NCBI RefSeq assembly: GCF_015207665.1
Contig: NZ_JADEWL010000010.1
Coordinates: 1-64,000 of the forward strand
Source: Plectonema cf. radiosum LEGE 06105
Lineage (GTDB): Bacteria; Cyanobacteriota; Cyanobacteriia; Cyanobacteriales; Nostocaceae
DNA length: 64,000 nucleotides
Reading direction: 5' to 3'
A model generated the notes under the pieces. That model ran no database searches. It had not been told where the DNA came from and worked only from the letters and a program-made list of their open reading frames with translations. Positions 1 to 64,000 of the stretch are shown piece by piece. Within the stretch, counting starts at the first letter, position 1. Each line of letters begins with the position of its first letter. Position numbers and translations under genes: made by a program.

Positions 1-9
1 CCTTGTCTT

Positions 10-2346
10 CTATTCCCTCAACTCATCCAATGGCAAATATTCGCGTAATGCTTCTAATTCTGCGGCTTTGACTATGGGAATTGAGAATACTGGCTGATTT
101 TGGCAGGAAAATAGTTCTTCTAGTTTATTTAAAGCTGATAATCTACCGCACAATAACAATTGATCGCGGTTTTGCAGCCGGGTTTTACTTTCGGGATAGC
201 GAAGAAATTTTCCTTCCCTTCTGATTGCTTGTATTTCTACAGCGTATTGTCGGCGAATGTCTAAATCGGCAAGGGTTTTACCTAATACGGGGGATTCCGA
301 ATCGAGTTTTACCCACTGACAAGCGCTGTTTTCTCCGGGTACGGTGGCTTTTCCTGATGCGAATTCTTCTAATGCGGCTATTTCTTCGGATGAACCAACT
401 ACTAAAAGCCTGTCTCCTTCTTCTAAAATAGTTTTAGCGTCGGGATAATCGATTTCTTCTCCTATGGTGCGTTGAATTGCCATTAAACTTACGCCGGTTA
501 AATAGCGCATATCGGCTTGTTCTAAGGTCATTCCGACTAAGGGGGAGTTTGTTGGTAAAGTATACCAGCGTTTGTTTAAATCGGCTGTAGCACGTCGTAA
601 AGCACGGGCTGCTTCGGAGGCTGATTGTTCGGGACGAAAATCTAGATAGTGACGTTGACGGATTTCTTGAATCTCTTGCTGTACCAATATTGCTGAAAGA
701 CCAATATCTGTTAACAGAAAGGAAACCATTTCTAAACTAGCTTCAAATTCCGGCTGTACAACTTCTCGCGCTCCTAATTGATAAAGTGCTTCAATATTTT
801 TGTTATTAGTGGCACGGACGACTATATTTAATTCTGGGAATAATTCTAAACCCCGTCGTAAAGTCAGACGAGTACTCATCGGATCGGGAAGTGCGATCGC
901 CATTGCTTTGGCTCGATTGATTCCTGCTGTTTCTAATACATGAAAACTTACGCAATTTCCGTATACATAAGGGATGGAGGCTTCCCGTAACTGTTGAATT
1001 ATCCTTTCGGATTGGTCTATAACTATTACGGGCAGTTGATGAGAAAGTAGCACTTTAACTAAGTTTTTACCGACCCTACCGTAACCGCAAACGATGATGT
1101 GGTCTTTAATTGGTAAATCATCGGCAACTTCGAGGGGTTTTCCTTCACCGTTGAGATAGGGTTGTAACCAAGGCATTGTTTCTGCCCAGTCAAATAAAAT
1201 TGGCAGTAAACGCAGTACGAAGGGCGTTAAAACTAATGTTACTGCCGTTGTACCTAATATAAGTAAATATACTCGGCGAGATACTAGCCCTAATTGTTGA
1301 CCTTCACTAGCAAGTACAAAGGAGAATTCACCAATTTGAGCTAGTCCCAAACCACAAATTAAAGCCGTTTTTAGGGGATAGCGGAATATTTTGACTAAAG
1401 GAGTAATAATTAAAAATTTACCGATAAATACCAGGGTTACCAATCCCAAAATTAATTCCAGATTTTTCCATAAAAATATCGGATCAATCAACATCCCCAC
1501 CGCAGCAAAGAATAAACTAGCGAAAATATCCCGCACAGGTTCAACATAAGTTAAAGTTTGGTCGGCATATTCCACTTCGGAAATCATCAAACCGGCGACA
1601 AAAGCCCCCATTTCAATGGAAAGTCCCAACTGTTCCGTTAACAGTGCAATTCCCAAACACAACGCCACCACACCCAATAAAAATAACTCTCGGCTTTCTG
1701 TCTGAGCCAGCAATCGCAATAAAGGGGGAATCAACCAAATTCCTGTAGCCACAGCACCCGCAGCGAATAAACCAATCTTTAACAGCGCCATTAATACCGC
1801 AATCGCAAGGGTTTCCGCTGGTTGATCGAGAGCGGGTAATACCGCTAACATCAATCCCAATGCTAAATCCTGCACCACTAGGATTCCCAACATCACCTGT
1901 CCGTGGGGAGTTTCCGTTTCATTGCGTTCCATCAAGCACTTTAGCACCACCGCAGTGGAAGACAAAGATAAAATTGCTCCCAAAAACACACCTTGAACCG
2001 GGGAATCTACCCAACCTACCCCCACAGATACCAGAGTCGTGATTGCGATCGTTAAAATAATTTGTAACCCACCACCACCCAAACTAATTTTCTTAACCTT
2101 ATTGAGTTCTGCAAAGGAAAATTCCACTCCTAGGGCAAACAGTAAGAAAGCTACACCAAACTGTGCTAAAGTTTCAACTTGGATAAACTCCTTAATTAAT
2201 CCAAATCCAGCGGGACCTATAAGCATCCCACCCACGAGATACCCTAATAACACAGGTAAACCCAAAAGTGAAGCAAACAGTCCCCCACCCGCAGCAACAG
2301 CGAGAACCGAAACCAAATCAACGATTAATCTAAAATCTTCTTGCAC
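10..2346 (-). CDS. CPA2-type cation:proton antiporter with RCK domains (KefB/KefC-like)
   Basis: Inner-membrane monovalent cation/proton exchanger of the CPA2 family. About the first 395 residues are a run of hydrophobic helices of the Na/H-exchanger fold. They are followed by a TrkA-N/RCK Rossmann domain (HIIVCGYGRVGKNL, a nucleotide-binding GxGxxG) and two TrkA-C-like domains near the C-terminus, each ending in a conserved 'GDRLLVVG' or 'RDQLLLCG' type strand. The architecture implies K+ or Na+ exchange gated by nucleotide or ligand binding in the cytosol. I chose the GTG at 2346; a TTG at 2367 would add seven residues. The gene is monocistronic, and short tandem repeats lie upstream. Substrate specificity cannot be read from the sequence. 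Confidence 0.9.
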   Translation of the reverse strand: MQEDFRLIVDLVSVLAVAAGGGLFASLLGLPVLLGYLVGGMLIGPAGFGLIKEFIQVETLAQFGVAFLLFALGVEFSFAELNKVKKISLGGGGLQIILTIAITTLVSVGVGWVDSPVQGVFLGAILSLSSTAVVLKCLMERNETETPHGQVMLGILVVQDLALGLMLAVLPALDQPAETLAIAVLMALLKIGLFAAGAVATGIWLIPPLLRLLAQTESRELFLLGVVALCLGIALLTEQLGLSIEMGAFVAGLMISEVEYADQTLTYVEPVRDIFASLFFAAVGMLIDPIFLWKNLELILGLVTLVFIGKFLIITPLVKIFRYPLKTALICGLGLAQIGEFSFVLASEGQQLGLVSRRVYLLILGTTAVTLVLTPFVLRLLPILFDWAETMPWLQPYLNGEGKPLEVADDLPIKDHIIVCGYGRVGKNLVKVLLSHQLPVIVIDQSERIIQQLREASIPYVYGNCVSFHVLETAGINRAKAMAIALPDPMSTRLTLRRGLELFPELNIVVRATNNKNIEALYQLGAREVVQPEFEASLEMVSFLLTDIGLSAILVQQEIQEIRQRHYLDFRPEQSASEAARALRRATADLNKRWYTLPTNSPLVGMTLEQADMRYLTGVSLMAIQRTIGEEIDYPDAKTILEEGDRLLVVGSSEEIAALEEFASGKATVPGENSACQWVKLDSESPVLGKTLADLDIRRQYAVEIQAIRREGKFLRYPESKTRLQNRDQLLLCGRLSALNKLEELFSCQNQPVFSIPIVKAAELEALREYLPLDELRE

Positions 2347-2399
2347 AAGTTTATAAAAAAATATCAATAACTCTTTTTACCAGCATACAAAGTTTTGTG

Positions 2400-2520
2400 A
2401 AGACTCGCTTAGGAATCAACAGTTAGGAGGAAGGGAGTTAGGAGGAAGGGAGTTAAGAATTAGGAGGAAGGGAATTAGGAGTTTTTGACCTTTGACCTAT
2501 AACCTTAAACCTTTGACCTG
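2400..2520. repeat. Short tandemly repeated sequence tract (STRR type)
   Basis: Intergenic tract made of iterations of 'gttaggaggaaggga', followed by degenerate 'gacctttgacctataacct' units. Such short low-complexity tandem repeats are common between genes of heterocystous cyanobacteria. No coding signal is seen. Confidence 0.7.
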
Positions 2521-3921
2521 TTAAAAAACCATTTCTTTCAAAGCCGTTTCTAAATCTTGAGTTAATTGAGCTACAGATTGCTTTGCACCTTGACGGTTTT
2601 GTCGGTAAACAGTAGCGCGATCGCTAATGTCAATTGGTTGTCCGACGGTAATTGTTGATTTACGGAATCCTAAGCGAGGACGACGAGGATTAATATTTCC
2701 TTTAATTCTGGCAATGGCATCAAATAAAATTAAGGTTGTTTCGGCGAATCTTTCAAAACAAGGTTTTTCTTGAATATAAGTACCTTTCATGACAACAAAA
2801 CTTTCTACTAAACGCATATGCAGCATCCGTAAATCGGCTTCTGCTGCAATCCAATCTGCTAACCCTTTTTTGACAGGAGATAAATGTTTAAATTTATCTG
2901 GTTCTTCGCGATAAATATAATTCCAACCTGCTTCTTCTAAACGTCTACACCGCTCAATAATATTTCCCGTTTTCTTAATTCCAAAATAGTCTTCTCCTAC
3001 TTGTAAAGATACATCTAATAATTTTTTTAATCTAAGAGTAATATTTTCTTCTCTACTATCACAATCTTCAGATAAATCTGGTAAATGACGATGATAAAAA
3101 CAACGATAAAAATCTTCCATTTCTGAGAGTAAATACTCTCCCAATCGCAACAAACGTTCTGAATATAATTTTTCTGGTTGTTCTGTAGTGGCAATTCCTA
3201 CTGTTTGTTTTGATAACCCACAATCTGCTTCTAATTTACTTAACAACCAATCTAGTTTTGACCATTGAGGATTAATGTAGTGATATTGAATATTAATCGG
3301 AACAACGATTACTCTTTCAATCCGGTTAGCTTTTGCTAAATCCTCTGCACACCAAAACGCTAATTGAGCAACACCAGGTTCGAGAGGACTAATAATTTCA
3401 CTATGACCATTTGTTGCACCTTCAGGAGCAACTACTAAAGGGAATTTACCATTAATTAATAATTCTCTAGTTTTTTTAATTGCTTGTAAGTCTAGAGTTT
3501 TACCTCGATGTACGGGAATTCCTCCTAACTGAGCAAACAACCAACCGAGCCAATCACCAGCCCAGATTGTCATACCTCTGTCATACATAAAATGATTGTG
3601 AATTGGAAGTTTTAAATTAATCTTTTGTTGACGAGCAATCTGAGGTATTCCGCGAGAAAATAAATACAAACCACTCAGAGGGTCGTCTACTTCACAATGA
3701 CGAAAGGCTAAAATTAAACGAATTTTTCCTAACTGGAATTGATGGTAAAGATTAACTAAAATTTCTCCATTCAATATTTCAATTTTGGTAATTCCTGATG
3801 GTAGCCAAGGTCGCAACCTAAAACGTTGTAAAATTGGCAACGACCAATGAATAAGTCTAAGAATCAAGGGGTTAAAAGTTGGGGGAATAAAATCTAATTT
3901 TGGTTGAGCGCTAGGAACCAT
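2521..3921 (-). CDS. 1-acyl-sn-glycerol-3-phosphate acyltransferase-like protein (PlsC family)
   Basis: Predicted membrane-associated glycerolipid acyltransferase, 466 aa, about twice the usual PlsC length. The acyltransferase box H-x4-D is visible as HCEVDD in 'FRHCEVDDPLSG', and the second block as 'VVAPEGATNG', which corresponds to the usual PEGTR-like motif. The roughly 200 residues after the PlsC core are a helical extension seen in cyanobacterial homologues. Expected role: transfer of an acyl chain to lysophosphatidic acid or a related lysolipid. It ends about 175 bp from the antiporter gene and begins 8 bp beyond the Obg stop in the same direction, so it may be co-transcribed with obg. 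The exact acyl acceptor is not determined by sequence. Confidence 0.85.
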   Translation of the reverse strand: MVPSAQPKLDFIPPTFNPLILRLIHWSLPILQRFRLRPWLPSGITKIEILNGEILVNLYHQFQLGKIRLILAFRHCEVDDPLSGLYLFSRGIPQIARQQKINLKLPIHNHFMYDRGMTIWAGDWLGWLFAQLGGIPVHRGKTLDLQAIKKTRELLINGKFPLVVAPEGATNGHSEIISPLEPGVAQLAFWCAEDLAKANRIERVIVVPINIQYHYINPQWSKLDWLLSKLEADCGLSKQTVGIATTEQPEKLYSERLLRLGEYLLSEMEDFYRCFYHRHLPDLSEDCDSREENITLRLKKLLDVSLQVGEDYFGIKKTGNIIERCRRLEEAGWNYIYREEPDKFKHLSPVKKGLADWIAAEADLRMLHMRLVESFVVMKGTYIQEKPCFERFAETTLILFDAIARIKGNINPRRPRLGFRKSTITVGQPIDISDRATVYRQNRQGAKQSVAQLTQDLETALKEMVF

Positions 3922-3929
3922 ATCATGCT

Positions 3930-4985
3930 TTAAAATTCAAATGATGAACTAGAAACTGGTATTTCAATCTCTTCAACTTCATCAACAACCAAAGTATCAA
4001 GAGTATCCCAAATTTGCTGCAACATCGACTGTAAACCTTCACCAGTTACTGCCGAAATTAGAAAAACCGGAGCGTAGGAAAGATGATTTAATTGGGTTGC
4101 TAATGCTTCTAAATCAACACTTTCTTTATCTACAGCATCAATTTTATTCAAGGCGATAATTTGGGTTTTTTCTCGCAATTTCCGTCCATATGATTGTAAT
4201 TCCTGCACTATCGTCTTGTACTCGCCAATTACATCTTCACTAGTTGCATCAATTACGTGTAGTAATAAACGGGTACGTTCAATGTGACGCAAGAAATCAT
4301 GTCCTAATCCCGCGCCTTGGGAAGCACCTTCAATTAATCCCGGAATATCCGCAAAAACCGTACCATCTCCGGTAGGTTTCCTTACAACACCTAAATTAGG
4401 GATTAAAGTAGTAAAAGGATAATCGGCAATTTTGGGACGTGCTGCCGATAAAGCCGAAATTAAAGTAGATTTTCCGGCATTTGGTAATCCAATAATTCCG
4501 ACTTCTGCTAACAGTTTCAACTCTAAACGTAACGCTTTAATTTCTCCATCCAATCCGGGTAAAGCGTATTCGGGTGCGCGGTTGCGGTTGCTCAAAAAAC
4601 ACTTATTTCCTAATCCACCTTTACCGCCTTGAGCAACTAATAAAGTTTGTCCGGGTTTTGTTAAATCACCAATTAATTCGTCAGTTTCCCCATTATAAAC
4701 AGCAGTACCACAGGGAACTTCAATTAATAAATCATCTCCAGATGCGCCGGTACAATTTTTCGGACCGCCGCGAGAACCGTTTTGCGCTACGAAACGACGT
4801 TTGTATCTAAAGTCCAACAAGGTTTGTAGATTTTCAGAAGCAGCTAAAATTACCGAACCACCGCGTCCGCCATTTCCTCCCGAAGGACCGCCAGCAGGTA
4901 CGTACTTTTCCCTACGAAAAGCTACCATACCATCACCGCCTTTACCTGCTTCTACTTCAATTTTTGCTTGATCGATAAATTGCAT
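3930..4985 (-). CDS. obg: GTPase Obg (CgtA), ribosome assembly GTPase
   Basis: Obg family GTPase, 351 aa, involved in large-subunit ribosome maturation and stress control. The glycine-rich Obg fold is at residues 1-158 ('[20 protein letters not shown]'). The G domain follows, with G1 [10 protein letters not shown]3 DIPGLIEGA and G4 NKID. A short acidic C-terminal tail follows the G domain. I place the start at the ATG at 4985, because the family always begins near [11 protein letters not shown]. The in-frame extension to 5057 is translated from 'ggtaattggtaatggg' repeats and is probably non-coding. The gene is upstream of, and may be co-transcribed with, the PlsC-like gene. Confidence 0.97.
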
Positions 4986-5060
4986 AATTATAAAAAATGG
5001 GAATGGGTAATTGGTAATGGGTAATTGGTAATGGGGTTCGGGGGCAATTCCCAGCAATTA
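4986..5060. repeat. Short tandem repeat 'gggtaattggtaat'
   Basis: Iterations of 'aatgggtaattggt' directly upstream of obg. The same unit in the opposite sense recurs at about 5315-5365. These are dispersed STRR-type repeats. Confidence 0.7.
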
Positions 5061-5130
5061 ATTACCACTCAATATCCCAAATCAAGTAAACTATATTATC
5101 ACTATTCCGAAGTGAAGTCATCATAATTAA

Positions 5131-5249
5131 ATCATAACTTACGCACTCGTTAGGCATTTCTAATGGTTTGAGATGAACTTCACCTTACGGGTGAATGCTT
5201 CCGTTCGGTCGTAATGACATAAATAGGTTATCCGTGCGTAAGTCGTGAT
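5131..5249. mobile_element. MITE-like inverted-repeat element, about 119 bp
   Basis: The ends are imperfect inverted repeats: ATCATAACTTACGCAC at 5131-5146 against GTGCGTAAGTCGTGAT at 5234-5249. The interior carries no plausible ORF. The size and terminal inverted repeats suggest a non-autonomous transposable element remnant between obg and the TerB gene. No obvious target-site duplication was established. Confidence 0.5.
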
Positions 5250-5368
5250 TAGAAGTATTTTTCCTTCTATCTGTAGGATAGTTGTCTTTTCACTTTAATA
5301 CTCAAAATTTCAACCCCCAATCACCCATCCCCAATTACCCATTACCAATTACCCATTACCCTTTCAAA

Positions 5369-6058
5369 CTAAATATATTCCGAAATATCCTCATTACAAT
5401 CATCCGCTAAATAGGACAAAGCACGGAAGCGTAAGCCTACGAGTTGTTCGTACAGGGGATTTATTTTGCACAAGGGAGGAATATGTACGATTTTGCGTCC
5501 AAACAGTTTGACATCTCGTTCAAAAGGACATTGACTAGGAATCATTTTGCATAAAAAGCGAGCCACTGTGGGGTCTTGAACGTCCAATCCATCAAGCCAA
5601 TCTCGTAAGGGGTTTAAAGCTTCAATTGGCGGCTTTCCAGGAGGTGTGAGAGGTGAAGCAACGCTTGACGCAGCTTCTGCTGGTTGGGGATTTTCTAAAG
5701 TGTGGCGCAGAGATTCCAGCAGGTTTGTCGGCTCTCCCAAAGCTTCACAGAGTTTCTGCAATACTTCGTCTTCGCTCGGAGAATAGATTCCATCGGCAAT
5801 AGCTACCATTACCGCAGTTCGCAAAAAGTTTTCTGCAATCGGGGTATTTTTACCCAAAATAGCAGCTAATTCGGACGGTGCAATCGCTTCAAATGATTCT
5901 ACATTTACCCCAGGACTAAGTTTTTCTTGGGCGATCGCACTTATCAATTGCTTTTCTTGTTCGTCAAAATTTCCATCAGCCCAAGCAATAGTCAGCAGCC
6001 CACGCAGCCAAGCGGATATTTGCTCGCTGCTGTAGGGAGATTGAATAGCACTGGTCAT
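5369..6058 (-). CDS. TerB-like / Mo-dependent nitrogenase C-terminal domain protein
   Basis: A 229-aa cytosolic protein with two modules. Residues about 10-125 form an all-helical TerB-like domain with two acidic motifs, 'AWADGNFDEQEKQ' and 'AIADGIYSPSEDEV', typical of TerB tandem helices that may bind metal. Residues about 150-229 match the Mo-dependent nitrogenase C-terminal family found in N2-fixing cyanobacteria ('LCKMIPSQCPFERDVK', 'HIPPLCKINPLYEQL'), with conserved cysteines C-x6-C and a later Cys pair. The function is not known; the domain links it loosely to nitrogen-fixing strains. It is monocistronic, with a 300-bp AT-rich upstream region. Confidence 0.8.
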   Translation of the reverse strand: MTSAIQSPYSSEQISAWLRGLLTIAWADGNFDEQEKQLISAIAQEKLSPGVNVESFEAIAPSELAAILGKNTPIAENFLRTAVMVAIADGIYSPSEDEVLQKLCEALGEPTNLLESLRHTLENPQPAEAASSVASPLTPPGKPPIEALNPLRDWLDGLDVQDPTVARFLCKMIPSQCPFERDVKLFGRKIVHIPPLCKINPLYEQLVGLRFRALSYLADDCNEDISEYI

Positions 6059-6363
6059 AATTCACGTCTCTAACTTTCCCAAATACATATTAACTCGCTG
6101 TCTAACTATGTTTCTGATAGCTTATTGCCAATTAATATAAAAAATTTTTTCTGCTTGATATATACAATCAATCAACTTTCAATTCGTAGCATTAGCCTCA
6201 AAACTCTTATTTCTCATATTTTTCACAATAAACTTGCTTTCTAATCGTTAATTGATAATTTCTATTGATGTAAATTTATATTCATGATATTGTTGATAAT
6301 TGTTTTTATTTATGTTTATGATATTTATAGAAAAAGTTCGCTGTTTGTGTCAACAGGTGCATT
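6059..6363. other. AT-rich intergenic region
   Basis: AT-rich spacer between divergently oriented units (TerB gene on the minus strand, methyltransferase pseudogene on the plus strand). No convincing ORF, hairpin or operator was seen. Confidence 0.5.
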
Positions 6364-6812
6364 GTGAAAACCCAATTCAACCTCGGTACTATTCAAGAAA
6401 CGCTATTAATTACCCTTTTGGCAAGAGCTAGAGAGCTTGAACAAGTCGAACCGACCCGCCCTATATTTTCATCCCAGAAGGTGTGTTGATGTATCTCAGC
6501 GAACAGCAAGTTAAGCATCTGTTTGATAAGCTTATTGAGAATTTTTTGAATCACGATTTGCCTTTGATTCTATCTCGCCGCTGATGCTGAAGAATCAACA
6601 GTATCCTGATTTGATAATTTTTGATTGGAGCATTTCTGATATTCGCGAGATTCAGAATTGTAACCCTGCTTATGTGGTGATGGAAGTTGTTACCGGAAGC
6701 AAATCTTGAAGCTAAATTTCTGCGACGTTTTTCATTAATAAATCGTTTGCTCTTCAAGTATATTCCCTTGCTCAGAAACACCTATCGTTTGGCATTATTT
6801 CAACTAAGTTGA
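6364..6812 (+). pseudogene. Decayed class I SAM-dependent (leucine carboxyl-type) methyltransferase
   Basis: Reading across frames recovers successive blocks of one protein family. GTG 6364 starts KTQFNLGTIQETLLITLLARA. Then, in shifted frames, come 'FIPEGVLMYLSEQQVKHLF', 'FDSISPLMLKNQQYPDL', 'FDWSISDIREIQN' and 'FLRRFSLINRLLFKYIPLL' through to NTYRLALFQLS and a stop at 6812. These are the N-terminus and the C-terminal third of cyanobacterial PF04072-type methyltransferases. The central SAM-binding region (about 100 residues) is deleted, and at least two frameshifts separate the remaining pieces. It cannot encode a working enzyme. Confidence 0.75.
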
Positions 6813-6847
6813 ATCACAATTACTAACTTCTTAAAAAGGAATAAATA

Positions 6848-7948
6848 ATGTTTCATTTTGGCATCGAACATGAGGTTGCTTTCCTTGACAATGCTGGAAA
6901 TTTTGCTGATTTTTCGCGGGTAAAGTTCGCTGATTTTAACCAAATAGTTGAAAAATTACCTGTTTACAAAGAAGATTACCCAGAATTACGAATTGGTGAC
7001 GCTGGGATTAAAGAAAAGCGTTGGTATATAGAAGGTTTTGAACGCTTTACTGATTCCGAAACAGTTATCGAATGCGTACCCAAAGGCATCGAAATTAGAA
7101 CGACTATAAATCCCGATATTCATAGTGCGATCGCTGAATTATCCGAAAGTTTTCGCTTACTAAAAGAAACAGCAGCAGAATATGGGTTTTTACCAGTATT
7201 AATTAGTTTTAATCCTCACCACGATACATTTGTACCCGATCCACCTTTAAACGAGTATGAAAGAATACGCAGACAGGCTTCTCCGGAGAAACAAACTGCG
7301 AATATTCCCATGCTTACTTATGGTCCGGATTTGAATATTTCTATGGTAGGGTTAACTACTGAACGTATTATTGATATTGGTAAAAAACTGACTTTTTACA
7401 GTCCTTATATTATTCCTTTTAGCTACAGTTCTCCATTTTATCAAGGTAAACTCTGGGAAGGTTTTTCTGTGAGAACTTTTATGAGAACGGGGAAAAGACC
7501 TGCGACAATGGTATTTGTGGAAAAACAAGAAGAACTGATCAAAAGCGTTCCCTCTTTAACAAAAATTGCCCGCATTCCCGCAGAAGTCGGCAGAATTGAA
7601 TTTAAAGCTTTTGATAGCTGTAGTGATTTCTCTATCTATGCTGGATTATTAGCTTTATTAAAAGGTATTGTTTTGGACGAATCATTATCTGGTAGAGCAA
7701 TTGTTCCCGATGCTGAAATACATCAAATTTCTGCACAAGAAGGTTTCGACAACGATGAGATTTTTAATACAGCAAAACAGGTTTTACAAACTGTAGAAAC
7801 TGTATTGAAAGATGACTCTGATGTCCATTTACTCGCACCACTCAAAACTCTTTTAGAAAAGCGAAAAACTCCAGCCCACGAATTGATCCAAATATACAAA
7901 CATACTAATTCTATCGAAGCAACTTTGAAACAAACTTACCATAGTTAG
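6848..7948 (+). CDS. Glutamate-cysteine ligase family protein (GCS2-like carboxylate-amine ligase)
   Basis: A 366-aa soluble protein. The N-terminus MFHFGIEHEVAFLD carries the GxEHE-type acidic metal-binding start of the glutamate-cysteine ligase superfamily. Later blocks such as 'IEIRTTINPDI' and 'ARIPAEVGRIEFKAFD' supply further acidic and arginine residues expected around the ATP/Mg site. The family joins an amino group to the gamma- or alpha-carboxylate of glutamate-like substrates. An 'AAAAAGGAATAA' Shine-Dalgarno-like stretch precedes the ATG. It lies just 35 bp after a methyltransferase pseudogene. The substrate cannot be assigned; it may not be the main GshA. Confidence 0.75.
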   Translation: MFHFGIEHEVAFLDNAGNFADFSRVKFADFNQIVEKLPVYKEDYPELRIGDAGIKEKRWYIEGFERFTDSETVIECVPKGIEIRTTINPDIHSAIAELSESFRLLKETAAEYGFLPVLISFNPHHDTFVPDPPLNEYERIRRQASPEKQTANIPMLTYGPDLNISMVGLTTERIIDIGKKLTFYSPYIIPFSYSSPFYQGKLWEGFSVRTFMRTGKRPATMVFVEKQEELIKSVPSLTKIARIPAEVGRIEFKAFDSCSDFSIYAGLLALLKGIVLDESLSGRAIVPDAEIHQISAQEGFDNDEIFNTAKQVLQTVETVLKDDSDVHLLAPLKTLLEKRKTPAHELIQIYKHTNSIEATLKQTYHS

Positions 7949-8064
7949 CAATTATCTATTAACCGTTGCTAGATTAAGAAATGGTTAAAGGTCAAGGGAT
8001 AAAGGCAAAGAAAAACCATCTGGGGTTCTTACCTTTATCCTAAGACCTCTTTTGCAATTTAAAA

Positions 8065-8247
8065 TTAATTAAGCTTTATTTCTTCTTGTTTTCTTGCTTG
8101 AACTTCTTTCCAAATATCGTCCCAACGTTCACTAATTAAATCTTGGAGTTTAGCTAAGTACTCCTCAGATTGATAATTATCTTCTTCATCCTCCCATTTA
8201 CTTTCAGTAAATAGTAAGGTGGGTATATTCGATGTTACTTTAATCAT
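8065..8247 (-). CDS. Small acidic hypothetical protein, 60 aa
   Basis: A 60-residue ORF rich in Glu, Asp and Lys (MIKVTSNIPTLLFTESKWED, later 'SERWDDIWKEVQARKQEE'). A 'CTTGGAG' ribosome-binding-like sequence lies on the coding strand a dozen bases before the ATG, which supports it being real. There is no transmembrane segment and no recognised family. Its C-terminal half would form an amphipathic helix. The function is unknown. Confidence 0.5.
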   Translation of the reverse strand: MIKVTSNIPTLLFTESKWEDEEDNYQSEEYLAKLQDLISERWDDIWKEVQARKQEEIKLN

Positions 8248-8607
8248 GATAAACTTGACGACTCCAAGGACTATTGCAATTTTATAGCAACAACCAGACT
8301 AAGTTGTATGCTGCTTTACAAAAGATGATAGTAAACTACATTTAGATATACAACACTTCTCAGAAATTATAAGTAATTTCAAAACAATTTTTCAAAGAAT
8401 ATTGGTTAATTTTGTATTAAAAGTCAAGGAATGTAAATATATTTACGCGGAGAATTTTAATAATTAGTAGTTGTTGATACAAAATTCCATGATTTAGGTT
8501 TGTTGATTGTGACTCGTTAAATATTTTGTATTTGTAAAATAAGCACTAACTGAGTAAATAGTTATTACTTAGTATTTTCATAACAGCGGAATTATTGTTT
8601 AATTAAT
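8248..8607. other. AT-rich intergenic region
   Basis: A 360-bp AT-rich spacer between the 60-aa ORF and the 3' end of the thioredoxin-fold gene. No ORF, strong hairpin or repeat is evident. Confidence 0.5.
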
Positions 8608-9399
8608 CTATAAAGATAAAAAAGACAAAGGATTGCTCTTATTTTCCGCAAAACCCAGAATACCGCGATCGCGATGTTCGTAGATTAATTTACCTTGAGA
8701 ATCGAATAGAAAAGTTGCTCCCCGCTGTGTCAAATAAGAGGAATTTGGTACATAGGTATTCCAGTTGCTCAAAACTTCAGTCATATTTCGTAGACGTAGG
8801 GTTGCGAGTTCAAAAGGACGTTGAAAACCTGTTCCTCCAGCAGCTTGAAAAAACGAACCTTTGAGTGGTGGTAGAGGTGTACCGCTGATCACTTCCTCAT
8901 CAGCAATTAACTGAGGAGCTTGTCTGTCACCTTTATAACCCCGAAAAACTTCCCTTAAAGTTCCTGGGCTACCAATCCCAGCACACATTAACATTAAATT
9001 CAACCAAGCTTTTTGGGAAGTTGAAAGCAAGGGGAATTGTATAGATAAACCACGATAAAGTTTTAAATTAGCGTGAATTTCAGCTAAGGAATCCACAAAC
9101 AGCCATTCTTGAGGAAATCGGGTATAGTTACAAAATTTTATCCCAGAATTGCGATCGCCAATTCCTACCGCACGAATTGTGATTCCTTTAGCTTCTAGCT
9201 TTGCTTTTTCTTTTTGCAGCCACCAAGCATATTCTAGATTATCAAAATCACCCAACTGTGACCAAATAAGTACGAGTAAATGTGAAGCATTGGAGCAACC
9301 ATCTAAAACGGGTTTAATTTCTCCATCGCTAATTCGTAAGCGTTGAGTTTGACTCAAAATCGAGTAAACATTTCCAGAATTTGAACTTTCGGTATTCAT
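8608..9399 (-). CDS. Peroxiredoxin-like AhpC/TSA family protein
   Basis: A 263-aa thioredoxin-fold protein of the AhpC-TSA_2 type shared by cyanobacteria and plastids. The block 'LIWSQLGDFDNLEYAWWLQ' occupies the place where true peroxiredoxins have their active-site cysteines, but here it lacks Cys; the cysteines present lie elsewhere ('DGCSNAS', 'KFCNYTRF', 'LMCAGIG'). A classical CxxC or peroxidatic mechanism is therefore not supported. The C-terminus 'RGATFLFDSQGKLIYEHRDR' is the usual family strand and helix. Its first 25 codons and upstream region are duplicated at 9972-10071. Confidence 0.8.
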   Translation of the reverse strand: MNTESSNSGNVYSILSQTQRLRISDGEIKPVLDGCSNASHLLVLIWSQLGDFDNLEYAWWLQKEKAKLEAKGITIRAVGIGDRNSGIKFCNYTRFPQEWLFVDSLAEIHANLKLYRGLSIQFPLLSTSQKAWLNLMLMCAGIGSPGTLREVFRGYKGDRQAPQLIADEEVISGTPLPPLKGSFFQAAGGTGFQRPFELATLRLRNMTEVLSNWNTYVPNSSYLTQRGATFLFDSQGKLIYEHRDRGILGFAENKSNPLSFLSL

Positions 9400-9454
9400 A
9401 AGGTGTGAGTAACAGTTTTTAGATATTATTTTATGACTATAAATAATCTTCAGT

Positions 9455-9814
9455 TCAACTAGCTTTTAACCTATTATCATTACGAATAGATTCAGAAATA
9501 GCTTCTACTAATAATAAACGTTCATTGATAGATAATTGAACAACTAAATTGAATAACATATCTACAGATTTTGTTCCCTGTTTATGAGAAAAATTATTAG
9601 ATGATACTGATAAAGAATAAGTTTTGTTTTTGTTTAAATTATTCTCTAAATCTGTAAGTAGCGATTCTAGGAATAAAGTATCATTACTTAATTCAGAAGC
9701 TTCATCATCAAATTCATCATTATCTTCAATTTCTTCTAACCGTTCGTTATATCTATTAATTAGTTCTTTTAATGCTTCAACAATAAATTTTGTATCTTTA
9801 AATGATAGATTCAT
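9455..9814 (-). CDS. Hypothetical protein, 119 aa, coiled-coil acidic N-terminus
   Basis: Unrecognised. The N-terminal half is highly charged and probably helical or coiled-coil ('ELINRYNERLEEIEDNDEFD'). The C-terminal segment 'LVVQLSINERLLLVEAISES' resembles the short helix found in several small antitoxin-like proteins ('LsxxERLxLvexI'), but no partner toxin gene is adjacent. It lies between the thioredoxin-fold gene and a duplicated copy of that gene's 5' end, so it may have arrived with, or caused, the duplication. It is real by length and composition, with unknown function. Confidence 0.6.
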   Translation of the reverse strand: MNLSFKDTKFIVEALKELINRYNERLEEIEDNDEFDDEASELSNDTLFLESLLTDLENNLNKNKTYSLSVSSNNFSHKQGTKSVDMLFNLVVQLSINERLLLVEAISESIRNDNRLKAS

Positions 9815-9971
9815 AAAAATTAACTTACCTTCGTAAAAGATTCACCAATTAATTTTAAAGCTTCTTTGTATTTAGATATCGGCATATTTTGAGATGGCTT
9901 CCATAACGAATGGTAATCGTGGTAAGGTATTCAGATTTTACGAGAAAAATTTTCTACAATATTTCTTGCTT

Positions 9972-10071
9972 ATCCATCGCTAATTCGTAAGCGTTGAGTT
10001 TGAAACATTTTCAGAATTTGAACTTTCAGTATTCATAAAGTGTGAGTAAAAGTTTTTAGATATTATTTTAA
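9972..10071 (-). pseudogene. Duplicated 5' fragment of the AhpC/TSA-like gene
   Basis: Sequence 9972-10071 repeats 9322-9433, the start codon region and first codons of the thioredoxin-fold gene, including 'ATCGCTAATTCGTAAGCGTT', 'GAATTTGAACTTTC' and the upstream 'GTTTTTAGATATTATTTTA'. It carries a small internal deletion and a few substitutions. It holds only the first roughly 25 codons and so is a fragment without function as a gene, although it also copies the upstream promoter region. Confidence 0.8.
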
Positions 10072-10178
10072 CTATGGGATTAAATTGGATTAGACACGAA
10101 AAGCAAAGCTAATTTTTCAAAATAATCTATATTAATCGTGTCTTAACCCAACATGAGTATTGTAAAAAAATCTACGAA

Positions 10179-11072
10179 TCAATTTATTTGAATCGGCTGT
10201 TTTCTACCGATAGCAACAGATATTACAACAATTATTGCAGTAAAAATCATTAAATAAGTAATCTTTTCTTTAAGAAATAAAGCAGATAATAAAATACTTA
10301 AAAATGGTTGCAGTAACTGTATCTGACTGACTCTAGCAATTCCACCTATCGCTAATCCACGATACCAAGCAAAGAAACCGAGAAACATACTGATAATACT
10401 TACATAACCAAAGCCTAACCATGCATTAAGAGAAGCACTAATACCTTTTTCTAATATGATTAAAGCTACAGGAATAATTAATATTGGTACAGAAAATACC
10501 AAAGCCCAACAAATAACCTGCCATCCTCCAAGAGTTTTGGCTAATTCCCCTCCTTCAGCATAGCCAAATGCAGCTGCTATTACAGCCACAATTAAAAATA
10601 TATCAGCAAACTGAATTGTTCCATTACCTTCAATCAATGCAAAGGTAACAATCGTTGTACTTCCCAAAAAACTTGCAATCCAAAAGCCTAAAGATGGTTT
10701 CTCGCCCATACGGAATGTTGCGACTATTGCAGTAGCTAAAGGCAAAATTCCCGTCACAATTGCTCCATGTGAAGCCGGTAATTGTTGCATAGCCCAAGCA
10801 GATAATAAAGGGAATCCAATAATTACTCCTCCCACAATAATTCCTAAGCTTTTCCAATATTGTCGATGTGGTATTGGTTGCCGAGTCAATCGTAAAAGTA
10901 CTATAGCAAAAGCCGCAGCAATAACCGCTCGTCCTAAACCAACAACAATAGGGTCAAAATTTGTTACAGCAATTCGTGTTGCTGGTAATGTTCCACTAAA
11001 TCCGAGAACTCCAAAAAAACCATATATTAATCCAATGGTTTCATGATTAATTTTGGTAATATTTTTACCCAT
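10179..11072 (-). CDS. EamA/DMT-family transporter
   Basis: A 297-aa integral membrane protein with ten predicted hydrophobic segments in two homologous EamA halves ('GLIYGFFGVLGFSGTLPATR' near the N-terminus and 'GYVSIISMFLGFFAWYRGLA' in the second half). The family exports amino acids, metabolites or drugs. It is divergent from a MocR-type regulator, with an operator-like cluster between them, which suggests that the regulator controls this exporter in response to an amino compound. The substrate is unknown. Confidence 0.88.
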   Translation of the reverse strand: MGKNITKINHETIGLIYGFFGVLGFSGTLPATRIAVTNFDPIVVGLGRAVIAAAFAIVLLRLTRQPIPHRQYWKSLGIIVGGVIIGFPLLSAWAMQQLPASHGAIVTGILPLATAIVATFRMGEKPSLGFWIASFLGSTTIVTFALIEGNGTIQFADIFLIVAVIAAAFGYAEGGELAKTLGGWQVICWALVFSVPILIIPVALIILEKGISASLNAWLGFGYVSIISMFLGFFAWYRGLAIGGIARVSQIQLLQPFLSILLSALFLKEKITYLMIFTAIIVVISVAIGRKQPIQIN

Positions 11073-11129
11073 TTTACTGTTAATAATTCAATTTTAAATC
11101 AATTTCACTCATAATTAATTATCTGAAAA

Positions 11130-11207
11130 GGTACAGATTAACTAAATTTGACTAGTACAGTTATGAATAAATGTAACTGTTCTAGCCAAAAAACTCTTAA
11201 CTGTACC
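11130..11207. promoter_or_regulatory. Candidate MocR operator cluster between EamA and MocR genes
   Basis: Four half-sites form two nested inverted pairs. The outer pair is GGTACAG (11130-11136) with CTGTACC (11201-11207). The inner pair is GACTAGTACAGTT (11150-11162) with AACTGTTCTAGCC (11175-11187), 11 of 13 positions complementary. The half-site spacings of about 20-26 bp would put them on similar helix faces. The position between divergent genes fits autoregulation by the MocR protein plus control of the exporter. Confidence 0.6.
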
Positions 11208-11264
11208 GTGTATAGCGCTAAAAAATCGCGTATATTACAGATAACGATTTATCAATACTTAGCC

Positions 11265-12725
11265 GTGAAGATTCCTTTAGATAGAAAGTCACGCAAACCG
11301 ATATATTTACAAATTAAAGATAGAATCAGTCGTTTGATAAAATCTGGAGCATTGCAACCAGAAGAACGTTTACCTTCAATTCGTTGTTTAGCAGAAAAGT
11401 TGCAAGTAAATAAATTAACAATTCTGGAAGCTTACAGTATTTTAGAAGCGGATGGAATTATTTTTGCTCGTCAGGGTTCCGGCTATTTTGTTAATCAATC
11501 AAATACTATTTATACTAATATAAAATCAACTTTTGCACCAGCACAAAACGTAATTATTTCCGAAGGTGCAGGAAATTCTTTTTTTGAAATTCATATGAGT
11601 GCTGTACAAGCACAAGCTAAAAAAGAAATAATTAATTTTAGCTATGGTGTACCTCGTCCTCCTCAAGATATAGCATTAATTGGTAGACGTACAATCACCA
11701 ATGCTGTTGATAATTTATTTGCTTACGATGTACCTCAAGGACAATTAACTTTACGCAAACAAGTCGCTCAAATTTTGGTACAACAAGGATTAGAAGTCAC
11801 GTCAGAAAATTTGATTATTACCAACGGCTGCGAACAAGCTTTATCACTAACAATGCAATATTATTTGCAAAAAGGTGATTGGGTAATTGTCGAAACTCCA
11901 ACTTATCACGGCGCGATCGCAATTTTAGAAAATATGGGAGCCAGAATAATTGGTATTCCCATGAATGCTGAGGGAATGAATCTTGAATTATTAGAAAAAT
12001 ACCTCAAAAGTCATCGCCCTAAGCTCATTTATACCATCAGTACTCAACACAATCCTACAGGAATCGCTACATCACAAAGCCATCGTCAACAACTTCTACA
12101 ATTAGCAGAACAATACCAATGTCCTATTTTAGAAGATAATGCCTACGAAGGATTAAATTTTGAACCAGTACCACCACCCATCAAAGCTTTAGATAAACAA
12201 GATTTAGTAACTTACGCTGGGACATTTTCTAAAACATTAATCCCCGGTTTAAGAGTTGGCTATATGGTAGTAACGGGAAAACATTATCAACTCTTAGTTG
12301 AACGTAAATTAATGCATGATGTTCACACATCTACAATTTCTCAAGCAATAGTCAGCGAGTATCTGGCTTCCGGACATTATCGCCGTCATCGTAGAAGATT
12401 GCAAACCGAAAACCTTCTCAGTCGTAATACAATGCTACAAGCAATGGAAAATTATTTCCCCCAAGAAGCTAAATGGACAGTTCCGAATGGTGGATTATTT
12501 CTGTGGGTTCAATTACCACTTAATTTTGATATTTCACAAATCCGTAAACAAGCAATAGAACAAAACGTTTTATTCGCTTCAGGTTCGGCATTTTTTCCGA
12601 ATCAACAAGGTTATCCAGCAATGCGACTCAGTTTTTCTAACACCTCAGAAACAGAAATTGAGTTAGGAATCTCTATTTTAGGTAAACTACTTAAAAAGCA
12701 TCTTCTTAGCGTACCTTTGCGCTAA
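11265..12725 (+). CDS. MocR-type transcriptional regulator (GntR winged helix + class I aminotransferase)
   Basis: A PLP-binding transcription factor. The N-terminal GntR winged helix ('PIYLQIKDRISRLIKSGALQ' then 'LPSIRCLAEKLQVNK') is followed by a full fold-type I aminotransferase domain with the PLP lysine in 'YAGTFSKTLIPGLRVGY', the 'NPTG' loop ('STQHNPTGIA') and the arginine of 'PAMRLSF'. I chose the GTG at 11265 because the family starts near this KIPLDRKSRKPIYLQI block. A TTG at 11148 or an ATG at 11163 would add residues that would also overlay the operator palindromes. Downstream phzF is 35 bp away and probably co-transcribed. The last codons come from a 'GCGTACCTTTGCG' repeat. Confidence 0.88.
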   Translation: MKIPLDRKSRKPIYLQIKDRISRLIKSGALQPEERLPSIRCLAEKLQVNKLTILEAYSILEADGIIFARQGSGYFVNQSNTIYTNIKSTFAPAQNVIISEGAGNSFFEIHMSAVQAQAKKEIINFSYGVPRPPQDIALIGRRTITNAVDNLFAYDVPQGQLTLRKQVAQILVQQGLEVTSENLIITNGCEQALSLTMQYYLQKGDWVIVETPTYHGAIAILENMGARIIGIPMNAEGMNLELLEKYLKSHRPKLIYTISTQHNPTGIATSQSHRQQLLQLAEQYQCPILEDNAYEGLNFEPVPPPIKALDKQDLVTYAGTFSKTLIPGLRVGYMVVTGKHYQLLVERKLMHDVHTSTISQAIVSEYLASGHYRRHRRRLQTENLLSRNTMLQAMENYFPQEAKWTVPNGGLFLWVQLPLNFDISQIRKQAIEQNVLFASGSAFFPNQQGYPAMRLSFSNTSETEIELGISILGKLLKKHLLSVPLR

Positions 12726-12743
12726 CCTCCGCGTACCTTTGCG
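12709..12743. repeat. Direct repeat GCGTACCTTTGCG (two copies)
   Basis: Copies at 12709-12721 and 12731-12743, straddling the stop codon of the MocR gene so that the final residues of the protein derive from the repeat. This is a common cyanobacterial short repeat type. Confidence 0.65.
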
Positions 12744-12760
12744 TTTAAAAATAAAAGAAT

Positions 12761-13555
12761 ATGAAACAAACCATCATCCAAGTGGACGCATTTACCAACA
12801 AACCCTTCACCGGAAATCCCGCTGCTGTCTGCGTTTTACCTTCTCCTAAAGATGATGAATGGATGCAAAACGTAGCGCAAGAAATGAACTTATCCGAAAC
12901 CGCATTTTTAGTAAAACAACAAGACGGTTACAATCTACGCTGGTTTACTCCCACAACCGAAGTACCATTGTGTGGTCATGCTACTCTTGCAAGTTCTCAC
13001 GTTTTATGGTCAGAAAATCATCTTTCTCCCAACGAATCAGCCTGTTTTCATACCAAAAGCGGTTTATTAATAGCGAAAAAGCAAGAAGATTGGATTGAGT
13101 TAGATTTTCCTGCTAATTTATCAGAAACAACTTCCACAACTACGGAACTTAATCAAGCTTTGGGAGTACCGATTAAAACAGTAATGAAAAATTCTTTAGG
13201 TTATTTAGTAGAAGTTGAATCAGCAGATTTAGTTAGAAAAATACAGCCAAATTTTACACTTTTAGCAAAACAATTTCCCCAAGTAATTGTTACTAGTATC
13301 GGTGATAATAGCTCAGAATATGACTTTGTTTCCCGCTTCTTTTGTCCGGGATTAGGTATTAATGAAGACCCCGTAACAGGTGCTGCTCATTGCTGTCTTG
13401 CACCTTATTGGAGAAATAAGTTAAATAAAGACGAATTTTTAGCTTATCAAGCATCAAGTCGCGGTGGTGTAGTAAAGGTAAAATATCCTGGAGAAGATAG
13501 AGTTTTTCTCAGTGGACAAGCTGTCACCGTTTTAAGAGGGGAAATAATTTGTTAA
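12761..13555 (+). CDS. PhzF family isomerase/epimerase-like protein
   Basis: A 264-aa protein of the PhzF / diaminopimelate epimerase fold. The start IIQVDAFTNKPFTGNPAAVC is the family signature. The catalytic glutamate lies in 'EMNLSETAFLV', the 'PLCGHATLASSHVLW' block forms the active-site lid, and 'GINEDPVTGAAHCCLAPYW' is the second-domain motif. The family performs isomerisations of phenazine precursors or other unknown acids. Here no phenazine pathway is present, so the substrate is unknown. It follows the MocR gene closely and may act on the same metabolite that the regulator senses or the EamA protein exports. Confidence 0.9.
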   Translation: MKQTIIQVDAFTNKPFTGNPAAVCVLPSPKDDEWMQNVAQEMNLSETAFLVKQQDGYNLRWFTPTTEVPLCGHATLASSHVLWSENHLSPNESACFHTKSGLLIAKKQEDWIELDFPANLSETTSTTTELNQALGVPIKTVMKNSLGYLVEVESADLVRKIQPNFTLLAKQFPQVIVTSIGDNSSEYDFVSRFFCPGLGINEDPVTGAAHCCLAPYWRNKLNKDEFLAYQASSRGGVVKVKYPGEDRVFLSGQAVTVLRGEIIC

Positions 13556-13579
13556 TCAGTAATGGGTAATGGGTAATCA

Positions 13580-13905
13580 CAGAAGTCGGGTTTTTACTAA
13601 AAATATTGGTCACATCAGAAAACACTCATAAAAACCCGACTTCTTACCCCACCGACGACGATTACAGAAGTCGGGTTTTTAGGAAAAATATTTGTCACAT
13701 CAGAAAACACTCATAAAAACCCGACTTCTTACCCCACCGACGACGATTACAGAAGTCGGGTTTTTACTAAAAATATTGGTCACATCAGAAAATACTCATA
13801 AAAACCCGACTTCTTACCCCACCGACGACGATTACAGAAGTCGGGTTTTTACTAAAAATATTGGTCACATCAGAAAACACTTATAAAAACCCGACTTCTT
13901 ACCCA
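13580..13905. repeat. Four tandem 85-bp units, each containing a long hairpin
   Basis: Copies begin at 13580, 13665, 13750 and 13835, exactly 85 bp apart, with only a few substitutions between them. Each contains the inverted arms AGAAGTCGGGTTTTT and AAAAACCCGACTTCT separated by about 35 nt ('actaaaaatattggtcacat...'). Between hairpins lies 'accccaccgacgacgatta'. Single dispersed hairpins with the same arms recur at 33753, 35182, 44603 and, decayed, 34437. No protein is expected; a 64-codon open frame here is repeat translation. Confidence 0.9.
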
Positions 13906-14046
13906 TTAGACATCTCCATTTCGCGTCTCTACAAGGGTTTCAAACAACGCATAATTAATTTCCGGAGATGTCTATTTAAATAATCTTTTATATCTACAAA
14001 TATTTTATCCGCTAGGATTTTTGCTAACATCCATATAGATTAACTA

Positions 14047-15324
14047 TTAAATACTCTTCAAAATACTCAAAATAGAATCATACACTTCCGATAATTCCTC
14101 ATCAGTAATACAATAAGGCGGCATTATATAAAGTACATTTCCTAAAGGACGTAAAAGTAAACCTTTTTCTAAAGCTTTTTCTCTAATTTCCAAACCAACT
14201 TGATTTAAATATCCCGATTCTTGCGTATTTACAATCTCCATCGCTGCAATTGTACCCGTTACTCGCAACTTTTCAACTTTTGAATTTCCATGCAATACTT
14301 CCAAATATTGTAAATGTTTCGCTTCCATACTATTAAAAACAACTTGATTTTCGTTCATCAATTCCCAAGAAGCTAAAGCAGCAGCACATCCTAAAGGATT
14401 AGCAGTGTAACTATGACCGTGATACAGTGTTTTTATCGGGTCATCACTGTAAAAAGTATCGTAAATTTTATCCGAACATACAGTAACTGAAAGCGGTAAA
14501 AAACCTCCCGTAATCCCTTTTGATAAACAAATAACATCCGGTGTAACTTGACTTTTAAGACAAGCAAACCATTCCCCAGTTCTACCAAACCCAGTCATTA
14601 CTTCATCGAAAATCAATAAAGTATCAAATTGCTTAACTACTTGCTGTAATTTCTGCAAAAACTCCACTCTACACATCCGCATTCCACCAGCACCCTGTAC
14701 CAAAGGTTCAATAATAATCCCAGCATACTCTTGAGGATTTTGTGTTAATTTTTCTTTAAATAGAGTTAAAACTGCTTCTTCCCTTTCCTCAATAGAAGTA
14801 TCACCGATGTAAGTCTCAGGGAAAGGTAAAAAATCTACCTCAAACAACATATCAGAAAAAACTTGAGAAAATAGCGATCGCGAACCTACAGACATTGCTC
14901 CAAATGTATCCCCATGATACGCTCCTTGAAAAGCAATGAACTTTTGACGCTGCTGATTTTGATTTACCCAATATTGATAAACCATTTTCAGGGCAACTTC
15001 TACCGCAGTTGAGCCGTTATCGGAATAGAAAACTCGGCTTAATCCATCTGGGAGTTTTTTAACTAACTCTTGTGCCAGTTTTTCTGCTGGTTGATGAGTA
15101 AATCCAGCAAAAATCACCTGCTCCAATTCAATAGCTTGACGATAAATTGCTTCCGCAATCTTAGGATGGGAATGTCCGTGAAGATTCACCCACCAGCTAG
15201 AAATGCAGTCCATAATTTTGCGTCCATCTTCCAACTCCAACCAAATCCCACGAGCCGATATTACCTTTAAAGGTGGAGGAGAAATTTTTGCTTGGGTAAA
15301 GGGATACCAGATGTGGGGATGCAT
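14047..15324 (-). CDS. bioA: Adenosylmethionine-8-amino-7-oxononanoate aminotransferase (BioA)
   Basis: A class III PLP aminotransferase of biotin synthesis that converts 8-amino-7-oxononanoate to 7,8-diaminononanoate with SAM as amino donor. The full-length 425-aa protein starts HPHIWYPFTQ, the BioA hallmark, followed by 'DCISSWWVNLHGHSHPKI', which has the SSWW substrate-binding block. The PLP lysine is in 'CLSKGITGGFLPLS', the cofactor Asp in 'LLIFDEVMTGFGRTG', and 'YHGHSYTANPLGCAA' follows. It is flanked upstream by the 72-bp REP array and downstream by AT-rich sequence. No other bio gene is in the window. Confidence 0.96.
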   Translation of the reverse strand: MHPHIWYPFTQAKISPPPLKVISARGIWLELEDGRKIMDCISSWWVNLHGHSHPKIAEAIYRQAIELEQVIFAGFTHQPAEKLAQELVKKLPDGLSRVFYSDNGSTAVEVALKMVYQYWVNQNQQRQKFIAFQGAYHGDTFGAMSVGSRSLFSQVFSDMLFEVDFLPFPETYIGDTSIEEREEAVLTLFKEKLTQNPQEYAGIIIEPLVQGAGGMRMCRVEFLQKLQQVVKQFDTLLIFDEVMTGFGRTGEWFACLKSQVTPDVICLSKGITGGFLPLSVTVCSDKIYDTFYSDDPIKTLYHGHSYTANPLGCAAALASWELMNENQVVFNSMEAKHLQYLEVLHGNSKVEKLRVTGTIAAMEIVNTQESGYLNQVGLEIREKALEKGLLLRPLGNVLYIMPPYCITDEELSEVYDSILSILKSI

Positions 15325-15368
15325 TGGTTTGATTGGGGGTTTGGATTGGAATATATGTTATCCGATTT

Positions 15369-15656
15369 AATTAACCTGGCGATTAGAAATCGCGGCTACA
15401 CAGACCGGCACCCAACGAAGGTGGGTTATAAAGCAATTTTAATTAACCTGGCGATTAGAAATCGCGGCTACACAGACCGGCACCCAACGAAGGTGGGTTA
15501 TAAAGCAATTTTAATTAACCTGGCGATTAGAAATCGCGGCTACACAGACCGGCACCCAACGAAGGTGGGTTATAAAGCAATTTTAATTAACCTGGCGATT
15601 AGAAATCGCGGCTACACAGACCGGCACCCAACGAAGGTGGGTTATAAAGAATATAA
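15369..15656. repeat. Four tandem 72-bp REP-like units
   Basis: Exact or near-exact copies begin at 15369, 15441, 15513 and 15585. Each unit holds two hairpins: GCGATTagaAATCGC followed by 'ggctacaca', and ACCCAacgaaggTGGGT. As 72 is divisible by three, an artificial open frame of 131 codons crosses the array. The 'CTGGCGATT...AATCGC.GCTACACA' architecture recurs inverted at 15686-15735, next to a REP-type transposase. Confidence 0.9.
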
Positions 15657-15685
15657 TCTATTTTATCCGATTTTTATAAATCTTT

Positions 15686-15735
15686 AGTCCGCGAAGGCGG
15701 ACTTCGTTTGTGTAGCTGCGATTTCAATCGCCAGA
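15686..15735. repeat. Inverted REP unit upstream of the transposase
   Basis: Contains AGTCCGCgaagGCGGACT and GCGATTtcAATCGCCAG. Its reverse complement reads 'ctggcgattgaaatcgcagc' then 'tacaca', matching the left array units. Together the two orientations form a BIME-like pair flanking the 5' side of the TnpA gene. Confidence 0.75.
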
Positions 15736-15765
15736 TTTTTTACCTATTTAAAAAACATTAATAAT

Positions 15766-16179
15766 ATGAGAGCCAATTTCACCCAATTGTATTTACACGT
15801 TGTTTGGGCTACCTGGGACAGATTACCTTTAATCACACCCGATATACAACAAAATATTTACGCTGCAATTATTAAACATTGCCAACAATTACGATGCACA
15901 ATGATTGCTGTCGGCGGTGTTGAAGACCATGTACATTTATTAATAGGTCTTCCTCCTACTTTATCAGTATCTGACTTGATCAAAAATATCAAAGGTAGTT
16001 CTTCACATCTTGTTACTCATGAAATCAAACCCGGCGAATTCTTCAAATGGCAAGGAAGTTATGGAGCATTTACCGTTGGTCATGATGGTATAGATAAAGT
16101 AGCCAACTATATTAGAAATCAAGCAATCCACCACCAACAAAAATCAATAATTCCAACTTGGGAACTAAATCATAACTAA
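15766..16179 (+). CDS. REP-associated/IS200-like TnpA transposase (Y1 HUH)
   Basis: A 137-aa single-domain tyrosine transposase. The HUH metal-binding motif is visible as EDHVHLLIG (His-Val-His), and the candidate catalytic tyrosine lies in 'KVANYIRNQAIHHQ'. The length and single domain match IS200/IS605 TnpA and REP-associated (RAYT) proteins. It is bracketed by REP-like palindromes on both sides (15369-15735 and about 16191-16238) and no tnpB is beside it. It therefore more likely acts on REPs than as an ordinary insertion sequence. The ORF is intact. Confidence 0.88.
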   Translation: MRANFTQLYLHVVWATWDRLPLITPDIQQNIYAAIIKHCQQLRCTMIAVGGVEDHVHLLIGLPPTLSVSDLIKNIKGSSSHLVTHEIKPGEFFKWQGSYGAFTVGHDGIDKVANYIRNQAIHHQQKSIIPTWELNHN

Positions 16180-16190
16180 TCATTTAAACC

Positions 16191-16238
16191 CCTGCTACGG
16201 TGGGTTTCGCTTTTGTAGCAGCGGTTTAAACCGCCAGA
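16191..16238. repeat. REP-like palindrome downstream of the transposase
   Basis: Contains CTGCTAC...GTAGCAG and the perfect palindrome GCGGTTTAAACCGC (16221-16234), ending 'CCAG'. Reverse-complemented it has the same CTGGC/GCTACA architecture as the REP units upstream of the transposase. Confidence 0.7.
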
Positions 16239-16446
16239 TTCAATTATCTATTTTCATCCATCAACGAATAAATTAACCAAAAAACAAACCATTACTAACC
16301 ATTAATTAACTTTCTCTTAAATTTGTGCTATAATATTATTCTTGTCGTTTGTAATATACAACAATAATAATTAGAATCCCCCTCGACCTAAAGGAAGAAG
16401 GGGTTTGTTGTGCTGCACACTGGTGAAAAAAAGAGATAGGGAAAAC

Positions 16447-18195
16447 TTAGGCAGGATAAATCCGTAGCCTCCGATTTGGTTCTTCCCCGAAACTGTTTGA
16501 TTTGAGTCGATAATGTTCGACTAATTCATGCTGCATTTTACGCACTTGCGACGAACGCGGCAATAATTCTACAGGCTGACCTTTGGGTATGACGATTTGT
16601 TCTACCGCAAGTCTAGCTTCTTCTAAAGCATCAATTTCATCATCGCTGCCTTGATGAAGAAATAATTCCAATTCGCGCTCGTCGGTAACTTCGGGGTCGT
16701 CCATATTTAACAACCGCCGCAAGCCACGGGTAATTTGAGGAATGGTGCTAGATTTAATCATGTGAATCGGCACTTGACGAGCCTTCGCCATTTGCCGTAA
16801 CTTCGCATGATTTTTGACGTGCGATCGCAATGCTAAAATTGCATCAGCACTATCAATATCTTTTGTCAAGACTACGGGTAAATGAAGTACCCCAACTACT
16901 TGGTCTAATTGAGAGCGACTAACGCCGTAAGGGTAAATATGCAGCGGTAAATCTTCACCATTTGGTCCGGAATCTTTATTCCCGTTGCTTTCAAATCCAT
17001 TTGAGTTATTGAAAGATTGATCCAATAAACGATCAAATTCGCTACGTCCAGAACCATTAGCAACTTGATATTCGGCATTTAATGGCACTAAAGGACGCAT
17101 TTGCCCGGATTCTCTCCAACTGTTGGATCTAGCAGAATTGCGCCCGCGAAAAGTTTCTTCTCCTGTTAAAGTTTGTGCAGCACCACCGTTAATAGCAGTT
17201 AAGTGACGGGCAATTCCCACTTTACCGTTCTCATCCATGGTTCTCACTTGCGGGCTGGGCTGTCGTCCTCTGAGAAGACTATCTATAGTGTCAGCAACGC
17301 TTTCATGGATTACCCAACGCTGCCTTTCTTGCATTTCCACAGCAATTTCAAAGGTAGGAGGCGCTTTGCGTTCCAAAACCGTTTTTTGAGAGCCTCGCCG
17401 TCTGGCTTCGTCATCTCCCAACGTCACAGCCTGTATACCCCCTACTAAATCCGAAAGGGTAGGGTTTTTGATCAAATTTTCTATTTGATTACCGTGTGCC
17501 GTACCAATTAACTGCACACCGCGTTCGGCAATAGTCCGAGATGCTAATGCTTCTAATTCCGTACCAATTTCATCAATAATTATCACCTCCGGCATATGGT
17601 TTTCCACTGCCTCAATCATTACTTGATGCTGTTGGTTGGGATGAGACACTTGCATTCGTCTCGCTCTACCAATGGCGGGATGGGGAACATCACCATCTCC
17701 GGCGATTTCATTTGAACTGTCAATGATTACCACTCTTTTATCAAGTTCATCCGCTAAAACACGGGCAATCTCTCTTAAAACAGTAGTTTTTCCGACACCT
17801 GGGCGACCCAGCATCAGAATTGATTGACCTTTTTCTACTAAATCGCGGATCATGGTAATCGTTCCATATATCGCCCGTCCCACGCGACAAGTTAAACCGA
17901 TAATCTTGCCGGCGCGGTTGCGAATGGCGCTGATCCTATGTAAAGTTTGTTCTATTCCTGCCCGATTATCTCCACCGAAAGTTCCCACTCGCACAATGCA
18001 ATCATCTATTTGTTGCTGGGTAATGGGTATTTCGCTAAGATATTCGGCTCCATCCGTAAAACGTGCTTCTGGGCGACGACCCAGATCCAAGACCACTTCT
18101 ACTAAACTATCTCTTTGAGGATGCTGCTCTAGCATCTCCTGTAAGTCTTGGGGCAATATGGCTAATAATTTTTGGAGATCGTCTGTAATCGTCAT
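16447..18195 (-). CDS. R3H domain-containing AAA ATPase (Ycf45-like nucleic-acid-binding protein)
   Basis: A soluble P-loop ATPase related to plastid Ycf45 and to SpoIIIAA-type secretion/stage ATPases. The Walker A is in 'MLGRPGVGKTTVLREIAR', Walker B in 'EVIIIDEIGTELEAL', and 'RTIAERGVQLIGTAHG' follows. A C-terminal R3H-like nucleic-acid-binding region starts about residue 505 and ends 'QHELVEHYRLKSNSFGEEPN'. I chose the ATG at 18195 (MTITDDLQKLL), typical of homologues, rather than the TTG at 18243. It lies 55 bp downstream of ldpA on the same strand and is probably co-transcribed. The cellular role is not established. Confidence 0.88.
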   Translation of the reverse strand: MTITDDLQKLLAILPQDLQEMLEQHPQRDSLVEVVLDLGRRPEARFTDGAEYLSEIPITQQQIDDCIVRVGTFGGDNRAGIEQTLHRISAIRNRAGKIIGLTCRVGRAIYGTITMIRDLVEKGQSILMLGRPGVGKTTVLREIARVLADELDKRVVIIDSSNEIAGDGDVPHPAIGRARRMQVSHPNQQHQVMIEAVENHMPEVIIIDEIGTELEALASRTIAERGVQLIGTAHGNQIENLIKNPTLSDLVGGIQAVTLGDDEARRRGSQKTVLERKAPPTFEIAVEMQERQRWVIHESVADTIDSLLRGRQPSPQVRTMDENGKVGIARHLTAINGGAAQTLTGEETFRGRNSARSNSWRESGQMRPLVPLNAEYQVANGSGRSEFDRLLDQSFNNSNGFESNGNKDSGPNGEDLPLHIYPYGVSRSQLDQVVGVLHLPVVLTKDIDSADAILALRSHVKNHAKLRQMAKARQVPIHMIKSSTIPQITRGLRRLLNMDDPEVTDERELELFLHQGSDDEIDALEEARLAVEQIVIPKGQPVELLPRSSQVRKMQHELVEHYRLKSNSFGEEPNRRLRIYPA

Positions 18196-18250
18196 GCTTT
18201 TTATGGTGACGTTTTTGGAGATAGGGGACGAGCCAAGGCTCAAGAGGGGC

Positions 18251-19408
18251 TCAAAATTTATGTTTAAGCTGGGAAACTAATGAATCAGCAAGCGATACAG
18301 CTTGCCAAAGCAGTGTTGGTTCTTCTTCCAGACGAGCAGTTACTTTGACACTGGAATTATTCACCTCCTTTTCTTCTAGTTCTTCGAGAACACTTGAGAG
18401 CAGTTTTCGGGCGTAGCTACCGTAAGCAACACCTGCAACGGATGTTTCGGTTCCCAAACGAGCTGATGTATGAGAGATAACATTATTCTCTCCCATAACT
18501 TGACTTTTTGACCTCGTTAATTCCTTCAACAATCCCATTGCCCGCAATTTCGGCACGGTGTAATTATTAGTACCACCTGCCAACTGCACATATCCTGGTA
18601 TTTTTGCTCTCAATACTTTGGCACCTAATTTCACAGTCGCTAATGTGGTACCCGAACCAATATCACCACTCATTGACCTACCGTCGGTTTGCCAGATATT
18701 CACGCAATTTAGCGGGGCGATCGCATCATACAATTCATGTAGATAATCAATCATCCCTTCGTCATTCGGGCAACTGATGGCAACTAATTTCAAATGCCCA
18801 ATATATGGCAAAATTGTTTGCCACAATTTCTTGAATTCTGCCAAATGCCCGACAGTCGTATGAATCTCTACAGCATCAACCCCAGATTTCAGTATCAATG
18901 GTGCAATTGCTCCCACGGATGTTGTATAAGATACCGCCTCTATTCTATCATACGGACAGATAGGAAGGCAACGACCGCAGCCGTAACATTTGTCAGACAA
19001 AACCCCATTAAAGTTATATTTTATACTGTTAAACGTAATCGCTTGTGCGGGACAAATGCTTTCGCATGGTCGGGAACATTCACTTGGGCATTTAGTAGCA
19101 TCAAATTCTGCTTTGCGGAAGTGGGGGTCTTCACCATCGTTTAAGCTAACCATTAACAACGGGGTTCCTTGATAGGAAAAGCCTCGTTGCCGTGCATTGG
19201 CACCTAAAGAAGCAGCAGCTTGTATTGCTTCTCGAGCTGCTCCAATGACCGCTGGATCGGCAGCGACATCTATGCAGTCAGCTCCAGCCAGCGTGTAAGC
19301 TAATGTTAAACTTCTAACCGCAGGCAGATGTTGGAAGCTGGCTCCGCAAATCAGCTTGAACCAGTGACCTTCTTTAAGCGATAGTAAGGGGTCAAACAAA
19401 TCAGTCAC
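18251..19408 (-). CDS. ldpA: Light-dependent period protein LdpA (iron-sulfur, circadian clock input)
   Basis: A 385-aa cyanobacterial iron-sulfur protein that in Synechococcus adjusts the period of the KaiABC clock according to light and redox state. Two 4Fe-4S cysteine clusters are visible: 'CPSECSRPCESICPA' and 'CYGCGRCLPICPYD'. The N-terminal TIM-like portion 'LAYTLAGADCIDVAADPAVI' and the block 'ISCPNDEGMIDYLHELYDAI' match the family. It begins with GTG at 19408. It is followed by the Ycf45-like ATPase, a pairing probably forming one operon. Confidence 0.93.
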   Translation of the reverse strand: MTDLFDPLLSLKEGHWFKLICGASFQHLPAVRSLTLAYTLAGADCIDVAADPAVIGAAREAIQAAASLGANARQRGFSYQGTPLLMVSLNDGEDPHFRKAEFDATKCPSECSRPCESICPAQAITFNSIKYNFNGVLSDKCYGCGRCLPICPYDRIEAVSYTTSVGAIAPLILKSGVDAVEIHTTVGHLAEFKKLWQTILPYIGHLKLVAISCPNDEGMIDYLHELYDAIAPLNCVNIWQTDGRSMSGDIGSGTTLATVKLGAKVLRAKIPGYVQLAGGTNNYTVPKLRAMGLLKELTRSKSQVMGENNVISHTSARLGTETSVAGVAYGSYARKLLSSVLEELEEKEVNNSSVKVTARLEEEPTLLWQAVSLADSLVSQLKHKF

Positions 19409-19461
19409 ACTTCTATTATGCTACGTGAGTGAGAAATCGATGCGGTAAATTCTCAATTTGA

Positions 19462-20769
19462 TCAAAATTGTTTCAAAGGAATTTGAATTGCAAATTTTGT
19501 TCCCTCTCCGGGAGTTGAATTACAAACTATTGTTCCTGAGTGCTTTTGTACTATAATTTGATGGCAAATAGATAATCCCAGCCCGCTACCCTTGCCTACG
19601 GGCTTTGTGGTGAAGAAAGGGTTAAATATACATTTGCGAACTTCTTCTGATATTCCCACACCGTTATCGCTGATGCAAATTCTAGCAGCACTATCGCGTT
19701 CAATCTCCTCAGTACTGATGCAAATAGTAGGAATAAAAGTTGAATCATAAAAATTTTTTTTTCCATAAAAATTTTCTGCTTGCTGATCCAAAGCATCAAT
19801 GGCGTTGTTCAATAAATGCATAAACACCTGATTAAGTTCGCTAGCATAACAAGAAATTAAAGGTAAATTACCATATTTTTTGATTATTTTAACTGCTGCA
19901 TTACGATAAATAGTTTGTTCCAATCGATGCTCCAACATGATAATCGTACTATCTATACCATGATGAATATTAACTAGTTTGCTGTCGGTTTCATCATGTC
20001 TAGCAAAGTTTTGCAGCGCTAATACAATCGAACGGATACGCTCTGCTCCTCTATACATCGCACCCATCAGGGATGGTAAATCATTTTTTAAAAAATCAAG
20101 GTCTATCTCTTCTTGTATTTCTCGAACCTTGGTAGTAGGATGTGGATATTCCTGTTGATAAGCTTCAACCAAATTGACTAAATTTTCGATATATTCCCTT
20201 GCATATTCTAAATTTCCGTAGATAAAACTAACCGGATTATTAACTTCATGAGCAATACCTGCAACTAAATGTCCCAAAGCAAACATTTTTTCATTTTGAA
20301 TTTGCTGTACTTGTGCTGCTTGTAAATCTTTATGAGCTTTTTGTAATAAGGCATTTTTTTCATACAATTTTACTTGTAAGCGATGCAAATTAATTTGATT
20401 TTCTATTCTAGATATAACTTCTGCTGCATGAAAAGGTTTAGTTATGTAATCAGAGCCTCCGACATCAAAGGCTTTTACTTTATCTAACACATCATCAAGA
20501 GCGCTGATAAATATTACTGGAATCTGAAAAGTTATTTCCTCTGCTTTTAATTCTTGACAAACTTCATACCCGTTCATTTCGGGCATATTTATATCAAGTA
20601 AAATTAAATCTGGTTGTAATATTTTACAAGCACTTAATGCCATTTTTCCGTTCAAAGCTTTGCGAACTTCATAACCTTGTGTGGTTAACATTGCCGACAA
20701 AAGACGCAAATTGTCCGGAGTATCATCTACTACTAATATATTGATTTTCTCATTTTGATTTGAATACAT
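19462..20769 (-). CDS. Hybrid response regulator / histidine kinase
   Basis: A 435-aa cytosolic signalling protein. An N-terminal receiver domain (residues about 9-125) has acidic pocket D15/D16 and phospho-acceptor D59 in 'DLILLDINMPEMNG'. After a coiled-coil linker, the kinase H-box 'LVAGIAHEVNNPVSFIYGNL' has its conserved histidine at about 174. The HATPase N box is 'HLLNNAIDALDQ', G1 is 'ISDNGVGISEEV', the F box is 'FNPFFTTKPVGKGSGLGLSI'. The receiver is at the N-terminus, so the protein can be switched by an upstream kinase. It lies 243 bp upstream on the same strand from a REC-GGDEF-EAL gene with a similar receiver; the stimulus is unknown. Confidence 0.9.
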   Translation of the reverse strand: MYSNQNEKINILVVDDTPDNLRLLSAMLTTQGYEVRKALNGKMALSACKILQPDLILLDINMPEMNGYEVCQELKAEEITFQIPVIFISALDDVLDKVKAFDVGGSDYITKPFHAAEVISRIENQINLHRLQVKLYEKNALLQKAHKDLQAAQVQQIQNEKMFALGHLVAGIAHEVNNPVSFIYGNLEYAREYIENLVNLVEAYQQEYPHPTTKVREIQEEIDLDFLKNDLPSLMGAMYRGAERIRSIVLALQNFARHDETDSKLVNIHHGIDSTIIMLEHRLEQTIYRNAAVKIIKKYGNLPLISCYASELNQVFMHLLNNAIDALDQQAENFYGKKNFYDSTFIPTICISTEEIERDSAARICISDNGVGISEEVRKCIFNPFFTTKPVGKGSGLGLSICHQIIVQKHSGTIVCNSTPGEGTKFAIQIPLKQF

Positions 20770-21012
20770 TTTTTATCCTAAAAAATATCCCATAAATACT
20801 GTTTTTTATTCATACAATTATTATGTTTATTTATTACAAATTGGGAAAATATATTAAGCAATCATCAATGAATAACTATTATAAAATAATACGTTATATC
20901 CATTTTGTATACTTGAAATTATATAAGTAGTTGTCAAATATGCGAGTATGGCTGTATACATATTAATTAAAATTAATACTTATGATGTTGAAAATATACA
21001 ACAGCTTGATAT

Positions 21013-22872
21013 TTACCATTGAGGAACTGACAACATCAACTCTAAAATAGATTGTGGTTCCATTGCAGAAGAAAATAAGTTTCCTTGAGCAAAATCACAA
21101 TTTAAATTTCTAATTTGCGATAATTGCTCGCAAGTTTCTACACCTTCAGCAATTGCTTTCATTCCCATTGAATGAGCTATTTCAATAATTGCTGGAACCA
21201 AACTGACATTTTGATGATTTTCCTGCATCAAATTTAGAAACGATTTATCAATTTTAAGAGTATTCAATGGAAAGCTATGCAGATAACTTAAAGAAGAATA
21301 ACCCGTACCAAAGTCATCCATGATTAATTTAATATTCCGCTGTTTAAGTTCTTCAAGAGTTGTTTTTACATCTATACTATTTTCCATGATTACAGTTTCG
21401 GTAATTTCCAGTTCCAAAAAGGCAGGATTTATTTTAGTTTCATAAATTATTTGGTCAATGGTCGCGATAAAGTTTGGTTGTAAAAATAATTTTGCACTCA
21501 AGTTAACACTCATATGTAAAGGTTTAGGAATTGATGGATGATTTTGCCAAATACGTAGTTGGTTACAAGCCGATCGCAATACCCAAGTATCTAAATTATA
21601 AATTAACCCAGTTTCTTCCGCCACAGAAATAAATTCTGTCGGCAAAATCAAACCTTTGCTAGGATGTTGCCAACGAACAAGTGCCTCAAATCCAATAATT
21701 GTCCCTGTATTTAAGGAAACTATCGGTTGATAGTAAACAATTAATTCTTGCTTTTCTAAGGCTCTTCTCAAATCATTTTCTAACTCTAAACTTTGAATAG
21801 CTTCCCGATGCATTGCTGGATCGAATACGTGAAATCTTCCTCTTCCCAGTGCTTTGGCACGATACATTGCTGTATCGGCATCTCTGAGGAGATACTCTGA
21901 TTTATCATAATTCAAATTACCCCAATTTATCCCAATACTTACATTAACAAATACTTGATATCTAGATATATTAAAATGCTTCCCAAGTGAATTTATGATA
22001 GTTTCCGCAACACTAATTACCATCTTGATATCTGAAATGTTCTCTAAAATAATACCGAATTCATCGCCACCTAATCGTACTAAAGTATCAAATGGTGATA
22101 AAGAAGATTGCAAGCGCTTGGCTATAGCAACTAATAATTGATCTCCTACTAAATGTCCCAAGGAATCATTAATAATTTTAAAGCGATCGCAATCGAGAAA
22201 AAGCACGGCAAAGTGATAATCTGCTTCTAATTTGGCGCGATTTAATGCTTGTTCTAATCGATTAATAAAAAATACTCTATTCGGTAAACCAGTCAAAGCA
22301 TCACGTAAGGCACTTTCCAGTAGCTTACTTTGTAATTCCTGACGAGAATTTATTTCTGTTTGCAGCTTGGAGAGGGTATTTTCAAGTTCTAAAGTACGCT
22401 GTTTTACTCTTTCTTCAAGTTGATTATTTAATTTTAAGACTTCTAATTTAGCGTTTCTCAACTCCAGTTGATTTTGTATTCTGACTATGACTTCTGCAAA
22501 TTCAAAGGGCTTAGTAATATAATCCACACCTCCTACTTTAAAAGCTTTGACTTTATCAAAAACATCGTCTAATGCACTGATAAAAATAATTGGTATATCG
22601 GCAGTTGTTTGATTTGCTTTAAAACGTCGGCAAATCTCATACCCATCGATGCCTGGCATCATGATATCGAGTAAAATCAAATCAGGTAATTGAGTTTGAC
22701 AAGCAGTGAAAGCCATTTGCCAGTTCAAAGCTTTGCGAACGTTATACCCAACTTTAGCCAAAATTGAGGATAAAATACGTAAGTTATCCGCTGTATCATC
22801 AATAATTAAAATATCTTGTTTATTAGGGTGCGGTGAGTAATTCCCGAATGTATTTTTTTGAGTCAATTCCAT
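21013..22872 (-). CDS. Response regulator with GGDEF and EAL domains
   Basis: A 619-aa cyclic-di-GMP protein. The receiver has phospho-acceptor D69 ('DLILLDIMMPGIDG'). A coiled coil follows, then GGDEF ('DTLVRLGGDEFGIILEN'), then EAL starting 'GFEALVRWQHPSKGL'. The EAL motif set 'NLSAKLF', 'LELEITETVIM', 'MDDFGTGYSSLSYL' and 'AEGVET' is present, so phosphodiesterase activity is plausible. The GGDEF site is intact, but the RxxD inhibitory site is degenerate (SPFD), lacking the arginine. It may have dual enzymatic roles under phosphorylation control. The gene is followed downstream by the hybrid kinase gene. Confidence 0.92.
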   Translation of the reverse strand: MELTQKNTFGNYSPHPNKQDILIIDDTADNLRILSSILAKVGYNVRKALNWQMAFTACQTQLPDLILLDIMMPGIDGYEICRRFKANQTTADIPIIFISALDDVFDKVKAFKVGGVDYITKPFEFAEVIVRIQNQLELRNAKLEVLKLNNQLEERVKQRTLELENTLSKLQTEINSRQELQSKLLESALRDALTGLPNRVFFINRLEQALNRAKLEADYHFAVLFLDCDRFKIINDSLGHLVGDQLLVAIAKRLQSSLSPFDTLVRLGGDEFGIILENISDIKMVISVAETIINSLGKHFNISRYQVFVNVSIGINWGNLNYDKSEYLLRDADTAMYRAKALGRGRFHVFDPAMHREAIQSLELENDLRRALEKQELIVYYQPIVSLNTGTIIGFEALVRWQHPSKGLILPTEFISVAEETGLIYNLDTWVLRSACNQLRIWQNHPSIPKPLHMSVNLSAKLFLQPNFIATIDQIIYETKINPAFLELEITETVIMENSIDVKTTLEELKQRNIKLIMDDFGTGYSSLSYLHSFPLNTLKIDKSFLNLMQENHQNVSLVPAIIEIAHSMGMKAIAEGVETCEQLSQIRNLNCDFAQGNLFSSAMEPQSILELMLSVPQW

Positions 22873-23491
22873 AATTTATTCAAGCTATAATTAGAAGCTA
22901 AATTCCTGAATTTTAATCATCATTGACCAGGGAACGGTGGTATACTGCTGACTTATTACGACTTTTTGGCTTTTATTTATTCTCTAAAACCATATCATCC
23001 ACTTTTCTAATTATGTAAAATATAATATGGGTACGAGTCTCATCAAAGCAGGTTTGAATTTAATTTATCTTAATATTTTTTACAAAATTAAATGTAAAAG
23101 TTTATACTTGATTCTGATGTCTCAACTTATAAAATATATTATGTATTTTAAACTACAAACACAACTAAATAAATCTTAATATTTATTTACTTTACTTATT
23201 GTTTTGTGCTGATAGTAAAATAATTGCTTTATTTGTTTAGGATTTACGTATTTTAAGTAAAATTTTATTTATACCTGGCAAGTAGAAGTCGCACGCCACT
23301 TGCTACAACGCCTGGGTTCCCCCGCAACGCGGCACCCGTCTACACGGGTTTAGATATCAATAGTCCGCCGCCAAGCACTGTAAAAAAAGTAATCGCGATC
23401 GACATCCCCGAATTATTCACAAAAAATTAGCTGCCTTTATTTACAAAAATTTGCTTTTGAAAAGACAGCAATAGATATTTACGGTAACTTT
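22873..23491. other. Long intergenic region with a REP-like segment
   Basis: AT-rich spacer with no ORF. At about 23275-23336 a REP-like sequence is visible: 'CTGGCAAGTagaagtcgcac' and 'gccACTTGCTACAAcgcc', followed by 'cccgcaacgcgg'. This resembles the CTGGC/GCTACA architecture of the units beside the transposase at 15.4-16.2 kb. Nothing else is seen. Confidence 0.5.
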
Positions 23492-24166
23492 TTATTCAGC
23501 TTTGATTTTGTCTTGAGGTAGTTCCTCGTTATACAATGGGGTTTGATCAATGCCACCGACTTTATTTAAAGGCCAAAAACGAAGTACGGCACGACCAATA
23601 ATATTTCCACGAGGAACAACACCCCAACAACGACCATCGTAACTGCTCCCACGGTTGTCTCCTAACACTAAATAGGAATTTGGTGGAATAGTCTGAGATG
23701 TAGACAAAAAAGGCTGTGCAGATGCTGAAGCGCAAACTTCAACAGATGTATTTTGTTCGGAAACGAGATAATTTTGCTCTTGTAAAGGCTTTCCATTTAT
23801 ATGTACTTTCCCCCCAATCAGTTCAACCTTGTCTCCAGGTAAACCAATTATCCGTTTAATAAAGGCATCTTCATATTGCTCTTTTAGTAGCTCTTCTGTA
23901 GGAGAAAAAACTACAACATCTCCCCGCTGAGGAATAGAAAAATTATAACTTAACTTATCAACAATTATTTTGTCTGCCTCCCACTGATTTGGAGTACCGT
24001 GCAAAGTGGGTTCCATCGAGCCGGAAGGAATCCAACGAGCTTCAGCAACAAAAGTGCGAATCGAAAGAGCAAGCACGATGCTTAATCCGATTGTTTTACC
24101 TAATTCAAAAAACCAGGAATTATCGGGTTGTTGGTTGGAGTGACGGTCAGACACTGGATTTTGCAT
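23492..24166 (-). CDS. lepB: Signal peptidase I (leader peptidase)
   Basis: A type I signal peptidase anchored in the thylakoid or plasma membrane, which removes signal peptides of Sec and Tat substrates. One N-terminal transmembrane segment ('TIGLSIVLALSIRTFVAEAR') precedes the catalytic serine in 'WIPSGSMEPTL' and the general-base lysine in 'FIKRIIGLPGDKVEL'; the later box is 'VLGDNRGSSYDGRCWG'. It is about 224 aa from the ATG at 24166; an in-frame TTG at 24178 would add four residues. It is divergent from pyrC. This gene and SecA supply the core of protein export in the window. Confidence 0.94.
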   Translation of the reverse strand: MQNPVSDRHSNQQPDNSWFFELGKTIGLSIVLALSIRTFVAEARWIPSGSMEPTLHGTPNQWEADKIIVDKLSYNFSIPQRGDVVVFSPTEELLKEQYEDAFIKRIIGLPGDKVELIGGKVHINGKPLQEQNYLVSEQNTSVEVCASASAQPFLSTSQTIPPNSYLVLGDNRGSSYDGRCWGVVPRGNIIGRAVLRFWPLNKVGGIDQTPLYNEELPQDKIKAE

Positions 24167-24427
24167 GTAATTACTCAAGTAGAAACTAAATTATGCTCCA
24201 AAAAGAGACTGATTTCTAGGAATACTGTATTTTTTTATCTTAACTGTACAAAGATGCTGCTACGAGTTATGTTGTCATTTTGACCTGGTTATTTTGTAAT
24301 TGAAAAGCTAGAGAGTCTTCGTTGTTAATAACACATAATCCCTACTGTCTGGCATTCCATAAGTTTAACTTCAATTAAGGATAGCTGTATGTCAGAATTT
24401 AATGTTATTTGAGTTTGGTGTATTTTC

Positions 24428-25747
24428 ATGTCATCTCAAGGTTTACTAATTCGCCGTGCGAATATCATTTTACCCAATGGTGAATCAATCGTTGGGGATG
24501 TGCTGATACGCGATCGCCAAATTGTTAATGTTTCACCATCAGAGATAGAGGAAACAGCTACCCGTTCAATTGACGCTGACGGGTTAACTTTGTTGCCAGG
24601 AGTTATCGATCCACAAGTACATTTTCGGGAGCCGGGGCTGGAGCATAAAGAAGACTTATTTACTGCTTCTTGTGCCTGTGCCAAGGGAGGAGTGACTTCG
24701 TTCCTGGAAATGCCAAATACGCGCCCTTTAACAATTAGTCAAGCTGCTTTAAATGACAAGTTAGAACGTGCTGCTAATAAGTGTCTTGTTAATTATGGCT
24801 TTTTTATTGGAGCAACCTCAGATAATTTGTTGGAATTGCTACAGGCTAGCCCTACTCCAGGAATCAAGATTTTCATGGGGTCGATGCACGGTCCTTTGCT
24901 AGTAGATCCTCAAGAAATATTAGAAGCGATATTTGCCAACGGCAACATCTTAATTGCAGTTCATGCAGAAGACCAAACTAGGTTAAGACAGCGCAGAGAA
25001 GAATTTGCAAATATTCATGATGTCGCTATTCACTCCCAAATACAAGATTCTCTTGCAGCATTGATAGCAACAAAAAGAGCTTTAGCACTTTCTAAAAAAT
25101 ATCGTCGCCGCCTACATATTCTGCATATGTCTACGGCAGAGGAAGCAGATTTACTTCGTGAAGATAAACCTAGTTGGGTGACGGCAGAAGTAACACCCCA
25201 ACATTTATTGTTGAATACGACTGCTTACGAAAAAATAGGCAGTTTGGCGCAGATGAATCCTCCTTTGCGAACATCTCATGATAATCAAGTACTTTGGCAG
25301 GCTTTGTTGGATGGGGTGATTGATTTTATCGCAACTGATCACGCGCCCCACACTTTAGAAGAAAAAGCCCAAACTTATCCTCAAAGTCCTTCGGGAATGC
25401 CGGGAGTAGAAACTTCTTTACCTTTAATGCTAACTGCCGCAGTTGAAGGACGTTGTACTGTTGCTCAAGTTGTTAACTGGATGTCAACTGCTGTTGCTAC
25501 TGCTTATTCTATTCCGAATAAAGGGCTAATTTCTCCCGGTTATGATGCCGATTTAGTGTTGGTAGATTTAAATTCGCGAAAAAAAGTCCGCCGCGAGGAA
25601 CTTGTGACTAAATGCGGTTGGAGTCCTTTTGAAGGCTGGAATCTCACGGGATGGCCGGTAACAACTATTGTTGGAGGTGAAGTTGTTTATCACAAAGGTG
25701 AGTTAAATACCTCTATAAGAGGTAGAGCTTTAAGTTTTGAGCGTTAG
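24428..25747 (+). CDS. pyrC: Dihydroorotase
   Basis: A zinc-dependent amidohydrolase that closes carbamoyl-aspartate to dihydroorotate in pyrimidine synthesis. It is 439 aa, the class I length. The metal and substrate box is 'GVIDPQVHFREPGLEHKED' (H65, with R67 for the carboxylate); further metal ligands are in 'ILIAVHAEDQTR' and 'HILHMSTAEEA', and the catalytic aspartate is in 'FIATDHAPHTLEEK'. The 'GIKIFMGSMHG' block is also typical. A strong hairpin terminator follows at 25770. The gene is monocistronic. Confidence 0.93.
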   Translation: MSSQGLLIRRANIILPNGESIVGDVLIRDRQIVNVSPSEIEETATRSIDADGLTLLPGVIDPQVHFREPGLEHKEDLFTASCACAKGGVTSFLEMPNTRPLTISQAALNDKLERAANKCLVNYGFFIGATSDNLLELLQASPTPGIKIFMGSMHGPLLVDPQEILEAIFANGNILIAVHAEDQTRLRQRREEFANIHDVAIHSQIQDSLAALIATKRALALSKKYRRRLHILHMSTAEEADLLREDKPSWVTAEVTPQHLLLNTTAYEKIGSLAQMNPPLRTSHDNQVLWQALLDGVIDFIATDHAPHTLEEKAQTYPQSPSGMPGVETSLPLMLTAAVEGRCTVAQVVNWMSTAVATAYSIPNKGLISPGYDADLVLVDLNSRKKVRREELVTKCGWSPFEGWNLTGWPVTTIVGGEVVYHKGELNTSIRGRALSFER

Positions 25748-25769
25748 CTCGTAATCAGGTAAAAAGCTT

Positions 25770-25808
25770 TCAAGCGCTTGTGGTTTTCACACAAGCGCTT
25801 TATTTTTG
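25770..25808 (+). terminator. Rho-independent terminator of pyrC
   Basis: Inverted arms AAGCGCTTGTG and CACAAGCGCTT enclose a short loop at 25772-25800 and are followed by 'TATTTTTGTT'. It lies 23 bp past the pyrC stop, a standard intrinsic terminator. Confidence 0.8.
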
Positions 25809-26290
25809 TTTACCAGTAATTTGAAGGCACTAATTAGTCAAACTTTCAGTCAACTACAGGTACAAATAGTCTATTTTTCATCCAAACAAATTTACGTAAT
25901 CGCATTAGTGTTTTTATTTATACTAATTACCAAACTTATTCAACCGTGATTTTTTAAGTATATATTCTGCTTTTAATCGGATTAATTATAGTTGAAAATT
26001 ATTTTTTTCAGTATTTATGACATTTGACAAACCGCAAAAATCTAGATAATGCAATTATTAAGAGTATGCAAAACTACTGAAGACAAAAAGATTAATTTAA
26101 TATTAACTTGATTTTTTTCAATAAATTACTAGCATTTACTCTTACGAGCAATTACTCAGGCATATCAATAATAAACGTGTCAAACTAAACACAAAAATAA
26201 ATAAGCTTGATTGTTAAAGATGATAAAAATCTTGGTAAACAAGCACTATTTACAAGCATCTACTGACAAAAAACACTAAAAATAAAATAC

Positions 26291-26321
26291 TTGACAAATT
26301 TGTGACTAATTAAGGTATCAT
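26291..26321 (+). promoter_or_regulatory. Candidate sigma70-like promoter upstream of patS
   Basis: TTGACA at 26291-26296 and TATCAT at 26316-26321. The 19-bp spacer is longer than optimal, so this is tentative. It would give a leader of roughly 120 nt before the patS ATG. Confidence 0.3.
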
Positions 26322-26433
26322 CCTCCCTTGTTAACTCTTACTTGGTTTGGCATGATACTTAATCAATCGTCATAGTTAGTATAAAATAAGCGCTGAAAAT
26401 GAATACGTCTTTCTATTTTGTAAATCAATTATT

Positions 26434-26440
26434 AGGTGAT
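26434..26440 (+). promoter_or_regulatory. Strong Shine-Dalgarno (AGGTGAT) deciding the patS start
   Basis: AGGTGAT at 26434-26440 is fully complementary to the 16S anti-SD tail and sits 10 nt before the ATG at 26451. An in-frame GTG at 26436 lies inside this SD and is therefore an unlikely start. Confidence 0.65.
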
Positions 26441-26450
26441 TATAATTACA

Positions 26451-26492
26451 ATGTGCTGCATTTTTTTTGATGAACGAGGCAGTGGCAGATAG
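26451..26492 (+). CDS. patS: PatS heterocyst-inhibitor peptide (MCCIFFDERGSGR)
   Basis: A 13-codon ORF whose translation is MCCIFFDERGSGR. The last seven residues DERGSGR are identical to those of Anabaena PCC 7120 PatS, and RGSGR is the pentapeptide that moves between cells, binds HetR and blocks heterocyst differentiation near existing heterocysts. The 13-residue length equals the shorter reported Anabaena PatS form; the shared M, F and DERGSGR positions align directly. A perfect Shine-Dalgarno stands 10 nt upstream, and an intrinsic-terminator hairpin starts 16 nt after the stop. The gene is convergent with the tsaE/hetY-type gene, as I recall for patS and hetY in Anabaena. It is easily missed because it is so short. 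Confidence 0.9.
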   Translation: MCCIFFDERGSGR

Positions 26493-26507
26493 AACGGACT
26501 ACAGAAG

Positions 26508-26551
26508 GAACCTAGATTACTTGTGGGAGTATATCTAAGGGTTCATTTTTT
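26508..26551 (+). terminator. Intrinsic terminator-like hairpin downstream of patS
   Basis: GAACCTAGAT at 26508-26517 pairs with ATCTAAGGGTTC at 26533-26544 (two-base bulge), with a 15-nt loop, followed by ATTTTTTAG. It would end a very short transcript just after the RGSGR codons and before the convergent tsaE gene. Confidence 0.6.
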
Positions 26552-26564
26552 AGAAGAGATATTG

Positions 26565-27065
26565 CTACTGACAATGATATTCTTCGGTTAAACTCAGAAT
26601 TTTCTCGCTAAGAGTGCAATTAAATGGAGTGATTTCGGCAAAGCGTATAGAAGAGTTAGACGCTTGAATGTCCCGGTTGTCGTCAGTTAAATGTATGGTG
26701 AGATAAGAAGAGGGTTTATAAGGCATTCGTTGCGCCCATTCAATAGCTACTATTCCCGGTGCAACCTCAAGAGCTTCCCAGTAAGTTTCGAGGTTTAAGC
26801 CCAGTATTTCGCGAGATTCTAAACGATATAAATCTAGATGGTATAAGGGTAAGCGTCCTTGAGTATATTCATTAATAATATTGAAAGTTGGACTGACGAT
26901 TGTTTCGTTAATACCCAAACCTTCACCTATACCTTGCACTAAGGTAGTTTTACCCGTCCCCAAATCACCTTCTAGTAAAATTATACTATTGGCAGTTAGG
27001 GTTTTGCCGAGAATAATGCCCAAATTTTGAGTTGCGAGTGCATCTTCAAGAAGGATTTTTATCAT
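26565..27065 (-). CDS. tsaE: tRNA t6A synthesis ATPase TsaE (HetY-type locus)
   Basis: A 166-aa P-loop ATPase of the TsaE/YjeE family, a component of the TsaB-TsaD-TsaE machinery making threonylcarbamoyl-adenosine at tRNA position 37. The Walker A is in 'LLEGDLGTGKTTLVQGIGEG', followed by 'SPTFNIINEY', 'LYHLDLYRL' and 'VAIEWAQRM', all standard blocks. It is tail to tail with patS. In Anabaena PCC 7120 the gene next to patS, named hetY, belongs to this same family and affects heterocyst development. I therefore regard this as the hetY orthologue candidate. yvcK lies upstream on the same strand. Confidence 0.9.
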   Translation of the reverse strand: MIKILLEDALATQNLGIILGKTLTANSIILLEGDLGTGKTTLVQGIGEGLGINETIVSPTFNIINEYTQGRLPLYHLDLYRLESREILGLNLETYWEALEVAPGIVAIEWAQRMPYKPSSYLTIHLTDDNRDIQASNSSIRFAEITPFNCTLSEKILSLTEEYHCQ

Positions 27066-27116
27066 CTTTGCTCCTAAAGCGCTCTAGAATTACCGAGCAA
27101 AATTTTGAGAGCCTCC

Positions 27117-27143
27117 GCGTCTCCGTATCTCCTCCGGAGACGC
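27117..27143. repeat. Perfect hairpin GCGTCTCCG/CGGAGACGC
   Basis: GCGTCTCCG at 27117-27125 and CGGAGACGC at 27135-27143 flank a 9-nt gap. It belongs to the 'ctccgcgtctccgt' type of cyanobacterial short repeat. No run of T follows on either strand, so I do not call it a terminator. Confidence 0.55.
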
Positions 27144-27277
27144 ATTTTGCCTTTTCCGGGCAGAGAATTGATTCTTGTCGGACTTACCCCTATGGATTAA
27201 TTATGTTCCCATCTGAAGTATTGGAAATGTCACGAATGCTTAAGCCTGTTTGTTTGATTTTGAAATAAACTTGATGA

Positions 27278-28687
27278 TCAACTAATTGTCGATTCTTTAT
27301 TAAAAATCTTGTACAACTTTCGCATTCCTTTGGGAGTTCCACTGTACCAACGTAGCAGAACTTGCGCTAATTTTTGGTGATCGTGACGCACGCAACCGAT
27401 TTCATCTTCGCTCATGACGTTAGCTGAAACTATTCTGCGTCCGCTTATAGTTACTTCTTCGCGATCTAAAAATACGGGGTGGGAATTCTCCTTAGCATAG
27501 CGGATCAATGCGCGGACTGTGGGAGATTTTTTGTGTACTAAAACCGCATCAAATAGTTTTTGTCCGCAAGCTTTATCAATAGCTTGAATGTGATTAGCGA
27601 CTGTATATCCTTGAGTTTCTCCCGGCTGAGTCATAATATTACACACATATATTTTTGGTACCGATGTTGCGGCGATCGCGCTGGCAATTTCGGGTACTAA
27701 AAGATTGGGAATGACGCTGGTATAAAGACTACCGGGTCCCATGATGATGTAATCGGCATCTTGAATTGCTTTGACAGCGGCAGGTAAACCGGGTGGATTG
27801 GCGGGAGTGCAGCCTATTTTAACAACTTTACCTCCAGCTTTGGTAATTTTTGATTCACCCTCAATACGGCGACCATCGGCTAGTTCAGCCCAGAGACGAA
27901 CATCGCTAAGAGTTGCTGGAAGTACTTGTCCTCTGATGGCGAGAACTTTAGAACTGGCAGTAACGGCTTGTTCTAAATCCCCCGTAATTTCACTCATTGC
28001 AGTTAAGAACAAATTGCCAAAACTGTGACCAGTTAAACCATCTCCAGCACTGAAGCGATATTGAAACAATTCTGTCAATAATTTTTCTTCATCTGCTAAA
28101 GCTGCCAAACAGTTACGAATGTCTCCTGGTGGTAATACGCCAAATTCTTCACGTAATCGACCGGATGAACCACCGTCATCAGCTACAGTCACAATAGCAG
28201 TAATATTGGCGCTGTAAGTTTTGAGTCCTCTCAATAAGGTGGAAAGTCCTGTACCACCACCAATGACAACAATTTTCGGTCCTCTGTATAATCTACGATG
28301 AGCTAAGAGTACATCTACTAATTCTTCATTTCCTTCGGGTTGTAGTACGCGAGTAATCGAACCAACAGTACGGCTTTGTCCCCAAAGCAACAACAATAAA
28401 CCGCTAATCATTACCACGGGTCCACTGATGTAGTAAGGTATTGTATTGGTAATTAACGAGAGTGCGCCTCGAATCAACTCCAGTACCCAATAAATTGGGG
28501 TTAATCCGCTCCAAATAGCGAAACCCAGACTTGCCAGCACTACGCCAGCCATACTCATTAAAAACCAACGTTTGACCGATAACCCAGGGGATAACCACTT
28601 AAACCACTGATTAACTCGATGAGGAGTGCGACGACGCGACTGTTCTTGCATGACGTTAAGAGCTTGTCTGATAAAACCAATTGACAT
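27278..28687 (-). CDS. yvcK: YvcK/CofD-like gluconeogenesis factor (UDP-GlcNAc-binding)
   Basis: A 469-aa protein. Two hydrophobic segments near residues 40-105 precede the YvcK domain, the arrangement normal for cyanobacteria. The nucleotide-binding start is '[19 protein letters not shown]', with '[20 protein letters not shown]' (Rossmann and DDGGSSG loop), then '[18 protein letters not shown]'. The homologue in Bacillus is needed for growth on gluconeogenic carbon and cell-wall homeostasis; the family binds UDP-sugars. It shares orientation with tsaE downstream. Confidence 0.88.
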
Positions 28688-28868
28688 ATTGCAATGGTAA
28701 GCAGTGGTCTAAACAATAATTAATTGAAAATTTACACTAAGAACATTCAAATCTAAGAATGGAATTATAACAATAATTAATTCTATCTAATTGATTGGAC
28801 TGATGTAATTAACTTCGCGAAAATATTAAGTAAAATCACTTTAGTTATATGAAAATACTGTAAAGTAA

Positions 28869-29360
28869 ATGCAAAAAAAAATTTTAGGATTAGATCCAGG
28901 ATTAGCAATTTTAGGTTTTGGAGTGATTATATGCCAAAAAAATCAAGTTAATTTGCCTTCCGGCTCAGTAATTTTACAAGATTTTGGGGTCATAAGTACG
29001 CCTGCCAATACTCCACTGGAGCAACGATTATGTACGCTTTATGATGATTTACATACTGTAATTGAACAATTCCAACCAGATTTGGTAGCGATTGAAAAAT
29101 TCTTCTTTTACCGGATGTCAAATACTATCTTGGTTGCTCAAGCTAGAGGAATCATCATGTTAGTCTTGGGACAACATCGTTTACCTATCGTAGAATTTGC
29201 ACCTGCTCAAATTAAACTCGCTTTGGCTGGTTATGGCAAGGCTGAAAAATCCGAAGTCCAAGAAGCAGTAGCGCGAGAACTTGATCTAGACTACATTCCT
29301 CGTCCTGATGATGCCGCTGATGCTTTGGCGATCGCCTTAACAGCATGGTTTCAATCTTAA
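28869..29360 (+). CDS. ruvC: Holliday junction resolvase RuvC
   Basis: A 163-aa RNase H-fold endonuclease that cleaves Holliday junctions. The catalytic D9 is in '[16 protein letters not shown]'; E is in 'VAIEKFFFY'; the final acidic cluster is in '[16 protein letters not shown]'. The family length is met and the start is ATG. It is divergent from yvcK, with an AT-rich promoter region between them. It resolves recombination intermediates with RuvA/RuvB, which are not in this window. Confidence 0.95.
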
Positions 29361-29549
29361 GATATGATGTAGTTCATGAATAGTTTCTACGCTACTTAAA
29401 GTAATTTCACCGATAATTTTAGATAAATTTTAGATAAATAAATGATTAATTTTTGTAATTTTGTTTTTTTCTAAACAAATCATGGTAATGAAACGGTAGC
29501 GCACAAAGTTAGAGTTGTGTATTTTTACAATCAATAGAGTTGTATTGTA

Positions 29550-30146
29550 TTATAAATTTCCCCAATTCATATAGGGTAATTTTGTTGTAGTCTGTTGAAT
29601 TTTCGGTGCATTTGTGACTAATTGTCCGCAAGCATCCCAAGTTCCGGAAATAAACATATTTTTCGCTCCTTCACCCATGCTTACGGATGCTGAAAAATCA
29701 CCGCAATGCACTTTCATAATTTGCAAATCTACCGTTATATTTACTTGGGGATTATCTGTTAACATGACCTGCAATTCTTGAACAATAGCAGTATCAGCGG
29801 TAACACAAGGAATACCCATTGCTACGCAATTACCAAAAAATATTTCTGCAAAGCTTTCGCCAATTAAAGCTTTTATCCCCCATTTAGCGAGGGCTTGGGG
29901 TGCGTGTTCTCTTGAGGAACCACAGCCAAAGTTGCGATTGACTACTAATATATTGGCGTTTTGATACTGCGGTTGGTCGAAAGGATGTTTACCTGCAAGT
30001 GCTTTTCTATCATCTTCAAAAGCGTATTTTCCCAAACCATCAAAGGTAACGCAACGCAAAAACCGCGCCGGGATGATTCTATCTGTATCGATGTCGTTAC
30101 CTACTAAAGGAATGCCGTTTCCGGAAACTGTTTTAACTTCACTCAT
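29550..30146 (-). CDS. leuD: 3-isopropylmalate dehydratase small subunit
   Basis: A 198-aa swivelling-domain subunit of isopropylmalate isomerase in leucine synthesis, pairing with LeuC. The family blocks are '[17 protein letters not shown]' and '[19 protein letters not shown]'. I chose the ATG at 30146 ([11 protein letters not shown]); the upstream in-frame stretch to 30194 is translated from 'ccaaaatctaaaatccaaaat' repeats and should be excluded. leuC lies 92 bp upstream in the same direction, so this is a leuCD operon. Confidence 0.95.
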
Positions 30147-30238
30147 TACAATTTTGGATTTTAGATTTTGGATTTTGGATTGGGAAATGAGCATAGGTCA
30201 TCTCAACTTCTTCCCTTTCTCTTTTCAGCTAACAATTA

Positions 30239-31645
30239 TCAACTAACTAATTCACGTACATCTGTAACGGTACCTTTAATTGCAGCGGCTGCAACCATTG
30301 CTGGACTCATTAATAATGTACGTCCGGAAGAGGAACCTTGCCTTCCTTTAAAGTTGCGGTTGGAGGAAGAAGCACTGATTTGTCTTCCCTGCAATTTATC
30401 GGGGTTCATAGCCAAACACATGGAGCATCCGGGTTCTCTCCATTCAAATCCGGCAGCTTGAAAGATTTTATCTAAACCTTCAGCTTCGGCTTGTTTTTTG
30501 ACTCGTTCGGAACCGGGAACTACAAAGGCTTTGACTCCGGAGGCAACCTGATGTCCTTTGGCAATTTTCGCGGCTTCCCGTAAATCGCTGATTCTACCGT
30601 TGGTGCAGCTACCAATAAAGCAGACATCTATTTTTGTACCTTTGATGGGATTACCGGGTGCTAAATCCATGTAGCTATAAGCTTCCTCGGCAAGAAAACG
30701 TTCATCGGATGGTAATTCGGACGGTAACGGAACAGTTTGATTAACTCCTATACCTTGACCGGGAGTGATTCCCCAAGTAACGGTAGGTGCAATATCAATA
30801 GCATCAAATACTACGACATCATCATATTCTGCATCCGCATCACTACGGATAGAATTCCACCAATTAACGGCTTGCTCCCAATCTTGACCTTTTGGAGCAA
30901 AGTCCTTATCTTTAAGGTATTCATAAGTAACTTGGTCGGGATTAACGTAACCGCATCTCGCACCACCTTCGATGGACATATTACACACAGTCATTCGTTC
31001 TTCCATGTTCATTTGCTCAAAGGTGGTACCGGCAAATTCGTAAGCATATCCCACACCACCTTTAACACCGAGAGTGCGGATAATGTGTAAAACCACATCT
31101 TTGGCGTAAATACCAGGATTTAAACTACCGTTTACTTCAATTTTGCGGACTTTTAATTTAGATAGCGCTAAGGTTTGCGAAGCCAGCACATCCCGCACTT
31201 GAGAGGTGCCAATACCAAAGGCGATCGCCCCAAATGCACCATGAGTTGAAGTGTGACTATCTCCACAAGCAATAGTCATTCCCGGCTGTGTCAATCCCAA
31301 TTCTGGGGCGATAACATGAACAATGCCTTGGTTTCCGGTACCAATATTGTAAAAAGTAATCTTATTCTCTTGACAATTATTTTCCAGCGCCTGCATCATT
31401 TCTTCAGCCAAAGTATCGACAAAAGGACGCGCTTGATTTTCAGTGGGTACGATATGGTCAACAGTTGCCACCGTGCGTTGAGGAAACATCACTTTCAAAC
31501 CCCGTTCCTTTAACATGGCAAAGGCTTGAGGACTTGTCACTTCATGAATCAGATGCAGTCCGATAAACAGTTGCGTTTGTCCGGAAGCAAGCATACCAAC
31601 TGTATGTAAATCCCAAACTTTATCAAATAAAGTGCCTTTGCTCAT
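30239..31645 (-). CDS. leuC: 3-isopropylmalate dehydratase large subunit
   Basis: A 468-aa aconitase-family subunit that carries the 4Fe-4S cluster. The cysteines are seen in '[15 protein letters not shown]' and in '[17 protein letters not shown]', and '[20 protein letters not shown]' is the substrate-binding region. It catalyses 2- to 3-isopropylmalate isomerisation together with LeuD, which is encoded immediately downstream. The full family length and ATG start fit. Confidence 0.97.
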
Positions 31646-31719
31646 ACATCAATCCGTTTGTTAAGAATCGGGTTTAATGATGTTATCAAAAAATGGTCAC
31701 AGGCGGTAGGGATGGAAAG

Positions 31720-31775
31720 AAAAAGTTAGGAGTGAGGAGTTAGGAGTTAAGAGTTAGGAGTTGATAATTATCTCA
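31720..31775. repeat. Short tandem repeat 'gttaggag'
   Basis: Iterations of 'gttaggagt' and 'gaggagttaggagttaag' between the HPF gene and leuC, of the STRR type also seen at 2400-2520. Confidence 0.6.
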
Positions 31776-31792
31776 TGTCTATACCCAATTAC

Positions 31793-32365
31793 CTATTTGT
31801 TACTTACTGTATCTACAATTCTGACAGTGGTTGCTTGGGGTCCCATTTCACCTAGGGTTTCGGAAAATTGTACGCCGGTACCAACTTCTATACGCTCAAA
31901 ATCTCCGTGAATGACGCTATTGCGGTGAAAGTAAATTTCCCTTCCGGTATCGAGGGTTTTGATAAAGCCGTAATCTTGCTCTGGGAAAAGTTTACTGACA
32001 ACCGCTACCATTGCTTGTTGGGGATGCTCTTTAACTTCACCTTGCTGTCTGTCGTTAAGTTCTTTTAATTGACGCTGCATCGCATCGAAAGCATGGCGAA
32101 TTACTGCATCCAAGGGTTCGTATTGAATTCCAATATCGGGACTGCGGTCTACTGCTAGTTCGTGGGCAGGTGGTACGGTAATATCTAAACGCACTCGATA
32201 GGGAGAACCGCTACTGGGGTGGTCGTGGGTTTTTTCTATGGCTACGCGACAACTACTAATGTGGTCGCAAAATTGTTCTAATTTGGCAATTTTAGAATTT
32301 ACTAATGAGTCTATTGCATCTGTTTTTTCTACACCGCGATAAGTTACTTCTGCTGGTATGTTCAT
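31793..32365 (-). CDS. HPF/YfiA-like ribosome factor fused to a cold-shock domain
   Basis: A 190-aa protein with two modules. Residues about 1-105 are an S30AE (HPF/RaiA) fold ('IPAEVTYRGVEKTDAIDSLV', 'YRVRLDITVPP'), which in the family docks on the 30S subunit to cause hibernation. Residues about 120-190 are a cold-shock beta-barrel ('QDYGFIKTLDTGREIYFHRN', then 'ERIEVGTGVQFSETLGEMGP'), an RNA-binding domain. The usual long-HPF C-terminal dimerisation domain is absent. It is likely a ribosome- or RNA-binding stress factor, preceded by a 500-bp AT-rich region. Confidence 0.85.
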   Translation of the reverse strand: MNIPAEVTYRGVEKTDAIDSLVNSKIAKLEQFCDHISSCRVAIEKTHDHPSSGSPYRVRLDITVPPAHELAVDRSPDIGIQYEPLDAVIRHAFDAMQRQLKELNDRQQGEVKEHPQQAMVAVVSKLFPEQDYGFIKTLDTGREIYFHRNSVIHGDFERIEVGTGVQFSETLGEMGPQATTVRIVDTVSNK

Positions 32366-32862
32366 AAAATTTTACTTGTATATATGGTTTCTATTTACCC
32401 CGTTCGATTGAGGCAAACCATTCCTTTTTAGTTCAAGCGGTAGGATAAATACTTCTTTCTAACAGATGATAATTATGTAATCGGCTTCTATCTTACGTAG
32501 GAAATTTTTATTATTCGATCGCAAATTAAGCAGTTTTTTTAGGGAAATTATTTGATGATTTTAGGCAAGTCATAATTTTTCACAAATATTGAAACTTAAT
32601 AAAAAGCAGTATCAAATAAATATTTTTGACAAACATCTCAATACATCCAATTAAAGAAAATAAAATTTACTTCAAAAAATAAAAGCTGAAATATTAATTC
32701 TTAAACTTGTTTTTTTCAAATAAAAAAAACTTTATCAACTCTTTTTATCTTTCTCTGTAATATTACTTAAATCATACCAGGGGAATACCCGAATATTTGA
32801 TACTATGAACTAGTAGTGCTAAATATAACTCTGAACCTGCAAATAATACTTAAGGAACAATA
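32366..32862. other. AT-rich intergenic region
   Basis: About 500 bp, AT-rich, between two divergent genes (HPF-CSD and a methyltransferase). No ORF, repeat or obvious hairpin was found. Confidence 0.5.
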
Positions 32863-33747
32863 ATGGAAGATTCTGCGTTTTCGCGGTTGAAACCTTATCT
32901 AGCTTCGGATGCGATGGTGGATGGGGGAGATATTCCTACCTGTCCAATTCCAGTTTTTACAAAGGGTATGCAGGCTAACAGTTTCTTTTTTGGACATCCA
33001 AAATGGGCATCGGAATATTTTGAAGATAGTCATCGCAGCGAACCGTTTAAAGAACGTTGGCAGGCTGTAATGGGTAGCTGGGATGACAAAATAGTTGTAG
33101 ATATCGGTTGCGGTCCTGGTAATGTCTATGCAACGCTGGGTGGTCTACCCAAACTTTTAATTGGGGTTGATATTTCTCCAAGCGCTCTCAAAATGGCTCG
33201 TGAAGTTGGCTATACACCAATTTTGACTGATGCTCATCATTTACCGTTCATAGATGGATTTGCAGATATCGTAGTTGCAAATGCTACCGTTCATCATTGC
33301 GATGATATGGGTAGAATTTTGCAAGAAGCTGGGCGGTTGGTGCGTCCTGGTGGATTATTATTTACTGACCAAGACCCCCAGCGTACTGCTTGGAATCTAA
33401 AAGGAGTAGGTTTATTTATTCGGGATATTAGATATCCTCTCTATCGTCTGTTGAGGAGCAAGCATTATATTCCTTACGAGGAAAGATATGCACGGTGGAA
33501 AACCGAAATTCATAACCAAAGACCAGGGGACGGAATTACACCTTCTGTGTACTATGAAGCTTTGGAACCATTGGGTTTTGAGGTGAAATTGTACCCTCAT
33601 AGTCACGATTTAGGTGCTGAAGTACTTGAGGGTAAAAATGGTCGGAATTCTTGGAGATTGAGATTAAGTCAACGGTTATCAGGTATCAATCCAGACACTC
33701 CAGAAGCTGCACAATCGATTATGTGCATCGCTAGACGTATTAGTTAG
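32863..33747 (+). CDS. Class I SAM-dependent methyltransferase
   Basis: A 294-aa methyltransferase of the UbiE-like type. SAM motif I is 'IVVDIGCGPGNVYATLGGLP', motif II 'LIGVDISPSALKMAREVGYT', and motif III-IV 'LPFIDGFADIVVANATVHHC'. The N-terminal segment with 'TKGMQANSFFFGHPKWASEY' is specific to the subfamily. The substrate is unknown. 'AAGGAACAATA' upstream of the ATG supports the start. A dispersed 63-bp hairpin repeat follows the stop. Confidence 0.85.
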   Translation: MEDSAFSRLKPYLASDAMVDGGDIPTCPIPVFTKGMQANSFFFGHPKWASEYFEDSHRSEPFKERWQAVMGSWDDKIVVDIGCGPGNVYATLGGLPKLLIGVDISPSALKMAREVGYTPILTDAHHLPFIDGFADIVVANATVHHCDDMGRILQEAGRLVRPGGLLFTDQDPQRTAWNLKGVGLFIRDIRYPLYRLLRSKHYIPYEERYARWKTEIHNQRPGDGITPSVYYEALEPLGFEVKLYPHSHDLGAEVLEGKNGRNSWRLRLSQRLSGINPDTPEAAQSIMCIARRIS

Positions 33748-33752
33748 TTAGG

Positions 33753-33815
33753 AGAAGTCGGGTTTTTACAATGATTATCTTGTTTTACAGATATTTAAGG
33801 GAAAACCCGACTTCT
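33753..33815. repeat. Dispersed hairpin repeat (AGAAGTCGGGTTTTT family)
   Basis: The left arm AGAAGTCGGGTTTTT and right arm AAAACCCGACTTCT enclose about 34 nt. It is a single copy of the same family that forms the 4 x 85 bp array at 13580. It lies between convergent genes, so it may also act as a bidirectional stop. Confidence 0.75.
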
Positions 33816-33855
33816 TGATAATTCCTGATCAATAATCTTCTCTCTTTTACTAATC

Positions 33856-34332
33856 CTAACTCCTAACTCTTAACATTTCTTCTCGATTCTTCTTCTCAAA
33901 ATACTGTTGATGTTCTTGGAAAGCTAACCAATAAGCCTGGCTTTGTTGAATTTCTGTCACAATATCTTTTTGGTATTTCCCAGACTCTTGTAGTTGCTGT
34001 TTTGAATTTCTCGCTATTACTTCTTGCTCGGAATTATGAAAGAATATTACAGAACGATATTGTTCTCCCCTATCAGGTCCTTGACGATTTAAGCTTGTAG
34101 GGTCGTGGATTTTCCAAAATACTTCTAATAATTCTTCATAACTAATAATTCCAGGGTCATATTCAATTTGTGTAACTTCAGCGTGTCCGGTAATTCTAGA
34201 AACTACATCAAGATAACAAGGATTTTCAAAATGTCCTCCCATATATCCAACTGTTGTAGAAACCACACCCTTTAATCCACGAAAAGCAGCTTCTACTCCC
34301 CAAAAACAACCTGCACCAAATGTAGCTTTCAT
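33856..34332 (-). CDS. msrA: Peptide methionine-S-sulfoxide reductase MsrA
   Basis: A 158-aa oxidoreductase that reduces S-methionine sulfoxide in proteins. The active site C9 lies in 'ATFGAGCFWGVEAAF', the MsrA hallmark. 'GYMGGHFENPCYLDV', 'GHAEVTQIEYDPGIISYEEL' and 'DPTSLNRQGPDRGEQYRSVI' follow. It is the usual short cyanobacterial length and no MsrB fusion is seen. It is convergent with the upstream methyltransferase gene. Confidence 0.96.
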   Translation of the reverse strand: MKATFGAGCFWGVEAAFRGLKGVVSTTVGYMGGHFENPCYLDVVSRITGHAEVTQIEYDPGIISYEELLEVFWKIHDPTSLNRQGPDRGEQYRSVIFFHNSEQEVIARNSKQQLQESGKYQKDIVTEIQQSQAYWLAFQEHQQYFEKKNREEMLRVRS

Positions 34333-34436
34333 CTTAATTATTGTAATTTTTTAATCATTATTAGGACTTACACAACTGGCACGTTTTTACTACGCTTCTA
34401 CATTTTTATCTCATGATAGGTGAATTCGATAGAGTA

Positions 34437-34498
34437 AGAAGTCTTTTATTACTGTTATGAGTTTGTTACCGATATTGATCATAAAAACTTGACTTCTG
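34437..34498. repeat. Degenerate copy of the AGAAGTC hairpin repeat
   Basis: 'AAGAAGTCTTTTATT' and 'AAAAACTTGACTTCT' face each other over about 33 nt, a mutated member of the family seen at 33753 and 35182. It lies upstream of the nucleotidyltransferase gene. Confidence 0.45.
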
Positions 34499-34561
34499 TG
34501 ATTAAGGGGTACTCACGTTAATGATATACTCTGCCAAATAAATAGAAATCAGTTATGTATC

Positions 34562-35098
34562 ATGAATGGTGTCGATCGCCTACAAAATATTCTGACTAAT
34601 TCGACTGTTGGTGCTGTACTAAGTCCCATATCTCAACTCAACCTTCCTAATTGGTGGTTAGCTGGAGGTGCTGTACGAAACACAGTTTGGCGTTCAATTT
34701 TTGGCGAAAACTGTAAACTGTTTATCAAAGACTTTGATATTGCATTCTTTGACGAAAATGGCGAGCGCAATCAAGAATTAACCGCGAAAGCAGCTTTAAA
34801 TACTGTATTTCCAGACTATCTATTCGATATCAAAAATCAAGCCAGCTTTGGCCGATGGCGTTCTGGTAGAAAAATTTACACTAGCACTGAAGACGGTATC
34901 AAAAATTGGCTGCACACGACAGCAGCCATCGGTGTACGTTTAAATACTCAAGGAGAATGGGAATTTTTCACTCCTTATGGTTTAGACGATTTATTTAATG
35001 GTATTATCCGCCCAACTCCAGCAAATATAGATAATCCAGATGCACAGCTTAAAGCCGATGGGTATTTGCAGAAATGTCCTTGTTTGCGGTTGGTGTGA
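34562..35098 (+). CDS. Nucleotidyltransferase family protein (NTP_transf_6)
   Basis: A 178-aa protein matching the small bacterial nucleotidyltransferase-like family PF06042. 'WWLAGGAVRNTVWR' is the GG/GS-like turn and 'IKDFDIAFFDENG' the paired Asp metal-binding motif. 'YTSTEDGIKNWLHTTAAIGV' and 'FFTPYGLDDLFNGIIRPTPA' are conserved. The function is unknown. It is flanked by hairpin repeats on both sides. Confidence 0.85.
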   Translation: MNGVDRLQNILTNSTVGAVLSPISQLNLPNWWLAGGAVRNTVWRSIFGENCKLFIKDFDIAFFDENGERNQELTAKAALNTVFPDYLFDIKNQASFGRWRSGRKIYTSTEDGIKNWLHTTAAIGVRLNTQGEWEFFTPYGLDDLFNGIIRPTPANIDNPDAQLKADGYLQKCPCLRLV

Positions 35099-35181
35099 AT
35101 TTAAGGTGAGTTCGATGTTCGCTGCTTCTATCACTGGTTAAATCATAAGCAAGCTGCAAAACCTTGATTTTTCCTGGGGTT

Positions 35182-35245
35182 AGAAGTCGGGTTTTTATAA
35201 CTATTGTCTGTTACTACAGAGATTTATCCTCAAAACCCGACTTCT
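35182..35245. repeat. Dispersed hairpin repeat (AGAAGTCGGGTTTTT family)
   Basis: The left arm AGAAGTCGGGTTTTT (35182) and right arm AAAACCCGACTTCT (to 35245) belong to the family forming the array at 13580. It lies in the 346-bp gap after the nucleotidyltransferase gene, where no ORF is seen. Confidence 0.75.
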
Positions 35246-35444
35246 GTGATACTCGAAAAGGAAGATAAGGGGACGGAAATTTAAAATTGCTTTCTCCGCT
35301 TTCTTTAACTCCTAACTCCCATACCCCATACCGAATTTCTAATCGCTGTTGACTTCAAAATAATAATATGATACTAATGTACTATTAATCAATAATTGGG
35401 ATTGAGAAATTCCACTTATATCTGTTAATAGGAGAGCATAATAG

Positions 35445-35840
35445 ATGAAGTTTAGCAAGCTCGATTTAAGTAATTTATTAGGTATAGCTCACTCTGACGG
35501 ATACTTACAATTATTAATTGATAGAGGTGACGAACTGGAGCTATTGGAGATACCCGCACCAATACAAGCTTATGAAGGATTGCAGGATTTAAATGAATTA
35601 ATTGCGGAAGTTCCACCATTGTTAGAGGAACAAGAGTTTGCTATGTTACCAATAGCCTCAACAATGGCAAACGCTGTTGGATACGACTCTGAGAATGAAG
35701 TTTTACAGATAGAGTTTAATAGTGGTGCGGTATATGAATATTCAGATATAGATGAGGATGCATCCGATGCAGTGGGTAGGTATTTCAATCAGAATATTAA
35801 GAGTAGATACCAATCTCAACGTATAGATAATTTTTATTGA
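35445..35840 (+). CDS. KTSC domain protein
   Basis: A 131-aa protein. The C-terminal 60 residues match the KTSC domain ('MANAVGYDSENEVLQIEFNS', then 'GAVYEYSDIDEDASDAVGRY' and 'FNQNIKSRYQSQ'), a small domain of unknown function first seen at the C-terminus of lysyl-tRNA synthetases. The first 70 residues are not recognised. An AT-rich promoter region and 'AGGAGAGCATAATAG' ribosome-binding-like sequence precede the ATG. Confidence 0.75.
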   Translation: MKFSKLDLSNLLGIAHSDGYLQLLIDRGDELELLEIPAPIQAYEGLQDLNELIAEVPPLLEEQEFAMLPIASTMANAVGYDSENEVLQIEFNSGAVYEYSDIDEDASDAVGRYFNQNIKSRYQSQRIDNFY

Positions 35841-36073
35841 ACTGTTGTACATTCGAGGGGATATAATGCTTACTCTACAACAGTTTGAAATATATCAATT
35901 AAATTAAAATTTTAAAGTTTCCTGGTGCCACGGCTAATTGTTTTTAAAGCGATTAGCCTTTACTTTTGCAATTGGAGTAGTTTGATGTCAGATAATCGTT
36001 AAGTACTCTTAACAATAGTGATAGTAATTAAACGAGTTATGAGAACATTAGTATAACTAACGTTGATAAATAG

Positions 36074-37090
<1,017 letters not shown>

Positions 37091-37105
37091 AGTTTGACGT
37101 TATCG

Positions 37106-37136
37106 TTCCCAAGCTTTGCCTTGGGAATGTATTTTA
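37106..37136 (+). terminator. Rho-independent terminator of por
   Basis: TTCCCAAG and CTTGGGAA (37106-37127) with a 6-nt loop, followed by 'TGTATTTTATT'. It is 16 bp past the por stop codon. Confidence 0.75.
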
Positions 37137-37245
37137 TTAATTTATGGTTAGTCGATTACTTTGCGATCGCGATATTCAAGCTACGATAAAATCCTCAACA
37201 TTTGTAATTTTTCATTAAGTTAAGTTAGATAAGTGAATTTACAAA

Positions 37246-37848
37246 ATGGCTTATAGTGATTTTAAATTAGCTCAAGTTATCCAAAGTTTTGGATTAACAG
37301 TTCATGAAGGTTCCAGAATATTTGCTCATTTTCCCGAAGAAAAATGTAGCGACTTACTTTCAACTATTCTTAAAGAAAATGTAGATTTAGCAATTGCAAT
37401 CAATACAGAAAAAGCCCGTTCTGAAATGATAATTAGTCCCATATTACTTGAGGTTAGGCGTAAACTTGATAACAAAATCAGTTTATTTTCAGGAGTAGAT
37501 TTTAATGTCGATAGTGCAAAAGGATTAAATGGCTTCTGTGACTTTCTGATTAGTCTTTCTCAAGAACAGCTTTTTATCCGCGCACCTGCAATTACTCTAG
37601 TTGAAGCAAAAAATGAAAATCTCAAATCTGGATTGGGTCAGTGTATTGCAGAAATGATTGCAGCCCAGCTATTTAATCAAATGCAGGGAAATACAATTAG
37701 AAGTATTTATGGTGTAATATCGATTGGAACGATTTGGCAGTTTTTAAGATTAGAAGATGATAATATTTATATTGATCTAAGTGAATATTATATTCAAGAT
37801 ATTGAAAAAATTTTAGGAATATTAATAAATGCACTCAGACAAAATTAA
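37246..37848 (+). CDS. Uncharacterised protein with PD-(D/E)XK nuclease-like motifs
   Basis: A 200-aa protein without a clear family name. The central segment has the pattern expected for a restriction-endonuclease-like fold: 'GFCDFLISL' with Asp, and about 20 residues later 'ITLVEAKNENLKSG' (E-x-K), then a helix 'QCIAEMIAAQLFNQ'. The first 40 residues may hold a helical region. No methylase or partner gene is beside it, so nuclease activity is only an inference. Its stop overlaps the stop of the convergent DUF4336 gene by a few bases. Confidence 0.6.
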   Translation: MAYSDFKLAQVIQSFGLTVHEGSRIFAHFPEEKCSDLLSTILKENVDLAIAINTEKARSEMIISPILLEVRRKLDNKISLFSGVDFNVDSAKGLNGFCDFLISLSQEQLFIRAPAITLVEAKNENLKSGLGQCIAEMIAAQLFNQMQGNTIRSIYGVISIGTIWQFLRLEDDNIYIDLSEYYIQDIEKILGILINALRQN

Positions 37849-39056
37849 ACCTTCTCCTTTGCTGGAGGTATTCCTAATTTATTCAAAGTAGCATCAATCT
37901 CTTCTAAAAGCTGAAAATCTTCTTGAGGTAAAATACTATTACTATATTTTTCTAAAAACGAAAATGCTTGTCTAAATTGATAGGGTGTTGCTTCTATTGG
38001 TGCATCAAAATGACAGGGAATTATTCGTTTAAAGTCCCAATTAGCAACTTTATCAGCCCATGCAATAGTTTCGGATGGTGCGCGGTTGAGAATTAAAGTT
38101 TGTAAAATTGGTGCTACGAATAATCTACCATCCCCGTGTAACGCATCAAAGCAACGCTGCCAATTTGATTTCCATTGAAAAGGATATAAACCAAAGTAAG
38201 CGTTCTTAGAACGTTCTGAGGCTTGAAACGCATTACGGAATACTTCCCTCCATTTGGGTAAATCTAAGACGCTGGGGCGGAAATATAAGGCAAATAAAGC
38301 GATACGTTGCCATCCTTTGCGACGGTTTTCTGGAGTATTTGCAATAATATCGGTTGCTTTATCTTTAGCGTGGAATAGTAAAGGGTATGAGTCTAATTGA
38401 ATAATTGCGGGAGGTTGTTCGGGGACGGAAACGATTGAATCCGTAACTAAAAGAGTTTTTGATGATTTATGGAACAATGCGACCTCAGCGAATCTACCCA
38501 GCCCTAGTTCGATGGGACCAAGAATGGAGTGGTCAAATTCGTTCGCGAAAGGTATTTTACTGCTGTCTTCTGCAAGTACTTGAGTACGTTTTCCAGGTAT
38601 ACCCAACCAACTCAAGGGAAGATTTACAGGAAAACTCCATTGTTTGGGTGCAACAAATACCTGTGAATCGGCAAAACGTCTGGCAAAGGGACCGACAAAT
38701 ACTTTATGTTCTAAGCCCGATATGGTGGGCAATATTATATACTTTATCTTGCCATGCTCCGCCACTAATTCTTCCACAAGACGAACACATTCTGGAGTTG
38801 GTGCTACTGGTGCATAAACAAGTAAACCACCTTCATTTAACTTGACAACAGTCATGCGGATGGGGACAACAACGTAGAAAATGCCTTGAAGCTGATCAAA
38901 AGTCCAAATAGTATCCTTGACTACTTCTTTACGGATTGTGCGCCGTTTACCAAATGGGTAAATTGGCAAAGTAAACCAAAAGCGCCATGAATAGTCTTGA
39001 GTATTGCTTGGTTGTTCTGACCTTTGGAGCATTTTCATCGTCGTTTGTTGTATCAT
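37845..39056 (-). CDS. DUF4336 domain protein
   Basis: A protein of about 403 aa, a cyanobacterial DUF4336 protein related in fold to metallo-beta-lactamase-like hydrolases. 'WSFWFTLPIYPFGKRRT'-like and 'TVVKLNEGGLLVYAPVAPTP' blocks are conserved, followed by 'GKIKYIILPTISGLEHKVFV' and 'KTLLVTDSIVSVPE'. The first 20 residues are uncertain: ATG 39056 is chosen over the TTG at 39083. The function is unknown, and the usual HxHxDH metal motif is not evident, so enzymatic activity is doubtful. Confidence 0.8.
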   Translation of the reverse strand: MIQQTTMKMLQRSEQPSNTQDYSWRFWFTLPIYPFGKRRTIRKEVVKDTIWTFDQLQGIFYVVVPIRMTVVKLNEGGLLVYAPVAPTPECVRLVEELVAEHGKIKYIILPTISGLEHKVFVGPFARRFADSQVFVAPKQWSFPVNLPLSWLGIPGKRTQVLAEDSSKIPFANEFDHSILGPIELGLGRFAEVALFHKSSKTLLVTDSIVSVPEQPPAIIQLDSYPLLFHAKDKATDIIANTPENRRKGWQRIALFALYFRPSVLDLPKWREVFRNAFQASERSKNAYFGLYPFQWKSNWQRCFDALHGDGRLFVAPILQTLILNRAPSETIAWADKVANWDFKRIIPCHFDAPIEATPYQFRQAFSFLEKYSNSILPQEDFQLLEEIDATLNKLGIPPAKEKV

Positions 39057-39180
39057 TCCACGAATCGGGCGAAAAATAGACAATTTTCTTATATCTATCT
39101 TGTCCTGAGAATATGGAGTTTAGCAAATCATGATTTGATTTAGTTTGTTTTCGTTGTTTAAGTACAATATAGCTTTTGTA

Positions 39181-39203
39181 GTGCGGGCCGGACAGCCCGC
39201 TAC
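39181..39203. repeat. Palindrome GCGGGC/GCCCGC
   Basis: GCGGGC at 39183-39188 and GCCCGC at 39195-39200 around a 6-nt loop, followed by 'tacgggtg', resembling a REP hairpin. It lies between the DUF4336 gene and the 3' end of the TnpB pseudogene. Confidence 0.5.
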
Positions 39204-39229
39204 GGGTGTACCTCATCACAGCCGGAAAT

Positions 39230-39360
39230 TCCGTATGTTCTCTAGTATGTATATAGTTGAACGCGATGATGCAGCCAAGTTTACACCTGTTAATTAATGG
39301 GTGAACTACCTACACTGACCTTCGGAGAGCGTGTAGGCTTCCCAATTCATTGGGGATTGC
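39230..39360 (-). ncRNA. Possible omega-RNA / right-end region of the TnpB element
   Basis: The 3' end of tnpB and the adjacent sequence read on the minus strand as 'gcaatccccaatgaattggg', 'aagcctacacgctctccgaa' and 'ggtcagtgtaggtagttcac'. The same arrangement occurs on the plus strand at 63833-63912. In TnpB systems the guide RNA comes from this region, and the guide would follow the element end. The exact boundary is not determined, so the position is approximate. Confidence 0.4.
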
Positions 39361-40549
39361 CTCGACCTTCGTAGATTTTTTACGTCCCGAAGATTTTGGT
39401 CTTACATCCCCTCCAAGGGCAGAAGCGCTAGTTCCTAACGCCAAAATTCGCAATCCTTCATTCCTAATATTTATTGCAGCATTGATATCTCTATCATGCT
39501 GTTTGTTGCAGTGCGGACAATCTACAAACCTCACACCCAAGGAATCATATCCTTTCTGTAGCATTGGGATTGGTAGTAGCGTCTCGCTACAAAGTTGAGA
39601 AGATGGGAAGAAACGACCTATTTCAATATAGGTATGACCGAATCTCTCAGCTTTATATTTGAGCATGGTTTGAAACATTCCCCATCCTTGGTCAGATATT
39701 GCTTTTGCCAAGTTCGGATTTTTAACCATGTTCTTAACTGCTAAATCTTCCACACAAATAACTTGGTTTTCGTATGCTCGGACAGCGAGATAGCTTGTGT
39801 AGAAAATCTTCTCTAACCCTAGCGATTTTGCTAGAGACTTTTGCAACTAACCGTTTGATTTTACGACGCTTGTTAGATTTTTTATCCGTCTTTTTAGCTA
39901 GTTTTTTCTGTTTACGCTTTCTATTCTTTTCTAATTTAGCTAATTGTTTTTTGGGAAGGTCATACTTAGAACCGGACGAGGTTATAGCAAAGTTTTTTAA
40001 CCCTAAATCAACACCTATAGCTTCTCTAATTGCTACTACTGGCGTATCTTCCTGGCTAAATAAAATAGAAGCATAATACTTACCATCTGCGTTTCTTGAT
40101 ATTGTTACAGTCGTGAATTTGCCAGACGGTAGTTGTTTGTGAAACACAGTTTTAATCAACCCCAATGTACCGGGAAACTTAATGACAGAATCTTCTGGAA
40201 TTAACTTAACGTTTTGGGGATATTGAATAGATTGTTTACCATGTTTAGATTTAAAGTTAGGGTATTTAGCGCGACCCTCAAAAAAATTGACAAACGCGCT
40301 AGAAAGATTAAATGTGACTCGTTGCAATACTTGACTGTATGCAAGTCCTAACCATTCATATTCTTTTTTTAATCCCGGAAGCAATTTATCCATTGCCGCT
40401 TTAGAAAGACCTTTCCCTGTCTCTTTATACGTTGTGGAAGTCTTGTTAAGCATATAGTTCCACAACCAACGGGTATTCCCAAAACATTGGGAAAGATAGG
40501 TTTCTTGCGCGTCTGTCGGATAAATTCTAACTTTAACTGCTCTATACAT
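39310..40549 (-). pseudogene. tnpB: Frameshifted TnpB (RNA-guided nuclease of IS200/IS605)
   Basis: Two overlapping frames make one TnpB. The first (40549-39734) covers the N-terminal part with 'TDAQETYLSQCFGNTRWLWN' and RuvC I 'GVDLGLKNFAITSSG'. The second frame (from 39846 down to 39310) holds RuvC II 'VICVEDLAVKNMVKN' and RuvC III 'HDRDINAAINI'. They join after 'DFLHKLS' near 39786, where one or two bases are missing or added. The zinc finger is also damaged: after 'QLCS' the usual 'NC' is replaced by 'ETLLPIPMLQ', encoded by a GTAGCG-aga-CGCTAC palindrome. No adjacent tnpA is present. It is most likely inactive. Confidence 0.8.
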
Positions 40550-40836
40550 GGTATCGACCTTACCGTGTTTACTTATTCATGATAACACATATTTGAGATA
40601 GTGTGTTACTTAAAAACAAATATTTTGCTCGTCTCGTCGCTGTAGTTTTCTTTGTTCTCGCTTCGCTCAAATGCATTCAAACTACGCAACTCGCAATCAG
40701 GAGCAATTCATCTCAACACCTCCCCCAGAGGGTAGGTGTGAGCCTTCTTGCTGTTTAAGGTAAAATTTCAAAAATAAAGACACAGATTTCAGACAAATTC
40801 GATAAGCTGACAAAAGCAGTTTCGCGAATTCAGAAA

Positions 40837-41631
40837 ATGACAGCAATTAGCCCGACAATTTTGGCATTGGACTTTGACGGTGTAATCTGTAACGGACTGA
40901 TAGAATACTTTCAGGTAGCTTGGCGTACTTACTGCAAATTTTGGTCTTGTGCTAATCAAAATCAAAATCAAACAGAAGATTTAGCGAATAAATTCTATCG
41001 TCTGCGACCAGTAATTGAGACGGGTTGGGAAATGCCTGTTTTAATTAAAGCATTATTAGAAGGATTTGAAGAAGATAAAATTCTGCAAGAGTGGGGTGAT
41101 ATATCCCATAAAATTCTTCGACAAGAGGATTTTGTTGCTCAAGAAATTGCTGGAATGTTAGACAAACAGCGAGATGAATGGATAGCCACAGATAAAAATG
41201 GTTGGCTGAATTTACACAAGTTTTATCCGGGAGTAGTAGAAAAAATTCAAAGTATTTATAATACTCAAATTGCTTTATATATAGTAACTACTAAAGAAGG
41301 ACGTTTTGTCAAAGAATTATTGCATAAAGCAGGCTTCGATTTACCACAAGAAGCAATTTTTGGCAAAGAAGAAAAACGTCCCAAATACGAAATTTTGCGA
41401 GAATTAAAGCAAGAAGCCAATGATTTAACAGTTAGTTTATGGTTTATCGAAGACCGGATACAAACGTTACAAAAAGTTAAGGAGCAACCAGATTTAGAAG
41501 ATGTAGAATTGTTTCTTGCCGATTGGGGTTATAATACCCCGAAACATAGAGAAACCGCGAAAAAAGATATGCGAATTCAATTAATATCGCTAGCTCAATT
41601 TGTCCAAGATTTTGATAAATGGCAATCTTGA
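40837..41631 (+). CDS. HAD family hydrolase
   Basis: A 264-aa haloacid dehalogenase superfamily phosphatase. Motif I is 'ILALDFDGVICNGLIEY' (nucleophile Asp), motif II 'YIVTTKEGRFV' (Thr) and motif IV 'LWFIEDRIQTL' (acidic pair). A cap of about 120 residues includes a Gln/Asn tract (NQNQNQT). The substrate is unknown. A cluster of short heptamer repeats follows the stop codon and precedes the NurA gene. Confidence 0.85.
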   Translation: MTAISPTILALDFDGVICNGLIEYFQVAWRTYCKFWSCANQNQNQTEDLANKFYRLRPVIETGWEMPVLIKALLEGFEEDKILQEWGDISHKILRQEDFVAQEIAGMLDKQRDEWIATDKNGWLNLHKFYPGVVEKIQSIYNTQIALYIVTTKEGRFVKELLHKAGFDLPQEAIFGKEEKRPKYEILRELKQEANDLTVSLWFIEDRIQTLQKVKEQPDLEDVELFLADWGYNTPKHRETAKKDMRIQLISLAQFVQDFDKWQS

Positions 41632-41632
41632 A

Positions 41633-41771
41633 TAATTGACAGTTGACAGTTGACAGTTGACAACTAACCACCAACAACTAACTCAAAACTCCTAACCCCT
41701 AACTCCTAACCCCTAACTCCTAACTCCTAACTCCTAACTCCTAACCCCTAACCCCTAACCTTTAACTCATT
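41633..41771. repeat. STRR cluster: 'gttgaca' and 'cctaactc' heptamers
   Basis: First about five copies of 'agttgac', then many of 'ctaactc' and 'ctaaccc' in tandem, ending just before the NurA start. It is a typical heterocystous-cyanobacterial short tandem repeat array. No ORF is expected. Confidence 0.85.
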
Positions 41772-43046
41772 ATGCTAGACCTTAGTAAACTTGCGGGACA
41801 AATGCGTGGTTTGAGTCAACATTTGACGGCTGAAGCTGAAGCAAATCGTCAACGTTTGCAATTAGCCCAAAAACATCTTGAGGATGCTTTTTCCAATCAA
41901 GATGAGTTAGTTAAAATCCAACAGAAATGGCGTGATCGTATTTTGTTTGCAAATGCAACTCCCGTGGAACCGCTACATACTTGTATTGATATTATGGTTC
42001 CTCCAAAAACTCATACTGTAATTGCTACTGATGGTTCTCAAATTGCTCCTAACCATCACGAAATTGCTTATTGCTATCTCCTAAATATCGGTAGAGTAGT
42101 CTTACATTATGGACAAAATAAACACCCACTTCTAGATAGTTTGCCGGAGATATTTTACCGTCCCGAAGATTTATATATGTCTCGTCAATGGGGAATTAGA
42201 ACCGAAGAGTGGATGAGTTACCGACGCACCGCAAGTGAAGCGGTGGTATTGTCGGAATTGGCTATTGCAGCAACGGAGAAGGGACAAAGGGATGAGGCGA
42301 CAAAGGGATGGATGGATAAGGAAATAGGGGGGCAAGGAGACAAGGGGAATATTTCTGCATCTAAATCTGTTGCGGAAAGGGTACCAAATTTAGCGATGGT
42401 AGATGGTTCGCTGATTTACTGGTTTTTGGAACAATTACCTTTTGACGCTAGAGACCATATTTTACCGCCGATTTTGCAGTCTTGGAAGGATTTACGAGAT
42501 GCGGGCATTCCTTTGATGGGTTATTTGAGTGCTTCACGGAGTATTGAGGGAATGAATTTTTTTCGGTTGTCTGCTTGTCCTCATCAAGCACCAGATTGTA
42601 TCAGTTTTTGCCCCAATCAAATGGAGAAGATTCCTTGTAAAGTTTTTGAAGGATTACGAGATAGTACTTTGTGGTCAACTCAACTTAAACCGGGACAGCG
42701 GAGTCCTTTGTGGCGTAGTAATTCGCGAATTTTAGATTTATACGAAGACCAGCAAATTTACTTTTGCTACGTTCACGTCGGTACGGAAATAGCACGGATA
42801 GAATTTCCCCAATGGGTAGTAGAAAATACCGAAATGTTTGAGGAATCTTTGGGGTTGATGTTAGCGCAAGTTCATAAAGGATATGGTTATCCAGTGGCTT
42901 TAGCAGAAGCTCACAATCAAGCGGTTGTCAGAGGTGGCGATCGCTCTCGTTTCTTCGGTTTATTAGAACGACAAATGATTAAAGCTGGGTTAAAAAATGT
43001 CGGAACTTCTTACAAGGAAGCACGGAAGAGAGGAAGTATTGCTTAA
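41772..43046 (+). CDS. NurA-domain nuclease-like protein
   Basis: A 424-aa protein with NurA-type motifs. The first acidic metal-binding block is 'TVIATDGSQIAPNHHEIAY' and the second is 'NLAMVDGSLIYWFLEQLPF'. In archaea, NurA resects DNA ends with HerA and Mre11; cyanobacterial homologues are of unknown partner. A stretch of about 30 residues, 'EKGQRDEATKGWMDKEIGGQ' and 'GDKGNISASK', around residues 165-198 is low-complexity and derives from a DNA repeat ('gggacaaagggatg'), as an in-frame insertion. The remainder fits the family. The ATG is preceded by the STRR array. Confidence 0.85.
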   Translation: MLDLSKLAGQMRGLSQHLTAEAEANRQRLQLAQKHLEDAFSNQDELVKIQQKWRDRILFANATPVEPLHTCIDIMVPPKTHTVIATDGSQIAPNHHEIAYCYLLNIGRVVLHYGQNKHPLLDSLPEIFYRPEDLYMSRQWGIRTEEWMSYRRTASEAVVLSELAIAATEKGQRDEATKGWMDKEIGGQGDKGNISASKSVAERVPNLAMVDGSLIYWFLEQLPFDARDHILPPILQSWKDLRDAGIPLMGYLSASRSIEGMNFFRLSACPHQAPDCISFCPNQMEKIPCKVFEGLRDSTLWSTQLKPGQRSPLWRSNSRILDLYEDQQIYFCYVHVGTEIARIEFPQWVVENTEMFEESLGLMLAQVHKGYGYPVALAEAHNQAVVRGGDRSRFFGLLERQMIKAGLKNVGTSYKEARKRGSIA

Positions 43047-43186
43047 TTAGGAAAGGAGTTAGTTGACAGTTAACAGTAAATTGAGTGATTGGGAATAGTC
43101 ACGTTCCCTTTGACCTATAACCTTTAACCTATTTTTCTCGTTACAATAGTTGTCAAATAAATACAAATATCATATCGTCCCTGAAA

Positions 43187-43975
43187 ATGCAAAATTTAGG
43201 TACTTTACAAATAACAGGGCTGGGTTTAGAGCTGTTTCATACCCAAAGCAATACTTCCTTTGAAATTCCCCAGAATTATCCAGTTATTCGTATGGGGAAG
43301 TCAAACGAACAGGTTCCTATTGATATTGATGTTTTGGGTTTACCTTCTGCTGATATTGTTTCGCGAGTCCACGCAGAGATTCTTGTCGAAGGTAATACTT
43401 ATTATTTAATCGATGTGGGTAGTTCTAACGGTACTTTTATTAATGACAATAAGCTGGAAGCCCGGACACGCTACCCACTCCAACTAGGAGATCGAATTGA
43501 CCTCGGTTACGATAAGAAAGTAACTTTTATATTCCAATACAAACAGCAAAGTAAACATACTGCGATTGTAGAAAGTAATCAACCTACCACTATCCAACAT
43601 CAACGTATCAATAACAGGCAGCAAGTACAATTAGTAGACGGTAAAAGTAAATTTGTTGGTTTAACATTGATGGTTGTAGGAATGTTAATCTTCGCTGCAA
43701 ATACTCGAATTGGTATTGGTGTTGGTATTTCAACTATTTTATTATTGATTGGGGGAGTTGTAATTCTCTTGCAGCGTCGCATTAATCGTAATTGGGGATG
43801 GGTTTTAATCGGACTCGGAACTGCATTAATCGTCTTTTCTGGTAGACTATTCGCTTCGTTTAATCTTTTAGCTGTCCTCTTATCAGCTAGCTTGATATTT
43901 ATGGGATATAAATTATTTAAAACCGGGACAGTCTTTGGTTATGGTTTGAATTCCCTTAAAGGAAGAAAAGAATAA
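43187..43975 (+). CDS. FHA domain membrane protein
   Basis: A 262-aa protein. An N-terminal forkhead-associated domain binds phosphothreonine peptides ('VIRMGKSNEQVPIDIDVLGL', 'SRVHAEILVEGNTYYLIDVG', 'SSNGTFINDNKL'). It is followed by four hydrophobic helices after residue about 155 ('FVGLTLMVVGMLIFAA', 'VGISTILLLIGGVVILL', 'WVLIGLGTALIVF', 'LLAVLLSASLIFMGY'). It probably docks Ser/Thr-phosphorylated partners at a membrane. No kinase gene is adjacent. Confidence 0.88.
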   Translation: MQNLGTLQITGLGLELFHTQSNTSFEIPQNYPVIRMGKSNEQVPIDIDVLGLPSADIVSRVHAEILVEGNTYYLIDVGSSNGTFINDNKLEARTRYPLQLGDRIDLGYDKKVTFIFQYKQQSKHTAIVESNQPTTIQHQRINNRQQVQLVDGKSKFVGLTLMVVGMLIFAANTRIGIGVGISTILLLIGGVVILLQRRINRNWGWVLIGLGTALIVFSGRLFASFNLLAVLLSASLIFMGYKLFKTGTVFGYGLNSLKGRKE

Positions 43976-44045
43976 TCATCAAAATTATCTAGTTTTTACT
44001 CCTAAGTTTTACTAAGTTATGGATTTTGTAGTTTGAAATACTGTT

Positions 44046-44483
44046 TTAGCTGCTGGCTAATCTTTCGATTAATTGAATTATATTATTCTCTAATTTTCTC
44101 AGAGCAATGGTTGGTAATCCTTGATGAGAATCACGAATATTCCAGTATTCAACTTTATCTACCCACTCAGGAAATCTTTTCAACATTAGAGGACGATGTT
44201 CAGCTTCATTCATAGCAATTATAATCTCAGCAGTCTGAAAATCTTCATTATTGACTTGTATTGGATTTCGTTGTGTTTTAGGAAGAATTACTCCCTGACT
44301 TTGAAGTTTTCTGATTGTAAACCAAGAAATAGCCCCAATAGTTGGTATTCCTCGACCTAAAGCGATACCTCGTGAATCAGCTTCCCATTCTAGTCCTTGC
44401 TTTCTGGCTAAATCATTAAACAGGAGTTCTGCAAAACGGCTACGGAAATAATTCCCAGTACAAAGAAATAGAACTTTTTTCAT
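44046..44483 (-). CDS. Low-molecular-weight protein tyrosine phosphatase-like protein
   Basis: A 145-aa phosphatase of the LMW-PTP/arsenate reductase fold. The P-loop C-x5-R is CTGNYFRSR in 'KVLFLCTGNYFRSRFAELL', and the C-terminal acidic region 'VDKVEYWNIRDS' gives the general acid Asp. I chose the ATG at 44483 (MKKVLFLC), the family start; the upstream in-frame stretch to 44585 is repeat- or AT-rich-derived. Substrate: phosphotyrosine protein or arsenate is possible. It is convergent with the FHA gene. Confidence 0.85.
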   Translation of the reverse strand: MKKVLFLCTGNYFRSRFAELLFNDLARKQGLEWEADSRGIALGRGIPTIGAISWFTIRKLQSQGVILPKTQRNPIQVNNEDFQTAEIIIAMNEAEHRPLMLKRFPEWVDKVEYWNIRDSHQGLPTIALRKLENNIIQLIERLASS

Positions 44484-44602
44484 ATAGATAGAATGTTTTT
44501 GTTTTCGGTGTCTCAAAAAGTTTAAAGCTAAATAGCTTTCATTTCTTGCATTTTTAATCACAAAAAATATTCTTTTTTTTATCACTTCATTCGTAGTGAC
44601 TA

Positions 44603-44667
44603 AGAAGTCGGGTTTTATAATTATTTTTTTGTATTTAGAGATGTTGAATCTGAGAAACCCGATTTCT
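44603..44667. repeat. Dispersed hairpin repeat (AGAAGTCGGGTTTT family)
   Basis: The left arm AGAAGTCGGGTTTT and right arm GAAACCCGATTTCT are imperfect inverted copies of the 13580 array arms. It lies between the phosphatase gene and the PAS kinase. Confidence 0.7.
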
Positions 44668-44871
44668 GATTACGAATCTTTAATTACAGCTAATTGGGGT
44701 GACTTTATCAGATAATTACGTAAGTCCGATTAAATTTAAAAACTATTTACTTTAATTAAGAGAAAATTCGGTAGCTGATTTACCTTGCGACTAGTTATAT
44801 TAGGTGGCATTCCCTAAAGTTCGATTTTCCATTGTACCTAAGCGTTTATCGACCTATTTACCAGTCACCAT

Positions 44872-47800
44872 ATGCATTTGCACGCAAATTCAGAAAATAA
44901 TTCCCAATTGTTCCAAGTTTTTCTGGAACATACACCAATAGCTGTGGCAATGTTTGATCAAAAGATGTGCCTGATAGCGGCAAGCCACAAATGGCTGATA
45001 GATTATGGCTTGGATGGTGAATCTGTAATTGGTTGCTGTTATTATGAAATATTTCCTCATACTTCAGAAAAATGGAAGATAATTCACCAACGTTGTCTAG
45101 CTGGTGCGATAGCAAAATGTGAAGCTGATAAAATGGTGCGTATTGATGGTGAATTGGAGTGGATTGAATGGGAATGTCGTCCTTGGAATGATAGTAATAA
45201 TGAAATTGGTGGAATTATCCTTTCCTCAAAGAAAGTTACCGAACAAATGCTATGCGAGCAAGCATTAACAGCCAATGAAAGACGCTTCCGCAAGCTTGCT
45301 GCCAATCTACCGGGAGTAATTTATCAATTTCAGTTGAGTGCAAATGGCACAATGTCATTTCCTTATATTAGTTCTGGTTGTCGTAGGTTTTTAGAAATAG
45401 AACCCATAAAGGTAGAACAAAATTCCCAGCTTATTTTCGATTTGATTCATCCTTCGGATCGAGAATCTTATCTCGATTCAATGAAACTTTCGGCAGATAC
45501 ATTATTACCCTGGCTATGGGAAGGAAAAATAATTATACCTAGCGGTAGATGTAAATGGGTTCGCTGCATATTAAGACCTGAAAAACAAGCAGATGGGGAT
45601 ATCCTGTGGAGCGGACTGATGATTGATATCAGTGACAGAGTACAAATCGAAGAAAAGTTAAAAAAGTCTCAGCAAGATTTGGAAACAAAGGTACAGTATC
45701 GCACAGCAGAACTGGAAAAAGCTAACAAACAATTGCAAGCTCAAATTGTCGGAAGACAACAAGCTGAAGACTTGTTACATCAAACAGAAGCACGGTTTGA
45801 AAAACTAGCTGCGAATATTCCGGGAATGATTTATCAATACATATTATTTCCCAATGGTACTAGTTGCTTCTCCTATGTTAGTCCTGGTTGTTATCACCTT
45901 TATGAATTAGAACCGGAACAAATTCAGCAAGACATTAACAGTGCTTTGGACATAACTCATCCCGATGACCTACCAATCTTGCAACAAGCAATCGCAGTTT
46001 CCGCTCAAACTTTAGAGCCTTGGAAACAAGAATGGCGAATTATCACTCCATCAGGAAAGTTAAAGTGGTTACAAGGACATTCCCGACCATCCAAGCAAGC
46101 TAACGGCGATATTGTCTGGGATGGTATGATAATGGATATTAGCGAGTTGAAACAAGCAGAGGATGCGCTCAAACAAAGCGAAGAAAAATTCCGTACTTTG
46201 TTTGAAAAATCAGCAGATGGAATTCTTTTATACAACGGTAAAGTTTTTATAGATTTTAACCAAGCAGCGGTAGAGATGATGGGCTGCACTACCAGAGAAC
46301 AACTGATGCGTATGGCACCATCAGCAATATCTCCCGAATTTCAACCTGATGGTACTTCCTCTCTTGATAAACAGATGGAGTTAACGAAAATTGCTTTTGC
46401 TAATGGTGGTCATCGTTTTGAATGGACAATTCGTCGCATAGATGGTACGGATAAGCCATTAGATGTACAATTGACAGCAATTCCCTTAAATGGTGAACAG
46501 GTATTTTACACAGTTTGGCGAGATATTACAGAACGTAAGAAAGCCGAAGAAGCCGTAAAACAGTCAGAAGCACGGTATCGAAAACTAGCTAGTCGAGAAA
46601 AATTACTTAATAGTCTTGCTAGTCAAATTCGCAATAGTCTTGATATAGATACAGTACTAGAAACAGCGATTAACGAGATTAAGTATTTATTAAATATTGA
46701 CCGCTGTAGCTTCTCTTGGTTTGAACCAAACGTCGAACCTCCGATTTGGGAAACGATTAAAGAATCAAAAAATCACAATTTGCCTAGTTTGCTAGGTCGT
46801 CATTCTATAGATAAAGTAGGGTCAGTGACAGAACTATTTTTAAAGCAAAAAATATTACAAATAGATGACGCAAGCAAGTGTGAAGAACCAATACATCGGG
46901 AATTTTTAGAAACTTTAGGAATCAAATCAGAAATTGTGCTGCCGATTCAGACTCGTTCCGGTAAAATTGGCGTAATTGTTTGCGGTCACTGGGCAGAAAT
47001 TCGTCCTTGGATTGATAGTGAAGTAGAATTACTCCAAGCAGTAGTAGATCAAATTGCGATCGCGATTAACCAAGCCGATCTTTATGCTGAAACTCAGCAA
47101 ACTGCACTGAATGCTCAAAAACAAGCGCAACAGATAGAGCAAACGCTGCAACAACTCCAGAAAACCCAATCTCAGTTAGTGCAAAGTGAAAAAATGTCTG
47201 GTTTAGGTCAGCTAGTCGCTGGAGTGGCTCACGAAATCAATAATCCTGTTAATTTTATCTATGGCAATTTAATTCATGCTAGTAATTATACTGGAGACAT
47301 ATTAGGTTTACTCAAACTGTACGAGCAAGAATATCCTCAACCAACTCCGGAAATAGAAGAGGAAATGAAAGCTGTAGATGTAGATTTCTTAGTTTCAGAT
47401 TTACCTAAGTTAATGAAATCAATGATGGTAGGGGCTGAAAGGATTCGGGAAATTGTGCAATCTTTAAGAACTTTTTCCCGCCTTGACGAAGCTGAAATGA
47501 AAATGGTAGATATTCATCAAGGCATTGAAAGCACTTTGATGATTCTGCAACATCGCTTTAAAGCTAACCAGGAACACGAACAAATTGAACTAATTAAGCA
47601 TTACGCTAACTTACCTCAAGTTGTTTGCTTTGCCGGACAGCTCAACCAAGTGTTTATGAATTTGATTGCCAATGCTATTGATGCCCTAGAAGAAGGAATA
47701 CGCAAGGGTGAAGTATCCGCTCCCAGAATTACAATTACCACAAAAATGCTAGATAGCGATCGCCTGGCAATCCACATTGCAGATAATGGTACGGGAATAC

Positions 47801-47997
47801 CTCCAGAATTGCAGCGACGTTTATTCGACCCATTTTTTACTACTAAACCTGTTGGTGTGGGAACTGGTTTGGGATTATCAATCAGTTATCAAATAATTGT
47901 TGATAGACACGGTGGTCATTTACACTGTTTTAGCGAACCGGGACAAGGTACAGAATTTGTGATCGAAATTCCGATTACTCAACCACAGAACACTTAG
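44872..47997 (+). CDS. Multi-PAS/GAF sensor histidine kinase
   Basis: A 1041-aa cytosolic sensor kinase. The N-terminal half has PAS/PAC repeats: residues about 15-125 ('FLEHTPIAVAMFDQKMCLIA'), 140-262 and 305-425 ('GMIYQYILFPNGTSCFSYVS'), then a PAS near 430-555. A GAF domain follows at about 575-735. A coiled coil leads to the H-box 'LVAGVAHEINNPVNFIYGNL' (His about 787). The ATPase has 'NLIANAIDALEE', 'IADNGTGIPPELQ' and 'FDPFFTTKPVGVGTGLGLSI'. No partner response regulator is beside it. Ligands are unknown. A hairpin follows the stop. Confidence 0.93.
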   Translation: MHLHANSENNSQLFQVFLEHTPIAVAMFDQKMCLIAASHKWLIDYGLDGESVIGCCYYEIFPHTSEKWKIIHQRCLAGAIAKCEADKMVRIDGELEWIEWECRPWNDSNNEIGGIILSSKKVTEQMLCEQALTANERRFRKLAANLPGVIYQFQLSANGTMSFPYISSGCRRFLEIEPIKVEQNSQLIFDLIHPSDRESYLDSMKLSADTLLPWLWEGKIIIPSGRCKWVRCILRPEKQADGDILWSGLMIDISDRVQIEEKLKKSQQDLETKVQYRTAELEKANKQLQAQIVGRQQAEDLLHQTEARFEKLAANIPGMIYQYILFPNGTSCFSYVSPGCYHLYELEPEQIQQDINSALDITHPDDLPILQQAIAVSAQTLEPWKQEWRIITPSGKLKWLQGHSRPSKQANGDIVWDGMIMDISELKQAEDALKQSEEKFRTLFEKSADGILLYNGKVFIDFNQAAVEMMGCTTREQLMRMAPSAISPEFQPDGTSSLDKQMELTKIAFANGGHRFEWTIRRIDGTDKPLDVQLTAIPLNGEQVFYTVWRDITERKKAEEAVKQSEARYRKLASREKLLNSLASQIRNSLDIDTVLETAINEIKYLLNIDRCSFSWFEPNVEPPIWETIKESKNHNLPSLLGRHSIDKVGSVTELFLKQKILQIDDASKCEEPIHREFLETLGIKSEIVLPIQTRSGKIGVIVCGHWAEIRPWIDSEVELLQAVVDQIAIAINQADLYAETQQTALNAQKQAQQIEQTLQQLQKTQSQLVQSEKMSGLGQLVAGVAHEINNPVNFIYGNLIHASNYTGDILGLLKLYEQEYPQPTPEIEEEMKAVDVDFLVSDLPKLMKSMMVGAERIREIVQSLRTFSRLDEAEMKMVDIHQGIESTLMILQHRFKANQEHEQIELIKHYANLPQVVCFAGQLNQVFMNLIANAIDALEEGIRKGEVSAPRITITTKMLDSDRLAIHIADNGTGIPPELQRRLFDPFFTTKPVGVGTGLGLSISYQIIVDRHGGHLHCFSEPGQGTEFVIEIPITQPQNT

Positions 47998-48018
47998 TAA
48001 AAATCCCATTAAATAAAT

Positions 48019-48045
48019 TTCCCCATCCAATAACTGGATGGGGAA
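48019..48045. terminator. Hairpin between convergent kinase and methyltransferase
   Basis: TTCCCCATCCA and TGGATGGGGAA form a perfect 11-bp stem with a 5-nt loop. On the minus strand it is followed by 'aaatttatttaatg', so it may terminate the O-methyltransferase transcript, or both. Confidence 0.6.
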
Positions 48046-48064
48046 GATTCATCTTGGTAAAAAT

Positions 48065-49153
48065 TTATGGTTTAGTTGCACAAACTAATGAGAAATAAGA
48101 ATGGGTTGAAGTTATGGAAATATCTTCAAATCCTGCCTCTTTTAAAAATTGATTAACTTCACTTGCTGTATATTGCTTACCTTGAGTCCACCAAATCATA
48201 CACATTGAGTATGAAGCGGCTGTTGCAGGTCCATCCTTTGTATCGTTTAAAAGCATTTCATGTAAGTAAATACGACCACCTTTAGGTAATGCATCAAAAC
48301 TATTCTTGACTAAATGCTGGCATTTTTTTTGTCCCCAATCATGAAAAATATTACTAAATAAAATAGCATCGTAACCACCAGGGAACTGATCAGTAAAGAA
48401 ATTAGCAGAGTATGTGTCTATGCGATTTGATAATCCAGCTTTAGAAATATAACCGGACGCAATTTCGCATACTACTGGTAAATCTAGAATCGTACATTGC
48501 ATTTGAGAATAGCGTTGAGCTAAAGCTACTGAAACAGCAGCAGAACCTCCTCCGACATCGAGAAGACGTTTTACCCCAGTAAAGTTACCATGATTTGCTA
48601 GACCTAAAGCACCAGGCATTGTCATACTCTGCATGGCACCAGTGAATAGTTTGGCTTTCTCAACTTCTACCTCGTGAGCTTCCCAAACATCTTGTTCCTG
48701 GTAAACGCTTGACCTATCATTTGTTAATGCTTCTAATAATACAGAATGCGATAGGGGATTATTCGCCATTAGCTTGAGCATTCCACCCCAGTAATAAGGG
48801 CTTTGAGGAAGTAAAAAATTGCGAGAAACTTGGGTGAGATTAAATTTACCGCTTTGCTGAATCAAATAGCCTAATGAGGTAATTACTCCTAAAAGAGCTT
48901 CAGTAGCACGTTCGCTCAAAGAAAGGGTTTCGCTTACCTCAGATGCTGTCTTCGGTGCTTCTGCTATCAAAGCAAACAATCCTAACTGATCTGCTACTGT
49001 CAACGTTGGAAAATGAAACATGGACATCCATGTTTTCCAAAGTAATCCATCATCACACGCTGGCACAGCAAATTGTGATTTTCCACTTAATAACCAAACA
49101 TTATTTTCATCTTGATTTGTTTGCTGTTTTCCAAATGCTATCAAATCTGTCAT
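48065..49153 (-). CDS. O-methyltransferase family 2-like methyltransferase
   Basis: A 362-aa methyltransferase of the acetylserotonin/plant O-methyltransferase fold. It has an N-terminal dimerisation helical domain ('LTVADQLGLFALIAEAPKTA', 'RATEALLGVITSLGYL') and a SAM domain with 'RLLDVGGGSAAVSVALAQRY' and 'LPKGGRIYLHEMLLNDTKDG'. The catalytic base region is 'LFSNIFHDWG'. The substrate is unknown. It is divergent, across an 850-bp AT-rich region, from two haem-oxygenase-fold genes and may belong with them in a small specialised pathway. Confidence 0.85.
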   Translation of the reverse strand: MTDLIAFGKQQTNQDENNVWLLSGKSQFAVPACDDGLLWKTWMSMFHFPTLTVADQLGLFALIAEAPKTASEVSETLSLSERATEALLGVITSLGYLIQQSGKFNLTQVSRNFLLPQSPYYWGGMLKLMANNPLSHSVLLEALTNDRSSVYQEQDVWEAHEVEVEKAKLFTGAMQSMTMPGALGLANHGNFTGVKRLLDVGGGSAAVSVALAQRYSQMQCTILDLPVVCEIASGYISKAGLSNRIDTYSANFFTDQFPGGYDAILFSNIFHDWGQKKCQHLVKNSFDALPKGGRIYLHEMLLNDTKDGPATAASYSMCMIWWTQGKQYTASEVNQFLKEAGFEDISITSTHSYFSLVCATKP

Positions 49154-50003
49154 AAAATTATCTTCCTATATTGCTAGCTATTATCAAGAAATAAGTACAT
49201 TAAATATCTTGTACTAAATTTAATCGTGCAACCTGACAACCCAGCAGCATAAAGATACATCATATCTTCTACAAATATCGCTCTTTTCTTGTTTAAATCA
49301 ACAGCAAAATTGTGCTGCAAAACTATTCAAAACACTTTTGATAACGATTTAGTTTAAATTATTAAACTATTAATGACATGAGTAAGAACTCGGATGAAAA
49401 TATTTTTTTTGGTCAAAATCAGTGAGAATGCTTACAAATTTAAAATTTATAGACCTCATAAAGTAGTTAGAGCCAAATATCAAAATATAATAATGATTGA
49501 GATTATAGATTATTTTTACACAAACTATAAAAACAATATCATTTAAATTTTATTAACTTTACAAAAACTTGAAGCATTAATTAAAATTTAGGATAAAAAT
49601 CAACTAAAAATTTATATACATATCATCATAATTAATAACTTATCTAATTTTTATAAATCTATTTATATATTTATTGTTATTTTTATATATTGTTTTTTCA
49701 GATAAATATTTTTACGTAAAACATTCAATTTATTTCTACCTTAAACCGATTTAGAAAAAAACACTAATTTCTGAGTTTTTACGACTGGCAAAATAGACAA
49801 AATATTTTAAATTAATTTCATAGCGAAAAAATAAACAACAAAAATTATCGCAGCAGGTATTTGAAAGCGAAAGTTTTGAGGTTGCTTGTTTATCAGAGGT
49901 TGCATTATCCACTTCAAAAAAAACGGAGTTAATCATTTATCAGATTTAACTCAAACTGCATTTCTAATTTGATAAAAGCTAGCATTCATAGGAATCAATT
50001 TCA
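49154..50003. other. 850-bp AT-rich intergenic region
   Basis: Very AT-rich DNA between two divergent units. No ORF of convincing composition, no repeat and no strong hairpin is seen. It probably carries promoters for the methyltransferase (leftward) and the tandem haem-oxygenase-fold genes (rightward). Confidence 0.5.
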
Positions 50004-50744
50004 ATGCAAGAAATATTATCTCTAATCGAAGAAAAGAATCAAGAATACGCTCTTCTACCTTTGTTCAAGTTTTTAGAAGATAAAACAATAAATCCCAGAC
50101 AAAGACTGAGTTTTGCACCGTGTATTGCACATTTTATTATGAGTTTTGGTGACTTAAATAAATATGTATTCCGTGAAAAGCAGGTACTTAGCAAAGTTCA
50201 AGATATAATCAACGAACATACTTATGAAGATGACCATCACTGGCCTTGGTTTGTAACTGACCTAGAAAAACTGGGATTTAACCCCCAGATGAACTTCACT
50301 CAGGTATTAAGATACCTTTGGAGCGAACAAAGCAAAGTTTCTCGTCAGTTATCTTATCAACTTTCTGCCTATACTCTGCAAGCAGAACCTATTATTAAAA
50401 TTGCAGCGATAGAAGCCATAGAAGCTACAGGATATGTCTTGTTTTCTAGAACAGCGCAAGTTGCTTCCGAACTCACAGAAATAACTGGTGAAAAATACAC
50501 ATATTTCGGTGATTTTCATTTTAACCTCGAAAACGGACACGCTATGGGTACAGAAGGAGGAGAAGCTTTCTTAGCAACACTTGATCTTACTGAATCACAG
50601 CGTCAACAAGCTTACGAAGTAGTTGAAAATGTGTTTAGTATTTTTACAGAATGGACTCATGAACTTCTCGCTTATGCACAAAAGCAAAATGCAGAATTAG
50701 AATTATACAAAGAAATAGAAAATTCTGCAAAAGTTTGCGTATAG
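50004..50744 (+). CDS. Haem-oxygenase-fold, CADD-like protein (copy 1)
   Basis: A 246-aa all-helical protein resembling the CADD/TenA-like family, which in cyanobacteria includes the DUF3865 group. Candidate metal-binding residues are visible: the segment 'HTYEDDHHWPW' (H72, E75, H79), and 'YFGDFHFNLENGHAM', where H-x3-E-x2-H repeats the pattern H-x3-D/E-x2-H of haem-oxygenase-like diiron oxygenases. The position equivalent to the first glutamate ligand is a His here, so the site may be altered. It is followed 147 bp on by a paralogue that shares most of these residues. Both proteins end in Cys-Val. The substrate is unknown. Confidence 0.7.
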   Translation: MQEILSLIEEKNQEYALLPLFKFLEDKTINPRQRLSFAPCIAHFIMSFGDLNKYVFREKQVLSKVQDIINEHTYEDDHHWPWFVTDLEKLGFNPQMNFTQVLRYLWSEQSKVSRQLSYQLSAYTLQAEPIIKIAAIEAIEATGYVLFSRTAQVASELTEITGEKYTYFGDFHFNLENGHAMGTEGGEAFLATLDLTESQRQQAYEVVENVFSIFTEWTHELLAYAQKQNAELELYKEIENSAKVCV

Positions 50745-50891
50745 TATTTTTTGGCAGCTAATAGCTATGATTAATTTAGTTAGTTATTAGCTGTCATTTT
50801 TGACTTCATAAAAATTCCATATAACCTTGGAAATAATTACACTTGGTGCAATCAAGCTTGAAAAAAAATACAAAAATTCAAAGAAATTCTG

Positions 50892-51632
50892 ATGCTAGAT
50901 ATAATAGCTTTCATTGAAAGTAAGAAGCAAGAATTTACGAAGTTACCTTTGTTTGCATTTATGCAAAACAAAAACTTAAGCCCAAGTCAAAGATTAAGCT
51001 TTGCTCCTTGCATGGCTCATTTTATTATGAGTTTTAGCGACTTAAATAAATACGTTTTTTTGGAGCATCAACCCGTCAATCAAATTCAGCATATCATCAA
51101 TCAACACGCTTATGAGGATGAAGAACATTGGTCTTGGTATCTTAGAGACATTGAAGAACTTGGATTCAATTATAATCTCAACTTTACTCAAGGATTAAGA
51201 TTTGTTTGGGGTGAAGAAACTAAAATTACTCGTCAAATAACCTATCAAATTGCTGGATATAGCTACCAAGCTACTCCTACAATTAAATTATTAGTTGTCG
51301 AAGCATTAGAATCCATTGGTCATATTTTTTTTAATATGTCAACACAAGTTGCTTCTGAACTACAAGTAATTTCTCAAACAGATTATTTCTATTTTGGTGA
51401 TACACATTTACGAGTAGAAACTGGACATGCAATGCGTACACCAGAAGCAGAAAGTTTTGTAGCAACAATAAAACTTACAGATTCACAACGTCAACAAGCT
51501 TTGGATATAGTCGAGAAAATATTTCAACTTTTTACGGAATGGACGCACGAACTTTTAGTTTACGCACAAAAGTATGGTGTAGAATCTGTTAAGAAAAACG
51601 AGGTTGAAACGAATTTAATGCTTTGCGTGTAA
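50892..51632 (+). CDS. Haem-oxygenase-fold, CADD-like protein (copy 2)
   Basis: A 246-aa paralogue of the preceding gene, equal in length. Shared blocks are 'QRLSFAPC.AHFIMSF', 'H.YED..HW' (H72, E75, H79), 'TQVASEL', 'YFGD.H' and 'E.GHAM', and the 'LCV' tail. The candidate metal site 'YFGDTHLRVETGHAM' again gives H-x3-E-x2-H. The product is probably an oxygenase or a folate- or other precursor-related enzyme like CADD, but its reaction is unknown. Because both copies are intact and have diverged, sub-functionalisation is likely. They are probably expressed as a bicistronic unit. Confidence 0.7.
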   Translation: MLDIIAFIESKKQEFTKLPLFAFMQNKNLSPSQRLSFAPCMAHFIMSFSDLNKYVFLEHQPVNQIQHIINQHAYEDEEHWSWYLRDIEELGFNYNLNFTQGLRFVWGEETKITRQITYQIAGYSYQATPTIKLLVVEALESIGHIFFNMSTQVASELQVISQTDYFYFGDTHLRVETGHAMRTPEAESFVATIKLTDSQRQQALDIVEKIFQLFTEWTHELLVYAQKYGVESVKKNEVETNLMLCV

Positions 51633-51714
51633 CTATTTAGTCGTCTGAAATTACAATCAAAATAAAAAGACGTTGCATTGCAACGTCTCTACATTAATCT
51701 ATTTTCACAAAATT

Positions 51715-53820
51715 TTAAGCAGCACTTTTCAAGCCATTATGCTTGAGTAAAGGTTCGGTACTTGGCTCCCTACCCCGGAAAGACTTAAATACTTCCATCG
51801 GGTGCTTGCTACCACCAAGCGCAAGTACAGTGTCGCGGTAGCGTTTACCAGTAGCTTTTATTGCTTCTTCGTCTTCTAATCCGGCTTCTTCAAAGGCTGC
51901 AAATGCATCTGCACTCAAGACTTCAGCCCATTTGTAACTGTAATAACCTGCCGCATATCCACCAGCAAAAATGTGTCCGAAGGCACAGAGAAAATTATCT
52001 TCCGGTAGTAGTGGTAATATGGTTGTATTCTTGGCGATACGATTACGTACATCATCGAGTGTCTCTTCTCCACCAGGACGATAACGGTAATGTAATTCTA
52101 TATCCAACAAGCTAAAGTGCAACTGACGTAACATAAAACCACCGCTCATATAATTGCGTGCTGCGACAAGTTTCTGATAATAATGTTCCGGTAGCGGTTC
52201 GTTGGTTTCGTAATGTTTCGCCATTCCCATTAAAGTAGGGCGTTCGTAACACCAATTTTCCATAAATTGACTGGCTAATTCTACGGCATCCCATTCGATA
52301 TTATTAATACCAGCAGCACTGGGATAATCTATTTTCGTGAGCATATGTTGTAAACCATGACCAAATTCATGAAAAAGGGTTTCTACTTCCGCGAAGGTCA
52401 TTAAACTAGGCTTACCATCCACTGGGGGAGTTTGGTTACATATCAAATATGCTATTGGTAACTGGATATCAGTTTTACCATTTTGTTTGATTTTACGACG
52501 ATTTAAACAGGTATCCATCCATGCACCACCGCGTTTTTCTGCCGGACGACTGTAGGGGTCTAAATAAAAGTAAGCTATGGGAGAACCCGTTTCATCGGCT
52601 ATCTGAAAATAGCGGACATCTTCATGCCATATTGGCGCTTGTCCATCAGCAGGAGTGACGCTAATATTAAACAAGCGTTTTACTAATCCGAATAAACCAT
52701 CTAGAACTTGGGGAAGCGGGAAATAAGGACGTAACTCTTCTTGTGTAAAAGAAAACTTTTCTTCCCGTTGACGTTCTGACCAAAAGCTGATATCCCAATG
52801 TTTTAAATCGTCGGCTTCTGGAGCATTTTTAGCCGCTGCAAATTCTTTGAGTTCTGCTAATTCTTTTTGTGCAGCATCATAACTAGTGCGACGCAACTCT
52901 TCTAAAAGTTGATCTACCGCTTCGACATTAGGAGCCATTTTACTTGCTAAACTGACGGATGCATAATTTTTATATCCAAGTAACTCAGCTAATTCCTGCC
53001 TTAATTCCAAAATACGCTTAATTATCGGTCTATTATCCAATTCTCCTGAAGATGCACGAGAGATAAAAGCTTTATATAATGTTTCCCGTAAATCTCGCCG
53101 CTTGCTATGCTGCATGAAAGGATAATAACTGGGAAAATCCAAAGTGACGCACCAAGGACCATTTTCTGGAGTTGCGTTTTCTTCCCCTGCATCCCGTGCT
53201 GTTTGTGCTGCTAAACTCAGCCAACTTGGAGGTAAACCTTCAACTTCTTCTGGTGTTACTAAAGTCAAACTAAAAGCTTTAGTCGCATCTAAAACATGAT
53301 TAGAAAACTTCGTCGAAATTTCTGCTAGTGACGTTTGAATTGCGTTAAAACGTGCTTGTGCTTCACCTTCTAAACCAATACCAGCAAGTTCCGCATCACG
53401 AATAGCTGATTCTATAATTCGTTGTTGTGCTGAATCCAAAGTATTCCAAGTATCACTTTCTCTTAGTGCTTTAAAAGCGTTATAAATCGGTTTACTTTGG
53501 CTGAGTCGGTTAGAAAATTGGACTATTTCTGGCTGTGCGGTTTCGTAGGCTTGACGTAATTCTGGGCTATTTTTTACACCCATCAAATGACTAACTATTC
53601 CCCAACTCCAAGTTAAACGTTCGGTTATCTGTTCTAAAGGTTCTACCAAATCGCTCCAACTGGGTTTTACATTAGCTTCTAATTGAGTAAGTTCTTCATT
53701 TAATTCAGAAAGTAATTGATTTAATGCTGGTTCTACGTGTTCCGGTTTAATTTCTGTAAAAGGAGGCAAACCTGAACATTTGAGCAAGGGATTATTTGAA
53801 ATTGCAAATGAAGCAGTCAT
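51715..53820 (-). CDS. prlC: M3 family oligopeptidase A (PrlC)
   Basis: A 701-aa soluble zinc metallopeptidase that degrades peptides after signal peptide cleavage. The zinc motif HEFGH is in 'ETLFHEFGHGLQHMLTKID', with the third ligand Glu in 'WDAVELASQFMENW'. The family block 'YFYLDPYSRPAEKRGGAWMD' and the end 'FKSFRGREPSTEPLLKHNGL' fit M3A peptidases. The full family length and ATG start fit. The gene is monocistronic. Confidence 0.95.
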   Translation of the reverse strand: MTASFAISNNPLLKCSGLPPFTEIKPEHVEPALNQLLSELNEELTQLEANVKPSWSDLVEPLEQITERLTWSWGIVSHLMGVKNSPELRQAYETAQPEIVQFSNRLSQSKPIYNAFKALRESDTWNTLDSAQQRIIESAIRDAELAGIGLEGEAQARFNAIQTSLAEISTKFSNHVLDATKAFSLTLVTPEEVEGLPPSWLSLAAQTARDAGEENATPENGPWCVTLDFPSYYPFMQHSKRRDLRETLYKAFISRASSGELDNRPIIKRILELRQELAELLGYKNYASVSLASKMAPNVEAVDQLLEELRRTSYDAAQKELAELKEFAAAKNAPEADDLKHWDISFWSERQREEKFSFTQEELRPYFPLPQVLDGLFGLVKRLFNISVTPADGQAPIWHEDVRYFQIADETGSPIAYFYLDPYSRPAEKRGGAWMDTCLNRRKIKQNGKTDIQLPIAYLICNQTPPVDGKPSLMTFAEVETLFHEFGHGLQHMLTKIDYPSAAGINNIEWDAVELASQFMENWCYERPTLMGMAKHYETNEPLPEHYYQKLVAARNYMSGGFMLRQLHFSLLDIELHYRYRPGGEETLDDVRNRIAKNTTILPLLPEDNFLCAFGHIFAGGYAAGYYSYKWAEVLSADAFAAFEEAGLEDEEAIKATGKRYRDTVLALGGSKHPMEVFKSFRGREPSTEPLLKHNGLKSAA

Positions 53821-53992
53821 ATATGTGTGAGATTTTTTAGAAATGTAGTTAATCCAAATTTAACAAAATTAAATTAAATAAAATTAAATTAATAGAGCAT
53901 TTTGCAAATAAATGACGTACAGCATCTTGAAACTTTAAAGCACCTACAAAGCCGGATTATATATAGTATTAAGAAAAGTTGCCCGAAAAGCC

Positions 53993-54574
53993 ATGCAATC
54001 CCCTATACATATCTTTACCGTTGAAGAATACCTTGAACTTGAACAAAGCAGCGAAATTCGTCACGAATATGTTTGCGGACAACTATTCGCAATGTCTGGA
54101 GGTAGTAAGGAACATAATCTAATCGCTGGGAATATTTATTCACGCTTGCGTTCTTATTTACGTGGTGGTTCTTGTAGCGTCTTCATGGCTGATATGAAAG
54201 TAAATATACAGTTAGCCAGCCAAAATATTCAAAATACTAGAAATATATATTACTATCCCGATATTATTGTAACCTGTGACCCAGATGACCAAGACCGTTT
54301 TTCTGTGGATTATCCTTGCTTAATTATCGAAGTGCTTTCACCTAGCACGGAAACAACTGATAGACGGGAAAAACTTGTAAATTACCGAACTTTAGAAAGT
54401 TTACAAGAATATGTATTAGTCTCTCAAGACGAAATTAAAATAGAGATTTATCGAAAAGATTCTCAAGGAAATTGGTCATTGACAATTTTAGGTAAAGATA
54501 ATGAATTGCACTTAGATTCTCAGAGCTTAACCTTGAGAATGACAGAAATTTACGAAGATGTAATCAAAATATAA
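53993..54574 (+). CDS. Uma2 family putative endonuclease
   Basis: A 193-aa protein of the Uma2/DUF820 family, very abundant in cyanobacteria, with a PD-(D/E)XK nuclease fold. 'FTVEEYLELEQSSEIRHEYV' is the conserved N-terminal block, 'YYYPDIIVTCDPDDQDRF' gives the PD, and 'PCLIIEVLSPSTETTDRREK' gives the E-x-V/L metal site. The biological role is unknown. It is divergent from prlC. Confidence 0.9.
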   Translation: MQSPIHIFTVEEYLELEQSSEIRHEYVCGQLFAMSGGSKEHNLIAGNIYSRLRSYLRGGSCSVFMADMKVNIQLASQNIQNTRNIYYYPDIIVTCDPDDQDRFSVDYPCLIIEVLSPSTETTDRREKLVNYRTLESLQEYVLVSQDEIKIEIYRKDSQGNWSLTILGKDNELHLDSQSLTLRMTEIYEDVIKI

Positions 54575-54659
54575 ATTATCATCCCTACCCACGATATAAT
54601 TAATAATCGCAATCCAAAATTAGTAGATTATATGAACTTTGGTTGAGAAATGGTTTTTT

Positions 54660-56204
54660 CTACCTTTGATTTTGATAAGGATAATAATACTGTGGATAAG
54701 TTGTTGTGGGTATTGTGTTATTTACACCGCTGGGAACGGTATTCATTTGTGGGGGTTGATAAGGGATTGTGCCGTTGATGGGATTATTTAAATAAGGTGA
54801 ATTACCACTGGGAGGAAGAATATTAGTCCCAGGAGTTCCTGTCATGCTCGGAGGTTGGTTAAAGTATTGGTAGGCTAAACGAGATACCGAAGTAATTAAA
54901 GTTTCAGCGCGGGAGTCATTTCTAGGACGCTTTACCATGACTGCTGCAATATAGCGCTTTCCTGTGGGTAAATTAATTAAACCTACATCTCCCAACATTG
55001 CCCCAATATACCCAGTTTTATTACCAATTTCTGCTCCCACACCCAAACCTGTGGGTAATAGATGCCGTCTTTGATTTTGACGCATGATATCAAGTATACG
55101 GTCACGGGATGCCGTAGTTGGAACTAAATTCCCTTTGCTCACCATTGCGAGTACCTGTCCTAATTCTTTGGGGCTGGTGGTGTTAGTTCCTTCGATATCG
55201 GGTAGTTGATTGCGGAGTACTGTAGCTGTTAATCCCCAACTGCGAAATCTTTGATTTAAAGCTTCTATGCCGCCCATGCGGTCGATTAAGATATTTGTAG
55301 CGGTGTTATCGCTAATTACCATCATTTTGGTTGCAACTTCTAATGCTGTGAATTTGCTTCCTACTGGCTGACTTTGCATATCACCGGAACCTCCTGCAAC
55401 CATTCGTTGCTCCATAACCAACATTTCGTTCGGCTGGATTTTCCCTGCATCTACATCTTGGAAAAAAGCAACAAGTATGGGTAATTTAATTGTACTAGCG
55501 GCTGCAAATGCGCTATTAGCGTTTAAATCTACATAATTACCTGTATCTAAATCTGCAATAAAAACTCCAGGTGTCAAATCTGGATTACTACCTGCAAGAA
55601 TTTGGATAGAGCTTTTGAGGGGAATTATTTCTTGGGTTAAGTAGAAACCTTGATTATTATTCGCTACTTGGGGTTGATTTTGTTCTACATTCGATAAGTT
55701 GGCTGTAGTAACTTGAGTTGCTGGGTCTAGTACTGATAATAATGTACCAACAATTGCGCCAATACCTACTCCTACAATCAATAAGCGCAATATGTAAAGC
55801 ATAGTTCTCGCCATTGGTTTGAGGCGAGTTTTGTGGGATAATTTGACTCTCTTAGTCACCCGCGTTTTAAATTTTAGGGGTGGAATCTTGCCATTTACAG
55901 CAGCCGATTTCATTCCACTAGATGCTGCTTGAGATGCATTTTTTTTTCTCAGCCAGGTTTCTGCTGGTGCTTCGATTCTTTCTCGCTTGCGGGGTGTTTT
56001 CGCGGTGCTTGAGGAAGAACTAATTACTGTACGCGAAATTGTCTCACCTTGATCAGGCGATAGCTGCCCTCGCCCAAGGGATCGCGATGTTCCAACTGCT
56101 TTTACTTTAGTGTTTCCTGGCTTTTGAACTTTACGTAATTTTTGACGACGCTTTGTGGGTTGTCGTCTTCCAGAAGCTGTAATTTTATAACTTGACTCTG
56201 ACAC
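54660..56204 (-). CDS. Serine hydrolase, class A beta-lactamase fold, membrane-anchored
   Basis: A 514-aa protein. The N-terminal 130 residues are very basic and Ser/Thr-rich (disordered). A single transmembrane helix follows ('TMLYILRLLIVGVGIGAIVG'), then the beta-lactamase-like domain: SxxK at S237 in 'AAASTIKLPILVAF', SDN in 'VISDNTATNILI', and KTG in 'GNKTGYIGAMLGD'. The tail of about 60 residues is Pro/Asn/Tyr-rich. Together these suggest a periplasmic penicillin-interacting or beta-lactamase-like enzyme; cyanobacterial class A homologues are often PBP-like. The start is GTG. Confidence 0.85.
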   Translation of the reverse strand: MSESSYKITASGRRQPTKRRQKLRKVQKPGNTKVKAVGTSRSLGRGQLSPDQGETISRTVISSSSSTAKTPRKRERIEAPAETWLRKKNASQAASSGMKSAAVNGKIPPLKFKTRVTKRVKLSHKTRLKPMARTMLYILRLLIVGVGIGAIVGTLLSVLDPATQVTTANLSNVEQNQPQVANNNQGFYLTQEIIPLKSSIQILAGSNPDLTPGVFIADLDTGNYVDLNANSAFAAASTIKLPILVAFFQDVDAGKIQPNEMLVMEQRMVAGGSGDMQSQPVGSKFTALEVATKMMVISDNTATNILIDRMGGIEALNQRFRSWGLTATVLRNQLPDIEGTNTTSPKELGQVLAMVSKGNLVPTTASRDRILDIMRQNQRRHLLPTGLGVGAEIGNKTGYIGAMLGDVGLINLPTGKRYIAAVMVKRPRNDSRAETLITSVSRLAYQYFNQPPSMTGTPGTNILPPSGNSPYLNNPINGTIPYQPPQMNTVPSGVNNTIPTTTYPQYYYPYQNQR

Positions 56205-56360
56205 CGCTACTCCTTCTAACCCACTTACTCTGTAAACACCCTACTAACTCCCAAACCTGTTTTCAAATCACGCTTTGTAGCATTTTTGTGTATAGTTTAA
56301 GCTATTATTCTGACTTTTGGAGAGTAATAGCGCACATAATTAATATTGATTCATCAGTTT

Positions 56361-57092
56361 TTATGATTTTCCGGGTTGTGTAAGCGCCCACTGCATTTGT
56401 CGTAAAATACCTCTGAGCATGGCGACTTCCTGCGTTTGTAGCTGAGCGCGGTTGTACAGTTGCCGAAATTTTTCCATGCGACTGCTGGCGGTATGGGGAT
56501 AAAGATACTCAATAGACAGCAATAGTGATTCTAACTGTTTATAGTAGGCTTCGACAACCTCTAATGATGCAATTTCTTTATCATCTATATTAGTTTCAAC
56601 GGTATGGGGTTGACTTTGGGCTAGTTCGTAACAGCTAATTGCCACAGCAGAAGCTAAGTTCAACGATGCATATCCGGCATCAGTAGGAATACGCATAAAT
56701 TTCTGAGCGTAGTTTAATTCTTCGTTGCTTAATCCTCGGTCTTCTCTACCGAAAATTAATGCTGCTGGTTGTGCGGATGCTTCCAATAACCAAGGTAATA
56801 CTTCACGGGGACTTTGTAGCGGACTGTTGAAATCGCGGGTTCTTGCTGTGGTGGCGATCGCTCTTTTGCATCCCTGTAATGCTTGGGGTAATGTAGCGAC
56901 AGATACTGCTGATTCTAAAACGTCTTTGGCATGAACTGCCATTCTTGTTGCTTCTTCCCCTAAATAATCGCATTGGGGATTAACTAAAACCAGTTGATGG
57001 AGTGCAAAATTTTTCATTACCCGCGCAATTGAACCTACATTTAATGCTCCACCTGGTTCGACTAAAATAATTTTCACCTCTGATACATTCAT
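56361..57092 (-). CDS. TrmJ-type SPOUT tRNA/rRNA methyltransferase
   Basis: A 243-aa knotted SPOUT methyltransferase. 'IILVEPGGALNVGSIARVMK', 'AALIFGREDRGLSNEELN' and 'IPTDAGYASLNLASAVAISC' are the three SpoU/TrmJ motifs that build the SAM-binding knot. TrmJ 2'-O-methylates tRNA position 32. The C-terminal 80 residues form a helical extension. It lies downstream of secA, separated by a terminator hairpin, in the same direction. Confidence 0.88.
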   Translation of the reverse strand: MNVSEVKIILVEPGGALNVGSIARVMKNFALHQLVLVNPQCDYLGEEATRMAVHAKDVLESAVSVATLPQALQGCKRAIATTARTRDFNSPLQSPREVLPWLLEASAQPAALIFGREDRGLSNEELNYAQKFMRIPTDAGYASLNLASAVAISCYELAQSQPHTVETNIDDKEIASLEVVEAYYKQLESLLLSIEYLYPHTASSRMEKFRQLYNRAQLQTQEVAMLRGILRQMQWALTQPGKS

Positions 57093-57193
57093 TTTGTATT
57101 TCTTTGAATGGGGAATAGGGAATGGGGAATAGGTAATTCAATCCGTGAAATCAGTGAAATCCTTCTCAATCCGTGGTCAGTAATTGAGAATAT

Positions 57194-57222
57194 AAAAAAA
57201 CCGGATATTTAAAACCCGGTTG
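57194..57222 (-). terminator. Rho-independent terminator of secA
   Basis: On the minus strand AACCGG and CCGGTT form the stem, followed by TTTTTTTA. It lies 50 bp downstream of the secA stop codon. Confidence 0.75.
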
Positions 57223-57272
57223 ATATTTTTAGAATTGTCAATCCAAAATCTAAAATCTAAAATCCAAAATCG

Positions 57273-60059
57273 TTAGACCATTTGCGATGCTTCTACTGTA
57301 GGTTGTGGCTGTGGTTGGAACATGAACAAGGAGTAAACTACGTCACGGCGGATATTTGTCATCATGTCCAAGAATAGTTCGTAACCTTCGCTCTTATACT
57401 CAATTAACGGGTCTTTTTGACCATAACCACGTAATCCGACTGACTCTCTCAAGGCTTCCATTTGCTGTAAATGTTCGCGCCATAAAGTATCAATCCGCTG
57501 TAAAATAAAGAATCGCTCTGCTTGACGCATTAATCCTGGTTGAATTTGGTCAACTTCAGCTTCTTTCATGTCGTAAGCGATGCGGACTTGTTCGTGTAAA
57601 AAGGCTTTGATTTCGTTCATGGACATATCTTCTAAATGGGAAGGTTGCACGTCCGATAACAGATAAACGAATTCTTTGACCTTTTCAACTAATTTTTCTA
57701 ATTCCCATTCTTCCGATGGTAAATCTGGATTGATGTAATAATCAACGATGTCATCCATCGTTTTCTCAGCATACTTAATGACCTGTTCTTTGAGGTCTTG
57801 CCCTTCCAATACTCGACGACGTTCGGCGTAAATTGCTCGACGTTGATTATTCATTACTTCATCATACTCGAATACCTGCTTACGAATGTCGTAATAATAG
57901 GTTTCGACCTTTTTCTGCGCTCCTTCCAAACTGCGAGTTAACATACCCGATTCTATCGGCATATCTTCCTCTACACGGAACATATTCATTAAACCAGCAA
58001 CGCGATCGCCACCGAATATCCGCATCAAGTTGTCTTCTAAACTGAGGAAAAATCTGGTGGAACCGGGGTCTCCTTGTCTTCCTGCACGTCCTCGTAATTG
58101 GTTGTCAATCCGTCGTGATTCGTGACGTTCGGTACCAATCACGTGTAATCCACCTAAAGAGATAATTTTCTCATGTTCAAGGTCTGTAAATGCTTCGTAT
58201 TCTTCTTTAACACGGTTGTATGCTTGCCGCATTTTTTGAATTACGGGATTTTCTGTTGGTGCTTTCTCAGCGGCTACTGCAATTTTATCTTCAGCTTCAA
58301 GTTCGGTTAAACTACGTTCTCCATATTCTTTAACGGCAACTTCTACGGCTTGTTTAAGAATATTCTCAGCTTCTTGACTGATTCTGGTGGGAAATACTTG
58401 TGGGGAAGCTTTCCAGGTTTTGACTTTTTTACCGGGAACAAAACCTTGTCCACCACCACTTGAACTTGGTAATGTTGCTCTGTGAGGGGAAAATACATCT
58501 TCGTCTTCTGGTTTGACAATTCGGGGCATTAAGTATTCCCGAACTTTTAAACGCGCCATGTATTCGGCGTTTCCACCCAAAATAATATCAGTACCCCTAC
58601 CAGCCATGTTAGTGGCGATAGTTACCATTCCTCCCCGTCCAGCTTGAGCGACAATTTCGGCTTCTCGCTCAACATTTTCAGGTCTTGCATTGAGCAATTC
58701 ATGGGGAATACCAATCTCTTTCAACAGTTTGCTGAGATATTCTGATTTTTCTACACTTGTGGTTCCTACCAAAACAGGTCTGCCAGTTTCGTGCATTTCG
58801 GCACATTCTTTAGAAATGGCTTTCCATTTACCGACTTCTGTTTTAAACACCATATCAGCTAAATCTTGACGCTGCCTAATTCGGTTGGTGGGAATTACGG
58901 CTACTTCTAGTTTGTAAATTTTTTCAAATTCGACTTCTTCTGTTTTTGCGGTTCCCGTCATTCCTCCCAACTTCGGATACAACAAAAACAAGTTTTGATA
59001 GGTAATGGAAGCGAGGGTTTGGGTTTCGGGTTGAATTTCTACACGTTCTTTGGCTTCAATTGCTTGGTGTAATCCATCACTCCAACGTCTTCCTGGTAAT
59101 ACCCTACCTGTGGATTCATCAACAATTACCACTTCTCCATTGCGAAGAATGTAGTGTACATCTGGCAAAAATAGTTCTTTGGTTTTAATCGCATTAAAGA
59201 TAAAATGAGCCCAAGGGTCTTCGGGGTCGAATAAGTCGTTTACTTCTAAAAGCTGTTCTGCTTTCTGAAAACCTTCATCAGTCAAAAGTACGTTACGAGC
59301 TTTTTCATCGACTTCATAATCTTCTTCTTTATTTAATGCTAAGGCAATTTGGGAAGCTTTGACATATTTTTCGGTAGGTCTTTCTACTTGTCCCGAAATA
59401 ATCAAGGGAGTTCTGGCTTCGTCAATTAAAATCGAATCGACTTCATCAATTACGCAATAATTGAAGGGACGCTGTACAACATCAGCCATTGATGTTGCCA
59501 TATTATCCCGCAGATAGTCAAAACCGATTTCGCTGTTGGTAACATAAGTTATATCGCATTCGTAATTCTTTTTCCGTTCCATAGGACTCATGCTGGACTG
59601 AATTAGTCCTACAGTTAATCCCAAGAATCGATGTACTTGTCCCATCCACTCAGCATCACGACGGGCTAAATAATCGTTAACGGTAATTACGTGTACACCT
59701 TTACCAGTTAAGGCATTTAAATAACTAGGTAATGTAGCAACCAAGGTTTTACCTTCCCCGGTTTTCATTTCGGCAATTTGTCCTTGATGCAGAATCATTC
59801 CACCTAATAGCTGCACATCAAAGTGACGCATTCCTAAAACTCGTCTTGCAGCTTCTCTAGTTACGGCAAAAGCTTCGGGAAGGATATCGTCGAGGGATTC
59901 GCCTTTCTTAAGACGCTGTTTGAACTCTACTGTTTTACCTTTGAGTTCTTCATCAGAAAGAACTTTAATTTCTTCCTCTAAAAGATTAACTTCAGTAATG
60001 GATGGCTGGTATTTTTTTAGTTTACGAGCGTTGGGGTCGCCCAACAAGGTTTTTAGCAT
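57273..60059 (-). CDS. secA: Protein translocase ATPase SecA
   Basis: A 928-aa DEAD-type ATPase that drives Sec-dependent protein export. Walker A is '[20 protein letters not shown]', the DEVD box is in '[20 protein letters not shown]', and NBD2 has '[20 protein letters not shown]' and '[20 protein letters not shown]'. An insert near residue 510-545 ('[15 protein letters not shown]') matches the cyanobacterial type. No C-terminal zinc-binding motif is present. It works with SecYEG and the signal peptidase at 23492. Confidence 0.98.
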
Positions 60060-60400
60060 GGCTTCTTTAATTTAACGGTTCGTAAGGAAGAAAGATTTTA
60101 TTGATGATGGCAATGATTATAAGTACCGTTACCTTTGATAACCCGAAAAAAGGCTGGGCAAAGATGCATTCGAGCCAGAATTAACTCAAAAATAGTACCA
60201 ATACTAGCCAACGAGTTTACTAAACAGTTAGTTTTAGCAAAGAACTTATATTTATCTAAGATAATAGTATCATTTTGTCCTCAATGCCGCGTCCCAAACG
60301 CCGACCGGCTAAGGGTTGGTTTTCCGTATTTTGCGGTTCGGGATGAGGAACGGGAAGTGGGGAGGTGTGGAGGTGGGAATAAATTTAAATTATTAACGGC
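60060..60400. other. secA upstream region
   Basis: No convincing gene. The 19-mer 'atggcaatgattataagta' at 60107-60125 is repeated at 62870. The 5' leader and promoter of secA should lie here. Confidence 0.4.
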
Positions 60401-60529
60401 TCAGTGGAGGTTGGTTGCTAGACCTAGGAGCCAACCCATAGCTAAACTCCAAATTACAATTACTAATAATATACCGACGGGGTTTTTGTTCAGCTTCCGG
60501 CGATGACGGTGTTTTAGATAATTTGGCAT
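60401..60529 (-). CDS. Small single-span membrane protein, 42 aa
   Basis: An ORF of 42 residues starting with ATG at 60529: a basic N-terminus 'MPNYLKHRHRRKLNKNPVG' and then one hydrophobic helix 'ILLVIVIWSLAMGWLLGLAT'. The positive-inside charge pattern and the absence of low-complexity sequence make it a plausible real micro-protein of cyanobacteria. Its function is unknown. It shares orientation with secA, with about 340 bp between the two. Confidence 0.5.
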   Translation of the reverse strand: MPNYLKHRHRRKLNKNPVGILLVIVIWSLAMGWLLGLATNLH

Positions 60530-60890
60530 TCTCAATTTTTTTTAAGCAGGAACTACTTTGAAATATCATAATCTCTCGGCGATTTTCAAGCACTAATAGT
60601 TCCTATAATATTTATTAAATACTGTCTGTATTATTTATTTTGCGGTTTTTCAGTTTCAATCGAGAAAATTATTGCACCCTGAAAGTAGTTGGTTGAGAAA
60701 AATAAAAAAAGATGTCCCCAATGACCTGAAAAATTCCAAAACTGTCTCTAGCAACTCTTACAGATGCTACTTAGTCTAACTACCGAGTTTGAATCAAACC
60801 ACAGCAATTTCCACTAGGTAATGCTACTTTCTACATTGATGCTTACGTATATTTACGAGTAAATTTGCAATTATCAAATTCTAAAAAAAA
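60530..60890. other. Intergenic region before YjbQ gene
   Basis: AT-rich, with no ORF and no strong hairpin. It is the presumed promoter region for the divergent small membrane protein and the YjbQ-like gene. Confidence 0.4.
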
Positions 60891-61304
60891 ATGTCTCACT
60901 ATCAAAAATTACTGCGAGTTTCTACAATCGGTAAATCCTTGTACAACATTACTCCTAAGATTGAAGCAATAGTTGCCGAATCTGGCGTTGAAACAGGGCT
61001 TTGTACTTTATTTTTGCGTCATACTTCGGCTAGTTTAATAATTCAAGAAAATGCTGACCCTAATGTATTATTGGATTTGGCTAATTTTATGGCTAAACTA
61101 GTACCTGAATCGGCGAAATACATACATGATGATGAAGGTGCGGATGATATGCCTGCTCATATTCGTACTGCAATTACTCATACTTCCGAACATATTCCGA
61201 TTAATCGGGGACATTTGGTATTAGGTACTTGGCAAGGAATTTATATTTGGGAACATCGTCAACGTAATCATAATAGAGAGTTAGTTGTTCATATTTCTGG
61301 ATGA
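60891..61304 (+). CDS. YjbQ family (UPF0047) protein
   Basis: A 137-aa single-domain protein of the YjbQ/UPF0047 family, some members of which have weak thiamin-phosphate synthase activity. The signatures are 'GVETGLCTLFLRHTSASLII' and 'QENADPNVLLDLANFM', ending in 'LGTWQGIYIWEHRQRNHNRE'. The length is standard. The physiological role is unresolved. A Nif3-like gene follows in the same direction, 96 bp away. Confidence 0.9.
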   Translation: MSHYQKLLRVSTIGKSLYNITPKIEAIVAESGVETGLCTLFLRHTSASLIIQENADPNVLLDLANFMAKLVPESAKYIHDDEGADDMPAHIRTAITHTSEHIPINRGHLVLGTWQGIYIWEHRQRNHNRELVVHISG

Positions 61305-61400
61305 TTTGGAAAACAGGGAGTAGGGAATTAAAACCTTATAAATTGCCTTTCTCCTAATTTATATTAGGCGTAAATTATTAAATTATTAAAAATTAAGTAA

Positions 61401-62204
61401 ATGAAAATTATCGATTTAATTACCTGGTTTGAGGAATGGGCAAATCCTGTATGGCAAGAAAAATGGGATAATTGCGGATGGCAGGTGGAACCGGGGGTGT
61501 TAGATGAAGATGCAGGGGTGTTGGTATGCCTAACTCCGACTTTGGCTGTAATGCAGGAAGCTATCTATCTAAAAAATGCGGGCAATCCGGTTAATCTAAT
61601 TTTTGCTCATCATCCTTTGATTTTTACTCCTCCCAAATCGCTGCGTACTGGTGATGCAATTGGGGAAATGGTACGTTTAGCGTTTATTCATAATATTGGT
61701 ATTTACAGCGCTCATACTAACTTTGACCAGGTAAATGATGGTACTGCGGATGTTTTAGCGCAGCTTTTAAATATGAAGGAGGTATATCCGATTATAAATA
61801 CACAACCAGGTTTGGGATATGGACGTGTTGGTTTGCTTGCTCCTAGTTTAAGTTTACGGGAACTGCTGACAAAAATTCAAACTTTACTCAAGCCACCTAA
61901 TTTAATTTTTTCTCCAAATGCGGATTTGGAGATGTCTGTGGAAAAAGTGGCGGTTTTGGGAGGCTCTGGGGCTAGTTTTATTCCAGCGGTAAGTAAAACT
62001 GGTGCAAAGGTATATTTAACTTCTGACTGCAAGTTTCATCAGTTTCAAGAAAGCCGTGATGCTGGAATTATTTTAGTTGATGCTGGACACTATGCTACTG
62101 AACGTCCTGCTTGTCAAGCTTTAGCGCGTAAGTTTGCTACTTTTAATCTGACTTTTGTACATTTAAGTAATCAAGATGAGGATTTTCGCCAATTTTTATT
62201 TTAA
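61401..62204 (+). CDS. Nif3-like dinuclear metal centre protein
   Basis: A 267-aa protein of the Nif3/YbgI family that forms a hexameric ring with a paired-metal site. The metal ligands are 'LIFAHHPLIF' (two His), 'IYSAHTNFDQ' and the C-terminal 'VDAGHYATER'. The function is a putative GTP cyclohydrolase-like or metal-dependent hydrolase. It follows the YjbQ-like gene. The family length is complete. Confidence 0.9.
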   Translation: MKIIDLITWFEEWANPVWQEKWDNCGWQVEPGVLDEDAGVLVCLTPTLAVMQEAIYLKNAGNPVNLIFAHHPLIFTPPKSLRTGDAIGEMVRLAFIHNIGIYSAHTNFDQVNDGTADVLAQLLNMKEVYPIINTQPGLGYGRVGLLAPSLSLRELLTKIQTLLKPPNLIFSPNADLEMSVEKVAVLGGSGASFIPAVSKTGAKVYLTSDCKFHQFQESRDAGIILVDAGHYATERPACQALARKFATFNLTFVHLSNQDEDFRQFLF

Positions 62205-62499
62205 TCTACTCTAAATATATAAAGTATTTTTCGCTACTTTAGAATATTTTAGATACCCCATCTAAAAGTAAAAATAAATACACTTAAGCTGGGTATTTAC
62301 TTGATAACATATAAATTGCTATAGTAAGATTTACTCTGTTGTGGATAGAGTTAAGAGTTTTATTTCGAGAAAAACGTTGTTTTATGGCTGTGACTTTAAT
62401 CACAAATAAATGCGAATACAATCACTTAAGAATATTTGTAGCTGCGTCAAAATAATAGATGATGAAATGCTAACCTAACTTAACTTTAACTAACTAATA

Positions 62500-62712
62500 A
62501 TGATTCGCGCACTTGTTGAATCTGCTTTTCAAACGGGATATTTAAGCGTTGAGTCCGAGGGGTTGCTGCATCAAATGCTAGCTACCAGAATATATCAGGC
62601 GGAAGATGTTGCTGCATTAACGCGACTGTGTGATGCTGTTCGCGCAGGTCAAGTTAAGCGGGAAGCGTCTTCAAATATTTCTACGGGATTTCTGACGCAA
62701 AAATCATCATAA
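62500..62712 (+). CDS. Small conserved cyanobacterial protein, 70 aa
   Basis: A 70-residue protein that I cannot name. 'MIRALVESAFQTGYLSVESE' and 'ARLCDAV'-type helical sequences make a compact all-helical fold likely. Small proteins of this kind are conserved in heterocyst formers. There is no transmembrane segment. It is isolated, with AT-rich flanks of about 300 bp. Confidence 0.65.
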   Translation: MIRALVESAFQTGYLSVESEGLLHQMLATRIYQAEDVAALTRLCDAVRAGQVKREASSNISTGFLTQKSS

Positions 62713-62869
62713 TCGTGTCCGAAGCAAGATACGATCTGCTGTAAAATATGATTTGATAAATAAAAGTTAATATTATTGTTCGATAAGTGGGTCAAGCTCG
62801 GCGGATATTGAGTTAAGATATATAACATAGAGGTGGATTAATCGGAGTCCGCACCACCTACTCCCAGCA

Positions 62870-63028
62870 ATGGCAATGATTATAAGTAGGCAAATTAGAC
62901 AACCGCAATATTCACTTGCTTTGGAGTATCATTTAATTCATAATGATAGAAATGATTTATCAGCGATATTTTATTTGGTCGGCGAGAATTCCCAGTTATT
63001 TCATTTCTATGAAGCAAATATTCCTTGA
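62870..63028 (+). CDS. Small hypothetical ORF, 52 aa
   Basis: An open frame starting ATG at 62870, 'MAMIISRQIRQPQYSLALEY' and then 'HLIHNDRNDLSAIFYLVGEN', ending 'HFYEANIP'. It has natural-looking composition and a 'CGGAG' upstream; a 'GGTGG...CCACC' hairpin stands just before the start. The first six codons lie within a 19-mer that recurs at 60107. It may be a real small protein or only a chance ORF. Confidence 0.35.
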   Translation: MAMIISRQIRQPQYSLALEYHLIHNDRNDLSAIFYLVGENSQLFHFYEANIP

Positions 63029-63230
63029 GTAACTAATTCGGAGTTGAATTTTTGGAGTGCGGCGAGCAAAATCATTTTGTTAAACCCAAAATTTACGTAA
63101 AACTGGCTAAACATCAGTTAATTGTACCGATTTGGGTTATAATACCGCACTGTGTGATTTTGGTTATGTATTGGGTTAATCCCAAATTTTGACAGATTTA
63201 TTACGTTGAGAAAAAGGTAGAAGCGCACTA

Positions 63231-63542
63231 ATGCTACACCGCAAGATTTATCAACTATGCTGTGATGCGCGGGAGATATGTATTTTCTTGCGGGACCAGC
63301 AACGCTGGATTGAAAGAGCCCGCATTATAGATATCGAGGGAGATTTAGTCACCCTGCGCTATGAAACTGAAGAAGATGATGAAGTTTGTTCTTGGGAAGA
63401 AATGGTTCGTCTTGAAAGTATTGGTGCTGTAACTCAAAAGCTTGCTTCGGTTCCGCGAGGTAATGTTGAACCTCTGCTAACTGAGGATTGTCCGGAAGCT
63501 GAACGCATTCACAATCCGTCTAGTGATTCTAATCCTGAGTAA
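63231..63542 (+). CDS. Small conserved cyanobacterial protein, 103 aa (DUF6679-like)
   Basis: A 103-residue soluble protein. The strongly conserved-looking core 'FLRDQQRWIERARIIDIEGD' and 'LVTLRYETEEDDEVCSWEEM' folds as a small beta-barrel-like domain, and the C-terminal 25 residues are acidic. I recall the family as DUF6679, but am not certain of the number. The function is unknown. The tail is close to a long palindrome. Confidence 0.75.
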   Translation: MLHRKIYQLCCDAREICIFLRDQQRWIERARIIDIEGDLVTLRYETEEDDEVCSWEEMVRLESIGAVTQKLASVPRGNVEPLLTEDCPEAERIHNPSSDSNPE

Positions 63543-63560
63543 GCTGTTTTTAGCTAAAGC

Positions 63561-63609
63561 AGCATTCATCCCACACCGTAATATGCAGATTCGGTGTGGG
63601 ATGAATGCT
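63561..63609. repeat. Perfect 18-bp inverted repeat with 13-nt loop
   Basis: AGCATTCATCCCACACCG at 63561-63578 and CGGTGTGGGATGAATGCT at 63592-63609. It lies 19 bp beyond the 103-aa gene and upstream of the TnpB 3' remnant, and could serve as terminator or transposon-associated hairpin. Confidence 0.75.
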
Positions 63610-63699
63610 CGCGAGTTGACGATTCCACAAAGCAGTCGAATTCCAAGCGCAGCGTGGAACAGCGCCGGGGTGGATGAGGAAACAAGCAGTCTCTTGTGG

Positions 63700-63955
63700 T
63701 ACGATTGAATCATCTTGACCCTCAATGCCATAAGCGAAAACCAAGCGGTGGAGGTACAGGTTGCAAGAAAAAGTATGGGTCTTGGGAACCAGGACTCCTG
63801 CCCTTGGAGGGAATGTAAGACCCTCAACTACGGAGTTCTGGCGGCAATTCCCGATGAATTGGGAAGCCCACACTGTACCGTAAGGTCAGTGTGTGGTAGT
63901 TCACTTTTTCATTCTTCGCTTTCAAAGGCTGGACAGTAACCAACTAGCGTTACTT
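63700..63955 (+). pseudogene. 3' remnant of a tnpB gene with omega-RNA/right-end sequence
   Basis: In one frame the sequence gives 'VLGTRTPALGGNVRPSTTEF', the usual C-terminus of TnpB, here detached from the catalytic domain. It is followed by 'ggcaattcccgatgaattgg' and 'gaagcccacactgtaccgta', then 'aggtcagtgtgtggtagttc', closely similar to the sequence at 39230-39360 in reverse. Only the end of the element remains; the rest of the gene is absent. The guide-RNA scaffold of such an element may thus persist. Confidence 0.6.
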
Positions 63956-64000
63956 TAAAGTTATACAAAGGGGACGCGGGATTCCAACACCGCTGTCCCC

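Follow-up and report, generated by a model that had tools for sequence, protein, structure and literature searches.

Identification of a patS minigene

In the 64,000-nucleotide stretch analysed here (hereafter the window; positions 1 to 64,000 of contig NZ_JADEWL010000010.1 of Plectonema cf. radiosum LEGE 06105), the open reading frame at positions 26451 to 26492 of the forward strand is, with a probability of about 0.93, a genuine patS orthologous to Anabaena patS. It is a new copy of an already known gene, whose product is the signal that sets the spacing of nitrogen-fixing cells in cyanobacterial filaments. The frame translates to MCCIFFDERGSGR followed by a TAG stop, which makes it a short ORF with an ERGSGR end, as is typical of PatS. 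Its identification rests on the inhibitor motif, the position beside tsaE and the retention of the gene in every genome of the genus examined. A preliminary description of this DNA, made from the sequence alone, had already called the frame patS, and its coordinates, reading frame, peptide and stop proved exact on re-reading. The codons for DERGSGR, which include PatS-6 (ERGSGR) and PatS-5 (RGSGR), lie at 26469 to 26489 on the same strand and show only synonymous changes in the eight genomes of the genus (8/8).

PatS of Anabaena sp. PCC 7120 (asl2301) ends in the same DERGSGR, as had been claimed, belongs to the same minigene size class (13 residues when counted from its second Met) and is likewise encoded convergently to a t6A gene (alr2300, judged by locus tag). 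The two differ in the leader, which is MLVNFC there and MCCIFF here, and the present gene has neither an in-frame upstream ATG nor an exact DIF1 motif of the kind described in an excerpt of PMC7377430 within 1 kb. PatS of Nodularia spumigena CCY9414 is also a minigene product with a DERGSGR end, but the accessible part of PMC3610870 gives it 17 aa and an Anabaena-type leader (MKTTMLVNFL). The ‘classical’ PatS of branching cyanobacteria shares ERGSGR, whereas 90% of the 38 putative PatS and alternative PatS sequences in the relevant passage of PMC5812504 have 65–115 aa, compared with 13–18 aa here. The MCCIFF form does not appear in the available portions of three papers from the open-access literature (PMC6985446, PMC5812504 and PMC3610870).

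Two other proteins carrying the inhibitor motif were considered. PatX, like PatS, carries an RG(S/T)GR inhibitor of HetR, but passages of PMC12756182 and PMC7761841 describe an exported precursor that exceeds PatS in length, has H in front of RG(S/T)GR and is cut by PatP. We took as PatX a longer protein having a signal peptide and (H/Y)RG(S/T)GR near its C-terminus. The frame at 26451–26492 does not qualify, with 13–18 aa, D-E before RGSGR and no room for a signal peptide, and it is distinct from the two PatX-like ORFs of the same genome described below (L205 and L209). HetN, a full-length dehydrogenase-like protein with an internal RGSGR, was also rejected, as the frame has only 13–18 codons and its RGSGR is terminal.

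The frame is very short, and gene callers would skip an ORF of this kind, so that a chance origin has to be weighed. With both strands of a 7.6-Mb genome and an assumed GC content of 37%, DERGSGR followed by a stop is expected 0.00036 times, and only 0.0001 times when an in-frame ATG within 17 codons is required (same size and composition). The DERGSGR-stop pattern had exactly one match in the genome. Since the frame is also conserved in place in 8/8 genomes of the genus, which refutes a chance origin, we give this explanation practically no weight.

Genomic position and motif variants

A gene of t6A synthesis, tsaE, lies at 26565 to 27065 on the reverse strand (PF02367, E = 1.6e-34), corresponding to the position of Anabaena alr2300. 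It is convergent with patS, with its stop 72 nt beyond the patS stop. Upstream of patS is an amidohydrolase gene at 24428 to 25747 on the forward strand (PF01979), probably pyrC (dihydroorotase; the name is inferred). The convergent arrangement of patS and tsaE was found in 8/8 genomes of the genus, which places these genes at orthologous positions. In Anabaena, alr2300 is described as a t6A gene in an excerpt of PMC10272220 and asl2301 as patS in one of PMC5812504. The adjacency of the two is read from their consecutive locus tags. We take alr2300 to be the gene named HetY; a search of the open-access literature for hetY together with heterocyst and patS returned nothing.

Among 50 loci from 60 other genomes bearing the pattern, a tsaE relative was present in 41, including those of all seven other genomes of the genus, and a pyrC relative in 33. 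Nine patS loci had no tsaE in the stretch compared. Two of these have tsaE about 1.5 kb (L130) and about 5 kb (L107) away, two others (L092 and L093) retain pyrC, and the remaining five, all of genus g7, have a different gene context. In these five loci (L096, L097, L098, L099 and L102; 3 kb each), DERGSGR and the stop are present with no TsaE, PyrC, YvcK-like protein or LepB. Either patS has moved in genus g7 or its neighbours have.

As loci selected by the motif would make this comparison circular, a sample anchored on tsaE was also taken. The gene was found in 214 genomes, and about 1.6 kb beyond it was examined in 40 loci, 37 from genomes negative for the DERGSGR-stop pattern and three from genomes with patS elsewhere. 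Of the 37 pattern-negative loci, 24 had an ERGSGR frame, in every case convergent to tsaE; the other 13 had none beside tsaE, nor did any of the three loci from genomes with patS elsewhere (0/3). In this sample, the motif can thus be predicted from the position beside tsaE in about two thirds of cases. A loose form of the motif had one other match across the 40 loci. The variants read GERGSGR, SERGSGR, TERGSGR or NERGSGR, and in L168, one of the 24, no in-frame Met occurs within 20 codons. Seven of the 24 (L162, L169, L170, L171, L180, L183 and L185) have residues after ERGSGR, and these would have to lose their C-terminal extension before they could act like PatS-6. In the same scan, L015 and L016 duplicated two of the sampled contigs, and L014, L017 and L018 had no ERGSGR frame.

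Conservation and start site

The DERGSGR-stop pattern was found in 61 of 217 genomes of the family, with one match each, while a reversed-pattern control gave 10 matches in nine genomes of the same set. It occurs once in each of the eight genomes of the genus, including the present one; these were not selected via the motif, since all eight available genomes match. The absence of the ORF from close relatives with conserved flanks, named beforehand as an observation that would speak against the gene, was therefore not what we found. Counted by eye, the DERGSGR residues are unchanged in 8/8 genomes, with synonymous variation in the codons for the first Arg, the first Gly and the second Gly and in the stop codon. 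By contrast, each of the six leader codons shows residue changes within the genus. The leaders are MCCIFF (three genomes), MCCNFC (two), MYCNFY, VYCNSC and AYYHCC (one each). This pattern, an eye count rather than a dN/dS estimate, indicates purifying selection on the inhibitor motif, with a leader that appears nearly free to change. It agrees with the earlier remark that the motif is kept and the leader divergent. Outside the genus, the patS of G200 (L132) encodes a 17-residue product, and its DNA matches the Anabaena patS primer published in PMC5812504, as given in an excerpt of that paper.

The ATG at the patS position is kept in 6/8 genomes. It is replaced by GCG in G186 (L121; a three-contig relative) and by GTG in G190 (L125), with DERGSGR intact in both. 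These replacements bear on where translation starts, since the product might be longer, beginning at the in-frame GTG at 26436 to 26438 (18 aa; a TAG at 26433–26435 closes the frame upstream) or at an in-frame upstream ATG seen in relatives (31 aa). The lack of the ATG in G186 and the upstream ATG of five genomes of the genus favour such a product. In the clade of the present genome, however, ACG stands in place of the upstream ATG and the frame is interrupted by an 8-nt gap; the GTG falls within the Shine-Dalgarno sequence; and most of the genus keeps the patS ATG. We regard a longer product as unlikely. It would be a variant of the patS orthologue reading and does not exclude it.

The Shine-Dalgarno sequence is AGGTGAT (26434 to 26440, forward strand), 10 nt before the ATG. 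The anti-Shine-Dalgarno of the 16S tail includes AUCACCU, with which AGGTGAT can pair. The spacing and plausible pairing of what had been called a perfect Shine-Dalgarno thus hold, but it is partial, having no GGAGG core, and varies in relatives, where the aligned stretch reads GGGTGAT, AAGGTGAT, AAGGTAAT or AAGTGAT. The terminator-like hairpin noted after the stop is present as well. Predicted by folding at 26508 to 26544 (forward strand) and followed by A and six U, it may be a terminator between the convergent genes; the segment folds at -16.4 kcal/mol, with z-scores of -2.05 (75 nt) and -2.92 (68 nt). A consensus terminator scan over 25800–27100, however, found none, and conservation of the hairpin does not extend to the two nearest relatives (97–98% TsaE identity), where z-scores of -0.50 and -0.12 are at the level of shuffled sequences. 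Only G190 among the seven relatives clearly beats its shuffles (z = -3.10), and the other four range from -1.61 to +1.09.

Heterocyst-related genes in the genome

The preliminary description had concluded that the organism is a heterocyst former. Although patS is insufficient for this on its own, the conclusion fits with an interrupted nifK, PatX-like ORFs and hetR in 6/8 genomes of the genus, which together support it.

Searches with the HetR profiles PF03574 and PF18460 found nothing in the present genome and nothing in control genomes either, so that they say little. A search of the genus with PF18460 detected hetR in six of the eight genomes (G185 to G190) and none in the present genome (G000) or in G191, which is 84% complete. 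The flanks of hetR in G188 (L140) match the ends of two contigs of the present assembly (C254:1-1267 and C207:32-386) at 94 and 97%, and the hetR-bearing stretch is missing from the assembly between repeats. Therefore, its hetR apparently falls in a repeat-bounded assembly gap rather than having been lost. According to passages of PMC4649674, HetR residues E253, E254, D256, D270 and D278 contact PatS-6, and R223 lies near the C-terminal carboxyl of the peptide. All six residues are kept in 6/6 HetRs of the genus (three computed, three by eye).

Residues 1–96 and 85–433 of nifK are encoded on contig C250 with a recombinase ORF between them, and the end (425–516) on C316. Within L201 (C250:56500-63500), a segment of about 1.7 kb splits nifK (1746–4823); it contains an ORF of the phage integrase family (2126–3517, PF00589). 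Elements of this kind are excised during heterocyst differentiation, as an excerpt of PMC4874684 states, and the interruption of nifK is probably a heterocyst-type element.

A search of the genome for RG(S/T)GR followed by a stop gave nine places, one of which is patS, and a search for (H/Y)RG(S/T)GR gave seven, of which two are PatX-like. These two are ORFs of 62 aa (L205; C43:1519) and 70 aa (L209; C207:10408) with HRGSGR; in L209, TCCGGA precedes the ATG by 63 bp. Two further candidates (L001 and L006) were rejected as PatX, since none of the ORFs listed for them (minimum 30 and 40 aa) ends in the motif, and a place on C213 from the first search was not PatX-like.

Upstream region

According to a passage of PMC7377430, Anabaena patS is driven by DIF1, a motif that lies 35 bp ahead of a start site at -580. 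Exact DIF1 (TCCGGA) was found within 1 kb upstream of patS in 0/8 genomes of the genus. The present genome also has no one-mismatch form within 900 bp upstream; G186, G187 and G190 carry such forms upstream of patS. Of the 43 other DERGSGR-stop loci, one of which offers just 332 bp of upstream sequence, 31 have exact TCCGGA within 1 kb, as do 8 of the 24 variant loci (1 kb). The DIF1 promoter is therefore usual for patS, not defining. In addition, hetR upstream regions of G187, G188 and G189 have no exact TCCGGA, so that its absence is not special to patS. A degenerate DIF1 scan was run against plain base shuffles, 60 per sequence. It gave 14 matches in the present sequence, with 43/60 shuffles as good, and four relatives were also at shuffle level; in G185, G190 and G186, 12/60, 2/60 and 0/60 shuffles were as good (in G186, TCCGTATTT). 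The scan is weak, as a locus with known DIF1 (L132; 2/60) and one without DIF1 (L096; 1/60) score alike.

The missing DIF1 motif could mean that patS is decaying in the genus, its motif surviving in a gene that is unexpressed or unneeded while PatX carries the inhibition. The ATG lost in G186 and the two PatX-like ORFs, one with TCCGGA before its ATG, point the same way. Decay would, however, hardly keep DERGSGR and the stop in all eight genomes while synonymous sites and the leader change, and the 12 of the 43 other DERGSGR-stop loci that have no exact DIF1 in the searched stretch still keep patS. We therefore consider decay very improbable and retain the reading of a genuine patS.

NtcA-type sites have the consensus GTA-N8-TAC, and a candidate (GTATGCAAAACTAC) lies at 26064 to 26077 on the forward strand, 387 bp before the ATG. 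It is exact at the aligned place in 5/8 genomes of the genus; five relatives have further GTA-N8-TAC strings at other upstream positions. An upstream block at 26127 to 26202 (forward strand) has matches of 91–99% identity in six of the seven other genomes of the genus; at E 0.01, G187 and the other loci compared have no match. No Rfam family reached its gathering score over 25700–26620, and two weak sub-gathering matches over the patS region were taken as noise.

Codon usage at the end of the motif

The last Arg codon of patS (26487–26489) is AGA in 51/51 DERGSGR-stop loci and 22/24 variants, or 73/75 overall, although these counts come from related species and are not independent. AGA encodes the first Arg of the motif in 2/51 and 0/24, respectively. 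For comparison, a rough set of 152 ORFs called mechanically with a 450-nt minimum contains 1901 Arg codons, 349 of them AGA; of the 12 ORFs in this set that end in Arg, one has AGA as its last codon. The last codon and the stop are part of a predicted stem (GATAG/CTATC plus CGAG/CTCG) in 18 loci selected by eye; only one predicted pair of this stem has changed on both sides. A string test for GATAG, 15–40 bases and CTATY, scored as raw counts with no shuffled control, was positive in 27 of the 43 other DERGSGR-stop loci and in 7 of the 24 variants; with CTATC required, it was positive in 0/8 loci of the genus. The genus keeps AGA in 8/8 loci with neither the GATAG stem nor exact DIF1, so AGA may help this very small peptide to be translated or released. 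The gene patS might be constrained at the nucleotide level besides the peptide, and another promoter might drive the gene in this genus. We hold this as a tentative and distinctly improbable proposal.

Possible function and implications

Anabaena cells process their 17-aa PatS to ERGSGR or RGSGR, and the short peptide binds HetR and keeps it from binding DNA (excerpts of PMC12756182 and PMC5812504); its binding site is a cleft in the hood of HetR (PMC4649674, in part). Met plus the last eight residues of PatS suffice as the only PatS in that organism, according to a passage of PMC4133259. By analogy, patS of the present organism would be transcribed in cells that begin to differentiate into heterocysts, and its 13-aa product (or 18-aa from the GTG) would be trimmed in the producing cell to ERGSGR or RGSGR. 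The trimmed peptide would then move to neighbouring cells, bind the HetR hood domain and take HetR off DNA, so that these cells would stay undifferentiated. The leader would serve as a disposable carrier, hence free to diverge. The two PatX-like ORFs of the genome could do the same job.

By itself, the patS at 26451–26492 is an ordinary orthologue. It adds a clear patS to the Rivularia-type lineage, in a form that gene callers likely miss. The position next to tsaE reveals patS variants missed by a strict motif search, and a search anchored on tsaE would help to map the heterocyst formers that have PatS besides PatX.
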